Part shown: positions 1 through 64,000 of the stretch, piece after piece | How positions within the stretch are numbered: position 1 is the first letter of the stretch | Layout of the letters: each line of letters opens with the position of its first letter | Source: Cellulomonas fengjieae | Lineage (GTDB): Bacteria; Actinomycetota; Actinomycetes; Actinomycetales; Cellulomonadaceae | Length of the DNA stretch: 64,000 bases | Direction: 5' to 3' | Assembly: GCF_018388465.1 (NCBI RefSeq) | Contig: NZ_CP074404.1 | Span: 558,001-622,000, forward strand | Program-made: the position numbers and the translations under genes | The notes under the pieces: generated by a model | Told to the model about the DNA's origin: nothing | Databases searched by the model: none | The model's input: the letters and a program-made list of their open reading frames with translations, nothing else

Positions 1-1085
1 GTGAAAACCGAAGCCGCCCTTGTTGCGGTGCGCCGGTAGGCCGACAGCTTCAAGCGCGGGGTCGAACACTCGTCGCAGGAAGTTCGCTCGGTTATAGGGG
101 TGCGACACACCGTCGCCGTCCATCCAACCGAAAAGACGTAGTCGCTCGGCCGCAGCGTAGCCACCAGAGTCGCGAGGTCGGCGACCAGCTCGCGCGGCAG
201 GCCAGCCAGGGTGCGGATGCCCGCCCGAGACTTCGGTGTGCCAACATGCCAACCGCCGCCCACGTACTGTGCGCTTCGCTCGATGCGTGCGGTTCGTGCC
301 AGGAGATTGAGGTCGCTCACTCGAAGCCCCGCGACCTCGCCGGCTCTAGCCCCGGTGTACGCGGCGAAGAATACGAGCGCTGCCCACTTGGCTCGCTCGG
401 GCATCGGCACTGTCGTCGAGTTGGCTGCGGTAGCCCGTTGGCCGCGCGGGGAGGCCGTGACAGTCGCGGTGCGCAGCCAGGCGATGACCTGTGCGACCTG
501 GCCCTCGGTGAGCCAGTGACGGGGCGCATCGTCGGGCTTCGCCAGGTCGATCTCGCGCATTGGATTGATAGCGATGAGCTTTCCCTTCACCGCCTCGTTC
601 AACACCCGGCTCAGAACGCCTGCGGTCTTTTGAACGGTGCGAGCGGCGCGCGGGCGCCCCTTCTCATCTGTCGAGTAGTTCCCGAGGAAGGTGCTGAGCC
701 TGCGGTAGTCGAGTCGGTTCACTGCGACGCCGTGCAGGGGCTTGAGGCTGCCGTGCACGATCTGTCGATACGCGGCCATCGTCGAAGGCTTCGCCTTCTG
801 CAGCTTCGGCGTCTGCAGCCAGCCCTCGGCGACTTCGAGGAACGTCGTACGACCAGCGCTTGGGGCAACGAATGCGCCTCGCTGCACGTCGGCCTTGGAC
901 GTGGTCTGAGCGGCCCGGGCTGCGCTCAGTGAGGCGAACTGGCCGAGGCTCGTGAGCCGCCGCCGTTCGTCCTTGACCCGGGCCTCGTACGTCGACACCT
1001 GCCGACCATCGGCGTGTGTGCGCGTCACCTTGCGGATGCCGGGGTGATTCTTGACGGCAGTCTTCTTGACGGTCGGGCGGGTCAT
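1..1085 (-). pseudogene. Tyrosine integrase, frameshifted and cut by the window edge
   Basis: Phage-type tyrosine recombinase, expected to integrate and excise an element. The ATG at 1085 begins a basic N-terminus, then a SAM-like core-binding domain (roughly residues 80-180) and the catalytic domain containing the first catalytic Arg in TGARAGEVAGL. At about 129-135 the reading frame breaks in a run of four T (minus strand). Before it the frame gives RPSDYVF; after it the integrase-like residues (GWMDGDGVSHPYNRANF, then ALEAVGLPAHRNKGGF) lie in another frame. The original frame has no stop before the edge, so the coded protein would carry a nonsense tail instead of the HxxR and Tyr motifs. 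Either a one-base loss or a sequencing error would explain it. Its ATG overlaps the stop of the upstream small gene (ATGA). Confidence 0.8.
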
Positions 1086-1252
1086 CGTTCCTCCTCCTTG
1101 GGGAGCCAGGTGGCGAGGATGTTGTCGGGGTCGGTGAGCGCGGTGAGCGCTCGGGCGGTGCCGTGCAACGGGCACTCGGCCTCGTAGCTCGACGGGTAGG
1201 CGTCGACCATGTCGCCGCAGGTGGCCGGGAACCACTCGGCGTCAGTCACGCG
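1082..1252 (-). CDS. Small Cys/His protein upstream of the integrase
   Basis: Predicted 56-residue protein starting at GTG 1252, preceded by AAGGGGA. Longer starts up to 1351 are possible, but they run deeper into the preceding recombinase frame. It contains C-G-D-M, then about 12 residues later E-C-P-L-H-G, a possible metal-binding Cys/Cys/His set. Its stop overlaps the integrase ATG and its start overlaps the end of the recombinase remnant, so the three are a tight minus-strand string. The size and place would suit an accessory or excisionase-like factor, but no family is recognised. Confidence 0.45.
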   Translation of the reverse strand, partial: RVTDAEWFPATCGDMVDAYPSSYEAECPLHGTARALTALTDPDNILATWLPKEEER

Positions 1253-1538
1253 AACCGTCCCCTTCGCACGACACGGACGCCGCATAGGTATCCAGTTCGA
1301 CGCCTCGCAAGAGCCGGCGAACACTCGACGCCGACCAGCAGGCCGCGCCACGAGTCGTAGGAACGGCCTCGGCCGTGAGTTGGCGTGCGACCCGCGAGGC
1401 GCTCAGATCGGCGCTCAGTGCCACCACGCGGGCGACCACATCGTCGGGCGTGGCGCGTGGGCGACCGAGCCGCTGCCCGCGGGCCTTCGCCGCAGCGAGG
1501 GCGTCACGGGTCCGGGAGCCGAAGGGATCGGGCTGCAC
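1242..1538 (-). pseudogene. Serine recombinase C-terminal remnant
   Basis: About 98 residues beginning at GTG 1538. The segment RTRDALAAAKARGQRLGRP followed by a helix-turn-helix-like stretch (VARQLTAEAVPTTRG, SSVRRLL) is the hinge and C-terminal DNA-binding region of resolvase/invertase-type serine recombinases. The catalytic N-terminal domain with the nucleophilic Ser is absent. The preceding 60 bases are not recombinase-like, and at 1599 an ordinary chromosomal gene ends, so the element boundary probably lies between about 1540 and 1600. Truncated and presumed inactive. Confidence 0.65.
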
Positions 1539-1598
1539 TCTCCGGCACGGGCGGAGCGGCCGCCAGGCCGGGATCTTGAGCGAGGTACAGGTGAGACG

Positions 1599-2150
1599 TC
1601 AGCGGCCCTCGGACGGGTCCGGGATCAGAGCGCCCGCCGCGGTCAGCGCCCCGAGCACCAGACCCGTGCGGGTGTGCGCCAACCGCACCCCCGCGGCGGC
1701 ATGCGCCTCACCGCGGCGGAACACCCACCGCTCGAACGCGACCGTGACGGCTACCGAGCCGGCGAGCGCCACGGCGAACGCCACGACGACGGCGGTGCCG
1801 CGCGCGACCGTGCGCGCGTCCGCTGAGGGCGCGGGGCCGTCCCCGGCGTTGTCGAGGACGCTCTGCGCGAGGTTCTCGGTCGCGACGGGGATGCCGTCGA
1901 GGGCTGTGCCGTCGAAGCGCCTGCCGTCGAAGTTCGTGGCCTCGCCGGCCGTGCGGCGCCGCCGTGCCTGCAGCTCGGTCCATGCCTGACGCGCGTCCGG
2001 CACGGCGACCGCCGCACCGGCGGCGACGCAGGCGGCCTTGAGCCATCCTCGCGTGGCGCGGGTGCGGGCCACGTCCGGCACGGCGTAGTACGCGACCGTC
2101 GTCAGGCCGGTCAGCAGGGCGGTGGTCGTGCGCGCACGGGCAGTCGTCAC
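1599..2150 (-). CDS. Two-segment membrane protein, unknown function
   Basis: 183 residues from GTG 2150, which follows GGAGG at a usual distance. A hydrophobic stretch near residues 35-50 (KAACVAAGAAVAV), a charged loop with a TNFDGRRFDGTALDGIP segment, and a clear helix around residues 118-140 (TAVVVAFAVALAGSVAVTVAF) indicate a small inner-membrane protein. The C-terminal part is hydrophobic as well. I do not recognise the family. It is the first chromosomal gene next to the recombinase remnants at the left of the window. Confidence 0.6.
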   Translation of the reverse strand: MTTARARTTTALLTGLTTVAYYAVPDVARTRATRGWLKAACVAAGAAVAVPDARQAWTELQARRRRTAGEATNFDGRRFDGTALDGIPVATENLAQSVLDNAGDGPAPSADARTVARGTAVVVAFAVALAGSVAVTVAFERWVFRRGEAHAAAGVRLAHTRTGLVLGALTAAGALIPDPSEGR

Positions 2151-2296
2151 AGGTGGCCTCCAGGTCGTCGGGTGGCCACCCTAACCAGGCGTCGGGCAGG
2201 GGTATCGGCCCCGCGGATGACCGGCCGTCGTTCGCGCTAGGTGTACTGACCAGACCGTTGTTGATGTAGCGAGCCCATGGCGGCCAGCGAGCGCGA

Positions 2297-3202
2297 TCAG
2301 CCCGCCCGTTGAAACCACGCCAGCGCCAGCGCGGTGACCTCGCTGGGCGCGTCGTCGGTGATGAAGTGTGCGGCGTCGTCGACGAAAGCGAGCTCGTAGC
2401 GGTCGGCGTAGCGCGTGAGATCCCCGCAGAGGCGGCGGATCAATGCCTCGTCCCACGGGTGGTCGAGCCGCCCGAACACGGCGAGAGTCGGCGGCTGGAG
2501 TCGTTGCCGAGCGAAGGTGCCGCGTGCGAGCTGCAGGGACACCGGAAGCGCGACGCCCCGGAAGATCCGCCGTACCGCCCCGTCGATCTCGGCGCGGGAC
2601 ATCGGCGCGAGGTAGGCGTCGAGCGTCTCGGTCGGCAGCGGGTGGGCGATGTATCTGGGGTCGAACAAGCCCGCGAGCGAGCGGCCGCGGCGGTGCGAGA
2701 CCAGGGCCGGCATGTGTCGGAACCCGCTGAGGAGCTTGAGGCTGAGGGGCATGAACATGGGCGGCACCGAGAGCTGCACCAGCGACCGCACCCGTTCGGG
2801 ATGCGAGTACGCGAGCTGGTTCGCGCTGATCACCCCCAGGTCGTGCGCGACGACGTGCGCACGCTCGATGCCGAGCGCGTCGAGCAACGCGAGCAGGTCG
2901 TGATGGTGGCTCTCGCGGCCGATGCGTGGGTCGCCGGCCGTGGTCCATCCGCTGCCACGCAGGTCGGGGCAGATGACGCGGTGGCCGGCGCCGGCGATGG
3001 CGGGGGCGATCTCATGCCACTGCCACCAGTGCGCCGGGAACCCGTGCAGCAGCATCACCGGATCGCCGTCGCCGATCGTCGCGACATGGGTGCGCAGTCC
3101 GGGCGTCTCGACGACGAGGTGGTCGACGCCAGACATCGCGGGCAGGGGCGGGTGCCAGGTGGACGATTCGGCAGAGACCTGGCGGACCTCGGGCGTGGAC
3201 AT
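2297..3202 (-). CDS. Alpha/beta hydrolase, epoxide hydrolase-like
   Basis: 301 residues from ATG 3202, chosen because the open frame upstream runs through the divergent operator and regulator. HGFPAHWWQWHE is the oxyanion-hole HGxP motif and CPDLRGSGWT follows. The nucleophile elbow reads VAHDLGV, placing Asp where epoxide hydrolases and haloalkane dehalogenases have it. FGRLDHPWD and DDAAHFITDD supply the acid and His regions. The likely reaction is hydrolysis of an epoxide or related electrophile; the substrate cannot be read from sequence. It is transcribed away from a TetR-family gene across a shared palindrome, so the TetR protein probably controls it. Confidence 0.82.
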   Translation of the reverse strand: MSTPEVRQVSAESSTWHPPLPAMSGVDHLVVETPGLRTHVATIGDGDPVMLLHGFPAHWWQWHEIAPAIAGAGHRVICPDLRGSGWTTAGDPRIGRESHHHDLLALLDALGIERAHVVAHDLGVISANQLAYSHPERVRSLVQLSVPPMFMPLSLKLLSGFRHMPALVSHRRGRSLAGLFDPRYIAHPLPTETLDAYLAPMSRAEIDGAVRRIFRGVALPVSLQLARGTFARQRLQPPTLAVFGRLDHPWDEALIRRLCGDLTRYADRYELAFVDDAAHFITDDAPSEVTALALAWFQRAG

Positions 3203-3225
3203 GACGGCTCCCCGATCATGGGCAA

Positions 3226-3260
3226 CTACTATGTTCCTAGTGCCACTAGGTTCATAGTAG
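3226..3260. promoter_or_regulatory. 35-bp palindromic operator between hydrolase and TetR genes
   Basis: Two 17-base arms flank one central C. The left arm reads CTACTATG-TT-CCTAGTG and the right arm is its reverse complement except at the TT positions. It fills most of the space between the two divergent genes, 23 bases from the hydrolase ATG and 21 bases from the regulator GTG. Size, symmetry and place are typical of a TetR-family binding site. It contains TATG and CATA stretches that could serve as -10 boxes for either direction. Confidence 0.75.
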
Positions 3261-3281
3261 AACTCCGCAGGGAAGGTGCAA

Positions 3282-3836
3282 GTGCCTACGACGAAGGAAC
3301 GTGCGCTCGACGCCGCCGTGGAGCTGCTCGGCGCCGAGGGCGTGCGGGCGCTGAGCCACGCACGCATCGACACCCGGGCGGGGCTGCCGGCCGGCTCCAC
3401 GTCGAACTGGTTCCGCACCCGCCGGGCGCTGCTCGCCGGCATCGTCGACTGGATAGCCGAGCGCGAGCGCGCCGACTTCGGTCCTGCGGGCGTACCCGCG
3501 GCACCCGATGAGAAGGCGTTGATCGACGGCCTGTGCGCCATGGTCGAGCTGCAGACCGGCCCGTTCGCCGCGCGCACCAGGGCGCGCTATGCCCTCTTCC
3601 TCGAGCTCGCCTCGGACCGCGAGCTCGGGGCGCCCCTGCGGCAGCAGCGGCACGAGTTCGAACGATGGACCGAGCAGCTCGTGGCCGCGGCCGGCATCCC
3701 CGACCCCGTTCTAGCCACCCGCGCTCTCATGGCGCTGAGCGACGGACTGATGCTGCATCGGCTCACCGTCGACCCCGCACTCGACATGCGGCCGGCGGTC
3801 GAGCGAGCCGTGCGCGGACTCATGACGAGGTCATAG
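3282..3836 (+). CDS. TetR-family transcriptional regulator
   Basis: 184 residues if started at GTG 3282, which sits 6 bases after GGGAAGG. An in-frame GTG at 3276 directly abuts that ribosome site and is less likely. The N-terminal helix-turn-helix spans about residues 5-50 (ERALDAAVELLGAEG, then SHARIDTRAGLPAGSTSNWFRTRRALL), with the usual TetR recognition pattern. The remainder is a helical ligand-binding and dimer domain. Divergent from the epoxide hydrolase-like gene, it most likely represses that gene and itself through the palindrome at 3226-3260. Confidence 0.87.
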   Translation: MPTTKERALDAAVELLGAEGVRALSHARIDTRAGLPAGSTSNWFRTRRALLAGIVDWIAERERADFGPAGVPAAPDEKALIDGLCAMVELQTGPFAARTRARYALFLELASDRELGAPLRQQRHEFERWTEQLVAAAGIPDPVLATRALMALSDGLMLHRLTVDPALDMRPAVERAVRGLMTRS

Positions 3837-3952
3837 CCCGGCCCACCACCTCGTCACCCGGGCGAAGTCGCCCGCGCAAACGGGTGACGGGCTCACATCA
3901 CCACTCCGCACGCCGATAGGCGGATCGATCCACAACGACGGGGACATCCACC

Positions 3953-6900
3953 TTGAGCGCAGCGCACGACTCCACGGCCGCGGCGGTCGCGCACCCGGAC
4001 GACCCCCGTGCCCGGGAGACGTCCGGGGTGACGACCGCGCTCCTGCTCAACCACGTGCGGGCGCGCGGGGGCGACGACGCCGTGCGCCGCGTGGTCGAGC
4101 GGGCCGGGCTGCCGTTCTCCGCGGCGGAGCTCGAGGACACCGCGCTCTGGATCGGCTACCACGCGCGGATCAGGCTGTTCGAGGCGGCCGTCGAGGTGCT
4201 CGACGACGAGCGCGTCGCGTTCGAGACCGGCGCGCAGGCGTTGACCGGGGGGATGAACGCCTCGCTGGTCCTCATCCTCAAGGCGCTGGGCTCACCGACG
4301 CAGGTCTACCGGCAGCTGCCGCGGTCGGTGCCCAAGTTCTCCAGCACCTCCACGATGCAGGTGCTCGACGTCGGCCCCAGGCGTGCCCTGCTGCGCTACA
4401 CGCTGCACGACGGGTACCCCCACTCGCGTCTGGACTGCGCGTACGCCCGCGGCCTGATCTCCGTGGTGCCCGAGGTGTTCGGCCTGCCGCGCGCGGTGGT
4501 CCTGCATCCCGAGTGCCAGTCGGACGGGCACCCGGCCTGCGTGTACCAGGTGACGTGGGGGCAGCGGCGGCGCTGGTGGCGTGCGCCGTCGGAGCGCGCC
4601 GCGGGGTCCGAGGCCGAGCTGCTCGCCCTGCGACGCCAGCTCGAGGACCTGCAGTCCGCGGCCGCCGAGCTGGTGGGCGCCGAGGACCTGGCCGACCTGG
4701 CCGACCGCATCACCGAGCGCGCCGCGGCCGCGGTGCTGGCCCCGGCCTACCTGCTGGTCCTCACCGACCCCGCAGGCGGCGGCCCCCGGGTGCACAGCCA
4801 CGGGCTGGAGGCGCGCCGTCGCGACCGGCTCGTCGGCGCACTGCTGCGTGGTGAGGACCTGGGGCCGGGCGCCGTCGTCGTCGAGGTCGCCTCCCGCGGC
4901 ACGGTGCACGGCCACATCGCGGCGCTGTACGACGACGCCCACCCGGGGCCCGCGCACGAGCGCTCGCTGCTGCGCGCGTACGCCACCCACGCGGCCGCCG
5001 CGCTCGACCTGCTGCGTGCGCTCGCGGCCAGCCGCCGGGGTGAGCAGCGCTCGGCCAACCTGCTCGAGCTCGCCCACCACCTGCGCTCGGCCACCGACCC
5101 CGCCACCGTCGCCCGCGCCGCGGCCGCGGTGCTGCCGGAGATCGTCGGCGCCGACAGCGCGACCTTCTTCACCTACGACGCGCACGAGGGCGCGCTCCAG
5201 GCGGTCGGGTTCGCCGGGCAGGACCCCGGCGAGGTCGAGGTTCTGACGCAGGGGAACATCACCACGCAGAACTCCCGGGAGCTCAGCATCCTCCTTGCGC
5301 GGCAGGTGCCGACGCTGATCACGCCCGACAACGCCACGCCCGTCATCGGGGAGCTCCTCGGGGTGCTGGGGCTGTCGACCGTCCTGGCCGCGCCCGTGGT
5401 GGCGGACGGCGAGGTGCTGGGCGTCGCGACGGCGGGGTGGCGAGTCGGCCACGCGCCCAGCGACGCGGGGGAGGCGACCGAGCGGCTCCAGGCCGTCGCG
5501 GAGTACGCAGCGACCGCGCTGGAGAACGTGTACCTGCTGGGTCGGCTGCAGGAGCAGTCGCTGCACGACGCGCTGACCCGGCTGCCCAACCGGGTGCGCT
5601 TCCGGCAGGAGATCGACACCGCCCTGCAGGCAGCGGGCGGCGCCGCGGACGGCCCCGTCGGCGGGTCGGACACGGGCAGCGACGGGGCGCGGCTCGCCGT
5701 CCTGTTCTGCGACCTCGACCGGTTCAAGCACGTCAACGACGTGCTGGGCCACGCGGCCGGCGACGAGGTGCTCCGGCAGGCCGCGGACCGGCTGCGCGCC
5801 ACCGCCCGGCCGCAGGACCTGATCGCCAGGCTGAGCGGCGACGAGTTCGCCCTGCTCCTGCGCGGCCCTGACGTGGACGCCGCCGCCCAGGACGTCGCGT
5901 CGGACATCGTCGCCGCGTTCGCCGCCCCGTTCCGGGTGGAGGGCCTCGACCTGCGCGTCACCGCGAGCGTCGGTGTCGCGCTCCACGACGGCACGGAGTC
6001 GGACCCCGACGTGCTGCTCCGGTCCGCGGACAGCGCGATGTACTCGGCCAAGCTCCGTGGCCGCAACCAGGTCGCGCAGTCCAGGGGCCGACGCGCCCAG
6101 GACGGGAGCCGACGCGGCCTGGACCGGGAGCTCTCGGCCGACCTGCGCAACGCCGCCCGTGAGGGGCAGCTGCGCCTGCACGTCCAGCCGATCGTCGTGC
6201 TCGGCGACCTGGCGGACGCGGTGGCGCTCGCGGTCGACGGCCCCACCGACAGCTCCGCGGTTCCCGTCCTCGCCGGGGAGTACGAGGCGCTGCTGCGGTG
6301 GGAGCACCCGCGGCTGGGACTGCTCGCGCCCGGGGCGTTCCTGCCCCTCGCCGAGGAGACCGGCTCGATCGTCGAGCTCGACCTGTGGGTCGTCCGTGCG
6401 GCGTGCGCGCTCCTGGGCGCGCACCCGTCGCTGGTCGGGCTGTCGCTCAACACGTCGGCCCACACCCTGTGCGACCCGCGGTGGGTGGGGGCCGTGCGCG
6501 AGGCCCTCGCCGAGGAGCAGGTGGAGCCCAGCAGGCTGTGGATCGAGGTGGTCGAGAGCCGGTCGCTGGCGGACCTGCCGGGCGTCGCGCAGCGGCTGCA
6601 GGCCCTGCGCCGGATGGGCGTGCGCATCGCGCTCGACGACTTCGGCACCGGCTTCTCCACCCTGAGCTGGCTGCAGCGTCTGCCCGTGGACCGGCTCAAG
6701 CTCGACCGCTCCGTGACCGTCGACATCACCAGCGACGCCAAGGCGCTCGCCGTCGCCCAGGGGGTGCTCGACCTGGCCGAGCGCCTGGGCGTCGACGTCG
6801 TCGCGGAGGGCGTGGAGACCTCCGCCCAGCGCAGTGCGCTGCGGGCCGCCGGCTTCCGGTTGGCGCAGGGCTACCTGTGGGGCAGGCCGGCGCCGCTGGC

Positions 6901-6973
6901 GGGCACGGACGAGGGGGCGCACCGTCCCTCGGTCCCGGAGCCTCCTCGCCCCGAGGACGGGTGGGTCTGGTGA
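3953..6973 (+). CDS. Multi-domain GGDEF/EAL cyclic-di-GMP protein
   Basis: 1006 residues from TTG 3953; a GTG at 4028 is an alternative because the ribosome site is weak. Residues about 20-205 form a sensor region ending in HPECQSDGHPACVYQV, resembling V4R/4-vinyl-reductase-like ligand domains. Two GAF-like segments follow (about 230-345 and 365-525). The GGDEF domain (about 530-700) has HDALTRLPNR and SGDEF, with the inhibitory RxxD (RPQD) exactly five residues before it, so cyclase activity with product inhibition is plausible. The EAL domain (about 735-985) has YEALLRWEHP, LNTSAHT, EVVES, DDFGTGF and AEGVET, so the metal and catalytic residues look intact. It may both make and degrade cyclic-di-GMP under sensor control. 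Confidence 0.85.
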   Translation: MSAAHDSTAAAVAHPDDPRARETSGVTTALLLNHVRARGGDDAVRRVVERAGLPFSAAELEDTALWIGYHARIRLFEAAVEVLDDERVAFETGAQALTGGMNASLVLILKALGSPTQVYRQLPRSVPKFSSTSTMQVLDVGPRRALLRYTLHDGYPHSRLDCAYARGLISVVPEVFGLPRAVVLHPECQSDGHPACVYQVTWGQRRRWWRAPSERAAGSEAELLALRRQLEDLQSAAAELVGAEDLADLADRITERAAAAVLAPAYLLVLTDPAGGGPRVHSHGLEARRRDRLVGALLRGEDLGPGAVVVEVASRGTVHGHIAALYDDAHPGPAHERSLLRAYATHAAAALDLLRALAASRRGEQRSANLLELAHHLRSATDPATVARAAAAVLPEIVGADSATFFTYDAHEGALQAVGFAGQDPGEVEVLTQGNITTQNSRELSILLARQVPTLITPDNATPVIGELLGVLGLSTVLAAPVVADGEVLGVATAGWRVGHAPSDAGEATERLQAVAEYAATALENVYLLGRLQEQSLHDALTRLPNRVRFRQEIDTALQAAGGAADGPVGGSDTGSDGARLAVLFCDLDRFKHVNDVLGHAAGDEVLRQAADRLRATARPQDLIARLSGDEFALLLRGPDVDAAAQDVASDIVAAFAAPFRVEGLDLRVTASVGVALHDGTESDPDVLLRSADSAMYSAKLRGRNQVAQSRGRRAQDGSRRGLDRELSADLRNAAREGQLRLHVQPIVVLGDLADAVALAVDGPTDSSAVPVLAGEYEALLRWEHPRLGLLAPGAFLPLAEETGSIVELDLWVVRAACALLGAHPSLVGLSLNTSAHTLCDPRWVGAVREALAEEQVEPSRLWIEVVESRSLADLPGVAQRLQALRRMGVRIALDDFGTGFSTLSWLQRLPVDRLKLDRSVTVDITSDAKALAVAQGVLDLAERLGVDVVAEGVETSAQRSALRAAGFRLAQGYLWGRPAPLAGTDEGAHRPSVPEPPRPEDGWVW

Positions 6974-7046
6974 CATCCCGACCCTCGCCGCAATACTGAC
7001 TCCCGCGCAGAGGCGTGCACCGCGGTCCACAGGGAGGTCGTCCGCT

Positions 7047-8225
7047 ATGGGCTCGACAGGGACAGGCACGGACTGGCGGGCGGTTGACGGCGTCGCGACG
7101 GCCTGGTTCGACGCGGCGTCCCTGAGCGAGGGCGCCGCCTTGGCCGGGCGCGTCGGGGAGCTGGCGGGCGGGAGCGTGGTGGACCTGCGCGCGACGGGGG
7201 TGCGCGTGCGGCTGGACTCCGGCGAGCACGCCGAGGCCGTGTCCGAGGCCGCGCGCGAGCTCGGGCTGCTCGCGAACCCGGCCGTGCTGCAGCAGGTCGG
7301 CGTGCTGTTCGACTCCGCGGACCCGTCTGCGCTGATGCCGTTCTGGCAGCGCGCGTTCGACTACGCGCCCGGCGACGGCGGGCTGGCGGACCCGCTGCGG
7401 CGCGACGTCCCGGTCCGGCTCCGGCAGTCGACCGACCCGCGGCCGCTGCGCAACCGCATCCACCTCGACGTGGTGCGACCCGCCGCGGCTGTCGAGCGGG
7501 CCGGCCTCGGTGACGCCTACGGACCGTACGGGGTCTGTCACGCCGATCCCGACGGCAACGAGGTCGACCTGGTGCCGGGCTCCGCGCTCGACGAGGGGAC
7601 CGGGACCGCCGACTGGCAGGCGGTGTTCAGCGCGATGGCCTGCTACCGCACCACCTCGCCGACGCAGCAGCGCGACCTGGCGGCCGCCGCCGCGGCGCTG
7701 GCCGACGAGGCGGGCTTCCCGCTGCTGATCGACCTGCGGCCGGGGCTCGTGATCCTCGACAGCGGCAAGGACCAGTGGGAGGCCGACGCCCACGGCCTGG
7801 ACCTCGACTTCGTCGGGCTCGCCGAGAGGCTCCAGACCGCTGCCCGCGGGCTCGGGGCCACGGCGGATCCGGGGCTGCCGCGCTTCGCTCAGCTGTTCCT
7901 CGACGCCGCCGACGTCCAGGCGGTCCGCGCGTTCTGGGTCGCCGCCCTCGGCTATCTCCCCGACCGGCGATCCGGCGCCAGCGACATCGCCGACCCGCGG
8001 CGGCTGAACCCCGTGCTGGTGTTCCAGGAGATCGACGCGTCGGAGACGGAGCGCCGCCAGCAGCGCAACCGCATCCACGTCGAGCTGGCCGTGCCGTCGG
8101 ACCTCGCGCAGGCGCGCGTCGAGACGGCCGTCGCCGCCGGCGGCCGGCTCCTCGACGGGTCGCAGGGCCGCTGGCGCGTCGCCGACCCGGAGGGCAACGA
8201 GCTGGTGGTCGTCAGCGAGGCGTGA
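7047..8225 (+). CDS. Duplicated pterin-dehydratase-like plus VOC protein
   Basis: 392 residues from ATG 7047 with AGGGAGG ahead of it. The protein is two copies of one unit. Each starts with a short alpha/beta segment resembling 4a-hydroxytetrahydrobiopterin dehydratase (about residues 5-85 and 190-265), followed by a glyoxalase/VOC-like domain (about 86-185 and 270-392). The copies share phrases such as FWQRAFDY and FWVAALGY, LRNRIHLDV and QRNRIHVEL, and ADPDGNEVDLV and ADPEGNELVVV. No metal-ligand set is clear. The substrate is unknown. Confidence 0.7.
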   Translation: MGSTGTGTDWRAVDGVATAWFDAASLSEGAALAGRVGELAGGSVVDLRATGVRVRLDSGEHAEAVSEAARELGLLANPAVLQQVGVLFDSADPSALMPFWQRAFDYAPGDGGLADPLRRDVPVRLRQSTDPRPLRNRIHLDVVRPAAAVERAGLGDAYGPYGVCHADPDGNEVDLVPGSALDEGTGTADWQAVFSAMACYRTTSPTQQRDLAAAAAALADEAGFPLLIDLRPGLVILDSGKDQWEADAHGLDLDFVGLAERLQTAARGLGATADPGLPRFAQLFLDAADVQAVRAFWVAALGYLPDRRSGASDIADPRRLNPVLVFQEIDASETERRQQRNRIHVELAVPSDLAQARVETAVAAGGRLLDGSQGRWRVADPEGNELVVVSEA

Positions 8226-8557
8226 GGCGGCGTACCTCGGCGGACGCGATTGCGGTGACGCGCGTCGCGCCCAAGGTCTGCCTTCGTCGGGGTGCCCGGC
8301 GGTAGACTCCACCTGCCCCCGCGGTCTCTGCGGGGCCACGACAGTGCCCAGCGGTGTTCACCTGCAAGCCCGGCGGCGTGTCATGACCGGCATCGACGCG
8401 CGGGCGGGAACGCTGCGCGTGGCCCGCCCCGAGCCCCCGGCTCTGGCACGGGTCGATGCCCCACGCGCGACCGGTCCGGGTGTGCCGGTCGCACGGTTCG
8501 CGGTGCACGCGCGCTGCGCCGCAGCCGCGGCGCTCGCACGTTCTAGAAGGAGGAGCA
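8226..8557 (+). other. Gene-free 5' region of the helicase gene, with a hairpin
   Basis: About 330 bases with no convincing gene. It contains GGTAGACT near 8301, which could be a -10 box, and a short hairpin at 8317-8335 (CCCCGC, seven-base loop, GCGGGG). No T-run follows, so it is not a classical terminator. Short open frames here have no ribosome site or family resemblance. The region may be a long 5' leader of the helicase gene. Confidence 0.4.
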
Positions 8558-10714
8558 GTGGCACGAGCAGGTCAGCGCGGGTCCGGACGCGCGCGCACTG
8601 ACCCCGGCGCTCAGCGCCGCCGTGCCCCGCGCCCCACCGAGCAGGGCATCGTCCCCGTGCTCGCCGAGGTCGCCCGCGAGGTCGACCGGGCCGTCCAGCG
8701 CCCCCCGACGCGTCCGGCCATCCGCACGAAGTTCCAGGTCGTGGCACTGCTGGTGCGCGAGGAGCGGGCCCGCGTGATGTCCGACGCAGCCCTGTCCTCG
8801 GCGCGACGCACCGAGCAGCTCAAGCGGCTCGACGGCGTCGCGACGATGCTCGCACGGACCGCCGCCCGGGACACCTCGCTGCTGGAGCTGCTCGCCGAGG
8901 ACGCCAAGGTCTCCGACGCGGCACGCGCCTACAAGGCGACCGTCATGCGCGCCGGCGGCCTCGAGCCGCCCGAGGAGCCCGCGCCCGCGGCGCAGGCCAC
9001 GCCGATGTTCTCCGCGGCGTCCAGCCAGGTGGTGCCCCGGTCGGTGATCTCGCGCCAGCTGGCCAACCCGTTCCTCGCGCCCGACTACGAGGCCGCGGCC
9101 AAGCAGACCGCCGCGCGGACCCGTCGGCTGGAGGGCTGGGAGCTGCTCGAGCCGCTCTTCCGGTCGTTCGAGCGGGCGGCCACCGGAGCACCCGCCTGCA
9201 TGGACCTGCCCGAGCCCCGGCCGGTGTCGACCCCCGTCGGCCGCGAGCTGATGCCGCACCAGGCGCAGGTGGTGACGGCCACGGCCGACGGCCACCGCAC
9301 GTTCCTGCTCGCCGACGAGCCCGGGCTCGGCAAGACCGCCCAGGCGCTGCTCGCCGCGCAGGCGGCGGACGCCTACCCGCTCCTGGTCGTGGTGCCCAAC
9401 GTGGTCAAGACCAACTGGGCGCACGAGGTCGGGCTGTGGACACCGTCGCGACGGTCCACGGTCGTCCACGGCGACGGCGAGCAGGTCGACGGGTTCGCCG
9501 ACGTCGTGATCGTGAACTACGAGCTCCTGGACCGGCACGTCGGCTGGCTCGGCAGCCTCGGCTTCCGCGGGATGGTCGTCGACGAGGCGCACTTCATCAA
9601 GAACAAGACGTCGCAGCGCTCGCAGCACGTCCTGGCGCTGTCCGAGCGCGTCCGCGCCCGCACGTTCCGGCCGCTCCTCATGGCGCTGACCGGCACCCCG
9701 CTGATCAACGACATCGAGGACTTCCGCGCGATCTGGCAGTTCCTCGGCTGGATCGACGACAAGAAGCCGCTCGGCGCACTGCAGGCCGCCCTCGAGGAGA
9801 CCGGCCTGACCCCGGCCGACCCCGGGTTCTACGCGGCCGCGCGCACCAGCGTGATCAACATGGGCATCGTGCGTCGTCGCAAGGTCGACGTGGTCGCGGA
9901 CATCCCCGCCCGCCGGGTCGCGGACCTGCCGGTCGAGCTGGACGGAGCGGTCGGCCGCTCGATCCGCGCCGCCGAGGCCGCGCTCGCCGCCCGGATGGTC
10001 CAGCGCTACCGGTCCGCCGTGCAGGTGCGCGACGGTGACGCCGTGGTCGACGGGGCGGACCTCGACCTCGACCTCGCCCGCCGGGTGGCGGCCGCGGAGC
10101 TCAAGGACTCGAGCTCGAAGACCGGCGGCGAGAACGTCTTCACGATGGTCCGTCGCATCGGCCAGGCCAAGGCCGGGCTGGCCGCAGACTACGCCGCGCA
10201 GCTGGCCCGCAACGTCGGCAAGGTCGTCTTCTTCGCCAAGCACGTCGACGTGATGGACCAGGCCGAGCAGACGTTCGCCGACCGCGGGATCCGCTACGCC
10301 TCGATCCGCGGCGACCAGACGCCCCGCGTGCGGGCGAAGAACATCGCCGCGTTCGTCGACGACCCCGAGGTGTCGGTGGTCGTCTGCTCCCTGACCGCCG
10401 CCGGCGTGGGGCTGAACCTGCAGGTGGCGTCCAACCTGGTGCTGGCCGAGCTGTCCTGGACCTACGCCGAGCAGACCCAGGCCATCGACCGGGTCCACCG
10501 GATCGGCCAGGCCGAGCCCGTCACCGCGTGGCGGATCATTGCCGCGCAGACCATCGACTCCAAGATCGCCGAGCTCATCGACAGCAAGTCGGGCCTGGCG
10601 GCGCGGGCACTCGACGGAGCAGGTGACGAGGACGACACGTCGTCCACCGACGTGCAGCTCGAGGCCCTGGTCGGACTGCTCACGGACGCGCTCGCCGCGG
10701 AGGGCGTGGACTGA
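8558..10714 (+). CDS. SNF2-family DEAD/DEAH helicase
   Basis: 718 residues from GTG 8558, which follows a strong AAGGAGGAG; the start is therefore well supported against an upstream frame beginning at 8456. The first 150 residues are a basic, helical family-specific region. The ATPase core has motif I (DEPGLGKTAQA, near residue 252), DEAH (VDEAHFIKNK, near 341), motif III (LTGTP, near 378) and motif VI (QAIDRVHRIGQ, near 641), the last being a hallmark of SNF2 enzymes. It should be an ATP-driven double-stranded DNA translocase acting in chromosome maintenance or repair. The partner is unknown, and no nuclease gene accompanies it. Confidence 0.87.
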   Translation: MARAGQRGSGRARTDPGAQRRRAPRPTEQGIVPVLAEVAREVDRAVQRPPTRPAIRTKFQVVALLVREERARVMSDAALSSARRTEQLKRLDGVATMLARTAARDTSLLELLAEDAKVSDAARAYKATVMRAGGLEPPEEPAPAAQATPMFSAASSQVVPRSVISRQLANPFLAPDYEAAAKQTAARTRRLEGWELLEPLFRSFERAATGAPACMDLPEPRPVSTPVGRELMPHQAQVVTATADGHRTFLLADEPGLGKTAQALLAAQAADAYPLLVVVPNVVKTNWAHEVGLWTPSRRSTVVHGDGEQVDGFADVVIVNYELLDRHVGWLGSLGFRGMVVDEAHFIKNKTSQRSQHVLALSERVRARTFRPLLMALTGTPLINDIEDFRAIWQFLGWIDDKKPLGALQAALEETGLTPADPGFYAAARTSVINMGIVRRRKVDVVADIPARRVADLPVELDGAVGRSIRAAEAALAARMVQRYRSAVQVRDGDAVVDGADLDLDLARRVAAAELKDSSSKTGGENVFTMVRRIGQAKAGLAADYAAQLARNVGKVVFFAKHVDVMDQAEQTFADRGIRYASIRGDQTPRVRAKNIAAFVDDPEVSVVVCSLTAAGVGLNLQVASNLVLAELSWTYAEQTQAIDRVHRIGQAEPVTAWRIIAAQTIDSKIAELIDSKSGLAARALDGAGDEDDTSSTDVQLEALVGLLTDALAAEGVD

Positions 10715-10730
10715 CGCCGGCGCGTCAGTC
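10709..10730. terminator. Hairpin spanning two convergent stop codons
   Basis: A perfect 9-bp stem, GACTGACGC and GCGTCAGTC around CGGC, includes the TGA of the helicase gene and the TGA of the opposing gene. There is no T-run, so intrinsic termination is uncertain. It may act as a bidirectional 3' end or mRNA stabiliser. Confidence 0.5.
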
Positions 10731-11336
10731 GGTCGTCGCGGCCAACGCCTGCTCGAACCAGCCGCCGGGCGGCACGTCGGGCGGCCGCGGCTCGATGCCG
10801 GGGTGTGCCTGGTCCGGCTCGCGGGGCCACAGGATCTCGGTCCTGTCGGCCGCGGCCCGGAGCGCCTCGGCCGCCACGACGACGCGCGACTCGTCGACGC
10901 CGAGGCTCGGGCAGGCGACGACGACCACCAGGTCGCCGGGCGGCGGTGCGGGGGTCAGCCACAGGGTGCTCGACCACTCGCGGCCCCCGCCGCCACCCCC
11001 GCGGTACACGAGGACCGGCCCGTCGGCGGGGGGCCAGGGCGGGTGCCCGGCGACCACGGTCCGACCGTCGGCGAGCTCGACCCCGACCAGCAACCCGGCG
11101 CCGAGCGTGGAGTGCATCGGGTCGGTCGGGTCCGGGTCGAGGCGGCGGCGGATCGCCAGGTCGATCTGCAGCCCCACCGTGTAGCGGGACAGGCCGGCGA
11201 GCAGGACCGCGGCGTCGGCGGACCGCCCGATGACGCCGCTCACGCCGACGGCGGCGGGCGCCTCGTTGTCGGGAGCGGTGAACCGGAACCTCTGGTCGAG
11301 GTCATCGTCGTCGCCGAACGCCATGGCGGGCTGCAT
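10725..11336 (-). CDS. Hypothetical protein, 203 residues
   Basis: Starts at 11336 and ends 11 bases from the convergent helicase gene. The sequence has a mixed alpha/beta character with a Gly-rich loop (YRGGGGGGREW) and a C-terminal segment rich in Pro. No signal peptide or membrane helix is visible, so it is probably cytoplasmic. I do not recognise the family. Codon use matches the surrounding chromosome. Confidence 0.6.
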   Translation of the reverse strand: MQPAMAFGDDDDLDQRFRFTAPDNEAPAAVGVSGVIGRSADAAVLLAGLSRYTVGLQIDLAIRRRLDPDPTDPMHSTLGAGLLVGVELADGRTVVAGHPPWPPADGPVLVYRGGGGGGREWSSTLWLTPAPPPGDLVVVVACPSLGVDESRVVVAAEALRAAADRTEILWPREPDQAHPGIEPRPPDVPPGGWFEQALAATTD

Positions 11337-11392
11337 GGACCCGACCCTGGGTGAGTGCGGTCGTCCGCGTCAACGGAATCAGGTCACCGGCG

Positions 11393-12034
11393 TCACGCCG
11401 CCAGGTGGAACGTGCTCGCGAACCGGTCCAGGAGATCGCCGCGCCCGTGCAGCACCTCGACCGCGCCCGTCGCGATCGCCCGCTCCGGGGCGAGCTCGCC
11501 GGAGATGAGCCGCAGGATGACCGGGCCTGCGGCGAAGGCGAGGTCCACGGGTGCGTCCCCGCGGGTGACGCCGAGGGTGGCGCCGTCGACCTGGATGACC
11601 AGTCCGTCGCCCCCGACGTGCGCCGCGTAGGACGTCGGGGGCAGGTCGGCCGCCACCTCCGGCCGGAAGGCGGTGCGCAGGGTCATGGTCATCGCGGCGG
11701 GGGTGATGATCTGCTCGTCGCGCGGCTCGCCCAGCGCCTTGAACCCCCAGGCCCCGAGCGCCAGCACGACGGGCTCGAGCTCGCGGCCGTAGGGGGTGAG
11801 CTCGTAGACGATGACGCGCGAGCGTGGTGCCCGGCGGATGACGCCGGCCTCCTGCAGCTCCTTGAGCCGCGCCGCGAGGATGTTGCTCGGGATGCGGGGG
11901 AGCCCCGCGGCGAGCTCTCCATAGCGGCGCGGCCCGACGAGCAGGTCACGGACGATCAGCAGGGACCAGCGCTCGCCGACGAGCTCCAGGGCCTGCGTGA
12001 TGCCGCAGTACTGCCCGTAGTCGCGTGCGGCCAC
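11393..12034 (-). CDS. HxlR-family winged-helix regulator with C-terminal sterol-carrier-like domain
   Basis: 213 residues. The N-terminal 100 residues carry the HxlR pattern: a Cys near the N-terminus (QYCGITQALELVGERWSLLIVRDLL), then RRYGELAAGLPRIPSNILAARLKELQEAGVI and a wing with YELTPYGREL. HxlR proteins often sense electrophiles or oxidants through that Cys. The last 100 residues resemble the SCP2-like ligand-binding extension found in many actinobacterial HxlR proteins. It lies one base downstream of a VOC gene on the same strand, so the two are probably one operon. The site at 12509-12527 in front of the VOC gene is a candidate operator. Confidence 0.85.
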   Translation of the reverse strand: MAARDYGQYCGITQALELVGERWSLLIVRDLLVGPRRYGELAAGLPRIPSNILAARLKELQEAGVIRRAPRSRVIVYELTPYGRELEPVVLALGAWGFKALGEPRDEQIITPAAMTMTLRTAFRPEVAADLPPTSYAAHVGGDGLVIQVDGATLGVTRGDAPVDLAFAAGPVILRLISGELAPERAIATGAVEVLHGRGDLLDRFASTFHLAA

Positions 12035-12035
12035 G

Positions 12036-12470
12036 TCAGGCCTGCTGGCCGGCGAAGGCCTCGGGTCCGGACTCTGCGGCGGAGGGCTCGAAGTAGCCGA
12101 AGTCGACGACGTGGCCGTCGGGGTCGGTCAGCTGACGCTGGTACATGAAGCCGTAGTCCGAGGCGGGCTGGTCCTCCGTGCCGCCCGCAGCCAGTCCCTT
12201 CGCCACGGTCGCGTCGACCGCCTCCCGGCTGTCGAGGAAGATCGCGATCGACGAGGTCACGCTCGCCGCCGGGTCGCCGACCGGCCGGTCGGAGAAGGTC
12301 TGGAAGAAGTCGCGCACCAGGAGCATGAGCGCGCTGTGGTCCTCCTCGACGACGACGCAGGCCGCGTTGTGGTCGGTGAAGAGCGGGTTGATCGTGAAGC
12401 CGAGGGCTGTGTAGAACGCCGTGGCGCGCTCCAGGTCGGTCACCGGCAGGTTGACGAACATCGAGGTCAT
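12036..12470 (-). CDS. VOC (glyoxalase-fold) protein
   Basis: 144 residues from ATG 12470. It opens with SMFVNLPVTDLERATAFYTALGF, the standard first strand of small VOC proteins, and ends with LTDPDGHVVDFGYFEP. It belongs to the bleomycin-resistance/dioxygenase-like superfamily; members may be lyases, dioxygenases or binding proteins. It precedes the HxlR gene with no gap. The context suggests detoxification of a reactive carbonyl or electrophile. Confidence 0.82.
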   Translation of the reverse strand: MTSMFVNLPVTDLERATAFYTALGFTINPLFTDHNAACVVVEEDHSALMLLVRDFFQTFSDRPVGDPAASVTSSIAIFLDSREAVDATVAKGLAAGGTEDQPASDYGFMYQRQLTDPDGHVVDFGYFEPSAAESGPEAFAGQQA

Positions 12471-12508
12471 CGTGGTCACCTCTCGGGTGCGGAACGGGAC
12501 CGTGCTGA

Positions 12509-12527
12509 CACTTGCAAAAAACAAGTG
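12509..12527. promoter_or_regulatory. Inverted repeat upstream of the VOC-HxlR operon
   Basis: CACTTG and CAAGTG flank a seven-base A-rich centre, about 40 bases before the VOC start codon. It stands out in GC-rich DNA. HxlR-type regulators bind short spaced inverted repeats, so the downstream HxlR protein is the likeliest ligand, though the TetR protein encoded just beyond is possible. Confidence 0.55.
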
Positions 12528-12532
12528 GGGCG

Positions 12533-13129
12533 TCAAGACCTCGCGGTCGCGATCACCGACGTGAACGCCGCGCCCAGGGAGTCCGCGACGGACGTCGGGT
12601 CGTCGAGGTAGCCGTTCACCATCGCCCCGTCGCGCAGGATCATCAGCTGCCTCGCGACGGAGTCGACGTCGCTGACCCCCGCCTCCGCGGCGATCCGGGC
12701 GAAGGCGCCCAGCATCCACCGGCGGTGCTCGTCGACGGTCTGCCGGACGGGGTCGGCCGGGTCGGAGAACTCGGCGGCCGCGTTGATGAACGCGCACCCG
12801 CGGAAGCCCGGCCGGCAGCTGGCGGAGCCGATGTCGGCGGCGAGCGCGTGCAGCGAGCCCACCGCGTCGCCCGCACGGAACAGGCCGTCGATCCAGGCCC
12901 GCTCCCCGGCCGCCTGCTCCCCGAGGTAGGCGACCACCAGGTCGCTCTTGGACCGGAAGTGCCGGTAGAAGGTGACCTTCGTGATGCCGACCTGCTCGAT
13001 GATCCGGTCGGCGCTCGTGGCGCGGATGCCGTGGGCGTAGAAGAGCTCGTTCGCCGCGCCGAGGATGCGCGCCCTCGTGTCGGCTCCGGTCCCCGTGCGC
13101 GTCGCCGGCTCCGTGCTGTCGGCACGCAT
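12533..13129 (-). CDS. TetR-family transcriptional regulator
   Basis: 198 residues. The helix-turn-helix lies at about residues 18-65 (TRARILGAANELFYAHGIRATSADRIIEQVGITKVTFYRHFRSK, given here as the span of key residues). The C-terminal domain contains Cys residues in SASCRPGFRGCAF, as in the regulators of reactive-electrophile genes of this subfamily. It is divergent from the Ohr/OsmC gene across the perfect inverted repeat at 13187-13220, which makes that gene its probable target. Confidence 0.86.
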   Translation of the reverse strand: MRADSTEPATRTGTGADTRARILGAANELFYAHGIRATSADRIIEQVGITKVTFYRHFRSKSDLVVAYLGEQAAGERAWIDGLFRAGDAVGSLHALAADIGSASCRPGFRGCAFINAAAEFSDPADPVRQTVDEHRRWMLGAFARIAAEAGVSDVDSVARQLMILRDGAMVNGYLDDPTSVADSLGAAFTSVIATARS

Positions 13130-13186
13130 CTCCTGCTCCTGTCCTGTTCGGCTGGTTGCGCCAGCGCTCGCTGTGAGTCTATGGTC

Positions 13187-13220
13187 GGCGATGTAGACGA
13201 ACTAGTAACTCTACATCGCC
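13187..13220. promoter_or_regulatory. Palindromic operator between TetR and Ohr/OsmC genes
   Basis: Perfect 11-base arms, GGCGATGTAGA and TCTACATCGCC, flank 12 bases that include the palindrome ACTAGT. It sits 57 bases from the TetR start and 17 bases before the OsmC-type gene start, where a bound TetR dimer would block both promoters. Confidence 0.78.
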
Positions 13221-13237
13221 TCGACCTAGGAGATCTC

Positions 13238-13669
13238 GTGTCCGCAACCCTGTACACCGCCAGCGCCACCTCGACCGGCGACGGCCGCGCGGGAGGCCGT
13301 GCCGTGACCGACGACGGCGTCCTCGACGTGACGCTCGCCATCCCGGCCTCGATGGGTGGCCCCGGTGGGGCGACGAACCCGGAGCAGCTGTTCGCCGCCG
13401 GGTGGTCGTCGTGCTTCCACTCCGCCCTCAAGCTCGTGGCCTCGCAGCGCAAGCTCCGGCTCGTGGACTCCTCGGTGGTGGCCGAGGTGTCGATCGCCCC
13501 CGGCGCAGGCGGTGGCTTCGCCCTGGAGGCTGCGCTGCGCGTGCACCTGGGCGGCGGCATCGACCTCGAGACCGCCGAGAGCCTGACCGCAGCGGCGCAC
13601 GAGGTGTGCCCCTACTCCGTCGCGACGCGGGGCAACGTGCCCGTCACCCTCACCACGTCCGTCGGCTAG
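13238..13669 (+). CDS. ohr: Organic hydroperoxide resistance protein (Ohr/OsmC family)
   Basis: 143 residues from GTG 13238 with AGGAGAT ahead. YTASATSTGDGRAG at the start, GWSSCFHSALK and HEVCPYSVATRGN are the Ohr signature, including both active-site Cys residues. Ohr enzymes reduce organic hydroperoxides with dihydrolipoamide-type thiols. The gene is controlled, probably, by the divergent TetR gene rather than by an OhrR/MarR protein, which is less usual. Two genes later lies a flavin disulfide reductase that could recycle a thiol reductant. Confidence 0.9.
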   Translation: MSATLYTASATSTGDGRAGGRAVTDDGVLDVTLAIPASMGGPGGATNPEQLFAAGWSSCFHSALKLVASQRKLRLVDSSVVAEVSIAPGAGGGFALEAALRVHLGGGIDLETAESLTAAAHEVCPYSVATRGNVPVTLTTSVG

Positions 13670-13707
13670 TTCCACCCACACATCCGCACGAGAGAGAGAA
13701 GACCTCC

Positions 13708-14268
13708 ATGACCACGTCCGTCCTCAAGCAGCCGTCGACCATGACGGCGATGCTGCGTCGCCTGTACCTCGTCCGCTTCGCCTTCGCGGTCGTCTGGGCC
13801 GCCCTGCTGTTCCTGACGGCGTCCGCGACCGGGCCGTTCCTCACCATCCTGCTCGTCGTCTACCCGCTGGCCGACGCCGCCGCCGTCCTGTGGCAGCTGC
13901 GCTCCAAGGACCAGGCGGCCTCGCGAGCCGCGGAGCGCATCAACGTCGCGGTCAGCGTGGCCGTCGCCGTCGCGCTCGGCTGGGCGTCGACCGTCTCCGT
14001 CTCGGCCGCCCTCACCGTCTGGGGTGTGTGGGCCGCCGCCGCCGGGCTCGCACAGCTGGCCACCGCGGTGGCACGGCGGAGCTCCGGCGGCCAGGTGCCG
14101 CAGATCCTCAGCGGTGCACTCTCGGTGCTGGCCGGCCTCGCCTTCACCGCGCAGGGGATCCAGGGCGCGTCCAGCATCTCCGGCGTGGGCGGCTACGCGA
14201 TCCTCGGCGGGGTCTTCTTCCTGATCTCGGCGCTGCGCCTCGGCGCCCTGCAGCGGAGGGCCTCATGA
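13708..14268 (+). CDS. Six-helix membrane protein, DUF308/HdeD-like
   Basis: 186 residues from ATG 13708, after an AG-rich GAGAGAGAAG stretch. About six hydrophobic segments are visible (FAFAVVWAALLFLTA, FLTILLVVYPLADAAAVLW, and four more). The pattern resembles HdeD/DUF308 proteins linked to stress tolerance. Its stop overlaps the ATG of the flavin oxidoreductase (ATGA), so the two are translationally coupled and probably share the ohr promoter. Confidence 0.7.
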   Translation: MTTSVLKQPSTMTAMLRRLYLVRFAFAVVWAALLFLTASATGPFLTILLVVYPLADAAAVLWQLRSKDQAASRAAERINVAVSVAVAVALGWASTVSVSAALTVWGVWAAAAGLAQLATAVARRSSGGQVPQILSGALSVLAGLAFTAQGIQGASSISGVGGYAILGGVFFLISALRLGALQRRAS

Positions 14269-15668
14269 CCGACTACGACCTGATCGTGATCGGCGCGGGC
14301 CCGGTCGGGGAGAACGTCGCCGACTACGCGACCAAGCGGGGTGTCCGGGCGGCGATCGTCGAGGCCGAGCTCGTCGGTGGCGAGTGCTCGTACTGGGCGT
14401 GCATGCCGTCCAAGGCGCTCCTGCGCAGCGGGCACGCGATCCGTGCGGCCCGACGGCTCGCCGGTGCGCGCGAGGCGGTCGGGGGAGCCCTCGACGCGTC
14501 GGCGGTCCTGGCCCGGCGCTCGTCGTTCACCGACCAGTGGCGCGACGACGGCCAGGTCGCGTGGCTGGAGTCCGCGGGCATCGACCTCATCCGCGGCCGC
14601 GGCCGGCTCACCGGTCCGGGCCAGGTCACGGTCGACGGACGGACCTACTCCGCCCGGGCGGTCGCCCTGGCCACGGGCTCGGTGCCGGTCCTGCCCGACA
14701 TCCCGGGCCTGGCCGCCGCCGCGCCGTGGGGCACGCGGGAGGCGACCGCAGCCGACCACGTCCCCGAGCGGCTCACCATCATCGGCGGGGGCGTGGCCGG
14801 TACCGAGCTCGCCTACGCATTCACCTCCCTGGGCTCACGAGTCACGGTGCTGTCCCGGGCGGGACTCCTGGACCGCGAGGAGCCCTTCGTCGGGGAGCAC
14901 GTCGCCGCGGCCCTGGCCGTTGAGGGGGTCGACGTGCGGCTGGGTGCCGTGCCCGTGCGCGTCGACCGCGACCCGCACGGGACCGTCCGCGTCGTCCTGG
15001 CGGACGGCACCGAGGTCCTGGCCGACGAGCTCCTGGTCTCGACCGGACGCCGCCCCAGCACGGGCGACCTGGGCCTCGACGTCGTCGGGATCGACCCGGG
15101 TGCCGTGCTGAAGGTGGACGAGACCATGCTCGTCGCGGGCACGGACTGGCTCTACGCGGCGGGCGACGTGAACGGCCGAGCGCTGCTCACCCACCAGGGC
15201 AAGTACCAGGCGCGGGCGGCGGGCGAGGTGATCGCCGCCCGGCTGCACGGTCACCCGGTGGCCGACCAGCCGTGGGGAGCCCACGCGGCCACCGCGGACG
15301 AGGTGGCTGTACCGCGCGTGGTGTTCTCCGACCCCGAGGTGGCCGCCGTGGGGTTCACCGAGGCCCAGGCGCGGGGCCGGGGCCTCACCGTCCGGGCCGT
15401 GGAGTACGACCTCGGCCAGGTCGCCGGCGCCAAGCTCCACGCGGACGGCTACTCCGGCCGCGCCAAGCTGGTCGTCGACGAGGACCGGGGAGTGGTGGTC
15501 GGAGCGACCTTCGTCGGCCAGGACGTCGCCGAGCTCCTGCACGCCGCGACCATCGCGATCGTCGGCGAGGTCCCGGTCCACCGGCTGTGGCACGCCGTAC
15601 CCGCCTACCCCACGATCAGCGAGGTGTGGCTCCGGCTGCTCGAGGCCTACGGCCGACCGACCGCGTAG
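14265..15668 (+). CDS. Class I pyridine nucleotide-disulfide oxidoreductase
   Basis: 467 residues. The FAD motif VIGAGPVGENV begins near residue 8. The redox motif GECSYWACMPSK gives Cys41 and Cys46, the CxxxxC spacing of dihydrolipoamide dehydrogenase and mercuric reductase. An NAD(P)-binding GGGVAGTE lies near 175, an AAGDV FAD motif near 305, and the dimer interface has HAVPAYPT with the catalytic His. It probably reduces a small disulfide or quinone using NAD(P)H. The second Cys is followed by Met-Pro-Ser rather than an Asn-Val-Gly type sequence, common in quinone-reductase-like members. Lipoamide for Ohr is a reasonable but unproven substrate. Confidence 0.87.
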   Translation: MTDYDLIVIGAGPVGENVADYATKRGVRAAIVEAELVGGECSYWACMPSKALLRSGHAIRAARRLAGAREAVGGALDASAVLARRSSFTDQWRDDGQVAWLESAGIDLIRGRGRLTGPGQVTVDGRTYSARAVALATGSVPVLPDIPGLAAAAPWGTREATAADHVPERLTIIGGGVAGTELAYAFTSLGSRVTVLSRAGLLDREEPFVGEHVAAALAVEGVDVRLGAVPVRVDRDPHGTVRVVLADGTEVLADELLVSTGRRPSTGDLGLDVVGIDPGAVLKVDETMLVAGTDWLYAAGDVNGRALLTHQGKYQARAAGEVIAARLHGHPVADQPWGAHAATADEVAVPRVVFSDPEVAAVGFTEAQARGRGLTVRAVEYDLGQVAGAKLHADGYSGRAKLVVDEDRGVVVGATFVGQDVAELLHAATIAIVGEVPVHRLWHAVPAYPTISEVWLRLLEAYGRPTA

Positions 15669-15703
15669 GGATCACCGTCGGGAACCCCGCGCAGCCGCGG
15701 CGG

Positions 15704-16699
15704 CTACCGGCCGACGATGCTCTGGACCTCGGCGACGGGGATCTCGGCGGTCGCGGTCAGGGTCTGGGACGGGAGCGGGGTGGGGGTGGCGTCGAGCGAC
15801 GACGTCCACGACGCGGTCCAGGTGGCCCGGGCCGTCAGCGTGGTGGTCCGCTGGGACTGGCCGGTCTTGACCGGCTGGTTCGCCGTCGACCGGAGGAAGG
15901 TGATCGCGCACGTCGTGGACGTCGCCCCCTCCGACCAGGGGGTGCCGGCGTCGGGGCAGTGCACCGTGTCCGCCGCCGGGGCGGACGCCTCGAGGCCCGA
16001 CAGCACGGCATCCACCTGCGCCCAGGTCCCGGGGATCTCGGCGCGGACCGTGACCGTGGTCGGCGCGTCCTCGACCCACAGCCACGTGCTCGCGCCGACC
16101 ACCGTGGCCCCCGACCCGGCCAGCGACGGGTTCCACCTGATCGTGCCGGTGGGCAGGTCCATCGCGTCCGACGCCACCTGCGCCAGGACCTCCGGGTCCA
16201 CCACGACCTCGGTCGCGGGCGGGGTGTCGGTCGGGCCCACCCAGACCGCGGGATGGCTGAGCACGTAGCGGGTGGCCTCGTCGCTAGGGATGTCGTACCG
16301 GCACTCCGCCTCGTACCAGTGGCCCTCGGTGTCCGTGGCGTGGGACTCGAAGTCCTTGTGCAGCAGGCCCTGCGCCGCGAACGCATCGAGCGTCGGGGCC
16401 TGGCGGGCGGGACCGCCCGGCTTCCAGTACTCGTAGTACTCGAACCCGGTCATGCCCTGCCCGTACCAGCACGACGGCAGCACCCGGACCGACCTCGACG
16501 GGCTCGTGAACTGACGGCCCGACGACGTCGACCCGGACTGCGAGACCGTGACCTCCACGCCCTCGCCGGCGGCCACGGGCGTGACGGCAGGAGGAGTCGC
16601 CGGTGCGGGGTCCTCGTCACGTCCACCGGCCTGCGCGACGCCCGGGACCAGCACGATGAGCGCGGCGATCCCCAGGACCGCAGGCCGGCGCCTCAGCAC
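15704..16699 (-). CDS. Secreted protein of unknown function
   Basis: 331 residues from GTG 16699, whose first bases overlap the stop of the upstream lipoprotein gene, suggesting coupling. The N-terminus (RRRPAVLGIAALIVLVPGVAQA) is a Sec signal peptide with an AQA cleavage site. The mature part is rich in Thr and Ser, has scattered Cys and Trp residues, and repeats of beta-strand character toward the C-terminus (TTTLTARATWTASWTSSL). I do not recognise a catalytic domain. It may work with the lipoprotein encoded before it. Confidence 0.65.
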   Translation of the reverse strand: MLRRRPAVLGIAALIVLVPGVAQAGGRDEDPAPATPPAVTPVAAGEGVEVTVSQSGSTSSGRQFTSPSRSVRVLPSCWYGQGMTGFEYYEYWKPGGPARQAPTLDAFAAQGLLHKDFESHATDTEGHWYEAECRYDIPSDEATRYVLSHPAVWVGPTDTPPATEVVVDPEVLAQVASDAMDLPTGTIRWNPSLAGSGATVVGASTWLWVEDAPTTVTVRAEIPGTWAQVDAVLSGLEASAPAADTVHCPDAGTPWSEGATSTTCAITFLRSTANQPVKTGQSQRTTTLTARATWTASWTSSLDATPTPLPSQTLTATAEIPVAEVQSIVGR

Positions 16700-17298
16700 G
16701 TGCCTGCGCCGGTCTCGCTGGTCAGCACGGTCCACCGCTGCTCACCGGCCACCCGGGCGAGCGTCATCTGCTTGGGCACCAGGTCCGGCCCCAGCTCCTC
16801 CGGGGTGAGCGCGCGGCCGTCCTCGGTGGCGGTCGTGTCCGAGAAGTCCCGGCACACGGCTGCGCTCGCTGTGTCGCCGTCGACGACGATCGAGTCGATG
16901 CGCACATGCATCGTGCCGTCGATGACCCACTTGTCCGCGACGTTCGACTGGACCAGCGTCGTCACGCGTTGCTGGAGCTCAGGAGACGCGAGCAGGCTCA
17001 TCGCCGGGCTGATGGCGTTCGTGGTGAGCGTGCGCCAGTACTCCTTCTCGTACGTGGCGGCCCAGTTGTAGACCTGCGCGTCGTCACCACCCAGCTCGGG
17101 GACGTCGTCGAGGACGATGCCCAGCTCGAGGTCGGAGCCCTCGACGATCCCGGACGGCGACGGCGTCGGGGTGGGGGTCGGCGACGGAGCGGCAGTCGCG
17201 GACGAGGTCGGCGCGGGCGGGTCGGCCTCCTGCGTGGAGCACCCGGCCAGGACCGCGATCGAGAGTGCTGTACCGACGACGACTGCTGCTCGTCGCAT
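16693..17298 (-). CDS. Lipoprotein of unknown function
   Basis: 201 residues. The signal peptide ends in the lipobox LAGC (Cys at residue 20), followed by a Pro/Thr/Ser spacer (SPTPTPTPSPSG). The folded part (about residues 55-200) resembles small actinobacterial lipoproteins of NTF2-like size. It is followed with a 7-base overlap by a secreted-protein gene, implying a shared role at the cell surface. Confidence 0.75.
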   Translation of the reverse strand: MRRAAVVVGTALSIAVLAGCSTQEADPPAPTSSATAAPSPTPTPTPSPSGIVEGSDLELGIVLDDVPELGGDDAQVYNWAATYEKEYWRTLTTNAISPAMSLLASPELQQRVTTLVQSNVADKWVIDGTMHVRIDSIVVDGDTASAAVCRDFSDTTATEDGRALTPEELGPDLVPKQMTLARVAGEQRWTVLTSETGAGTC

Positions 17299-17420
17299 TC
17301 GTGCCTCCGCTCATCGAAGTGACGGCACCGTACCGAACAAACCGGACCCCGGGGGTGCCGTCGTGACCATTGCCCCCGATCGCCGACCTTGATGTGGCGC
17401 GGTGCCCGGCTGGCGCACGG

Positions 17421-18140
17421 TCAGCGAGGGCCGGCTCCGACGGCCGACCGGCCACCTGGGGAGCCGGCCTCGACGGGGCTGCCCGGCCCCGCACGGCCGG
17501 GTGACGCCTGAGCGGGGACGTCGGTCCGCGGCTCCCGTCCGTCCAGCACGGCGTGCAGCCCGCCCGTGAGCACCACCGCCAGGGTGGGGACCCAGTTCGA
17601 CCCGTCCGGGAACGCGAGCAGCGTCCCGACGGCGGCGAGGTACATGTTCGCGAGCCCCGAGCTGGACCGCAGGCCGCGCAGGGCGACGTCCGCGGCGCGC
17701 ACGACGCGGGGGCTGTCGGCGCCGTCTGCGAGGTGGAGGGTCGCGCCGTCCCGGATGGCGCCGGCGTACCCGAGCATCCCGAAGCCGAGGACGCCGAGGA
17801 CCACGACCAGCGCCGCGGTGCGCCACCACGACCCGTCGAGCACGGTGAGGGTCGCGGGCACGGCGAGCAGCACGCCGAGCGCCATCGCCACCAGGTCCCC
17901 GGTCGGCACGCGGGCCAGGTCGAAGCCGCCGGCCGCCGAGCGGACACCGGACCGGTTGGCCAGCGCCCAGAGCGCGATGGGCAGCAGGACCATCCACAGC
18001 ATGGCGTAGTCGCGGATCATCACCGCGAAGAAGAGCCCGAGCGCCACGCCGACCACGAGCCCGAGGGCCTGCAGGGCGATCCGTGCCGTCCACCGGCGGG
18101 CCGTCGAGGGTGCGGACGGGGAGGGGTGGCGCGCAGACAC
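17421..18140 (-). CDS. Polytopic membrane protein, unknown function
   Basis: 239 residues from GTG 18140. Hydrophobic helices occur at about residues 22-45, 50-65, 85-105, 112-135 and 180-205. The C-terminal 35 residues are Pro/Gly/Ala-rich and probably disordered. No transporter motif is visible. It is transcribed away from the lipoprotein gene at 18229. Confidence 0.65.
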   Translation of the reverse strand: MSARHPSPSAPSTARRWTARIALQALGLVVGVALGLFFAVMIRDYAMLWMVLLPIALWALANRSGVRSAAGGFDLARVPTGDLVAMALGVLLAVPATLTVLDGSWWRTAALVVVLGVLGFGMLGYAGAIRDGATLHLADGADSPRVVRAADVALRGLRSSSGLANMYLAAVGTLLAFPDGSNWVPTLAVVLTGGLHAVLDGREPRTDVPAQASPGRAGPGSPVEAGSPGGRSAVGAGPR

Positions 18141-18228
18141 GCGGTGAGGATACGTGCGTGCAGGTGGCCGGCCGGCACGACATAGTGCGGGGAGGTCTCC
18201 GTGGAGGGACCGACACCGGAGGCGCACC

Positions 18229-18786
18229 GTGCGACATGCCCGACCCGTGGCCGCCATCGCGCTCGCGGTCCTCACCGTGGCCCTGGCCGGGTGCGCCGGT
18301 CAGCAGTCCGACGACGAGCCGCCGGCCGCGACCCCGACGGCCGCGACCTCGCCGGCCGCGACCCCGGCGGCCGGGGTGGACTGCGGCACCGCCGACGTGC
18401 TCGACGCGCTCGAGGGTGGCGGCGGCTACCCCGACGACGCCAAGGCGCCGCCCCCGCTGCCCGCCGACCTGGACCCGGTCGCCGTGGTCTGGTGCCGCGG
18501 CGAGCCCGTCGGGTCGCCCGACGCCGTCGTCCAGCAGGTCACCTTCGACGACGGCATCGCGCCCGTGCTCGAGGCGCTGGCGCAGCCCACCGAGACGCCC
18601 GGCGGAGCGGACGTCATGTGCACCCTGGACTTCGAGTACAAGCCGGTGGTCTTCCTGGTGGACGACGCCGGGCGGTCGGTGCGCGCCTACTGGCCGGTCG
18701 ACGTCTGCGACAAGACCCTCGCGGGCGCCGGGAACCTGATGGCGGGTCTCACCCCGACCTCCGTCGTCGACGTCGAGCGCACCTGA
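18229..18786 (+). CDS. Lipoprotein of unknown function
   Basis: 185 residues from GTG 18229, preceded by CGGAGG. The signal sequence ends with the lipobox LAGC, followed by an Ala/Thr/Pro linker. The mature domain has four or five Cys residues (VDCGTADV, VVWCRGE, DVMCTLDF, DVCDKT) that could form two disulfides. The family is not recognised. It ends 3 bases from the convergent rox gene. Confidence 0.75.
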   Translation: MRHARPVAAIALAVLTVALAGCAGQQSDDEPPAATPTAATSPAATPAAGVDCGTADVLDALEGGGGYPDDAKAPPPLPADLDPVAVVWCRGEPVGSPDAVVQQVTFDDGIAPVLEALAQPTETPGGADVMCTLDFEYKPVVFLVDDAGRSVRAYWPVDVCDKTLAGAGNLMAGLTPTSVVDVERT

Positions 18787-18789
18787 CGC

Positions 18790-26194
<7,405 letters not shown>

Positions 26195-26274
26195 GGGGCC
26201 GCTCTGGCACCGCTGTCGGACCCCGGGTGTAGAAAAGGAGCGACCACTCACCGGTGCCCGGCGGGGAGACAGCC

Positions 26275-27030
26275 ATGACCACCTTCACCCGGTCCGACGA
26301 CCTGCGTGCCTCCGAGTTCCGCGGCGTGGACCTCACCGGCGCCCGGTTCGTCGGCTCGGACCTGTCCCGCGTGGTGATGCGCGGGGTCGACGTGGACGGC
26401 GCGGACATCGACGCGCCCTGGCTCCCCGGTGCCGACGGCTTCCGGATCAACGGCGTCGACGTCGTCGGGTTCGTCGAGGCCGAGCTGGACCGCCGCTTCC
26501 CCGGTCGCGCCGAGCGGTTCGCCGCCGACCCCGAGGGCCTGCGAGCCGCCTGGGCCACGCTCCAGCGCACCTGGGACGCCACGCTCGAGCAGGCCGCGGG
26601 GATGCCGGCGGGGACGGTCGACGTGTCGGTCGACGGGGAGTGGTCCTTCGCGCAGACGCTGCGTCACCTGGTGATGGCGACCGACACCTGGCTGGGCCGG
26701 GCGATCCTGCGGCTGGACCAGCCGTACCACCCGCTCGGCCAGCCCAACTCGGGGGCGGACGGCGACGGCCTGGACCTGTCGCTGTTCACCACGGGCACGC
26801 CGCCGTACGCCCAGGTGCTCGAGGCGCGGGCCGACCGCGTGGCGATGGTGCGGGACCTCCTCGCCGCGGTCACCTCGGACGACCTCGACGCGCCGTGCGT
26901 CAACCCCTGGGATCCCCGGCAGCCGGAGACCACCCGATCCTGCCTGCACACGATCCTGGAGGAGGAGTGGGAGCACCTCCGCTACGCCGTCCGCGACCTC
27001 GACGCGATCGAGGCGACTGCGGGCGCCTGA
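26275..27030 (+). CDS. DinB-like protein with N-terminal pentapeptide-type segment
   Basis: 251 residues from ATG 26275 after GGGGAGA. Residues about 5-50 read in steps of five (DLRASEFRGVDLTGARFVG, then SDLSRVVMRGVDVDGADI), like a short pentapeptide-repeat helix. The rest is a four-helix DinB/YfiT-type domain with metal-ligand candidates in TLRHLVMATDTW (His) and in EEEWEHLRYAVRDLD (His). DinB-like proteins include thiol S-transferases using mycothiol or bacillithiol, but this substrate is unknown. It stands alone on its strand between the adhesin and the MATE gene. Confidence 0.75.
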   Translation: MTTFTRSDDLRASEFRGVDLTGARFVGSDLSRVVMRGVDVDGADIDAPWLPGADGFRINGVDVVGFVEAELDRRFPGRAERFAADPEGLRAAWATLQRTWDATLEQAAGMPAGTVDVSVDGEWSFAQTLRHLVMATDTWLGRAILRLDQPYHPLGQPNSGADGDGLDLSLFTTGTPPYAQVLEARADRVAMVRDLLAAVTSDDLDAPCVNPWDPRQPETTRSCLHTILEEEWEHLRYAVRDLDAIEATAGA

Positions 27031-27147
27031 GTCCCGGCCGCACACGGGCGGCCTCGGCGGAAACCGCTCGGCGGCCACCCTCTGCTCGGTGCGGCACGCG
27101 ATCGGGTGACGCGGTGTGACGTGCACCAAATTGCTCGCGGAAACCGG

Positions 27148-27165
27148 GATCGTATCGATACGATC
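27148..27165. promoter_or_regulatory. 18-bp perfect palindrome upstream of the MATE gene
   Basis: GATCGTATCGATACGATC is a perfect dyad, AT-rich for this genome, 75 bases before the transporter start. It is typical of a TetR- or MarR-class operator. No regulator gene adjoins it on the other strand. Confidence 0.6.
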
Positions 27166-27239
27166 GGCGCACGACGCGACCCGGCACCACCGATCACCGC
27201 GGACGTCCCACCCCGTCCCTCAAGTCCCAAGGTTTCGCT

Positions 27240-28700
27240 GTGCCCAAGGTCCTCACCGCCGGTTCTCCCTGGCGCGTCATCCTCCTGTTCGCCGTCCCCC
27301 TGCTCGTCGGCAACGTCGTCCAGCAGCTCTACCAAGCGGCCGACGCCGTCGTCGTCGGCCGCGTCCTGGGCGTCGACTCGCTCGCCGCCGTCGGCGCCAC
27401 CGGCGCCCTGCTGTTCCTCCTGCTCGGCTTCGCGTGGGGCATGACCAGCGGCTTCGCCATCCCGACCGCGCACGCGTTCGGCGCCGGCGACCACGCGGCC
27501 GTGCGGCGCTCCGTCGCCGCCGGCGCGGTCCTGTCCGGCGCGACCAGCGCGGTGCTCACCGTCGCGGCGCCGCTGCTGGCCGGTCCGGCGCTGCGGATGC
27601 TCAAGACCCCCGAGGAGCTGCTCCCCGAGGCGACGACCTTCGCGGTGATCAGCTTTCTCGGCGCCAGCACGATGATGTTCTTCAACTTCCTGTCGGCCAT
27701 CATCCGGGCGATCGGCGACTCGCGGACCCCGCTGATCTTCCTGAGCATCAGCTGCGTCCTGAACATCGTGCTCGTGGTGGTCGCGGTCGCCGGGCTCGGC
27801 ATGGGCGTCGCCGGTGCCGCGGTGTCGACGGTCCTGTCGCAGGCGGTCTCGGTCGCGCTGTGCCTGGAGTTCGTGCGACGACGCGTCCCCGTGCTGCACG
27901 TGCGCCGCGAGGACTGGCGCGTGAGCGGGCACGAGCTGCGTAGGCACCTGAAGCTCGGGCTCCCGATGGGGTTCCAGGCCTCGATCATCGCCATCGGCAC
28001 GCTCGCCGTGCAGGTCCGCCTCAACGGGCTGGGCTCGGAGGCGGTCGCCGCCTACACGACCGCCACACGCGTGGACGGGCTCGCGGTCGCGCTGCTGGCG
28101 TCGCTGGGCCTGGCTGTCTCGATGTTCGTCGCACAGAACCTGGGCGGCGGGCGGCCGGACCGCATCCGCCAGGGCGTCGTGCACGGCCTGTGGATGTCCG
28201 TCGCCGGCTCGCTCCTGCTCGGTGTCGTCCTGGTGGCGGCGGGCTCGACCCTCGTCGGCCTGTTCGTCGGAAGCGGTGAGGAGCGCGTCGTCGAGATGGC
28301 CGCGCACTACCTGCTGGTCAACGGAGCGCTCTACGCCGTGCTGGGCGTGCTGTTCGTGCTGCGCGGCGCCCTGCAGGGACTCGGGCAGACCGTGATCCCG
28401 ACCGCGACCGGCGTGGTCGAGCTCATCTGCCGGGTCGGTGCCGCGAGCGTCCTCGGCGCGGCCTTCGGGTACAACGGTGTGGTCTGGGGCAACCCGCTGG
28501 CCTGGATCGGCGCGGTCGTGCTGCTGGTGCCCGCCTACCGGGCGGCGCAGCGGCGCCTCGCGCTGCAGCCCGTGACGGGTGCGGTCGGAGCGGTCCTCGG
28601 GGACGCGACGTCGCCGCGGCGCGTCACGCGCCTGCGGCGTCGGGGGCCGTCGGGTCGCAAGGTCACGCGGCGCCACCGCGTGCCGACGCCACCTGCGTGA
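27240..28700 (+). CDS. MATE-family efflux transporter
   Basis: 486 residues from GTG 27240 (weak AAGG site). Twelve hydrophobic helices are visible. The N-terminal pattern SPWRVILLFAVPLLVGNVVQQLYQAADAVVVGRVLG is the standard first two helices of MATE pumps, and the second half repeats the plan (LKLGLPMGFQASIIAIGTLAVQ). Members export cationic drugs or metabolites using Na+ or H+. The last 40 residues are basic and unusual for the family (RRVTRLRRRGPSGRKVTRRHR). Likely control is through the palindrome at 27148-27165. Confidence 0.88.
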   Translation: MPKVLTAGSPWRVILLFAVPLLVGNVVQQLYQAADAVVVGRVLGVDSLAAVGATGALLFLLLGFAWGMTSGFAIPTAHAFGAGDHAAVRRSVAAGAVLSGATSAVLTVAAPLLAGPALRMLKTPEELLPEATTFAVISFLGASTMMFFNFLSAIIRAIGDSRTPLIFLSISCVLNIVLVVVAVAGLGMGVAGAAVSTVLSQAVSVALCLEFVRRRVPVLHVRREDWRVSGHELRRHLKLGLPMGFQASIIAIGTLAVQVRLNGLGSEAVAAYTTATRVDGLAVALLASLGLAVSMFVAQNLGGGRPDRIRQGVVHGLWMSVAGSLLLGVVLVAAGSTLVGLFVGSGEERVVEMAAHYLLVNGALYAVLGVLFVLRGALQGLGQTVIPTATGVVELICRVGAASVLGAAFGYNGVVWGNPLAWIGAVVLLVPAYRAAQRRLALQPVTGAVGAVLGDATSPRRVTRLRRRGPSGRKVTRRHRVPTPPA

Positions 28701-28765
28701 CGCCGCACCGCGGACGGTGGGGCAGCCCGCCGGCCGCGCGTCGAGCGCTCCGGCTTGGGCGGGTT

Positions 28766-28782
28766 TGTCCGGATGTCGGACA
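28766..28782. promoter_or_regulatory. Palindrome upstream of the XRE-TPR gene
   Basis: TGTCCG and CGGACA flank five bases. It lies 55-71 bases before the predicted transcription start. It shares the GTCCGG half-site with the palindrome at 30234-30252 that precedes the small peptide gene, so the XRE protein may bind both. Confidence 0.5.
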
Positions 28783-28836
28783 TCGCGTCGCCCGCTGCGC
28801 TACCGGTGGGCCCCGCGCGGTCCCTATCGTGGCAAC

Positions 28837-30153
28837 GTGAACCCGCTGAGCCAACGGATGCGCGACGCCCGGGACAAGGCAGGGCTGAGCCAGGGCGAGC
28901 TCGCGCGTCGGGCGGCGGTGCACCCCACGTACATCTCGCACGTCGAGAACGGTCGCCGCGGACTGGGCCACGAGGCGCTCGCCCGGGTCGCCGAGGCGCT
29001 GGGTGTCACGTCCGCCTACCTCCTCGACGGCGAGGAGGCCTCCGACTACCGGTCGGCCGGGAGCGCCCTGGTCGAGGCGCGTCGGCTCTCCCGGATGGGC
29101 GAGCCGCGGGCCGCCGCGGAGGTGCTCAGGCGAGTCGACGTGAGCGGCCTCGACATCGACACGGCCGCGCGGTTCGGGCTCGCGCTGGCCGAGACGCTTG
29201 ACCTCGCCGGGGATCTGGAGGCGTCGATCGACGCACTGGAGACCCTGTGCGGCCGTCTCATCGAGTCGCGCCGGTACCCGCAGGCGGCCTACGCCGCGAT
29301 GCGCATCGTCATGGCCCTGACCGAGGTCGCCGACCTGCACCGGGCGGTCGCCCGCGGGGAGCACCTGCTCGCGCAGCTGCCGGCGTCGGCGGCCGGCAGT
29401 GACGAGGTCGTCCGGCTGGAGTCGACGATCATCTGGGCGTACATCGCGCGCGGTGACACCACCTACGCGCGGTACCGCGGGCGCCAGCTGCTCGCGCACA
29501 CCCGCCAGCACGGCTCGGCGCGCGCGGTCTCGTCGGTGCACTGGAACCTCGCGTTCGTGGACGACGCCCTCGGCGACCCCGACGCGGCGCTCGCGCAGCT
29601 GGAGTCCGCGATCGCGTTGGCCGGGACGGACGAGATCGACCGCGACCTTCCGCGGCTGCGCCTGGACCGCGCCCTGCTGCTGGTGTCCGTGGACCCGCCG
29701 CGTGCCGCCGACGCGCTCGCGGACCTCGACGCCGTGCAGACCGCGCTCGAGGTGGGGGAGTCGCAGATCGAGCTCGCCCGCGCCGAGTCGGTCCGGTCGA
29801 GGGTGTGGCTGCTCCTCGACGACCCTGTCGCGGCGCAGCGCCACGCGGCCCGGGCGGTCGAGCTGCTGCGCGAAGGGGTGCGCAGGGACTCGGCGTCCGC
29901 GCACGAGGCGCTCGGCGACGCGATGCTCGCGCAGAGGTCGCGTCCCGAGGCGGTCAAGGAGTACCGGTCCGCGGCCGAGCTCCTCGACATGATCTCGTCG
30001 GGGCGGTCCGCGGCCGTGCTGTGGCGCCGGATCGGTGACCGACTGCGCGTCGCCGGGGACGATGACGAGCGGGTGGTCGAGGCCTACGGCCGTGCGCTCG
30101 CGGCCGCCGGGATCCGCGGGACGCTCCCGGCACCGCCCCCGCACGCGGGGTAA
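28837..30153 (+). CDS. XRE-family regulator with TPR sensor domain (RRNPP-like)
   Basis: 438 residues from GTG 28837. TATCGT at 28825-28830 puts the transcription start at this codon, so the mRNA is probably leaderless. Residues 4-60 are an HTH_3 domain (QRMRDARDKAGLSQGELAR, then HPTYISHVENGRRGLGHE). Residues about 75-430 are helical pairs typical of tetratricopeptide repeats, for example the units around WNLAFVDDALGDPDAALAQLE and RARVWLLL-like VRSRVWLLLDDPVAAQRHA. XRE plus a C-terminal TPR array is the plan of RRNPP receptors that bind small secreted peptides. A 40-residue secreted-peptide gene follows 120 bases downstream on the same strand, as in Rgg or PlcR loci. Actinobacterial XRE-TPR proteins also occur without a peptide partner. 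Confidence 0.85.
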   Translation: MNPLSQRMRDARDKAGLSQGELARRAAVHPTYISHVENGRRGLGHEALARVAEALGVTSAYLLDGEEASDYRSAGSALVEARRLSRMGEPRAAAEVLRRVDVSGLDIDTAARFGLALAETLDLAGDLEASIDALETLCGRLIESRRYPQAAYAAMRIVMALTEVADLHRAVARGEHLLAQLPASAAGSDEVVRLESTIIWAYIARGDTTYARYRGRQLLAHTRQHGSARAVSSVHWNLAFVDDALGDPDAALAQLESAIALAGTDEIDRDLPRLRLDRALLLVSVDPPRAADALADLDAVQTALEVGESQIELARAESVRSRVWLLLDDPVAAQRHAARAVELLREGVRRDSASAHEALGDAMLAQRSRPEAVKEYRSAAELLDMISSGRSAAVLWRRIGDRLRVAGDDDERVVEAYGRALAAAGIRGTLPAPPPHAG

Positions 30154-30197
30154 ACGTGGGCAAACGGGCCATGTCTACCCCGTGGTGTCCTACGTCA

Positions 30198-30252
30198 TTG
30201 CGCCCCAGACATCGGATCGGGACCATTCGAGGTGTACCGGACAGTCCGGTAC
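30198..30252 (+). promoter_or_regulatory. Promoter and operator of the small peptide gene
   Basis: TTGCGC (30198-30203), 17-base spacer and GACCAT (30221-30226) form a plausible promoter with a start near 30233. Immediately downstream is GTACCGGACAGTCCGGTAC (30234-30252), a perfect dyad with one central base. A protein bound there would block transcription at the start site. Confidence 0.6.
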
Positions 30253-30273
30253 TCCCTCCGGAAGGTTCTCCCC

Positions 30274-30396
30274 ATGAAGAAGCTCAGCATCGCCCTCCTC
30301 GTCGCCCTCGCCGCCTTCGCCGGTGTCAGCGGAGCCACGGCCGCATCCGCAGCCGCCCACGTCTCGGCCCAGCCGTGCTGCAAGATCGTGCACTGA
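30274..30396 (+). CDS. Small secreted peptide, candidate signal
   Basis: 40 residues from ATG 30274, with GGAAGG eight bases ahead. It starts MKKLSIALLVALAAFAGVSG, a complete Sec signal peptide, then an Ala-rich stretch with ASA-type cleavage options. The expected mature end is about 14 residues, AAHVSAQPCCKIVH. The adjacent Cys pair could be oxidised or lipid-free thiols. The gene has its own promoter, a palindromic operator before it and a hairpin terminator after it, so it is a real transcription unit despite its size. Its place behind an XRE-TPR regulator suggests a pheromone-like ligand. A bacteriocin-like or host-defence-type peptide is an alternative. Confidence 0.75.
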   Translation: MKKLSIALLVALAAFAGVSGATAASAAAHVSAQPCCKIVH

Positions 30397-30431
30397 GACC
30401 ACTGGACACGGTGTCACCGGGTGCGTGGGCC

Positions 30432-30457
30432 GGCCTTCGGCGGGGACGCCGAAGGCC
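30432..30457 (+). terminator. Terminator of the peptide gene
   Basis: An 11-bp perfect stem, GGCCTTCGGCG and CGCCGAAGGCC, closed by GGGA, 36 bases after the peptide stop. It lacks a T-run but is the strongest hairpin in the area, and it isolates the peptide unit from the downstream genes. Confidence 0.6.
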
Positions 30458-30609
30458 CCCGGGCGACAGCCTTGCGGTGGCATGCGGCGAGCGCGCCGGG
30501 ACGCCTCCGGGCCGGTCGTGCGCACGTTCGAAAGTCCACCCTGGGTATTCACCCGGACGGGTGCCTTGGACGTTTGACCAACACCACTTTCGTACCGCAC
30601 ACTCGTCCT

Positions 30610-30701
30610 GACGGTGCGCATCGCCTGCCCCCTGCGCGGTGCGCACCGTCGCAACTTTCGGAAGGGCGGGACCGGTCCATGCGACCAGTCCCGCCCTTTC
30701 G
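30610..30701 (+). ncRNA. Candidate small RNA with two hairpins
   Basis: TTGACC (30574-30579), 18-base spacer and CACACT (30598-30603) predict a start at about 30610. From there the DNA holds a first hairpin, GACGGTGCGC (30610-30619) with GCGCACCGTC (30641-30650), and a second, stronger one: AAGGGCGGGAC (30662-30672) with GTCCCGCCCTT (30688-30698) and an inner GGTC/GACC extension, followed by TTTCG. The latter looks like an intrinsic terminator. Nothing in between encodes a convincing protein. An autonomous RNA of about 90 nucleotides is likely. It lies before a gene that appears to have its own leaderless promoter, so an attenuator role is less likely. The 30458-30573 stretch before it shows nothing else. 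Confidence 0.45.
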
Positions 30702-30770
30702 TGCATCCCGACCTGCCGCACCCCGGCGCGTCCTGCCCGAGATCCTGCGCCGCGCGGTTAGCGTTCCAGC

Positions 30771-33700
30771 GTGACCGTCCCCGTGCGCACCTCCGGCCCG
30801 GGACCCGACCAGGCTCCTGAGACCGGCGCAGACTCAGCCGACCGCCCGCTTCTCGTCGAGCCCCCGACCGCTGCCGAGGTGCTCGAGGGCGCCGTCGCCA
30901 CCTGGCGGGCGTCGCTGGTCGAGGCGGCAGGGGGGTCCACGCTCGTCGACGTCGAGCTGCTCGGTGACGCCGCGCTCGACCTGTCGGCAGCGCACCCGTC
31001 CGGGATCTCCCAGCTGTTCGCGGGGCGCGAGACCCGGCTGTCCAACCTCATCCGCGAGGGCTCGGCGCTGTCGACCGCACGCCGCCGCGCGCGGGCCGTG
31101 AGCGCCCGTGCCGCGGTCTACGCCCAGCGGTACGGCATCGCGCCCACGTCGCTGGCCATCGGGGTCGCCACCTGGACCGAGCGCACCACCCCGGACATCG
31201 CGAGCGACGACGTCGCCGCCCTCGCGTCGGTGACCCGGCAGCGCACGCCGGACGGCGAGCAGCCGGCCGACTCGGTCCCCCGCACCGTGCGGGCGCCCGT
31301 CCTGCTGCGGCCGGTCACGCTGCGCGCCCGGGGCTCGGGCGAGAGCGACTACGAGCTCGCGCTCGAGCCGTCGCTGGAGGTCAACCCGGTGCTCGCCCGG
31401 GCGCTGCGCTCGCGCGGGGCGCTGCTCGACGCCGGCGCCGTGGCGCGGGGCACGTTCGGCTCCGACGGGTTCGACCCGCGCGGCGCGCTGCAGCGGCTCA
31501 CCTCGCTCGGCGAGGCCGTCCTCGACGACTTCTCGATGAGCGAGCGGGTCGTCGTCGGCACCTTCGTGCACCCCGGCCAGATCCTGGTCGACGACCTCGA
31601 CAACCTGTCCGGCACCCTCGAGCGCCACGAGGTCGTCGCGGCGCTCGCCGGCGTGGAGGAGTCCCGCACCCGGCTGCGCCGCATCCTGCCCCAGCCGGTG
31701 CCCGGCGACCGCGACCCCGGCCACGAGCGCGGCGTTGGGGACCTCGACCCCGCGCAGCAGCACGTGCTCGACGTGGTCGCCACCGGCACGCACCTGTTCG
31801 TCGACGCCCCGGCGGGTGCCGATGTGACCGGAACCCTGGCCGCGCTCGTCGCCGACGCCGCGGCCACCGGCCGGACGGTCCTGTACGTGCCGGGGCACCG
31901 CCGGTCGGCCACCGCGCTCGCGGACCGCTTGGGTGCCCTGGGCCTCGGTGACCTGCTCCTCGACGTGGCCCCCGACGCCGGTTGGCGCGCGGCGATCTCC
32001 CGTCGCCTGCTCGGTGCCATGACCCTCGAGGCGCCCCCGGTCGACGCGAACGGCGTCGTGGCCCTGCGCAGCGAGCTGGTCGGCACGCGGGAGCGCCTGC
32101 GCTCGTACGTCGACGCGCTGCACACCGAGCGCGCACCGTGGGGCGTCTCGGCGTACGACGCGCTGCAGCAGCTGGCGCGCCTGACCTCGACGCGGCCGAC
32201 GCCGAAGACGACCGTCCGCCTCCCCGCCGACGTCGCCCGCCTGCTCGACGCCGACCGGCGGGCCGACCTCACGGCGGACCTGGTCCGGGCGGGAGAGCTC
32301 GGCGCGTTCCGCATCCGGCCCACCGACACCCCCTGGTACGGCGCCGACCTGCGCACGCGTGCCGACGCCGACGCCGTGGTGCACCGGCTCGCCCGCGTGC
32401 TCGACTCCGGGCTGCCCGGGCTCGTGGCGCGCACCGCGCAGGTGGCCGCCGAGACGGGGCTGCAGCAGGCGACCACCGTCGTGGCCTGGGCCGAGCAGCT
32501 CACCATGCTCGACGGGGTGCGTGCGGCGCTCGACGTGTTCCAGCCGGTCGTCTTCGAGCGCACCGCCGCCGACCTGGTCGCCGCGACGGCGACGAAGCAG
32601 TGGCGCGCCGAGCGTGGTCTGGAGATGGGGTACTGGCTGCGCCGGCGGCTGCGCAAGCAGTCGAAGGACATGGTGCGCCCCGGTCGTCCCGTCGCGGACC
32701 TGCACTCCGCCCTGCTGGAGGTGCAGGCGCAGCGCGAGGTCTGGCAGGCGCACTGCCCGTCCGGCGGGTGGCCCCGGTTGCCCGACGGCCTCGAGCACAT
32801 CGAGGAGGAGTACGCCGCCGTGCGGGCCGACCTCGACGCGCTCGACGAGGTGCTCGCGACGACCCCCGCCGGTGCGGGCCTGTCCGCGCTGCCCTTCGCA
32901 GCCCTCACCGAGCGGCTCACGCGGCTGCGCGCCGACCTGGGTGCGCTCACCGACCTGCCCGAGCGCACCGCCATCCTGCACCGCCTGCGGGCTGCCGGCC
33001 TCGGCCCGCTCGTGGACGACCTGGCGGACCGCGGCACCGATCCCGCGCTCGCGCCGGCCGAGCTGGACCTGGCCTGGTGGAGCACGGTGATCGAGCAGAT
33101 CCTGGGCGAGGACCCCGCGCTGGCCGGTTACGACGGTGCCGCGCTGGGTGCGCTGTCCAACCAGTACGCCACGCTCGACCGCGCGCACGTGAAGAGCCTG
33201 TCCGGTCCGGTGCTCGGCGCGGTCGTCGGGCACGTCTCGCACGCCCTGCGCCAGCACCGCGAGCAGGCCGAGGCGCTGTTCGCGGACCTGGTCGACGAGC
33301 GGCTGACCTCGTTGCGGGACACCATCGTGCGGCACCCCGACGTGGCGCGACGGCTGCGGCCGGTCATCGCAGCGAGCCCCATGCTCGTCCCGCAGGTGCT
33401 GCCGCCGACGCGCACCGTCGACCTCGTGGTCATCGACTCGGCCGCGCACCTGCCGGTCGAGGTGGCGCTCGCCGCGGTCGCGCGCGGTCGCCAGGTGGTC
33501 GTGGTGGGCGACGCGCGGTGCGCCTCGGGCAGCGCCGTGCGCGAGCTCGCGAGCGTCCTGCCGTCCGTCGCCCTGCGCGCCGACTCGTCGCGGCGCGACC
33601 CCTACCTCACCGCGTTCCTCGCGGCGCACGGCTACGCGGGCGTCCTGCGCCCGACGCCCCTGCCGCAGCACCGGCCCCTGGTCAGCCTCGACCTCGTCGA

Positions 33701-35150
33701 CGGCACCGGGATGCCCGACGGCCAGACCGGCTCGGTCGACTCGACGCGCGAGGAGGTCGAGCACGTCGTCGAGCTGGTGGTCACGCACGCGCTCCTGCGG
33801 CCGGACGAGACGCTCGCGGTCATCACCGCGACCTCCGCCCACGCGGAGGCGGTCCGCGAGGCCGTCCTGTCGGAGGTCCGCGGCAACCCCGCGCTGGCCG
33901 CGTTCTTCGACTCCGGCCGCACGGACCCGTTCGTCGTCACCGACCTGCCGAACGTGGCCGGGCTGCGCCGCGAGGCGATCATCCTGTCGCTCGGCCTCGG
34001 CCGGACCCCGCACCGCAGGGTGCTGCACACGTTCGGTCCCATCTCCGCGCCGGGCGGCGACGCGCTGCTGCTCGACGCTCTCGGCTCCACGGCGCACCGG
34101 CTGACCGTCGTCGCGTGCTTCGGCTCCGAGGACCTCGACCCCGAGCGTCTGCGCGGTCCCGGTCCGCGGCTCCTCGCGGACGTGCTCGCCTTCGCGGCCC
34201 GCCGCGGCGCCGGTCAGGACGTCGCCGACCTGGTGACGGTGCCGGAGCCGACCGACCCGCTGCTGCGGTCGCTGACCGTCGCCGCGGCCGCCGCGGACGA
34301 CGCCCTCGCCGCGGCCCACGAGCCGGACCGGCTGCTGCTGGACCTCGCCGAGCGCCTGTGGAAGCACGGCCTGCTGGTGGAGGCCGACCACGGCATCCCG
34401 GGCGGGGACCGGATCCCGCTGGTCGTCGGACACCCGGACCTGCCCGGCGAGATGCTGGTCGCCGTCCTCACCGACGACGCGCAGTACACGGCGGAGCCCA
34501 GCGTCCGGGTCCGCGACCGCCTCACGCCGGACCGGCTGGAGCGCGTCGGGTGGAGCGTCATCCGCGTCTGGGCGGCCGCCGCCTTCATGGACCCGCAGGC
34601 CGAGGTGGACCGCATCCGGCGGGCCGTGCACGCGCGCGTTCCCGGCCCGGTGGCGCCGCGCACGGCGCCGCTGCAGCTGGGCCTGATCGACGAGCCCGAC
34701 GACGCCGAGGAGCTGCCGACGCCCGCCCGTCGCCGCGACCCGCGTCCGCCGACCGGGGTCTGGTCGACGGTGGAGGTCGTGCAGCAGGCCGCGCAGGCGA
34801 CCGGTCCCGCCGTGGAGCCCGGCGGGTCGCCCGCCGACGGCGCCGCGTCACCGGTGGCGCCGCCCGAGCCGGGTGAGCCGTCCCAGGACGACCCGCGGCC
34901 GGCGGGCCGGGCCCTCCAGCTCGCGCTGGCGGTGCCGACGCGGAAGCGTCCCGACGTCCGCCGCGGCCTGCCGATCGGCGCCTACAGCGACGACCAGCTG
35001 GACGACCTGGTGGAGTGGCTGCAGTCGGACGAGCAGGAGCGGACGCGCGAGCAGCTGGCGGACGCCCTGCGCGACGAGCTCGGGATCACGCGCCGCTCCT
35101 ACCGGATCGACACCGCGATCCGCGGCGCCATCACCCGCGCCATGCACTGA
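30771..35150 (+). CDS. Degenerate SF1 helicase-like protein with Vsr/MTES-type C-terminal domain
   Basis: 1459 residues from GTG 30771; TAGCGT at 30759-30764 suggests a leaderless mRNA. The layout follows Dna2/Upf1-type SF1 helicases: DLDPAQQHVLDVVATGTHLFV leads to the P-loop position, but there the sequence is APAGADVTGT (near residue 345) with no GK[ST]. The motif II position reads VVIDSAAHL instead of DEAS, motif III VVGDARCAS lacks Gln, and the motif V/VI region (near 1053-1110) lacks the usual Gln and Arg. Residues about 1180-1290 resemble the MTES_1575/Vsr-like endonuclease fold, keeping an Asp (LTDDAQY) and the RDRLTPDRLERVGW helix. The reading frame is intact, so the losses look selected rather than decayed. 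The C-terminus (DDQLDDLVEWLQS onward) is a separate small helical domain. Confidence 0.8.
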   Translation: MTVPVRTSGPGPDQAPETGADSADRPLLVEPPTAAEVLEGAVATWRASLVEAAGGSTLVDVELLGDAALDLSAAHPSGISQLFAGRETRLSNLIREGSALSTARRRARAVSARAAVYAQRYGIAPTSLAIGVATWTERTTPDIASDDVAALASVTRQRTPDGEQPADSVPRTVRAPVLLRPVTLRARGSGESDYELALEPSLEVNPVLARALRSRGALLDAGAVARGTFGSDGFDPRGALQRLTSLGEAVLDDFSMSERVVVGTFVHPGQILVDDLDNLSGTLERHEVVAALAGVEESRTRLRRILPQPVPGDRDPGHERGVGDLDPAQQHVLDVVATGTHLFVDAPAGADVTGTLAALVADAAATGRTVLYVPGHRRSATALADRLGALGLGDLLLDVAPDAGWRAAISRRLLGAMTLEAPPVDANGVVALRSELVGTRERLRSYVDALHTERAPWGVSAYDALQQLARLTSTRPTPKTTVRLPADVARLLDADRRADLTADLVRAGELGAFRIRPTDTPWYGADLRTRADADAVVHRLARVLDSGLPGLVARTAQVAAETGLQQATTVVAWAEQLTMLDGVRAALDVFQPVVFERTAADLVAATATKQWRAERGLEMGYWLRRRLRKQSKDMVRPGRPVADLHSALLEVQAQREVWQAHCPSGGWPRLPDGLEHIEEEYAAVRADLDALDEVLATTPAGAGLSALPFAALTERLTRLRADLGALTDLPERTAILHRLRAAGLGPLVDDLADRGTDPALAPAELDLAWWSTVIEQILGEDPALAGYDGAALGALSNQYATLDRAHVKSLSGPVLGAVVGHVSHALRQHREQAEALFADLVDERLTSLRDTIVRHPDVARRLRPVIAASPMLVPQVLPPTRTVDLVVIDSAAHLPVEVALAAVARGRQVVVVGDARCASGSAVRELASVLPSVALRADSSRRDPYLTAFLAAHGYAGVLRPTPLPQHRPLVSLDLVDGTGMPDGQTGSVDSTREEVEHVVELVVTHALLRPDETLAVITATSAHAEAVREAVLSEVRGNPALAAFFDSGRTDPFVVTDLPNVAGLRREAIILSLGLGRTPHRRVLHTFGPISAPGGDALLLDALGSTAHRLTVVACFGSEDLDPERLRGPGPRLLADVLAFAARRGAGQDVADLVTVPEPTDPLLRSLTVAAAAADDALAAAHEPDRLLLDLAERLWKHGLLVEADHGIPGGDRIPLVVGHPDLPGEMLVAVLTDDAQYTAEPSVRVRDRLTPDRLERVGWSVIRVWAAAAFMDPQAEVDRIRRAVHARVPGPVAPRTAPLQLGLIDEPDDAEELPTPARRRDPRPPTGVWSTVEVVQQAAQATGPAVEPGGSPADGAASPVAPPEPGEPSQDDPRPAGRALQLALAVPTRKRPDVRRGLPIGAYSDDQLDDLVEWLQSDEQERTREQLADALRDELGITRRSYRIDTAIRGAITRAMH

Positions 35151-35201
35151 CCGTCCCCGGCGCGTTCGTGGGGGACAGGCACGCGGTGGGATCATCGAGC
35201 G

Positions 35202-35483
35202 GTGACGTCGTCCGAGCAGCCCGAGCAGCCACGCGTGCGCCGACCGCGCCGCGCGGTGCGGCGTGCGGGCACCGTCGGCGGTGACGACGCCAACCTCCTG
35301 TCGACGCTGCCCGCACCTGCGCCCGTGCCGGTTCCCGCGCCTGTGGCCGTACCCGCGCCCGCGGTCCCCGGTGAGCCCGCCATCGCGGTGCGGAGCGCGG
35401 ACGACTCCGACACCGGCTGGGGCGAGCGCGCCACCGACTCCAACGACGACCGGCTGAGCCAGGACAAGCCACCGCACTGGTAG
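35202..35483 (+). CDS. Small hypothetical protein, Pro-rich
   Basis: 93 residues from GTG 35202, probably leaderless (GATCAT six bases before). It begins with a basic stretch (RVRRPRRAVRRAGTVGGDD), then an Ala-Pro-Val linker and an acidic C-terminus ending DRLSQDKPPHW. It looks disordered apart from short end motifs. Immediately downstream of the helicase-like gene on the same strand, it may be a small partner protein. No family is recognised. Confidence 0.55.
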   Translation: MTSSEQPEQPRVRRPRRAVRRAGTVGGDDANLLSTLPAPAPVPVPAPVAVPAPAVPGEPAIAVRSADDSDTGWGERATDSNDDRLSQDKPPHW

Positions 35484-35558
35484 CGCGCCTGTCGGAGGTA
35501 CGCGAGACGATCACCGCACCCCGGACGTCCGGCCGGTGCGCGAGCGAAGGAGACCGCC

Positions 35559-36137
35559 ATGGCAGAGGTTCTGCTGTTCCACCACGCCCAGGGACTCACG
35601 TCGGGTGTCCGCGACTTCGCGGACACGCTCCGCGGGGCCGGGCACACCGTGCACGTGCCGGACCTGTACGACGGGCACGTGTTCGACGACCTCGAGTCCG
35701 GGCTCGCCTATGCCGACGAGGTCGGCTTCGGCACCGTCATGGGGCGGGGGCGAGCGACCGTCGAGCAGCTGCCCGAGGGGCTCGTCTACGCGGGCTTCTC
35801 GCTCGGCGTGCTGCCGGCCCAGCTGCTCACCCAGACGCGACCGGGCGCCAGGGGCGCGCTGTTCTTCGAGTCGTGCGTCCCGCCCGCGGAGTTCGACACC
35901 CCGTGGCCGCAGGGCGTGCCGGTCCAGGTGCACGGCATGGAGTCCGACCCGCTGTTCGCCGGCGAGGGGGACCTCGACGCCGCCCGCGCGCTGGTCGAGG
36001 AGACCCCGCACGCCGAGCTCTTCCTGTACCCCGGCGACCAGCACCTGTTCGCGGACCCGAGCCTGGCGTCGTACGTGCCCGAGGCGGCCGAGCTCCTGAA
36101 GGAACGCACCCTCGCGTTCCTCGCGACGATCCGCTGA
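35559..36137 (+). CDS. Dienelactone hydrolase-family protein
   Basis: 192 residues from ATG 35559 after CGAAGGAG. VLLFHHAQGLTSGVRDFADTLRGAGHTVHVPDLYDG is the first half of the DLH fold. The nucleophile elbow is YAGFSLGVLPAQ, with Ser where classical dienelactone hydrolase has Cys. GMESDPLF and GDQHLFADPS supply the Asp and His regions. It is a hydrolase of unknown substrate, of the short DLH type common in actinobacteria. Confidence 0.83.
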   Translation: MAEVLLFHHAQGLTSGVRDFADTLRGAGHTVHVPDLYDGHVFDDLESGLAYADEVGFGTVMGRGRATVEQLPEGLVYAGFSLGVLPAQLLTQTRPGARGALFFESCVPPAEFDTPWPQGVPVQVHGMESDPLFAGEGDLDAARALVEETPHAELFLYPGDQHLFADPSLASYVPEAAELLKERTLAFLATIR

Positions 36138-36260
36138 CGCCGCAGCAACCGCTCACCCGCCCACCGGACCGCCCGTCGGCGACCTCCACCCGACCCGCCC
36201 GCGACCACGCCATGAGTGGCGAGGACGGGGCCCGTAGCGCGCCTCATGGTGTGCTCACGC

Positions 36261-36300
36261 ACCTGCACCCACCTGCACCCACCTGCACCCACCTGCACGC
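36261..36300. repeat. Four tandem copies of a 10-bp unit
   Basis: ACCTGCACCC occurs three times in a row, followed by ACCTGCACGC, in the gap between the convergent hydrolase and mscL genes. No gene is present in 36138-36326. A slippage-prone minisatellite is the simplest reading. Confidence 0.8.
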
Positions 36301-36326
36301 ACCCGCTCGCCGCGGGTGCGCCCGCG

Positions 36327-36959
36327 TCAGAGCGGCTTGGGGGGCGCGTCCGGGCCGGGTGGGATCGAGGGCGGCAGGTCGCTGCCGGTCGACCCGGTGG
36401 CCGTACCGCTGTCGGCCGCCCCGCCGGCCGCGACCCCGCCGGCCGCGGCCTGCGGTCCGGTCGGCGTCCCGGTCGTGGCGCCCGCGCCCGCGTCGTTGGC
36501 GATGGCCGGCGAGGGGCGCGCGGCGAGCAGGTCGCGGATCTCCTGCAGCAGCAGGATGTCCTCGCTCGGTGCTTCCGGCTCGTCCTCCTGACCGCGCTTG
36601 CGCCGGGCCGCCATCGCGTTGAGCGGCAGCACGATGAAGAAGTACACGGCGGCGGCCGTGAACAGGAACTGGATCAGCGCGTTGAGGATCAGCCCGATCG
36701 AGAACACGGCATCGTTGATCTCGAAGGCCCAGACACCGCTGAGGTCGGTCTGACCGAACACCGCGGCGATCAGCGGGCTGATGAGCCCGTCGACGAACGC
36801 CGTGACGACCGCGGTGAACGCGGCACCGATGACCACACCGACCGCCAGCTCGACCGCGTTCCCGCGGGAGATGAAGTCCTTGAAGCCCTGGAGCACCTTG
36901 GCGGTGCCCTTCAGACCTTGGCGAGCGCCGCTGATCCCAGAGTTGATCCTGTCGGTCAC
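36327..36959 (-). CDS. mscL: Large-conductance mechanosensitive channel MscL
   Basis: 210 residues from GTG 36959 with GAGGGGG ahead. GFKDFISRGNAVELAVGVVIGAAFTAVVTAFVDGLI is the signature first helix, and the second helix (GLILNALIQFLFTAAAVYFFIVLP) follows after the periplasmic loop. The C-terminal helix (SEDILLLQEIRDLLA) is conserved. Beyond it, about 65 extra residues rich in Gly, Ala and Pro extend the usual length. The channel opens under membrane tension during osmotic downshock. Confidence 0.93.
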   Translation of the reverse strand: MTDRINSGISGARQGLKGTAKVLQGFKDFISRGNAVELAVGVVIGAAFTAVVTAFVDGLISPLIAAVFGQTDLSGVWAFEINDAVFSIGLILNALIQFLFTAAAVYFFIVLPLNAMAARRKRGQEDEPEAPSEDILLLQEIRDLLAARPSPAIANDAGAGATTGTPTGPQAAAGGVAAGGAADSGTATGSTGSDLPPSIPPGPDAPPKPL

Positions 36960-37025
36960 GGTGGTGCCCCCTCGGGTGGGATGTCGATCGTCCGACGCCC
37001 CGGCGGAGCGTCTCCGCTCGTTCGA

Positions 37026-37706
37026 TCATGACACGACGACCGCGGACAGCAAGGCGGAGGCAGCGGCGCCGGCAAGCGTCGCGGCCTCGTGCGGCGCCAC
37101 GGCGAGCAGGACCGGGACGGAGTCGTCCGTCGTGCCACCGATCCCGAGCGCCGCCGAGGAGGCGCCCCGCCGCGTGACCGGGAGCACGAGCGCCCGGCTC
37201 GCGACCACCCCTCCCGGACCGCCCTCGGGGGTGGCGGCCAGGACGTCGACCCGCATGCCGGCCGAGAGCAGCCCGGCGACCGCCGGGTCGGCGAACCGGA
37301 CCGTCGCGACCACCGTCCCCGGCGGTCCATGGACCTCGTCGGCGACGAGCAGGCCGGGGAGCACGGGGATGCCCGTCGCGAGCGGGACCGCGGTCGACGA
37401 CCCGACGACGTCACCCGGGTCGGTGACCGCCCCGCGCGGCGCGACCGCGGTCGGCAGCCGCGCCACGCGGACGTCCGCGCCGGTCAGGTCCGTGCCGGCG
37501 GCGATGTCCCGGGCCGCGACGACGACCGCCGCGGTCGGCGGGTCGGGCGGGCGCAGCGCCTGCACGGTGCACCCGGCGGCGATGCCGAGGAGGACCGCGC
37601 ACACCAGGAAGCGCGCCCGCCACAGGTGTATCCGCAGTGCGAGACGGAACGGGCGCCGACCATGCGGCAGCGGTGGCGGGCGACCCGCGAGCGGAGGGGG
37701 ATGCAT
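37026..37706 (-). CDS. SAF-domain protein, CpaB/RcpC-like
   Basis: 226 residues. One membrane anchor (ARFLVCAVLLGIAAGCTVQAL) follows a basic N-terminus. The SAF domain begins AAVVVAARDIAAGTDLTGADV and continues to the end of the RcpC-like beta region (PGTVVATVRFADPAVAGLL). CpaB/RcpC proteins belong to Flp pilus assembly, but no other tad genes are nearby, and such orphan SAF proteins are common between mscL and the FmdB gene in actinobacteria. The role is unknown. Confidence 0.78.
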   Translation of the reverse strand: MHPPPLAGRPPPLPHGRRPFRLALRIHLWRARFLVCAVLLGIAAGCTVQALRPPDPPTAAVVVAARDIAAGTDLTGADVRVARLPTAVAPRGAVTDPGDVVGSSTAVPLATGIPVLPGLLVADEVHGPPGTVVATVRFADPAVAGLLSAGMRVDVLAATPEGGPGGVVASRALVLPVTRRGASSAALGIGGTTDDSVPVLLAVAPHEAATLAGAAASALLSAVVVS

Positions 37707-37839
37707 GGCCGCCGACGGTAGGCCGGGGTCGCACGCCGGCTGGTCCGTCAGGCCGTCGCCGGTGGAACCGGCCGCCGATCCGCGGGCTGAGGGCGGCTCG
37801 ACGCCGCGGCTCAGCCCAGCTCAGCTCAGCTCAGGACGG

Positions 37840-38169
37840 TCAGGACGACGCGGGCTTGGCGGCCGGCTTCGCGGCGGGCGCAGGCGTCGAGGACGTCGAC
37901 GAGGAGTCGGGGGTCGACGACGTGGCGGGCGTCGACGGGCCGGGCGTGCCGGACGTGCTGGGCGCCGAGCTCAGCGCGGACGACTTCGCACCCGCGCGGG
38001 CGTCGTTGCGGTAGAAGCCGGAGCCCTTGAACACGACGCCGACCGAGGAGAAGACCTTGCGCAGCCGGCCCTCGCACTCGGGGCACACGGTCAGCGAGCT
38101 GTCGGTGAACGACTGCACGATCTCGAAGGTGTGACCGCACGCCGTGCAGGCGTAGGCGTAGGTGGGCAC
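37840..38169 (-). CDS. FmdB-type zinc ribbon protein, Ruc-like
   Basis: 109 residues from GTG 38169. PTYAYACTACGHTFEIVQSF and VCPECEGRLRKVF give the four zinc-binding Cys, followed by the FKGSGFYRND motif. The last 50 residues are a disordered Ser/Thr/Pro/Ala tail. This matches the mycobacterial Rv0991c/Ruc protein, a redox-regulated chaperone with a disordered tail that belongs to the heat-shock regulon. A CIRCE-type HrcA site lies 39 bases upstream, in line with that. Confidence 0.85.
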   Translation of the reverse strand: MPTYAYACTACGHTFEIVQSFTDSSLTVCPECEGRLRKVFSSVGVVFKGSGFYRNDARAGAKSSALSSAPSTSGTPGPSTPATSSTPDSSSTSSTPAPAAKPAAKPASS

Positions 38170-38207
38170 TGAGGGTCTCCTGGCAGCTGATCGAACGACC
38201 GGATGGT

Positions 38208-38234
38208 CTGGCACTCGACTGGTCCGAGTGCCAA
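38208..38234 (-). promoter_or_regulatory. CIRCE element (HrcA operator)
   Basis: Read on the minus strand: TTGGCACTC, nine bases, GAGTGCCAG. The consensus CIRCE arms are TTAGCACTC and GAGTGCTAA, so the match is 8 of 9 and 7 of 9. It sits directly before the zinc ribbon gene, which should be derepressed on heat shock when HrcA fails to bind. Confidence 0.85.
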
Positions 38235-38278
38235 TCTTAACCGCACGCCCACCCGGGGCATTCCGGTGGGCGGCGCGC

Positions 38279-38301
38279 GGCCTGCGGGAGCGCCGCAGGC
38301 C
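38279..38301. promoter_or_regulatory. Inverted repeat before the penicillin acylase gene
   Basis: Perfect 9-base arms GGCCTGCGG and CCGCAGGCC around GAGCG, just upstream of the -10 box TACCCT (38314-38319). It overlaps the expected -35 region, so it may be an operator for the acylase gene. Confidence 0.5.
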
Positions 38302-38326
38302 GAACGGGCAAAGTACCCTCCGAAGC

Positions 38327-40894
38327 GTGTCTCGTCGCCGCCTGCTCCGTCTCAGTCTGACCACCGTCGCCGTCGTGGTCGTCGTCGCTCTGGTCGCCGT
38401 GGTGGTCTCGGCGACCATCGTCGTGCGCCGGCCCCTGCCCGAGGTCGCGGGCGAGCAGCAGCTGCCCGGCCTGGACGCGACGGTCTCGGTCACCCGGGAC
38501 GAGCGCGGCGTGCCGACGATCACGGCGACCACCGCGCAGGACCTGTTCCGGGCGCAGGGCTACGTCGCCGCGCAGGACCGCTTCTTCGAGATGGACTACC
38601 GCCGGCACGTGACGGCCGGCCGCCTCTCGGAGCTGGTCGGCGAGAACGAGGACGCGCTCGCGGCGGACAAGGTGATCCGGACGTTCGGCTGGCGCGAGGT
38701 CGCCGAGCAGGAGTGGGACCTCCTGCAGCCCGCCACCCGGGAGGCGCTGCAGGCCTACGCCGACGGCGTCAACGCGTACCTGGACGGCAAGGACCCCGGT
38801 GCGATCGCCGTGGAGTACAGCGTGCTCGGCCTCCAGACGACGGTCCGAGCGCCGCGGGAGTGGGACCCGGTCGACTCGCTGGCCTGGCTCAAGGCCATGG
38901 CCTGGGACCTGCGCGGCAACTACGACGCCGAGCTCGAGCGCGCCGCGTCGTACTCGTCGGTCGGCGACATCGCCCGCGTCGACCAGCTGTTCCCCGCCTA
39001 CCCCCAGGACCTCAACCTGCCGATCCTCGCCGCGGGCGACGGCCCCGTCGCCGAGGTGCAGCAGGCCGCCGCGTCGACCGAGCCGCTCGACCTCGGCAGC
39101 TCCGACCTGCAGGAGGCGATGGCGTCCGCCGCCGCCGCGCTCGCGGCCGTGCCCCATGTGATGGGCGACGGCGAGGGCGTGGGCTCGAACTCGTGGGTCG
39201 TCTCCGGCGAGTTCACCGAGTCCGGCAAGCCGCTGCTGGCCAACGACCCGCACCTGGGCATCTCGGCGCCGGGGATCTGGGAGCAGGTGGGACTGCGGTG
39301 CGCGGAGGTGTCGGCCGACTGCCCCTACGACGTCTCCGGGTTCGCGTTCGCAGGGCTGCCGGGCGTCGTGATCGGGCACAACGCCGAGCTCGCCTGGGGG
39401 CTGACCAACCTGGGCGCGGACGTCACGGACTTCTTCATCGAGCGGGTCGACGGTGACGCGACGCTGCTCGACGGGGCGCCGGCGCCGATCACCGAGCGCC
39501 AGGAGGTCATCCGGGTCAACGGTGGCGACGACGTGCACCTGACCGTCCGGGAGTCGGTGCACGGCCCCCTGGTGTCGGACGTGCTCGACCTCGTCGGGGT
39601 CAGCACGGCGCCCGTCCCCGACGACGCTCCCGGCCGCGGCTTCCAGGTGGCGCTGCGCTGGACCGCCCTGCAGCCGGGCCGCACGATGGACGCGGTGCTC
39701 GCGATCAACGTCGCGAAGGACGCCGAGGACATCCAGGAGGCGGCCGCCCTGTTCGACGTGCCGTCGCAGAACATCGTCTTCGCGACGACCGACGGGCACA
39801 TCGGCTACCAGGCGCCTGGCCGCATCCCCGTCCGGTCGACCGTCCCGACCGGTCCCGTCCCGTCGAACGGCACCTGGCCGCGTCCCGGCTGGGACAGCAG
39901 GTACGACTGGCAGGGCTTCGTCGACCCGGCGACCATGCCCCGCGCGCTGGACCCCGCCGAGGGGTTCATCGTCACGGCCAACCAGGCGGTCCTGCCCGCC
40001 GGCGTCGGGCCGTTCCTCACCGCCGACTGGGACTACGGCTACCGCGCCCAGCGCATCCGCGAGCTCCTGTCGTCCGCCACGGGGGAGGACAAGGTGAGCG
40101 TCGCCGACATGGGCGAGATCCAGGTCGACCAGCACAGCCCCTTCGCGGACGTGCTGGTCCCCGTGCTGCTCGAGCTCGACATCGAGGACTCCTTCGACGA
40201 CGACGGGCAGGAGCTGCTGCGCACCTGGGACCGCGTGCAGTCCGCCGACTCGGCCGCCGCGGCGTACTTCGCGGCCGTCTGGGTCGACGTGCTGGAGGCG
40301 GCGTTCGCCGACGACCTGCCGGACGGGTACGGACCGTCGGGCGGCTCCCGCTGGCTCGAGGTGGTCCGCAGGCTCGTCGACGAGCCGGCGTCGCCGTGGT
40401 GGGACGACAAGTCGACCCCGGGCGTCGTCGAGGGGCGTGACGAGGTGCTGACCCGCGCGATGGTCGACGCCCGCCTGCAGCTGACCGCGCAGCTGGGCCG
40501 CGAGGCGACCGACTGGCGCTGGGGGAAGGTGCACGTCGCGGCGCCCGAGCACCCCGTGCTCGGGGGCTCGTCACTGCCCGGGGTGGTGCGCGACCTCATG
40601 AACCCGGACCCGGTCGCGGTCGGCGGGGGCTCGTCGATCGTCGACGCGACCGCGTGGGACGCGAGCTCCGGGTCGTTCGCCGTCACCGCGGCGCCGTCCA
40701 TGCGCATGGTCGTCGACCTCGGGGACCTCGACGCCTCGACCTGGGTGACGCTGACGGGCGCGTCCGGCCACCCGGCGAGCGTGCACTACGCCGACCAGCT
40801 GGGTCCGTGGTCGAGGGGTGAGACGTTCCCGTGGCCGTTCACGCGGGCGGCGACAGAGGCGGACGCCCGGGACCGGCTGACGCTCACACCGTGA
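38327..40894 (+). CDS. Penicillin acylase-family amidohydrolase
   Basis: 855 residues from GTG 38327 (leaderless by the TACCCT box). One N-terminal helix (LTTVAVVVVVALVAVVVSATIVV) anchors or exports it. The Ntn-hydrolase precursor has RDERGVPTITA and AQGYVAAQDRFFEMDYRR in the alpha part. Ser287 in GVGSNSWVVSG is the predicted N-terminal nucleophile after self-cleavage, and LANDPHLG follows as usual. The family cleaves amides such as acyl-homoserine lactones, cyclic lipopeptides or beta-lactams; this substrate is unknown. Its 3' end overlaps the convergent cyclo-ligase gene by 11 bases. Confidence 0.88.
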   Translation: MSRRRLLRLSLTTVAVVVVVALVAVVVSATIVVRRPLPEVAGEQQLPGLDATVSVTRDERGVPTITATTAQDLFRAQGYVAAQDRFFEMDYRRHVTAGRLSELVGENEDALAADKVIRTFGWREVAEQEWDLLQPATREALQAYADGVNAYLDGKDPGAIAVEYSVLGLQTTVRAPREWDPVDSLAWLKAMAWDLRGNYDAELERAASYSSVGDIARVDQLFPAYPQDLNLPILAAGDGPVAEVQQAAASTEPLDLGSSDLQEAMASAAAALAAVPHVMGDGEGVGSNSWVVSGEFTESGKPLLANDPHLGISAPGIWEQVGLRCAEVSADCPYDVSGFAFAGLPGVVIGHNAELAWGLTNLGADVTDFFIERVDGDATLLDGAPAPITERQEVIRVNGGDDVHLTVRESVHGPLVSDVLDLVGVSTAPVPDDAPGRGFQVALRWTALQPGRTMDAVLAINVAKDAEDIQEAAALFDVPSQNIVFATTDGHIGYQAPGRIPVRSTVPTGPVPSNGTWPRPGWDSRYDWQGFVDPATMPRALDPAEGFIVTANQAVLPAGVGPFLTADWDYGYRAQRIRELLSSATGEDKVSVADMGEIQVDQHSPFADVLVPVLLELDIEDSFDDDGQELLRTWDRVQSADSAAAAYFAAVWVDVLEAAFADDLPDGYGPSGGSRWLEVVRRLVDEPASPWWDDKSTPGVVEGRDEVLTRAMVDARLQLTAQLGREATDWRWGKVHVAAPEHPVLGGSSLPGVVRDLMNPDPVAVGGGSSIVDATAWDASSGSFAVTAAPSMRMVVDLGDLDASTWVTLTGASGHPASVHYADQLGPWSRGETFPWPFTRAATEADARDRLTLTP

Positions 40895-41522
40895 TCGGGT
40901 GCCATCCCTGCGGGGTGGCGACCGCGTCGACCAGGCGGTCGTGGCTCTCCCGGGGCAGCGGCCGCTCGTCGGCGTCGTAGAGCTCCTCCGGGAACACGAG
41001 GGCGATCACGGGGGCGCCGGGGCGCAGGTGCTCGAGCGCCCGGTCGTACCAGCCGCCGCCCTGGCCGAGGCGCGCACCGCTGGTGTCGACGGCCAGGGCG
41101 GGGGCGATCACCACGTCCGCCTCCGCCAGCGCCGCGGCGCCCAGCGGGGGGCCGCTGGGCTCGGGCGGTCGGCCGGGGGCGCGTTCCCGCAGGTCGTCGG
41201 CGCGGATGTACTCGGCCCAGTCGCGCTGCAGCCCGGTGCCCAGCACGGGCAGGAGCAGCCGGACGCCGCGGGCGCGCAGCGCATCCAGCAGCGGACCGGT
41301 GCCGGGTTCGGTCACCCGGGACGCGTACACGGACGCGCAGCGCGCGTCGGCGACGGCGGGAATCGCGAGCACGACCTCCGCCAGCTCGCGGGCGGCCGCG
41401 TCGCGCAGCCGCACGGAGCGCAGCTTGCGGGTGTCCCGGATGGCGACGCGGAGCCGCTCCTTGACGTCCTCGACCTCGTCCCCCTCGGACACGCGCGGAT
41501 ACGGCTGGGCGACGCTGCTCAT
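40884..41522 (-). CDS. 5-formyltetrahydrofolate cyclo-ligase
   Basis: 212 residues from ATG 41522; a further GTG 18 bases upstream is possible. RDTRKLRSVRLRDAAARELAE is the N-terminal region with the substrate Arg and Lys residues. ARLGQGGGWYDRALEHL is the family's ATP-binding signature. It converts 5-formyl-THF to 5,10-methenyl-THF with ATP. It is divergent from galU, a conserved actinobacterial arrangement. Confidence 0.9.
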   Translation of the reverse strand: MSSVAQPYPRVSEGDEVEDVKERLRVAIRDTRKLRSVRLRDAAARELAEVVLAIPAVADARCASVYASRVTEPGTGPLLDALRARGVRLLLPVLGTGLQRDWAEYIRADDLRERAPGRPPEPSGPPLGAAALAEADVVIAPALAVDTSGARLGQGGGWYDRALEHLRPGAPVIALVFPEELYDADERPLPRESHDRLVDAVATPQGWHPITV

Positions 41523-41631
41523 GCAGACAGTCTCACCCACCCGGCGGTCGCGGGACGACCCCCCCAGGGAGGAGATGTGGCGTGACGCACACCACTGGGC
41601 ACTCCTCGGCGGGCGCGGCTAGGGTCCGAGC

Positions 41632-42555
41632 ATGACCATCCACAAGGCAGTCATCCCCGCCGCGGGGCTCGGAACCCGGTTCCTGCCCGCCACGAAGTCG
41701 ACGCCCAAGGAGATGCTCCCGGTCGTCGACAAGCCGGCCATCCAGTACGTCGTCGAGGAGGCCGTCAAGGCCGGGCTCGACGACGTCCTGCTCATCACCG
41801 GTCGCTCGAAGCGCACGCTCGCCGACCACTTCGACGCGGTGCCGGAGCTCGAGGCCGCGCTCGAGGCGAAGGGCGACCTGGATCGGTTGGCCAAGGTCCG
41901 CGAGTCCACCGACCTGGGTCACGTGCACTTCGTGCGCCAGGGCCAGCCCAAGGGCCTGGGCCACGCGGTGCTCCAGGCCAAGCACCACGTCGGGCACGAG
42001 CCGTTCGCGGTCCTGCTCGGCGACGACCTGATCGACGAACGCGACGAGCTGCTCAGCACGATGCTCGCGCTGCAGGAGCGCACCGGCGGATCGGTCATCG
42101 CCCTGCTCGAGGTGCCGCCCGCGCAGATCTCGATGTACGGCTGCGCGGCCGTCGAGCCGTTCGACGGCGCCGAGGGCGGGGACGCTGCTGACACGGTGCG
42201 GATCACCGGCCTGGTCGAGAAGCCCCCGGCGGACGAGGCTCCCAGCAACCTCGCCATCATCGGCAGGTACGTGCTGCACCCCGCGGTGTTCGAGATCCTC
42301 GAGAACACCGCACCGGGACGCGGCGGGGAGATCCAGCTGACCGACGCGCTCGCGACGCTCGCCGAGCTGCCCGCCTCCGAGGGCGGCGGCGTCTACGGCG
42401 TCGTGTTCCGCGGCCGGCGCTACGACACCGGTGACCGCCTGGACTACCTGAAGGCCGTCGTCCAGATCGCGGTGGACCGTCCGGATCTCGGACCCGAGTT
42501 CCGGACCTGGTTGGGCGAGTTCGCGCAGAACCTCAGCACGCCGCAGTCCGACTGA
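41632..42555 (+). CDS. galU: UTP-glucose-1-phosphate uridylyltransferase
   Basis: 307 residues from ATG 41632; TAGGGT at 41620-41625 indicates a leaderless mRNA. IPAAGLGTRFLPATKSTPKEMLPVVDKPAIQYVVEEAV is the nucleotide-binding signature and VEKPP the uridylyltransferase motif. It makes UDP-glucose for cell-wall glycans and glycolipids. It heads the galU-glp-rimJ-glpR block. Confidence 0.95.
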   Translation: MTIHKAVIPAAGLGTRFLPATKSTPKEMLPVVDKPAIQYVVEEAVKAGLDDVLLITGRSKRTLADHFDAVPELEAALEAKGDLDRLAKVRESTDLGHVHFVRQGQPKGLGHAVLQAKHHVGHEPFAVLLGDDLIDERDELLSTMLALQERTGGSVIALLEVPPAQISMYGCAAVEPFDGAEGGDAADTVRITGLVEKPPADEAPSNLAIIGRYVLHPAVFEILENTAPGRGGEIQLTDALATLAELPASEGGGVYGVVFRGRRYDTGDRLDYLKAVVQIAVDRPDLGPEFRTWLGEFAQNLSTPQSD

Positions 42556-42581
42556 CCTGCCGGGCGGGGCAGAATGCCCGC

Positions 42582-43817
42582 ATGAGATCGGTCCAGGATC
42601 ACCTCGCGGCCGTGCTGGCCTCCGTCGGACCGGTCGCTCCGCTCGACGTCGTGCTGCGCGACGCCGTGGGCTGCATCCTCGCTGCCGACGTCACGGCCAC
42701 GCACGACCTGCCGGCGTTCGCGGTCGCGTCGCGTGACGGGTACGCCGTCGCCGCGCACGAGACCGCGGGCGCCGGCTATGCGAGCGCGCAGTCCCTGCCC
42801 GTCGCGCACGACGCCCGGCCCGGCGCCGGTCCGCTGCGCCTGGTCCCCGGCTCGGCGGTCCGGGTCGCGTCCGGCGCCGCGCTGCCGCTCGGCGCCGACG
42901 CGGTGGTCCCCCTGGAGGAAACCGACCGGGGGACCGCGCGTGTCGCGATGCAGCGCCCTGCGGTGCCCGGCCAGCACGTGCGGCCCGTCGCCTCCGACGT
43001 GCGCGCAGGTGCGGTGGTGCTCGAGGCCGGCACGCGCCTCGGTGCCCGCCAGCTGGCCCTCGCCGCAGCGATGGGCCGGGGCCGCCTTCGCGTGCACCCG
43101 ACACCGCGCGTCGTGCTGCTCTCCGTCGGCGACGAGCTCGTCGAGCCCGGCACCCACGCGGACCGGGCGGGCGCGGGGGTGTTCGAGGCCGACGGGCACG
43201 CGCTGGAGGCGGCCGTCCGGGACGCGGGCGCCGCGTCCGTCCGGGTGGGCATCCTGGGCGACGACCGTGCGGTCCTGCGCGAGGCGATCGAGGACCAGCT
43301 GGTCCGCGCGGACCTCCTGGTGATCACCGGCGGCCTGTCCGAGCTGACGCACGACACCGTCAAGGACGTGCTGGCGACGATGGGCTCCGTCCGGCTGGAC
43401 CACGTCGCGATGACGCCCGGCCAGCGGCACGGCTTCGGCACCGTGGCGGACGACCTGGCCAGCGACAAGGCCGTGCCGATCTTCGCGCTGCCGGGGCACC
43501 CGGTCGCCGCGCAGGTGTCGTTCGAGGTGTTCGTGCGGCCGGCGCTGCGGGCCATGGCGGGGCACGCCGAGCTGTTCCGTCCGTCCGTGGCAGCCGAGGC
43601 CGTCGAGGGCTGGGTCTCGCCGCCGGGCCTGCGCCAGTTCGTCCCGGCCACGGTGCTCGGGTCGCCCGACGAGGGGTACCGCGTGACGCCGATCGGTGAC
43701 CCGTCGGCACCCACGGTGAGCGCACTGGCGCACGCCAACGCGCTCGCGGTCGTCGGGGAGCAGGACCTGACGGTCCACCCCGGACAGGTCATCCACTGCC
43801 TGGTCCTGGAGGGCTGA
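42582..43817 (+). CDS. glp: Gephyrin-like MoeA-family protein, probable division factor Glp
   Basis: 411 residues from ATG 42582. All MoeA domains are present: VQDHLAAVL and DLPAFAVASRDGYAV (domain I, where active MoeA has an N-S-x-D-G-Y/F type motif), the MPT-binding core with SVGDELVEPG and ITGGLSELTHDTVKDVL, and a C-terminal beta-barrel. In Corynebacterium the MoeA-like protein encoded between galU and rimJ is Glp, which binds FtsZ and the membrane receptor GlpR. The same order here, with glpR/sepX two genes later, favours Glp over a cofactor enzyme. In domain III, G-G-L-S replaces G-G-x-S plus the usual V-G-D/E, and catalysis cannot be excluded. The last base overlaps the start of rimJ. 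Confidence 0.82.
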   Translation: MRSVQDHLAAVLASVGPVAPLDVVLRDAVGCILAADVTATHDLPAFAVASRDGYAVAAHETAGAGYASAQSLPVAHDARPGAGPLRLVPGSAVRVASGAALPLGADAVVPLEETDRGTARVAMQRPAVPGQHVRPVASDVRAGAVVLEAGTRLGARQLALAAAMGRGRLRVHPTPRVVLLSVGDELVEPGTHADRAGAGVFEADGHALEAAVRDAGAASVRVGILGDDRAVLREAIEDQLVRADLLVITGGLSELTHDTVKDVLATMGSVRLDHVAMTPGQRHGFGTVADDLASDKAVPIFALPGHPVAAQVSFEVFVRPALRAMAGHAELFRPSVAAEAVEGWVSPPGLRQFVPATVLGSPDEGYRVTPIGDPSAPTVSALAHANALAVVGEQDLTVHPGQVIHCLVLEG

Positions 43818-44416
43818 TGGCCACCGGGTGGCCCGCGGTGCTCGTCGAGGGAGCAGTGCGACTGCGTCCGCTGCGCCGCCGCGACCAGGACACATGGATG
43901 GCGCTGCGGGCGCAGAACGCGGCGTGGCTGGAGCCGTGGGACGCCACCAGCCCGGTGCCCGTCAGCGGTCCGCGTCCGTCCTTCGGCACCTTCGTGCGGT
44001 CGCTGCACGCGCAGGCACGCGCGGGCACGACGCTGCCGTTCGCCGTCGACCTGGACGGCCGCCTCGTGGGCCAGCTGACGGTGTCGTCGATCACCTACGG
44101 GTCGCTGCGCTCGGCGGCCATCGGCTACTGGGTGTCCGAGCACGTCGCCGGCCTGGGCATCACGCCGACGGCGGTCGCGATGGCCACGGACCACTGCTTT
44201 GACGTCCTGGCGCTGCACCGGGTCGAGATCAACATCCGCCCGGAGAACGGGCCGTCGCTGCGGGTCGTGCAGAAGCTCGGCTTCCGCGACGAGGGCGTGC
44301 GCGAGCGGTACCTGCACATCCAGGACCGGTGGTGCGACCACCGGTCGTTCGCCCTGACCGTCGAGGACGTGCCCGAGGGGCTGCTCCAGCGGTGGCGGAC
44401 CCGGTCGCGCGGATGA
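43817..44416 (+). CDS. rimJ: GNAT acetyltransferase, RimJ/RimL type
   Basis: 199 residues, ATG overlapping the upstream stop. VRLRPLRRRDQDTW opens the GNAT fold, AIGYWVSEHVAGLGITPTAVAMA is the acetyl-CoA region and RVEINIRPENGPSLRVVQKLGFRDEGVRERY the RimJ/RimL C-terminal signature. The family acetylates protein N-termini (ribosomal S5 in E. coli) or small amines. It is part of the galU-glp-rimJ-glpR block. Confidence 0.88.
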   Translation: MATGWPAVLVEGAVRLRPLRRRDQDTWMALRAQNAAWLEPWDATSPVPVSGPRPSFGTFVRSLHAQARAGTTLPFAVDLDGRLVGQLTVSSITYGSLRSAAIGYWVSEHVAGLGITPTAVAMATDHCFDVLALHRVEINIRPENGPSLRVVQKLGFRDEGVRERYLHIQDRWCDHRSFALTVEDVPEGLLQRWRTRSRG

Positions 44417-44476
44417 CCGGGCCGACACGCCGCCACGGTCCCGGGCGGGCACGGGTCCGACGCCTACCGTCATGAC

Positions 44477-45649
44477 GTGAACGATCTCGCAGGACCGGTC
44501 GCGCTCGCGCTGGTCGGACTGTGGGTGGCGTACCTGGTGCCGCACAAGCTGCGGCACCGACAGCAGCTGCTGGAGTCCCGTGCGGACGACCGGTTCTCGG
44601 AGGCGCTGCGCGTGGTCGCGGTGAGCGACCGGCGCATCCGCCAGGAGGCCGCCGCCGCGGAGTGCGGGCCGACGGCGAGCAGCACCGTGGGGTTGCTGAC
44701 CCCGAGCAGAGGGCTCCCGGTGGCCACCGGGAGCGCGACAGGAGGCACCACCGTGGACCGACCGCACGGCACCCAGGATCGGATCACCGCCGATGCGGCC
44801 CGCCGCGCCGCGCAGGCGCGCGCTGCCCGGGCGGCCTCCGTCGCCCGCCGCGCCGCCGCCGCGCGCCGTCGTGCGGTCCTGGCCGGCATCCTCCTCGCCG
44901 CCACGGCCGTCGGGTGGGCCGCCGTCGGGTTCAGCCCCCTGGTGACCTGGGTGGCCGGTGCCGTGCCGACCGTCCTGCTGAGCACCGTCCTCGTCCTGGG
45001 CCGCCGGGCCGTCGTGGCGGGGCGCGCGGCGGACGCGGCGTGGGAGCGCAAGATCGCCGACGAGCGGCGGGTGGCCTCCGGCCCGCGCACCGGCGCGATG
45101 CGGGCGGTGGCCACCGCCACGCGGCCCGCGGCGACGACGCAGACGACGAAGCCGTCCACCAAGCAGACGAAGAAGCAGACGACGTCAGTCGCAGCACCGG
45201 CCGCCGAGGCGACCCCCGCCACGCCCGACGAGGCCCCGCTCGAGGCGCCGACGGCGTTCGTCACCGGCCGGGCCGTCCACCCCTCCGACGCCAGCACCGA
45301 GGTGTTCGAGCGCATCGTCGCGGACAAGGGCGAGTCCGGCGGGCCGGTCCGCCACGCGTCGACGGGCCAGGTGCCCGTCGTCCGGGTCGAGGCCGCGGAG
45401 CCCGAGGCGTCGTCCGACGACGAGGCGTGGTCACCGGTCCCCGTCCCGCGCCCGACCTACACGATGAAGGCGTCCGCACCGCGTCGTGAGCCCGCCCCGC
45501 TGGACAACCTCGAGGGGTCGACGGCCGTCCGCGCCGAGGCCGAGGCGCCCGCCGGCGTCGACCGCGCACCGCTCGAGGCGCCGGTCGAGACCACGGGGAG
45601 CATCGACCTCAACGCGGTCCTGGCCAAGCGCCGCGTCGCCGGGGAGTGA
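44477..45649 (+). CDS. sepX: Divisome membrane protein GlpR/SepX
   Basis: 390 residues from GTG 44477, leaderless by TACCGT at 44465-44470. The N-terminus is one membrane helix (AGPVALALVGLWVAYLVP) followed by HKLRHRQQL. A second pair of helices lies near residues 130-180 (AVLAGILLAATAVGWAAVGF, LVTWVAGAVPTVLLSTVLVLG). The long cytoplasmic tail is rich in Ala, Thr and Pro and ends SIDLNAVLAKRRVAGE. Position and plan match SepX of Streptomyces and GlpR of Corynebacterium, which tie the Z-ring and Glp to the membrane. Confidence 0.83.
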   Translation: MNDLAGPVALALVGLWVAYLVPHKLRHRQQLLESRADDRFSEALRVVAVSDRRIRQEAAAAECGPTASSTVGLLTPSRGLPVATGSATGGTTVDRPHGTQDRITADAARRAAQARAARAASVARRAAAARRRAVLAGILLAATAVGWAAVGFSPLVTWVAGAVPTVLLSTVLVLGRRAVVAGRAADAAWERKIADERRVASGPRTGAMRAVATATRPAATTQTTKPSTKQTKKQTTSVAAPAAEATPATPDEAPLEAPTAFVTGRAVHPSDASTEVFERIVADKGESGGPVRHASTGQVPVVRVEAAEPEASSDDEAWSPVPVPRPTYTMKASAPRREPAPLDNLEGSTAVRAEAEAPAGVDRAPLEAPVETTGSIDLNAVLAKRRVAGE

Positions 45650-45703
45650 CCGCGCGGATTTCGCGATCCGCCTGGCGCTGGTGTTAGTCTTTAGGCCGCT
45701 CGC

Positions 45704-45781
<78 letters not shown>

Positions 45782-45837
45782 GGAAGCCCTCGTCTGACCA
45801 GGCCATATGGCCTGGGAAGGCGGGGGCTTCGTGGTTG

Positions 45838-46345
45838 TCATTCGTGCCCGACCCCATCGTGCGCACCCCCCGGGCGCCCCGGGCCCTCATTGAGCCTGCT
45901 GAGTCCCGCCTGATCCGCCCCGGTCCCGAGGAAATGCAGGTAGCGGTTCGTCGTGGCGATCGACTCGTGGCCGCACCACGCTTGGACCGTTCCCGGATCC
46001 ACGCCGCGCGACAGCCAGAGGCATGCGGCCGTGTGGCGAAGGTCGTGCAGGCGCCGGCCGCCGCCGGTCGTTGTCCAGTGCAGCGTCCTCAAGACTGCCG
46101 ATCGGTGCAGCTGCGCACCCTGTGCCGTCGTCAGCAGGAGATCGTCAGCCGCCTTGCCGTTGGCGAGATCACGAACTATCGGAAGAACCCGGTTTGCGAG
46201 TTCTGCGTGGGCCGCGTCGGCGAATCTCTCGACTGATTCGCCTAGATGTCGCCACTCCGCCGATGCGGTGACTAGGCGGGCGGTTCGTGGAGGGCGGGCG
46301 GGTGGCCTGATCGACGCCCCCGCCGTCGGCTGGACCGCTGGCGTG
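45838..46345 (-). pseudogene. Tyrosine integrase, 5'-truncated
   Basis: An open frame of about 168 codons from about 46345 to the stop at 45838, with no usable start before TTG 46092. It encodes the C-terminal catalytic domain: TASAEWRHLGESVERFAD, then RRLHDLRHTAACLWL (HxxR), GHESIATTNRYLHFL (second His and Tyr nucleophile). The region with the first catalytic Arg and the whole N-terminal half are missing. It adjoins attL, as expected for the gene that inserted the island into tRNA-Ala. Inactivated, so the island is fixed unless helped in trans. Confidence 0.85.
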
Positions 46346-46416
46346 CTCGTTCACCTCCACGACAGGTCAGGCCCTTGCCGTTGCCCCGTTGTGGACGCTC
46401 TGCTCCTACATGCTGA

Positions 46417-46722
46417 CTGGCGTTCCATCACTTCGACCGCGTTGCAGTCGTCAGCATCCACCACCGCCGACGGCTGCCGATCAAACTCGGCCGAGTTCGC
46501 ACGCTCGCCCTTCTGTGCCTTGTCGCGGGAACCCTGCTCATCACCCTCGCGAACACGGCCGCAGGCGTCATGATCTCCGCTTGGTGGATCTGCGCTCCCC
46601 TCCTGCGCCTCGTGCCGGGAATCCGGTGGTCATGCGCAGGCCGGCTGCCGCCGGCGGCACGGCGTTCAGCGACCCACCGGGGACTGGGTCATCGCTCTAC
46701 AAGTCGGGCGGCCAGGGAGTGA
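46417..46722 (+). pseudogene. Possible membrane-protein relic
   Basis: An open frame of 101 codons without a standard start in its first half (first ATG at 46570). It encodes HFDRVAVVSIHHRRR, a hydrophobic helix (TLALLCLVAGTLLITLANTAAGV) and a basic tail. Probably the 3' part of a truncated gene. Weakly supported. Confidence 0.3.
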
Positions 46723-46726
46723 CGCC

Positions 46727-47206
46727 ATGGCCGGCGCCGCCGCACTGGTCCAGAACACCGTGCCCGCGACCGCGAGCATCGGAGTGCGAGCAGCCAACAA
46801 TCGCCTCGCCCGGCTCTACCAGCACCAGTATGGGTTCCAGGTGGGCAACGCGGATCGCCCGCTCGAGCTGCTCCGACCCGCACAGTGACTCCGACGGGGC
46901 GTATCAGCAACTAGGTGCGATCCATCCAAGAACACGAGCAGCGGATCGGCCACCGACCTTGCCCAGCGCGCGACCAAGAGCGTCACTCGATGGGCGTTCG
47001 ACCGCATCGCGGAGCTGCTCGGCGTGAGCACTCAGCGAGCCAGGCTGATCACCAAGCCTTGCGACACGGGCAAGAGATGCCCGGGTCGCGGCGGTTCATT
47101 TCTCAGGTCGTTGCCGCCTGTTCGCTCCAGTGAACACGGCGTACCGTTGATGGGGAGGAAGTGGGGTCGCCGATGGATTACGTCCCAAACGAATACGAAA
47201 CCGTAG
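46727..47206 (+). pseudogene. Possible HTH protein interrupted by an in-frame TGA
   Basis: ATG 46727 follows CAGGGAG and reads 53 codons to a TGA at 46886. The same frame stays open beyond it to a stop at 47204 and contains WAFDRIAELLGVSTQRARLIT, a helix-turn-helix like those of small phage and plasmid DNA-binding proteins. The simplest view is one regulator gene with a nonsense mutation. Two separate small genes are also possible. Its 3' part overlaps the start of the next gene. Confidence 0.35.
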
Positions 47207-48216
47207 TCCGGGGCACCAGGGACCCGTCTCCGACCGTAGTCCGGGGCACTAGTGGCCTGGCTCCGAACAACTTCCCGCAAGGTCCGGGTCCCGGTCTGGG
47301 TCCTCTCGGAACCGGTATCAATCGCGGTGCACAAGGAGCACTGGATGCCAGTGTCGGTGTCCTTGCGCGTCAGCACGAGCAACTTGCTCGCCAAGCAGCC
47401 GAACATGCGCGCCAACGGGTGGCCGAGGCGGCCCGTCTCGCCGACCAGCAGCACCACGACGCCGCTGAACGGATGCGCAGGCAGGCTGAAGCAGCCGAGC
47501 GCTACGCCCGGGACCAACGATCTCGAGCGGACAATCTGCGTAGGACTGCTGCCGAGGAGCGCGGTAACCGCACGAAGAGCGGCCGTGGCCTCGGAGGTTG
47601 GCTACGGAGCCTCTTCGGCGGGGGCGCGCACTTCACTCAAAGCCCCTCGGACCAGAATGCCCCGCGACAGACAAAACCGCTGACGCCGCCCCCGCGAGTT
47701 AAATTCGGCGACCCTACCGGATGGATCCCGGACCACTGGTACGTCGAATCCGGTTCGCAACACTGGGAGCCCGCGCAAAACCAGGAAGCAGTCGACGAGG
47801 CCGTGGCGAGCGGAGCACCCGGCACGTACGCGCGCTACGAAAACGGAAGTTACGTCCAGGTGACCAACGTCCCAGACGACGCGGCCACGGGACCCGTCGA
47901 GTGGACAGACGAGGATGGGTCCGAGGGGCGATCGAAGACAGTCAACATGCCGGACGGATCGACAGTTTCCACCCAGTGGGTGACTTCATTCACGGACGAC
48001 GGCTCACCTCAAACGACGGTCACGACCGTACAGAACAACCCGGACGACAGCACAAATGTGGTGGTGAAGCGGCCGGACGGTTCGACGACCGAGTCCACGA
48101 CAAACTCCGACGGTAGTCAGTTGATCATCGAGACGGGAGTCAACGGGTCAATTGGGATGACGTGGACGGGTCCGGACGACCTCATTCAGGGATTGCCCGG
48201 CCCAGGGGAGGAATAG
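47161..48216 (+). CDS. Island cargo protein A: coiled coil plus beta-rich tail
   Basis: 351 residues if started at GTG 47161; ATG 47173 is the alternative, and the GGGGAGG before them suits neither distance well. Residues about 5-25 contain TVVRGT twice, from a 17-base direct repeat (47200-47216 and 47233-47249). Residues about 65-135 are a long charged helix (LARQHEQLARQAAEHARQR onward), probably a coiled coil. The C-terminal third has repeated PDGST and DDGS motifs with alternating Thr/Val, suggesting a beta structure. No signal peptide or membrane helix is seen. Codon use is far less GC-biased than the flanks. Two bases separate it from cargo gene B, so they are one operon. Function unknown. 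Confidence 0.75.
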   Translation: MGSPMDYVPNEYETVVRGTRDPSPTVVRGTSGLAPNNFPQGPGPGLGPLGTGINRGAQGALDASVGVLARQHEQLARQAAEHARQRVAEAARLADQQHHDAAERMRRQAEAAERYARDQRSRADNLRRTAAEERGNRTKSGRGLGGWLRSLFGGGAHFTQSPSDQNAPRQTKPLTPPPRVKFGDPTGWIPDHWYVESGSQHWEPAQNQEAVDEAVASGAPGTYARYENGSYVQVTNVPDDAATGPVEWTDEDGSEGRSKTVNMPDGSTVSTQWVTSFTDDGSPQTTVTTVQNNPDDSTNVVVKRPDGSTTESTTNSDGSQLIIETGVNGSIGMTWTGPDDLIQGLPGPGEE

Positions 48217-48218
48217 CA

Positions 48219-49076
48219 ATGCTCTACAACCCTGACAGGGTGTACGCGATCGCCGACGGCGACGAGCTCACCGGCGAAGACCTATTCCGTGTCGCCGATC
48301 TGTTTGTATGGATGAGCAGCGCGGGCGGGTTGAGCTGGTGGGCAGGCGCGGCGCTTGAGGGCCGCGCGGTGCAGCTGTGGCCGCTGCCGGCGTACCGAAA
48401 GAGGTTTCGGCATTGGGTCGACGTCAACAAGAGTTTCGATGCGATCCCACACGACGCTACTGACCGATTGGACGCGGCCTCTCGCGCCGCGCTAGAGAGC
48501 GTCGAGGTCGACTCGCAGCACGACATTGATGTGTTAATCAGCCAGTTCCGCGACAGCACCAGTCTGGTGCTGGCCAGGACGTCAAAGGCTGTGCTCACCG
48601 ACTACACCGCTGTCGCGTTCCTGTCGCGAGTCATCAGTACGGCCCGCCAGTGGTCCAACGGTGACGGCTTCTATCGGTACCGAGACCTTCCGAGTGTGGA
48701 AGTCCTTGACCGCGCCGCTGCACTCCTCGCAGAGCGATGGGCTCAACTCGAGCCGGATTACGAACTCATTGCAAACGCGCCCGTCTGGGATAACGCACTC
48801 CGCGCTTTCAACGACTCGAAAAGCAACGACTCCTGGTGGCGCTCATGGCTCGGGGTTTTTGAGTCGGAACCGGCCTGTATCCTGATAGCCGAGCAGTTCG
48901 TACCCGGCTATACCGCGATTCGGGCTCGCCGCCGACCTGCTGTTCCGACTCGAGCGGCGCGCCAGTCGTCAACCTGGGCGGACGACTTCATGCGCGCAAG
49001 CGCGACAAACTCTGCGGCAATGGTCGATATCTACAACCAGCAAACTCGACTCATTCAGAATGGGTATCGCGACTAG
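48219..49076 (+). CDS. Island cargo protein B, unknown function
   Basis: 285 residues from ATG 48219, whose ribosome site GGGGAGGAA overlaps the end of cargo gene A. It is soluble and mostly helical. Trp-rich segments (LSWWAGAALEG, SWWRSWLGVFE) and the absence of Cys-rich or catalytic-looking motifs are notable. It starts LYNPDRVYAIADGDELTGEDLFRVADLFVWM. I do not recognise the family. Coupling to gene A suggests they form a complex or an effector and partner. Confidence 0.75.
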   Translation: MLYNPDRVYAIADGDELTGEDLFRVADLFVWMSSAGGLSWWAGAALEGRAVQLWPLPAYRKRFRHWVDVNKSFDAIPHDATDRLDAASRAALESVEVDSQHDIDVLISQFRDSTSLVLARTSKAVLTDYTAVAFLSRVISTARQWSNGDGFYRYRDLPSVEVLDRAAALLAERWAQLEPDYELIANAPVWDNALRAFNDSKSNDSWWRSWLGVFESEPACILIAEQFVPGYTAIRARRRPAVPTRAARQSSTWADDFMRASATNSAAMVDIYNQQTRLIQNGYRD

Positions 49077-49532
49077 GGTGCGGTCTGTGGGTGCACCTGT
49101 GCGACGGCCTGGTCGCGCACTACTGGATGCCGGCCCAAGGCCGATGCTGTCTCCGACGTACCCCCAAAGTGCTACCGAACTGAATCCGGCGCACCCTGTC
49201 AAGAGGACGATGGTGCCCACTACGCACCGTGGGAGCAGCGCGAAGGCGGTGCGTAACTGGCCGCCCTCCAGCGGACTCAGGACCACGTTGCGGGTCACGT
49301 CCTCGTGCACGGCCAAGATGGCCCGCATGTCTCGAGGTCATCGCGGGCCAGTCGAGCGCGTTCACGCAGCTCGCGGTCCGAGGCGAGTTTCGCCTCCGCA
49401 TCGGAGCACCGCGTCTCGCCCCGGCGTGCGTCCCGCCCCGACGTGACGCAGACCCACGACTGCGACCACGACCACGGCGGTGTTGACGCCCGCGCTTGCC
49501 CACTCGGCCCACGTCCCAAGGCTCACGGACAT
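48969..49532 (-). pseudogene. Small membrane protein gene with two frameshifts
   Basis: From ATG 49532 the frame gives SVSLGTWAEWASAGVNTAVV and a hydrophobic helix, then the sensible continuation changes frame near 49445 (RRGETRCSDAEAKLASDRE, a coiled coil) and again near 49330 (AILAVHEDVTRNVVLSPLE, then a second helix LPRCVVGTIVLLTGCAGF). Joined together this would be a protein of about 180 residues with two membrane helices around a coiled coil. It overlaps the tail of cargo gene B. Decayed. Confidence 0.5.
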
Positions 49533-49726
49533 ACGGTAGCGAGTGGTCGCAAACACCAGATGCGGTTGAGGCGGGGCACGAACGCATGGCGCAGCCGCGC
49601 CGCGAACTCGACCGCGGCTGCGGGCACTCGCATGGTGCCGGACAGGTCGCATCGGAGCAGCCATGCCCGGATGGGGGCGGCTCGCTGCTGGATCACCTTC
49701 GGTCGGATCGGGTGGCCCATGACCAT
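49523..49726 (-). CDS. Short open frame of uncertain reality
   Basis: 67 codons on the minus strand, basic, with GHPIRPKVIQQRAAPIRAW and a Leu-rich middle. No ribosome site is convincing. It lies between the decayed membrane gene and the next intact pair. It may be a fragment of a longer lost gene. Confidence 0.25.
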   Translation of the reverse strand: MVMGHPIRPKVIQQRAAPIRAWLLRCDLSGTMRVPAAAVEFAARLRHAFVPRLNRIWCLRPLATVCP

Positions 49727-49787
49727 GGGGAAGCCGAAGAACGCGACGCCGCACCGGACTCGGATGGCGGGAGCGCGGTGGTTGTCC

Positions 49788-50336
49788 TCAAACGAGCTCG
49801 GGATGCCGTTCGGCGATCTCGCTCATCTCGCGCTTCTGTTCCCGGATTACGCGGCGAGGGGTGCGTGGATCCACCTCAGCGCCAGCCTCCTGACCCTCAA
49901 GATCTGCGACCCGGTCGCGCATCGCGATGCTGATCTTCTCCAGAAACGCGACGGCCGCCTTGATGAGCGCGCCGTGGTCGGTCCCTACCGGCTCGGTGCC
50001 CCACTCCTTCAGCACGAAGTCGTCGGCACACGCGAACACGGTGTGGGTGCTTCTGAAGAATCCCTCCGCGAACGACTGCATCTCCGTGACGTTCGCGAAC
50101 ATCACGTCACGAAGCGACTCGCACTTCTCACCCTTGAGGTCGGTGTACGCCCACACCGTCATCGGAGAGTCCACATCTCCGATAGCACTGAAGAGCACGG
50201 TCGACTTGCCGCAGCCGAACGTCCCGAGGGTCGGCACGTCATCGGCGTGCCACACGTCAAGGTCCTCGGCGTCGGGGTTCGGCAGCCATGGCCGACTTCC
50301 GCGTCGCACGATCCCGTCAAGCATCATCTGCCTCAT
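49788..50336 (-). CDS. Island cargo protein D with a P-loop-like motif
   Basis: 182 residues from ATG 50336; the frame is open up to 50408 but that part overlaps the upstream gene. GTFGCGKS (about residues 42-49) fits the Walker A consensus GxxxxGK[ST], although it is set in a strand-rich context (TLGTFGCGKSTVLFSAIGD) and no Walker B is obvious. The C-terminal 50 residues form a charged helix (AFLEKISIAMRDRVADLEGQ, then REQKREMSEIAERHPELV). It follows cargo gene C with a 20-base overlap, so they form one operon on the minus strand. Function unknown. Confidence 0.68.
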   Translation of the reverse strand: MRQMMLDGIVRRGSRPWLPNPDAEDLDVWHADDVPTLGTFGCGKSTVLFSAIGDVDSPMTVWAYTDLKGEKCESLRDVMFANVTEMQSFAEGFFRSTHTVFACADDFVLKEWGTEPVGTDHGALIKAAVAFLEKISIAMRDRVADLEGQEAGAEVDPRTPRRVIREQKREMSEIAERHPELV

Positions 50337-50775
50337 CACTGTGTGGTATCGGCTTATCAAAGCAGGATCCGAAGGTTTCCGACACCTTTTCTGGCCAGGG
50401 TACGACAACCTCTCCTAGGTCTTCACCTGCCCAGACGATCGACGTGTGGGTCCCGTCGATGATCTTCCCGGGGGTGTGCACCACCGTGAAGCCGGCGGTG
50501 CGCAGGTCTCCGGTCAACGCGTAGCGCACACCGCTGTTCTGCAGCTCCTCGGGGAGTGGGCTGGAGTCCTTGGTGACCTTCGTGTACGTAGCGGCGAGGC
50601 TCAAGCGGCCACGGTGGACCGAGAAGTCGACTTCGACGCCCACGCGCGGGGCGTTCCGGAACTGCCCGTTCCTGCCTGTGAGCTGCGTGACGTACTCGTC
50701 GTCACTGAGGCACTCGTGAGGCGGCGGCCCACATCCGCAACCTGATGGCATCGTCGCCTTGCGCTGGTCCCCCAT
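50317..50775 (-). CDS. Island cargo protein C, Cys-rich N-terminus
   Basis: 152 residues from ATG 50775; ATG 50751, with AAGG nearby, is an alternative. The N-terminus holds SGCGCGPPPHECLS, a potential metal or redox centre. The remainder looks like a single alpha/beta domain (GVEVDFSVHRGRLSLAATYTKV, then LRTAGFTVVHTPGKIIDGTH). Soluble. No family is recognised. First gene of the minus-strand pair in the island. Confidence 0.65.
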   Translation of the reverse strand: MGDQRKATMPSGCGCGPPPHECLSDDEYVTQLTGRNGQFRNAPRVGVEVDFSVHRGRLSLAATYTKVTKDSSPLPEELQNSGVRYALTGDLRTAGFTVVHTPGKIIDGTHTSIVWAGEDLGEVVVPWPEKVSETFGSCFDKPIPHSDEADDA

Positions 50776-51460
50776 GGTCGCCGAGCCTAGCCATCCACCG
50801 CGCACTCGCGTGGGCGAACTTGTTCGATGCCACGAGCCCAACCGGTCCCATGCAGGCGTGCGCCCCCGTCGAGCCAATCGCTCGTAGACCAACGCACGGC
50901 GATTGCGCCAGATCTGCAGGCGCGACCGGTCGAACTTGAGCCCGTCCGCACCCCGACCGCGGTTATGGAGACGAGCGAACGGCCGCACGTGAGAACTTTC
51001 CTTACTGACTCAAGCGCGCGGCTCCGCCGCGCGGGTCGGTCTCCAGGGCGGGGCCCCGCGCTCCGCTCGCAAGCTCGCTGCGCGCACCCCACCCCTCCGG
51101 CCGACCACCGGCACGACGAAGGCGGCTCCGGAGTCTTCTCGGAACCGCCTCGACCACGACTGCTTCCACCGCCCAGTTGCACCGTCTTGCCCGCCGGCCC
51201 CGCACCGACCGCCGAGCATCCGGCCGTCTCCGGCCCGCATCAAGGGCGCCTACGGCGTCACTGCGTGATGGCTGGCGCCACCCCTGACCCGGACCTCCGA
51301 CAGCCTCTTGTGCTCCGCTATCGGTACGACGCCTCGAACTGTTCACCCCCCGTGGAGCGCGCGCCCCCCGCGCACCCCGCTGAGCGAATGCACCCACTCG
51401 TGATGCATCCAGTGCACCCGGGACACTCGCGGCGCCAACCTCGGCCAGGTCGGGAATCTA
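50776..51460. other. Island end without intact genes
   Basis: About 690 bases. It contains a tight hairpin near 51014-51034 (GCGCGCGGC, TCC, GCCGCGCG), a second dyad near 51118-51148 (GGCGG with CCGCC arms) and fragments of open frames with no family resemblance. Such GC hairpins occur near ends of plasmid-like elements, but no replication or transfer function can be shown. Confidence 0.4.
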
Positions 51461-51507
<47 letters not shown>

Positions 51508-51510
51508 CGG

Positions 51511-51553
51511 AAACCCCGTCCGACCGGCCGCGAGGCCACGTCGGGCGGGGTTT
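51511..51553 (+). terminator. Original tRNA-Ala terminator, displaced by the island
   Basis: AAACCCCGTCCGAC pairs with GTCGGGCGGGGTTT (one T-G wobble) around an inner GGCC/GGCC hairpin, followed by TTTCG. It now lies four bases after attR. In the empty site it would follow the tRNA directly. Confidence 0.8.
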
Positions 51554-51697
51554 CGTCGTTCTCAGGGCGACCGGCCCCGTCCCGTGACGCCTGGACCGAC
51601 AGGCCCGACGGCGGATGCGCGGTGTCCATCGGTCGGTTGACACGGTGTCGTCCGCTCGGGTCTGCCCGGCGCGCCACGCCGGGTCGACGGTGGAGTC

Positions 51698-52528
51698 ATG
51701 AACGCAATCGAGGTGCACGGGCTGCACAAGACGTATGACGGACGCGCGGTGGTGGCGGGGATCGACCTGACCGTCGCCCAGGGTGAGGTCTTCGCCCTCC
51801 TCGGCCCCAACGGTGCCGGGAAGACGACGACCATCGAGATTCTCGAGGGACACCGCCCGCGGGACGGGGGTGCGGTCAGCGTGCTGGGCCGAGACCCCGG
51901 GCAGGCGGACAGGTGGTGGCGGTCCCGGGTGGGGATCGTCCTGCAGCAGATCGGCGACGCGGGCGACCTGACCGTCGGGGAGAGCGTGCGGCAGTTCACG
52001 CGCTTCTACCCCGACCCGGCGGACCCTGACGAGCTGCTCGAGCTGTGTGGTCTGACCGCGCAGCGCAGCGCCCGGGTGGCGACGCTCTCCGGGGGCCAGC
52101 GGCGTCGCCTGGACGTCGCGCTCGGCCTGGTCGGCAACCCGGAGCTGCTCTTCCTGGACGAGCCGACCACGGGCTTCGACCCCGAGGCCCGCCGGCAGTT
52201 CTGGGGTGTGATCCGCACGCTCGCGTCCCGCGGCCTGACCGTCGTCCTGACCACCCACTACCTCGAGGAGGCGGAGGTCCTGGCGGACCGGCTCGCTGTC
52301 CTCGTGGCGGGTCGGATCGTGGCGGAGGGCACCCCGGGCACCCTGGGCGGCCGGGATCGCGAGCTCGCCCTGGTGACCTGGAACGACGCCTCCGGGGAGC
52401 ACCGGGTGCGCACGCCGGACCCGAGCCGGGAGCTCGGAGCACTGGCCGGAGCCCAGGTCACGGACCTGCGGGTGAACCGGCCCAGCCTGGAGGAGATCTA
52501 CCTCGACCTGATCGGAGCCCGGCCATGA
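51698..52528 (+). CDS. ABC transporter ATP-binding protein (DrrA-type)
   Basis: 276 residues from ATG 51698. Walker A LLGPNGAGKTTT, signature LSGGQRRRLDVALGL, Walker B LLFLDEPTTGFDPEARR and the switch His in VVLTTHYLEEA are all present. A C-terminal region of 80 residues follows, as in DrrA-like drug exporters. The next gene, a type-2 permease, overlaps by 4 bases. A TTGACA at 51637-51642 lies within the dyad GACACGGTGTC, a possible regulated promoter. Substrate unknown; cell-envelope-active compounds are likely. Confidence 0.9.
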   Translation: MNAIEVHGLHKTYDGRAVVAGIDLTVAQGEVFALLGPNGAGKTTTIEILEGHRPRDGGAVSVLGRDPGQADRWWRSRVGIVLQQIGDAGDLTVGESVRQFTRFYPDPADPDELLELCGLTAQRSARVATLSGGQRRRLDVALGLVGNPELLFLDEPTTGFDPEARRQFWGVIRTLASRGLTVVLTTHYLEEAEVLADRLAVLVAGRIVAEGTPGTLGGRDRELALVTWNDASGEHRVRTPDPSRELGALAGAQVTDLRVNRPSLEEIYLDLIGARP

Positions 52529-53355
52529 CCACGATGACGACCACGACCACGACGCGCCTCCCCGGGAACGTGTCCATGGGCCTCGCCCGCGGGCGGGTCG
52601 AGATCCTGCAGTTCTTCCGGCAACGTGACGCGGTGGTCTTCACGTTCGCGTTCCCGGCGTTCCTGATGGCCATGCTCGGGCTGATCTTCACCGAGCCGCA
52701 CCCGGGGACACCGGTCAGCCTGCGGCTGGTCCTCGCGGCGAGCATCATCGCCTACGGCATCGTCTCGACGGCCTTCATGAGTACCGGGATCGGCGTCGCG
52801 GTGGACCGGGACGACGGCACGCTCAAGCGGCTGCGCGGCACGCCCGTGACCGCCACCGCCTACCTGCTGGGCAAGCTCATGCTCGTGGTGGTGGTGACTC
52901 TCGGAGAGGTGGCGCTGCTCCTGACCGTGGCGGTGCTCGCCTTCGGCCTCGAGCTGCCGACCGACCCCGGCCGGTGGGCGACCTTCGCCTGGCTGCTCGT
53001 GCTGTCGACGACCAGCTGCACCCTGCTCGGCATCGGGTTCAGTGCACTGGCCCGCTCGGCGCGCAGCGCGACCGCGGTGATGAACGTCCCGGCAGTCGCC
53101 CTCGGCTTCGTCTCGGGCATCTTCGTGCACATCCTCGCGCTGCCGGACGCGATGGTGACGGTCGCCTCGTTCTTCCCGCTGAAGTGGATGGGCCAGGGCT
53201 TCCGGGCGGTGTTCCTGCCTGACACGATGGCGGCGTTCGAGAGGGCGCGGTCGTGGGAGCTCGGACGGGTCGCGATCGTCCTCGGAGTCTGGACCGTGAT
53301 GGGACTGGCGCTATGCCTGGCAACGTTCCGCTGGCGCGAACGTCGTCGCGGCTGA
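52525..53355 (+). CDS. ABC-2 type permease
   Basis: 276 residues, ATG overlapping the ATPase stop. Six hydrophobic segments are seen, with the family pattern of a first helix (VVFTFAFPAFLMAMLGLIFTE), GIGVAVDRDDGTLKRLRGTP before helix three, and an LGIGFSALARSARSATAV loop. It forms the membrane part of the exporter with the ATPase upstream. The kinase gene starts 43 bases inside its 3' end. Confidence 0.88.
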   Translation: MTTMTTTTTTRLPGNVSMGLARGRVEILQFFRQRDAVVFTFAFPAFLMAMLGLIFTEPHPGTPVSLRLVLAASIIAYGIVSTAFMSTGIGVAVDRDDGTLKRLRGTPVTATAYLLGKLMLVVVVTLGEVALLLTVAVLAFGLELPTDPGRWATFAWLLVLSTTSCTLLGIGFSALARSARSATAVMNVPAVALGFVSGIFVHILALPDAMVTVASFFPLKWMGQGFRAVFLPDTMAAFERARSWELGRVAIVLGVWTVMGLALCLATFRWRERRRG

Positions 53356-54536
53356 GCGGTGCCGGCAGTCCCGACGCGCTGCACGACGCGCGTCGGGACT
53401 GGTTCTGGCTCTGGGACCTCTACTACGTCCTGGTGTGCGCGGTCGTCTCCCTGCTCGTCGTGCACGCAGCCCGCACGCCGTCCGACGCGATCCTCACCTG
53501 CGGGTGCATCCTGGCCCTGCTCGCCTGGTACGCGCTCGTCGGTCGCCCGGCCATCCTGGCGGGGGACCAGGGGTCGCGTGGCGTCGTGTTCGTGATCGGC
53601 CTGGTCCTGATCCTGGGGCTGGCCGTGTGGGTCGTGCCGATGAGCGCGTACCTGCTCTTCGTGGCCTGTCCCATGGCGTTCATGGCGCTCCCGCTGGTGT
53701 GGGCCCTGGTGGCCGTCGTGGTGCTCAACGCCATCCCTGTGGCGGCTGCACAGCTGCAGTCGAGCGACGGCGCGCGTGCCCCGCTGTCCACCGCCGCGCT
53801 GGCGCTCGGCTTCACCGTCCTGGCGGGGACCTACCTCGACCGGACCATCAGGACCAACCACGAGCGCGCCCGGCTGATCGCGGAGCTGCAGGAACGCCGC
53901 CAGGAGGTCGAACGGCTGTCCCGGGAGGCGGGCGCCGCGGCCGAGCGGGCTCGACTGGCCGGGGAGATCCACGACACCCTGGCCCAGGGCTTCGCCTCCG
54001 TCGTCACCCTGACCCAGGCGGCGCTCGGCGCGATGGACCGGGAGCCGCAGCGCGCGCAGGAGCACCTCGACCTCGTGCTGCGCACGGCGCGCGAGAACCT
54101 CACCGAGGCGCGGGCGCTGGTCGCGGGGAGGTCGCCCGCCGCGCTCGAGGACGGGACGCTCTCGGACGCGATCGACCGCCTGGTCGACGGACTGTCCGCC
54201 GCGACCGGCAGCACGGTCGGCTGGGAGACCAGCGGAAGCGCTCGCACGCTGCCGCTGCCGGTCGAGGTCCTCCTGCTGCGCACGGCCCAGGAGGCCATGA
54301 CGAACATCCGTCGCCACGCCGGTGCGCGCCACGTCCAGGTCCGGCTCCGGTACGACGAGTCGAGCGTCACGCTCGTCGTGGCCGACGACGGCCGCGGCTT
54401 CGACGAGACCGCCGACGACCGCCAGGGCTACGGGCTTGAGGGCATGGCCGCCCGGGCGACGCAGCTGGGCGCCGACCTGACCATCCGGTCGAGCCGCGGA
54501 GCGGGTACGAGCGTCACCCTGGAGGTGCCCGCGTGA
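53313..54536 (+). CDS. Sensor histidine kinase, NarL/DesK class
   Basis: 407 residues from ATG 53313; other starts upstream lie inside the permease gene. Five hydrophobic helices form the sensor (LYYVLVCAVVSLLVVHA to TAALALGFTVLAGTYL). After a coiled coil, RLAGEIHDTLAQGFASVV is the HisKA_3 site with the phosphorylated His, and NIRRHAGARHVQV plus VADDGRGF form the ATPase. Co-transcribed with the ABC exporter and the response regulator, it probably senses the exporter's substrate or membrane damage, as in LiaSR-like systems. Confidence 0.9.
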   Translation: MPGNVPLARTSSRLSGAGSPDALHDARRDWFWLWDLYYVLVCAVVSLLVVHAARTPSDAILTCGCILALLAWYALVGRPAILAGDQGSRGVVFVIGLVLILGLAVWVVPMSAYLLFVACPMAFMALPLVWALVAVVVLNAIPVAAAQLQSSDGARAPLSTAALALGFTVLAGTYLDRTIRTNHERARLIAELQERRQEVERLSREAGAAAERARLAGEIHDTLAQGFASVVTLTQAALGAMDREPQRAQEHLDLVLRTARENLTEARALVAGRSPAALEDGTLSDAIDRLVDGLSAATGSTVGWETSGSARTLPLPVEVLLLRTAQEAMTNIRRHAGARHVQVRLRYDESSVTLVVADDGRGFDETADDRQGYGLEGMAARATQLGADLTIRSSRGAGTSVTLEVPA

Positions 54537-55168
54537 TCACGGTGATGCTGGTGGATGACCATCCCGTCGTCCGTGCCGGGCTGCGGGGGATGCTCGAGGT
54601 GGAGGCCGACATCACGGTGGTGGCGGAGGCGGGCTCCGGTGCCGAAGCCCTCGCCCTGGCGACGATCCACCGTCCCCAGCTGGTCCTCATGGACCTGCGG
54701 ATGCCGGGCGGGGACGGTGTCGAGGCCACCCGGGCGCTCCGGGAGACGCTGCCCGAGATCGCGGTGGTGATGCTGACGACCTACGACGACGACGCCGAGA
54801 TCCTGCGGGCGGTCGCCGCCGGCGCTGCGGGCTACCTCCTCAAGGACGCGACCAGCGACGAGCTCGCTGAGGCGGTGCGTGCGGCGAGCCGCGGCGAGAC
54901 CGTGCTGGCCCGCGCGGTCGCGGGCCGACTGGTCCGACAGGTGCGGGAGCCGCCGGCGACCACCACGCTGTCGGCCCGCGAGCTCGAGGTGCTGCGGCAC
55001 GTCGCCGCCGGCGCGACCAACGCCGAGGTCGGCCGGGCGCTGTTCATCAGCGAGGCCACCGTGAAGACCCACCTCGTGCGCATCTTCGGCAAGCTCGAGG
55101 TGACCGACCGGACCGCCGCCGTCACCACGGCGATGGCCCGGGGCCTGCTCACGCCCGGCGCCGGGTGA
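54533..55168 (+). CDS. LuxR/NarL-family response regulator
   Basis: 211 residues from GTG 54533, overlapping the kinase stop by 4 bases. The receiver has DDHPVVRAGL, the phosphorylated Asp in LVLMDLRMPG, and Lys in YLLKDATSDEL. The C-terminal HTH is LSARELEVLRHVAAGATNAEVGRALFISEATVKTHLVRIFGKL. Likely activates the exporter genes in response to its partner kinase. Confidence 0.94.
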   Translation: MITVMLVDDHPVVRAGLRGMLEVEADITVVAEAGSGAEALALATIHRPQLVLMDLRMPGGDGVEATRALRETLPEIAVVMLTTYDDDAEILRAVAAGAAGYLLKDATSDELAEAVRAASRGETVLARAVAGRLVRQVREPPATTTLSARELEVLRHVAAGATNAEVGRALFISEATVKTHLVRIFGKLEVTDRTAAVTTAMARGLLTPGAG

Positions 55169-55186
55169 GTGCCCGCCGAACCGCAC

Positions 55187-55214
55187 GAAGGCGGCCCCCT
55201 CAGGGGCCGCCTTC
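55187..55214. terminator. Bidirectional terminator
   Basis: A perfect 12-bp stem, GAAGGCGGCCCC and GGGGCCGCCTTC with loop CTCA, placed between the convergent response-regulator and GlsB-like genes. Confidence 0.85.
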
Positions 55215-55232
55215 GTCATCCGCGCGGGGGTC

Positions 55233-55511
55233 TCAGAGGATGCTGCTGCGGCGGCGGCCGCGGCTGCCGGAGACCGCGGCCACGCCGATCGCGGCCAGCA
55301 CCACCTGGAAGAGCAGCTCGATCCAGTCGACGCCGGCCGTGTCCTGCACACCGACCAGGCTTGCCAGGTACGTGCCGATGAGGGCGGCGACGATACCGAT
55401 CACGATCGTCAGGAGCAGCGAGATGCGCTGACGGCCACGCACGAGCAGACGGCCGAGGATACCGATCACGGCACCGATGATGATCGCGGAGATGATGCCT
55501 TCGGGTGTCAT
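55233..55511 (-). CDS. GlsB/YeaQ/YmgE-family membrane protein
   Basis: 92 residues from ATG 55511, with an AAGGAG site ahead. Three hydrophobic helices: GIISAIIIGAVIGILGRLLV, ISLLLTIVIGIVAALIGTYLASL and WIELLFQVVLAAIGVAAVSG. The GxxxGxxGR pattern near the start is that of transglycosylase-associated (GlsB) stress proteins. The C-terminus is a short Arg-rich tail. Confidence 0.88.
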   Translation of the reverse strand: MTPEGIISAIIIGAVIGILGRLLVRGRQRISLLLTIVIGIVAALIGTYLASLVGVQDTAGVDWIELLFQVVLAAIGVAAVSGSRGRRRSSIL

Positions 55512-55611
55512 GTGGAACTCCTTGCGTACGAGGGGTTCTAACGGGGACGACGAGAGAATCTAGGGGCGTTTGTCCGGATTCGCTCGCTGAGGGCGATGGC
55601 ACACTGACGCG

Positions 55612-56613
55612 GTGTCCCGTGACAGGCCCCTGGCCGACGATCCGCCGAGCCTGTGGAGCCGGGCACGTTCCTGGGTCGACCCGCTGGTCGTGATCATCCT
55701 CTCGGCCCTGGTGCTGGGACTGGTGCTGCCCGCACGGGGAACCGTCGCCGACGTCCTCGACGTGGCCCGCCCGGCCGCGATCGTCGTCCTGTTCTTCCTG
55801 TACGGCGCGCGCATGGCCACCGGCGAGGTGTGGGCCGGTCTGCGCAGCTGGCGGCTGCAGGGCTCGATGCTCGCCGCCACCTACGTGGCCTTCCCGGTGC
55901 TCGGGCTCCTGGTCCAGCTGCTGCCGGACGCCGTCGTCTCCGCCGAGCTCAAGACCGGCCTGCTCTACCTGTCGCTGCTGCCCTCGACGGTCCAGGCGTC
56001 TGTCGTGTTCACGTCGGTCGCGCGCGGCAACGTCGCGGGGGCGATCACGGGGGCCACGATCTCCAACGTCGTCGGCATCGTGCTCACGCCCCTGCTGGTC
56101 GGCGTCCTCATGGTGCGGACGTCCGGGCAGGCGGGCGGGAACCTCGGCGGCATCCTGCTGCAGCTGCTCCTGCCCTTCGCGGCGGGGCAGCTGGTGCAGC
56201 GCTGGATCGGGCCGTGGCTGCGCGCGCACGCGCACCTCACCCGGATCACCGACCGCGGCGCGCTCGTCCTCATCGCGTACACGTCGGTGAGCGAGGCCAC
56301 CGTGTCGGGGGCCTGGGCGCACGTCACCTGGGTCGCCCTGGTCGCCCTCCTCGTGGTCTGCGCGGCCATGCTCGCCACGATGCTGGCGCTGACGTGGAGC
56401 GGTGGCGCGCGGCTCGGCCTCCCGCGTGGCGACCGCATCGCCCTGCTCATGTGCGGGTCCAAGAAGAGCCTGGCGACCGGCCTGCCGATGGCCGCCGTCC
56501 TGTTCACGCCGGCGCTCGCCGCGAGCGTCGCCCTGCCGGTCATCGTGTTCCACCAGCTCCAGCTGGCAACCTGCGCGGTCATTGCGCGCCGGCTGGCGGC
56601 GCAGGGCGAGTAG
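55612..56613 (+). CDS. Bile acid:sodium symporter-like transporter
   Basis: 333 residues from GTG 55612; CACACT six bases upstream suggests a leaderless mRNA. About ten hydrophobic helices. SLLPSTVQASVVFTSVARGNVAGAITGATISN in the middle and MCGSKKSLATGLPMAAVLF near the end mark the SBF-like family (PF13593 type), related to sodium-dependent anion symporters. Substrate unknown. The gene stands alone before the GH20 gene. Confidence 0.87.
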   Translation: MSRDRPLADDPPSLWSRARSWVDPLVVIILSALVLGLVLPARGTVADVLDVARPAAIVVLFFLYGARMATGEVWAGLRSWRLQGSMLAATYVAFPVLGLLVQLLPDAVVSAELKTGLLYLSLLPSTVQASVVFTSVARGNVAGAITGATISNVVGIVLTPLLVGVLMVRTSGQAGGNLGGILLQLLLPFAAGQLVQRWIGPWLRAHAHLTRITDRGALVLIAYTSVSEATVSGAWAHVTWVALVALLVVCAAMLATMLALTWSGGARLGLPRGDRIALLMCGSKKSLATGLPMAAVLFTPALAASVALPVIVFHQLQLATCAVIARRLAAQGE

Positions 56614-56653
56614 CGTCTGGCCGGAACGATTCGACCGCAACCGAAGGATCACA

Positions 56654-58120
56654 GTGCCCGACGCCCTCGCCGTCATCCCGCGGCCTGCCCTGCTCGAGCG
56701 GACCGGCGAGGCGCCGTTCGTGGTGACCCGCGCCACGACCGTGGTCGTCGACGAGCGGCCGGACCTCATCGGCCTGGCGGTGCTCGTGGCGGACGTGCTG
56801 GGTCGCGTCGGCGGGATACCCGTCGAGGTGAGGTACTCCGAGGCCGGCGCCACGGACATCGTGCGGTTGCGGCTCGTCGAGACCCTCCCGCCGGGGGACG
56901 AGGTCTACCGCGTGCTGACGCGCAGCGGGCGCATCGACGTCGAGGCGCGCACCCTGGCGGGGCTGGTCCGCGCGCTGGTCACGCTCCGCCAGCTGATCGT
57001 GGTCGCGCCCAGCGGTGAGCTCCGTGTCCCCGCCGTGCGCATCGAGGATGCGCCCCGGTACGCGTGGCGCGGGCTGTCGGTCGACGTGGCGCGGCACTTC
57101 GTGCCCATGGACGACCTCAAGGTCGTCATCGGCCTCATGGCGCACTACAAGCTGAACGTGCTGCACCTGCACCTCACCGACGACCAGGGCTGGCGGCTCG
57201 ACCTGCCGTCCCGGCCGCTGCTGACCAGGCTGTCCAGCGCGACCTCCGTCGGGGGTGACCCGGGTGGCTCGTACTCGGCGGCCGACTTCGCCGACCTCGT
57301 CGGGTTCGCGGCCGCGCGGGGGATGCGCGTCGTGCCGGAGATCGACGTCCCCGGCCACGTCAACGCGGCCACGCACGCCTACGGCGAGCTGAACCCGTCG
57401 GGCGAGCCGACCGACACCTACACCGGCATCGAGGTCGGGTTCAGCCGGCTGCACGCGGACCTGCCGGCCACGCACGCGTTCCTGGCGGACGTGTTCGCCG
57501 ACGTCGCCGCGATGACGCCCGGCGAGTACGTGCACATCGGTGGCGACGAGGTGCTGACGATGGCCCCCGACGAGTACGCCACGCTGGTCGGGGCCGCCTC
57601 GGCCGCCGTCCGCGCGGCGGGCAAGAAGGTGGTCGGCTGGCAGGAGATCGCGCACACGCCGCTCGAGCCGGGCACCGTCGTGCAGTACTGGGACGCGCGG
57701 GAGGATCCTGCGCCGTTCGCCGCCGCCGCACGGGCCGGGGCGCTGTTCCTGATGTCCCCGGCGCCCAAGGCGTACCTCGACATGAAGTACGACGCGAGCA
57801 CCGAGCTGGGCCTCGAGTGGGCCGGGCACATCGAGCTGCGCGACGCCTACGACTGGGACCCCGCCACGCTGATCGAGGGGGTGGCGGAGGACTCGGTGAT
57901 CGGCGTCGAGGCGGCCATCTGGACCGAGACGCTGCGCGACCTGCCCGCCCTCGCCCAGATGCTGCTGCCGCGCCTGGCCGCGATCGCCGAGGTCGCGTGG
58001 TCGGCGCCCGAGCAGCGCGACTGGGAGGACTTCCGCACCCGGGTCGCCGCGCACGCCCCGTTCTGGGACCGGATCGCCCTGCCGTGGCACGCGAGCCCGC
58101 AGGTCGACTGGCCGCGCTGA
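56654..58120 (+). CDS. Beta-N-acetylhexosaminidase, GH20
   Basis: 488 residues from GTG 56654 with GAAGGA ahead. The N-terminal 130 residues match the GH20b-type domain. The barrel begins YAWRGLSVDVARHFVP, NVLHLHLTDDQGWRLDLPS. YVHIGGDEVL holds the catalytic Asp-Glu pair. No signal peptide is visible, so it probably acts in the cytoplasm on GlcNAc disaccharides from chitin or cell-wall recycling. Confidence 0.92.
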   Translation: MPDALAVIPRPALLERTGEAPFVVTRATTVVVDERPDLIGLAVLVADVLGRVGGIPVEVRYSEAGATDIVRLRLVETLPPGDEVYRVLTRSGRIDVEARTLAGLVRALVTLRQLIVVAPSGELRVPAVRIEDAPRYAWRGLSVDVARHFVPMDDLKVVIGLMAHYKLNVLHLHLTDDQGWRLDLPSRPLLTRLSSATSVGGDPGGSYSAADFADLVGFAAARGMRVVPEIDVPGHVNAATHAYGELNPSGEPTDTYTGIEVGFSRLHADLPATHAFLADVFADVAAMTPGEYVHIGGDEVLTMAPDEYATLVGAASAAVRAAGKKVVGWQEIAHTPLEPGTVVQYWDAREDPAPFAAAARAGALFLMSPAPKAYLDMKYDASTELGLEWAGHIELRDAYDWDPATLIEGVAEDSVIGVEAAIWTETLRDLPALAQMLLPRLAAIAEVAWSAPEQRDWEDFRTRVAAHAPFWDRIALPWHASPQVDWPR

Positions 58121-58124
58121 CGCC

Positions 58125-59897
58125 TCAGACCCAGGTCCGCAGCCACATGTGCGCGTGCCAGAAGTCGTAGGGGACCACCCATCCCGTCCAGATCGGGTAG
58201 AAGAACGCGCTGACCGCCACGATGAGCGCTACGAGGACGCCGCAGCCGATGATCGCCGCGCGGCGGCCCCGCGGTTCCAGGTCCTTCGGGCCGACCACCA
58301 GGCCGATCACGTAGACCAGCGTGAGCACGACCCACGGCGTGAACGCGATCGAGTAGAACGCGAAGATCGTGCGGTGGGCGTAGACGAACCACGGCAGCCA
58401 GCCGGCGACGATGCCGGACAGCACGGCGCCGGCGCGCCAGTCGCGGTACCGGAGCAGCCAGACGGCCGCGACGATGACGGCGGCGGCCGCGCACCACCAC
58501 AGGACGGGGTTGCCGAGCGAGACGATGGCCTGCGAGCAGCTGGCGGCGCCGCACGCGTCCTGCGCGGCCTGGCCGGTCAGCTCGGAGACCTCCTTCGGGT
58601 AGAAGAAGGACGTCGGGCGCCACTGCACGATCCAGCCCAGCGGGTGCGCCGCGTAGGAGTGCGGCGTCTCGAGGCCGTTGTGGAAGGACCACATGTCCTG
58701 GTGGTACTTCCAGAACGAGCGCAGCGCCGGCGGCAGCCACTGGACGCCCTGGTCCGGGTTCTGCTCCGCCCACAGCCGCCCGTGCGCCTCGGAGTGCGTG
58801 AACCACGACCACCACGAGGCGACGTAGACGACGACCGCGATGCCGACCATCGAGACGCCCGCGACGACACCGTCCTTGAGGATCCCCGCGCGCCACCAGT
58901 GCCGGACACCGACGCTGCGCCGCGCGGTCAGGTCCCAGGCGACGCTGAGCAGCCCGAACACCGCGAGGAAGTACATCGCCGACCACTTGGTGCCCAGTGC
59001 GAGCCCGAGCAGCACGGCCGCGGCGAGCCGCCACCACCGCACGCCCAGCCCGGGACCGTCGCCGAGCTCGTGACCTGCGGCGAGGAGCCGGGCGGCCCGG
59101 TCGGCCAGCCGTCGTCGCGCCTGGTCGCGGTCGAGGAGGAGCGCGCCGAACGCCGCGAGGACGAAGAACATGAGGAACGGGTCCAGCAGGCTGATCCGCG
59201 ACATCACGATGGCCTGGCCGTCCACCGCCATGAGCAGCCCTGCCAGCGTGCCCAGAGCGGTCGAGGCGAACAGGCGCCGGCCGATGCGTGCGACCATCAG
59301 CACCGCCAGGACCCCGCAGACGGCGGCCGCCAGCCGCCACGCCGCCGAGCTCCCGACGCCGCCGCCGAGCTGGATCCCGAGCGCGATCAGCCACTTGCCC
59401 ACCTGCGGGTGCACCACGTAGGAGCCGGTCGTCGTCAGCCCACTGGTGTCGCCCGCCTCGAAGGCGGGGTTCGGCTCGTCCCCCCAGGTCGCCTCGTAGC
59501 CGTTGACCAGCAGGGAGAACGCGTCCTTGACGTAGTACGTCTCGTCGAACACGAGCTTGTGCGGGCGGCCGAGGTCCCAGAACCGCAGCACGGCGGCGAG
59601 CACCGTGACCGCGAGGGGCCACAGCCAGCCCAGGAGCCGGGCGCGGGGCGTCGCGTCGAGCGCGAGCGCGTCGTCACCGAGCAGCCGCCCCAGCAGCCGT
59701 CGGCGCAGCCGGTCCACCGACTCCAGGGGGCCGATGACCGCGCGCGGCTCGCCGTCGGGGACGGCCTCGTCGGTGCCCTCGACGACGAGCGTCCTGCCGG
59801 CGGGGGCGGGACGGGCGGTCTCGTCCGCGCTCGGGGAGGGGGCCGCTCCGCCCTGCCGATCGGCCGGGGTCGAGGCGTCGTCGTCGGTGGGCGGCAC
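58125..59897 (-). CDS. pmt: Protein O-mannosyltransferase
   Basis: 590 residues from GTG 59897; TACGAT six bases before indicates a leaderless mRNA. A disordered N-terminus of 65 residues precedes a GT39-type membrane enzyme with about ten helices. FDETYYVKDAFSL carries the conserved Asp-Glu of the first loop, and HPQVGKWLIALGIQ and PLGWIVQWRPTSFFY are typical. It transfers mannose from polyprenyl-phosphate-mannose to Ser/Thr of secreted proteins. It is divergent from rsmI, a conserved actinobacterial pair. Confidence 0.93.
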   Translation of the reverse strand: MPPTDDDASTPADRQGGAAPSPSADETARPAPAGRTLVVEGTDEAVPDGEPRAVIGPLESVDRLRRRLLGRLLGDDALALDATPRARLLGWLWPLAVTVLAAVLRFWDLGRPHKLVFDETYYVKDAFSLLVNGYEATWGDEPNPAFEAGDTSGLTTTGSYVVHPQVGKWLIALGIQLGGGVGSSAAWRLAAAVCGVLAVLMVARIGRRLFASTALGTLAGLLMAVDGQAIVMSRISLLDPFLMFFVLAAFGALLLDRDQARRRLADRAARLLAAGHELGDGPGLGVRWWRLAAAVLLGLALGTKWSAMYFLAVFGLLSVAWDLTARRSVGVRHWWRAGILKDGVVAGVSMVGIAVVVYVASWWSWFTHSEAHGRLWAEQNPDQGVQWLPPALRSFWKYHQDMWSFHNGLETPHSYAAHPLGWIVQWRPTSFFYPKEVSELTGQAAQDACGAASCSQAIVSLGNPVLWWCAAAAVIVAAVWLLRYRDWRAGAVLSGIVAGWLPWFVYAHRTIFAFYSIAFTPWVVLTLVYVIGLVVGPKDLEPRGRRAAIIGCGVLVALIVAVSAFFYPIWTGWVVPYDFWHAHMWLRTWV

Positions 59898-59962
59898 GCG
59901 GTCATCGTAGGTGCGGGGACTGTGCTGCGGGAGGGGGTTCGGCGAGGTGGCAGGCTGACCCG

Positions 59963-60832
59963 GTGAGCCCCACCGCCCAGACCCCCGGCCGCCTCGTGCT
60001 GGCCGCGACGCCGATCGGCAACACCGAGGACGCGTCCGCGCACCTGCGCCGGCTGCTGGCGGAGGCGGACGTCGTCGCCGCCGAGGACACCCGTCGGCTG
60101 CGCGCGCTCGCGGCCCGGATGGGCGTCGAGATCGGCGGGCGGGTGGTCAGCTTCCACGAGCACAACGAGGTCGAGCGCTCCGACGAGGTGCTCGCCGTCG
60201 TCGCGGGCGGGGGCACCGTGGTCGTCGTGACCGACGCCGGCATGCCCGCCGTGTCCGACCCCGGCTTCCGGGTGGTGACCGCCGCCGTCGCCGCCGGGCT
60301 GCCCGTCACCGCGGCCCCGGGGCCGAGCGCGGTGCTGACCGCGCTCGCGCTGTCGGGCCTGCCCACCGACCGGTTCTGCTTCGAGGGCTTCCCGCCGCGC
60401 AAGCCGGGCGAGCGCGCCCGCGCGTTCGAGCTGCTGGCCGACGAGCGCCGCACGATGGTGTTCTTCGAGGCGCCGCACCGGCTGGACGACACGCTGGCCG
60501 CGATGGCGGACGCGTTCGGTGCCGACCGACCGGCCGCCGTGTGCCGCGAGCTGACCAAGACGTACGAGGAGATCGTGCGGGGACCGCTCGCCGACCTGGT
60601 GTCGTGGGCGTCCGCGGACCAGGTGCGCGGGGAGATCGTCGTGGTGGTCGGCGGGGCGGTGAAGGCGGTGGAGCTGTCGACCGCGGACCTGGTGGCCGAG
60701 GTGCTGTCCCGCACGGCCACCGGCGACCGTCTGAAGGACGCGGTCACGGAGGTGGCGGCCGCGGCCGGCGTCCCGAAGCGAGACCTGTACGCGGCGGCCC
60801 TGGCGGCGAAGGCCCCACCGACCAAGCCCTGA
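59963..60832 (+). CDS. rsmI: 16S rRNA (cytidine-1402 2'-O)-methyltransferase
   Basis: 289 residues from GTG 59963, probably leaderless (CAGGCT at 59951-59956). ATPIGNTEDASAH, EDTRRLRALAARMG, FHEHNEVERS, TDAGMPAVSDPGFRVV and FEGFPPRKPGER are the RsmI/YraL signature. It modifies C1402 in the ribosomal decoding centre. Confidence 0.95.
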   Translation: MSPTAQTPGRLVLAATPIGNTEDASAHLRRLLAEADVVAAEDTRRLRALAARMGVEIGGRVVSFHEHNEVERSDEVLAVVAGGGTVVVVTDAGMPAVSDPGFRVVTAAVAAGLPVTAAPGPSAVLTALALSGLPTDRFCFEGFPPRKPGERARAFELLADERRTMVFFEAPHRLDDTLAAMADAFGADRPAAVCRELTKTYEEIVRGPLADLVSWASADQVRGEIVVVVGGAVKAVELSTADLVAEVLSRTATGDRLKDAVTEVAAAAGVPKRDLYAAALAAKAPPTKP

Positions 60833-60896
60833 GTGGTGCACCGGCCGCCGAGCGCGCCGCTCATGGCTTGCTCACCGGGGTCGGACGCGTCGGTCG

Positions 60897-61820
60897 TCAG
60901 TAGAACACCGCGTCGCGCGGGCTCACCGGGTGGCGGAACGTCCACCAGACCCACGCCTGGGCGGCGAGCAGGACCGGGACGCACGCGAGCAGGACGAGCT
61001 CGAGGGTCGGCGCCGGCGTGGCGACGGGGGCAAGCGCGATAGCGGCGGCGACCACCGGCAGCACCCCGCCGGCGACCACCGCACCGAGCGCCCGGTGCAG
61101 CCGACCGTGGGCCAGCGCGGGCCGGGCGACGAGGGCGGACCCGGACCCGGCGAGCACGACGAGGGGCGGCAGGACGGCGTCGAAGGGCCCGCCGGCGGGG
61201 ACGAGGACGACGTAGGCGATCGCCGACGCGGCGAGCAGGCCGGCCGACCAGGGGAGCGTCCGCAGGGCGAGCCGGGTCGCGCGCTCGCGCAGGATCCCGG
61301 ACGTCCGGACGGCCACGAAGACGGTGCCGAGCACCCGGGTGACGGCCACGGCCGACAGCGCGGTGAGCACGGGGACGACGACCCGCGCGGTCAGGGACGG
61401 CTGCGGCGGCAACCACACGAGCGCGGTGCCGAGCAGTGCACCGGCGGACAGCGGGAGCCCGACGGACGCGACGACGATCACGCGTTCCCACCCGGCACGC
61501 CAGCGGGTGCCCGGCTGGCGGCTGCGTAGCCAGACGCCGGCGTCGCGCAGGACCCAGGTGACCAGCAGCGCGACGACCAGCGGGTACGCGACGAACCAGA
61601 GGTCCTTCTCGAGCTCGGGGAAACCGGCGAGCAGGATGCCTGCGCCGGCGATCAGCCACACCTCGCCGGCCAGCAGGAACGGCCCGAGGGCGGTGAGCAC
61701 GGTCCGGCGCTCACCAGGGGTCCGGCCGACCTGACGCACCGTGGCGCCGAGGCCCTGGGTCATCCCGTCGAGCACAGCCCAGCCCGCGAGGGCGCCGACG
61801 AGCAGCACGGTCCAGATCAT
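60897..61820 (-). CDS. cydB: Cytochrome bd-type oxidase subunit II, divergent
   Basis: 307 residues, ATG overlapping the cydA stop by 4 bases. Eight hydrophobic helices; the ALGPFLLAGEVWLI segment aligns with the GPVWDGNEVWL motif of classical CydB but lacks the Trp-Asp pair, and the GFDFGVG motif reads GMTQGLG. It is therefore a divergent member. It pairs with the unusual CydA upstream. The role is an oxygen-reducing or related membrane complex. Confidence 0.85.
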   Translation of the reverse strand: MIWTVLLVGALAGWAVLDGMTQGLGATVRQVGRTPGERRTVLTALGPFLLAGEVWLIAGAGILLAGFPELEKDLWFVAYPLVVALLVTWVLRDAGVWLRSRQPGTRWRAGWERVIVVASVGLPLSAGALLGTALVWLPPQPSLTARVVVPVLTALSAVAVTRVLGTVFVAVRTSGILRERATRLALRTLPWSAGLLAASAIAYVVLVPAGGPFDAVLPPLVVLAGSGSALVARPALAHGRLHRALGAVVAGGVLPVVAAAIALAPVATPAPTLELVLLACVPVLLAAQAWVWWTFRHPVSPRDAVFY

Positions 61821-63016
61821 CGGGACACCTCCGCGAAGGACAGGGGTTCGTCGGGCTCCCGCGCGTGCAGCGCCGGGGCGCCGAGGACGGGGGAGCCCGG
61901 TCCGAGGCGGGCGAGGCGGGCGAGCAGGACCCAGTCGACGACGGCCAGGGTGGCGATGAGGCCGACGAGCACCACCAGCGAGACCAGGACGGTCGTGGCG
62001 CTGTGCGCGGAGGTGGCGTCGGAGGTCCGCAGCACGCCGACGACGACCCAGGGCTGGCGGCCGATCTCACGGGTGAGCCAGCCGAGGATCGCGAGCACGA
62101 ACGGGACGGGCAGCACGGCGGTGAGGAAGGCGTAGGCCGCCCGGCGGAACGGCAGCCGGAACAGGGCGCCCCCGATCATCAGGGCGAGCATCGGGAAGGC
62201 ACCGAGGAACAGCGCGAAGCCACCCATGATCATGAACCCGAGCGCGACCTCGACGATCGGGGACTGCCCCGCGGCGGCGTCCTCGGTGAAGTACGAGAAC
62301 TGGGAGAACCCGAACCCGACCGCAAGCAGCGCCCCGACCGCGCCGAGCACGACCCCGGTCCGCAGGGAGCGCTGGAACAGCTCGTCGTACCCCGTCTGCC
62401 GCCGCAGGTGCCAGGCGCTGACCCCGATGACGACGAACCCGCCGGCGAGCAGGCACGCGCCGAGGACGTGCCCGAGCGAGAAGACCGCCGCGGGGTTGAG
62501 GACGAGCGCGGTGGGGTCGGTGATGTGGGCGACGCCGTCGCGGAGCTCGTAGCCGACGGGGTTGCGCAGGAACCCGTTCGCGACCATGACGGCGAGCGCG
62601 GAGGCGTACCCGGTCAGCACCACGAGCCAGAACACCGCGGTGTGCACCCACCGGTTCAGCTGGTGCCACCCGAACACCCACAGTCCCAGCAGCGTCGACT
62701 CCAGGAAGAACGCGACCATCGTCTCGACGGCCAGAGGCGCTCCGAGCACCTCGCCGGCCACGTCGAGCAGCCCGGGGAAGTGCAGCCCGAACTGGAGCTC
62801 CAGCAGGATCCCCGCGACGATGCCGAGCGCGTAGTTGACGAGGTACAGCTGTCCCCAGAACCGGGTGGCTCGCTCGTGCACCTCACGCCCCGTGACCGCC
62901 CACCGGGTCTGGAAGATCGCGACCACGGGTCCCAGGCCCAGGGTCACGAGGACGAACAGGAAGTGGAAGCCGGCCAGCAGCGCGAACTGCGTGCGAGCGG
63001 CGTCGACGGCACTCAC
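61817..63016 (-). CDS. cydA: Cytochrome bd-type oxidase subunit I lacking the Q-loop
   Basis: 399 residues from GTG 63016, leaderless by TAGCGT. Haem ligands are kept: His18 in AGFHFLFVLVTLGL, His183 in FSLGHVLGA and Met in ALGFMIMGG (near 262), as are the Glu residues in VETMVAFFLEST and the GRQPW motif (319-323). However, the large periplasmic Q-loop between helices six and seven, with the Lys/Glu and QPxK motifs that bind quinol, is absent: only about 15 residues (FTEDAAAGQSPIVEV) join the two helices. Classical CydA proteins are 440-520 residues long. The electron donor may not be quinol in the usual way. No cydDC genes are seen in the window. Confidence 0.88.
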   Translation of the reverse strand: MSAVDAARTQFALLAGFHFLFVLVTLGLGPVVAIFQTRWAVTGREVHERATRFWGQLYLVNYALGIVAGILLELQFGLHFPGLLDVAGEVLGAPLAVETMVAFFLESTLLGLWVFGWHQLNRWVHTAVFWLVVLTGYASALAVMVANGFLRNPVGYELRDGVAHITDPTALVLNPAAVFSLGHVLGACLLAGGFVVIGVSAWHLRRQTGYDELFQRSLRTGVVLGAVGALLAVGFGFSQFSYFTEDAAAGQSPIVEVALGFMIMGGFALFLGAFPMLALMIGGALFRLPFRRAAYAFLTAVLPVPFVLAILGWLTREIGRQPWVVVGVLRTSDATSAHSATTVLVSLVVLVGLIATLAVVDWVLLARLARLGPGSPVLGAPALHAREPDEPLSFAEVSR

Positions 63017-63165
63017 GTGGGCGACGCTAGGTGCGCGAGACGGGCTGGGGCCGGTTCCCCGGGGGAAGATCGGGGACGGTTCCGGGTGGTCCCGGGAGCC
63101 GGTTCGGGGGCGACTCAGGGTGGTCCCGGAGTGCGGCGGCCGGTCGCTCGTGCTGGGGTGGCCGG

Positions 63166-64000
63166 ATGAGGTCGGGACTCGCGGCGGGGGCGGTCGTGCT
63201 CGCGGTCGTGCTCGCGGGCTGCAGCCCCGCCGGGACGCCGCAGGCTACGCCGACGAGCTCCTCGGCCGGCCAGTCCGCCGCGGTCAGCGACGTCGTCGAC
63301 GGCCTCGACGTGCCCTGGGGGCTCGCGTTCCTGCCGGACGGCGACGCTGTGGTGACGCTGCGCGACGACCCGGCGCTCGTGCTGGTCGGTCCCGACGGGT
63401 CGACGTCGGACGTGACCGGACCCGGTGCCGACGACCTCCTCGACGTCGTCGTCCCGGGCGGCGAGGGCGGTCTGCTCGGCGTCGCCGTGCTCGGGGCCGA
63501 GGGCTCGACCGTCGACCTGGCGCTGTACGCCACCGCGGCCGACGACAACCGGGTGCTGCGCGGCACGCTCGACGGGTCGGTCCTGGGCGAGCTGCGACCG
63601 GTCCTCACCGGCATCGAGAAGGCCGGGAACCACAACGGCGGCCGCCTCGCGGTCGGGCCGGACGGCTACCTGTACGTGGCCACCGGCGACGCGGGCGACC
63701 CGTCGTCGGCACAGGACCCGGACGGCCTGAACGGCAAGATCCTGCGCATCACGGCCGAGGGTGACCCGGCGCCGGGCAACCCGGACGAGGGCTCACCGGT
63801 GTGGAGCCTGGGGCACCGCAACGTGCAGGGGCTCGGTTGGGCGCCCGACGGCCGGATGTTCGCCTCCGAGTTCGGCCAGAGCACGTGGGACGAGCTCAAC
63901 GTCATCGAGCCGGGCGGCAACTACGGATGGCCGGAGGTCGAGGGGATGGGCGACGGCTTCGTCGAGCCGGTGGCCGTCTGGGCGACCACCGACGCGTCCC
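63166..64000 (+). CDS. PQQ-dependent sugar dehydrogenase, lipoprotein, partial
   Basis: Runs off the window; 278 residues visible from ATG 63166. The lipobox LAGC ends the signal peptide (Cys near 19). VVDGLDVPWGLAFLPDGDAVVT, GGEGGLLGVAV, NHNGGRLAVGPDGYLYVATGD and SLGHRNVQGLGW are the beta-propeller motifs of soluble aldose dehydrogenases (YliI/GdhB type), including the catalytic His in NHNGGR. It oxidises aldose sugars at the outer face of the membrane using PQQ, if PQQ is available. Confidence 0.9.
   Translation, partial: MRSGLAAGAVVLAVVLAGCSPAGTPQATPTSSSAGQSAAVSDVVDGLDVPWGLAFLPDGDAVVTLRDDPALVLVGPDGSTSDVTGPGADDLLDVVVPGGEGGLLGVAVLGAEGSTVDLALYATAADDNRVLRGTLDGSVLGELRPVLTGIEKAGNHNGGRLAVGPDGYLYVATGDAGDPSSAQDPDGLNGKILRITAEGDPAPGNPDEGSPVWSLGHRNVQGLGWAPDGRMFASEFGQSTWDELNVIEPGGNYGWPEVEGMGDGFVEPVAVWATTDAS

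Follow-up and report, generated by a model that had tools for sequence, protein, structure and literature searches.

Within the window (the whole 64-kb stretch of DNA that was analysed), the forward strand carries the gene of an XRE-TPR regulator (28837..30153, GTG start, 438 aa), proposed to be an intracellular peptide receptor, and behind it the gene of a 40-residue propeptide with a signal sequence and the C-terminal residues PCCKIVH (30274..30396, + strand, ATG start). We consider it probable that the two genes form a peptide-signalling unit that works like the RRNPP systems of the Bacillota, in an autocrine or quorum mode, with a dicysteine peptide as its signal. A small secreted-looking peptide with a terminal or near-terminal vicinal Cys-Cys was found at 150 of 183 distinct regulators, a pool of best matches and hand-picked loci rather than a random sample, from which phylum-wide loci were left out. 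The dicysteine motif, the tandem peptide copies, a second receptor-peptide pair, and the class-wide spread go beyond the initial annotation of this region.

The regulator was examined by domain search and structure prediction. The XRE-type HTH was matched with E values of 2e-12 (HTH_31) and 7.2e-12 (HTH_3), the best TPR match was weak (TPR_MalT, 5.5e-5), and the predicted structure (pLDDT 93) comprises the HTH and a TPR superhelix, in agreement with the XRE domain and TPR-like array first read from the sequence. In a structure comparison the predicted fold resembled Rap and NprR, and likewise unrelated TPR proteins. The host genome, a single contig of 3.99 Mb with Cellulomonas species as its closest named relatives, also encodes a paralogous regulator with 38% identity (type B; G000:C1:2433194-2434483), for which TPR_12 was matched at 1.6e-10; a TPR model was matched at 0.01 by 16 of 16 aligned members. 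The Pfam RNPP C-terminal model was absent among the domain matches of the window regulator and its aligned relatives. A hexamer resembling a -10 element, TATCGT (28825..28830, + strand), lies directly 5' of the regulator GTG and is kept in most orthologues in an alignment of 27 loci; because this putative promoter element is conserved just before the start codon, the regulator mRNA is likely to be leaderless. Five internal stops, considered as signs of broken orthologues, all fell on residue 431 of the translation, at the C-terminus, and that idea was discarded.

The propeptide gene starts 120 bp downstream of the regulator gene, and its full product is MKKLSIALLVALAAFAGVSGATAASAAAHVSAQPCCKIVH. 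By eye and with a hydrophobicity filter, the N-terminus consists of MKK, a hydrophobic stretch, and an Ala-X-Ala motif, which upholds the earlier description of a 40-residue secreted-type peptide, although export itself is a prediction. Cleavage after Ala-Ser-Ala, as placed by eye, would release the end of the propeptide, AAHVSAQPCCKIVH (30352..30393, + strand), as the mature part. A peptide profile search of the host genome returned no second copy of this type-A peptide.

Regulators with at least 53% identity (type A) were present in at least 27 of 81 genomes of the genus (this and the genome counts given below for the family, order, class, and phylum are lower bounds, as part of the candidates per genome was scored). 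Each of the 27 was followed by a signal-like small ORF with a C-terminal PCC, and all 43 type-A peptide ORFs read PCCK, the filter having demanded PCC and left the lysine free. The residues from the signal sequence to the motif, and those past it, were variable. Whole-gene dN/dS for the peptide was 0.78 as a ratio of means (210 pairs from 21 loci, some pairs above 1), a test with little power at about 40 codons. Purifying selection, by which the small ORF was to be judged, is weak over the whole gene, while PCCK is invariant; on these alignments, the peptide as a whole appears weakly constrained, with its conservation carried by the PCCK motif. Tandem peptide genes, in 2 to 5 copies, occurred at 9 of the 27 loci; single receptors are followed by five PCCK peptide genes in L042 and by four each in L053 and L054.

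The type-B paralogue has a peptide type of its own. Upstream of the host type-B regulator lies an ORF with the tail GGASGCCKTIN, and a CC peptide with the motif in its C-terminal region was found at 40 of 42 type-B loci, mostly as GCC[KRW] and with none at L093 and L094 (genome G049 is counted twice among the 42, and the orphan-peptide loci L106 and L107 were set apart from the 44 scanned). These peptides usually end in GCC[KR]xx. A type-B regulator match (E 1e-20) occurred in at least 99 of 221 family genomes, belonging to 4 of 25 genera, and the CC peptide was present at 19 of 20 sampled loci of the three other genera, L153 being the exception. The conservation of a small ORF beside XRE-TPR orthologues, on which the initial annotation had staked its proposal, is therefore borne out in both types as well as in the pooled regulators.

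These counts bear on whether the small ORF might be a functionless chance neighbour. Loosely signal-like small ORFs are common, with 39 in the window, but the strict terminal-CC filter, defined after the first peptides were known, was passed by the propeptide only. Across the 249 of 260 loci with a near-full regulator (about 1.05 Mb), the filter gave no match inside regulator genes and seven matches more than 1 kb from the regulator, all of them further tandem copies; the remaining 11 loci, which lack the regulator (40 kb), yielded just two orphan peptides, each seen twice. With the peptide at 27 of 27 orthologues and 150 of 183 regulators over this near-zero background, we regard a chance neighbour as extremely improbable. 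One near-regulator CC match, in L154, is probably spurious.

The pair was then followed beyond the family. In the order, at least 24 of 396 genomes had a regulator match, and among 13 loci of other families (L173-L185, of which L176 and L185 overlap) 11 had a near-C-terminal CC in a small signal-like ORF; in L179 the CC was internal to a longer frame, and L184 had no CC peptide. In the class, at least 91 of 394 genomes matched a 16-regulator profile at E 1e-30. At 27 of 29 such loci (L192-L220) there was a peptide with CC as its very last residues, in most cases encoded divergently from the regulator; the upstream sequence of L192 and L208 extended only 235 and 309 bp, respectively. Forty further hand-picked loci, weaker matches included, had the peptide in 16 cases, and a CC peptide was found beside none of nine Streptomyces-like regulators (family f37, presumably Streptomycetaceae). 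Phylum-wide, at least 15 of 396 genomes matched at E 1e-40, with a CC peptide at 1 of the 14 loci read (L290). Names attached to CC peptides include Jiangella alkaliphila, Nocardioides, Nanopelagicales, Aquipuribacter, and Nonomuraea; the probable assignment of f38, f45, f44, and f35 as Jiangella-, Nocardioides-, Nanopelagicales-, and Nonomuraea-like, respectively, rests on identical or near-identical peptides. Among the best 120 of 135 matches, the database names of such peptides were hypothetical or uncharacterised.

A strict CC peptide lay within 400 bp at 148 of the 183 distinct regulators. The 33 regulators without a strict match include L192, L208, L041, L235, and L179; in L041 and L235 the CC peptide falls outside the filter limits, and neither was counted in the 150. 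Among the 150 positive regulators, the peptide gene was on the same strand in 71 upstream and 28 downstream placements and on the other strand in 45 upstream divergent and 6 downstream opposite ones. The exact CC terminus, as in WPGMCC and PGDFCC, was seen in 43 of 169 distinct strict peptides. Several other arrangements were noted. In L205, L206, L209, and L212 (f38) a second CC peptide of 53-54 aa is encoded on the opposite side of the regulator, with tails such as GGSDFCC. Divergent signal-like ORFs that lack CC adjoin the regulator in L225, L226, and L237 (f35), with tails such as GWNHPG and YGWGWPG, and are possibly switched signals. A few of the phylum-wide loci have signal-like ORFs of about 30 aa with other tails; those of L288 and L289, about 33 aa long and adjoining distant XRE-TPR genes, share the related tails TWSDGH and SWSDGHL.

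In window numbering, D207, N237, and R269 were present in 98, 93, and 91% of 54 representative CC-peptide regulators and in 1, 0, and 0 of 11 outgroup regulators without a CC peptide, and also in 11, 5, and 7 of 11 more closely related regulators that lack a strict CC peptide. These three positions are candidate contact residues, in a contrast that is confounded by phylogeny; R390 likewise is kept in receptors with a CC peptide and missing from most relatives that have none. When the CC-peptide label was mapped on a quickly computed tree of 60 representative regulators, 9 changes were needed against 16.4 for shuffled labels, with none of 500 shuffles as low, and at least 4 changes are forced by the well-supported branches; the label therefore clusters, yet gains or losses occurred more than once. 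In both the residue contrast and the tree, L041, L179, and L235 were scored positive, although L179, with its internal CC, is not among the 150. A conserved receptor cysteine as partner in thiol exchange was considered and rejected: cysteine reached a maximum of 6 of 16 sequences in any alignment column.

The DNA around the two genes was examined for candidate operators. The 19-bp palindrome GTACCGGACAGTCCGGTAC (30234..30252), 5' of the peptide gene and conserved in type-A loci, is palindromic at all pairs around an unpaired centre base, and the genome has no other copy that fits its pattern without mismatch, so the perfect dyad reported earlier at this position stands. Of 27 type-A loci, 26 have this dyad at a distance of 36 to 43 bp 5' of the start codon with seven or more of its 9 pairs intact, and 4 have it perfect; at the third pair, 13 loci carry G-C, 10 carry A-T, and 2 carry C-G. 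Because roughly 11-25% of windows in the same loci also score 7/9, the evidence for the dyad lies in its position and paired change and not in its score. A second element, GTC-N11-GAC (GTCATTGCGCCCCAGAC, 30194..30210, + strand), is a proposed operator in both paralogue groups on the basis of its conservation. In the form GTCAT-N9-GAC it is found in 24 of 27 type-A loci (the exceptions being L042, L053, and L054), always ahead of the first peptide gene and never ahead of a later one. Among the upstream regions, 26 of the 43 of type A and 63 of the 74 of type B contain GTC-N11-GAC, compared with 2.1 and 3.6 in shuffles that keep base content only, with counts that are inflated by related sequences; no other spacing of GTC and GAC exceeded 2 of the type-A or 18 of the type-B regions. 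The 23 upstream regions of f38 lacked N11 and had N9 in 14 and N12 in 13, so the geometry of GTC and GAC is not class-wide.

Other claims about the flanking DNA were upheld in part. For a promoter belonging to the peptide gene itself, a promoter scan gave no match to the sigma-70 consensus, whereas the 27-locus alignment shows strong conservation 5' of the first type-A peptide gene. The dyad described before the regulator gene, TGTCCGGATGTCGGACA (28766..28782), is present with 6-bp arms, but the alignment, read by eye, holds no matching site in the other 26 orthologues, and we discarded it as a conserved operator. Behind the peptide gene there is a GC-rich 11-bp hairpin (30432..30457, + strand) within an 81-nt stretch with a folding z of -2.26; no hairpin followed by a T-run turned up in a scan, so the claim of a strong terminator is weakened. 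Neither site revealed a wider regulon: the 19-bp dyad gave 41 matches with up to 2 mismatches versus 57 for the reversed pattern, and GTCATTGCG-N5-GACA gave 40 versus 18, with its mismatch-free copy at the peptide promoter only.

That the peptide gene is the sole clear target of the conserved sites would also suit a peptide acting as an effector (a metal chelator, thiol buffer, or bacteriocin-like product) under an XRE-TPR regulator that senses something else, and vicinal cysteines fit metal or redox chemistry. Genomes G031 and G056 likewise retain PCCK peptides (L106:5245 and L107:683, respectively), with HTH-length matches only and no full-length regulator; such orphans may be signals without a receptor, remnants of a loss, or peptides with another use. 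TPR superhelices, however, usually bind peptides. Moreover, the residues around CC vary freely while CC alone is kept, the paralogous receptors each go with a different peptide type (PCCK or GCC[KR]), as would be expected if ligand and receptor were matched, and beside the peptide gene no genes for biosynthesis or immunity were identified. We therefore judge the effector role to be unlikely. Both orphan peptide genes lie near an arabinofuranosidase gene, and that of G031 also adjoins a DUF222 gene.

In the signalling model that we favour, the propeptide would be exported by Sec and signal peptidase would leave a short peptide whose conserved part is the vicinal Cys-Cys near the C-terminus. The peptide would re-enter through an oligopeptide permease and, as the fold and co-conservation suggest, bind in the TPR groove of the XRE-TPR protein. 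The receptor might then alter its grip on the peptide promoter at GTC-N11-GAC, the 19-bp dyad, or both, giving autoregulation. The variable residues around CC could confer species or paralogue specificity, with CC as a shared recognition or chemical feature, and the system would presumably depend on cell density. Genes for OppA-like SBP_bac_5 proteins were present in every one of 14 genomes examined, the host genome having three, and point to an import capacity only. As had been noted, no importer gene is adjacent: the flanking genes encode a MATE transporter upstream (27240-28700, + strand) and a large MTES_1575 nuclease-domain protein downstream (30771-35150, + strand), both assigned by domain search. 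The lack of an adjacent importer gene, together with the predicted nature of export and re-import, would also suit a leader or membrane peptide that acts inside the producing cell, as self-sensing without cell-cell signalling. The signal-like N-termini of all listed peptides, in part a consequence of the filter, and the encoded OppA-like proteins argue against such self-sensing, which we hold to be very unlikely.

Peptide sensing by intracellular TPR receptors has been described for the Bacillota, where the receptors of Rap-Phr, NprR-NprX, PlcR-PapR, Rgg-SHP, and PrgX-PrgQ likewise combine HTH and TPR regions, are encoded beside a signal-bearing propeptide, and have a TPR superhelix similar to the one predicted here. 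In contrast to those systems, the hosts here are actinomycetes, the signal carries a vicinal Cys-Cys, and tandem propeptide genes accompany one receptor (9 of 27 type-A loci). The conserved dicysteine poses a chemical question, namely disulphide, metal, or thiol exchange, and we know of neither the motif nor this question among described RRNPP peptides and systems. RRNPP_detector specifies a propeptide of 10-100 aa with a secretion signal, a receptor of 250-500 aa, a TPR HMM match below 1e-5, and genes -60 to 400 bp apart (PMC10075063). The present pair falls within these ranges in size, signal-like start, and adjacency (40 aa, 438 aa, 120 bp); the window regulator, at 5.5e-5, misses the TPR threshold, which its paralogues reach. 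A match to PlcR (E 9.2e-8) covered profile positions 2-183, mostly the HTH, and no full-length sequence match to the RRNPP receptors searched was obtained. As far as sequence and fold tell, the pair resembles RRNPP in its working, and adjacency, sizes, signal sequence, and conservation support the RRNPP-type interpretation proposed initially. Because the regulator's own TPR E value misses 1e-5 and binding and import are inferred, we treat it as a working model and not as proven membership.

Known actinobacterial systems differ from the pair. The RRNPP census covers Firmicutes and viruses, and actinobacterial signals are described there as typically enzyme-made small molecules (PMC10075063). 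The gamma-butyrolactone systems of the same phylum also signal between cells through transcription factors (PMC4748050), with an enzyme-made signal where the one proposed here would be a ribosomal peptide; cyclic or modified peptides are mentioned in that review for actinobacterial signalling (PMC4748050). The NsdA-family regulators of Streptomyces (NCBIfam NF053720) are also TPR-type proteins of actinomycetes and align weakly along most of the protein, but the window regulator scored 12.7 bits, below the cut-off of 75, and the nine Streptomyces-like relatives examined lack a CC peptide. A search covering mainly open papers returned no description of an XRE-TPR/dicysteine-peptide family. The new points are the conserved vicinal dicysteine and its spread across the class.

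A bolder and rather doubtful reading is that these peptides are class-wide pheromones of the Actinomycetes (from Cellulomonas to Jiangella, Nocardioides, Nonomuraea, and small-genome Nanopelagicales relatives) in which oxidation or metal binding of the dicysteine outside the cell and its reduction inside gate XRE-TPR sensing. Were this gating true, cell density and redox or metal state would form one input. A conserved pair shared by several families of actinobacteria would open up signalling by ribosomal peptides in a phylum that matters for antibiotics and carbon cycling, and the short propeptides and located candidate operators make the proposal directly testable with synthetic peptides, gel shifts, and reporters. 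Two features of the neighbourhood were also noted. The MTES_1575-domain gene lies downstream of the pair in close relatives too, and a 2080-codon ORF at 19952-26194 (+ strand) contains many similar repeats and, as read from its translation, has a hydrophobic, basic C-terminus like that of a cell-wall anchored surface protein.
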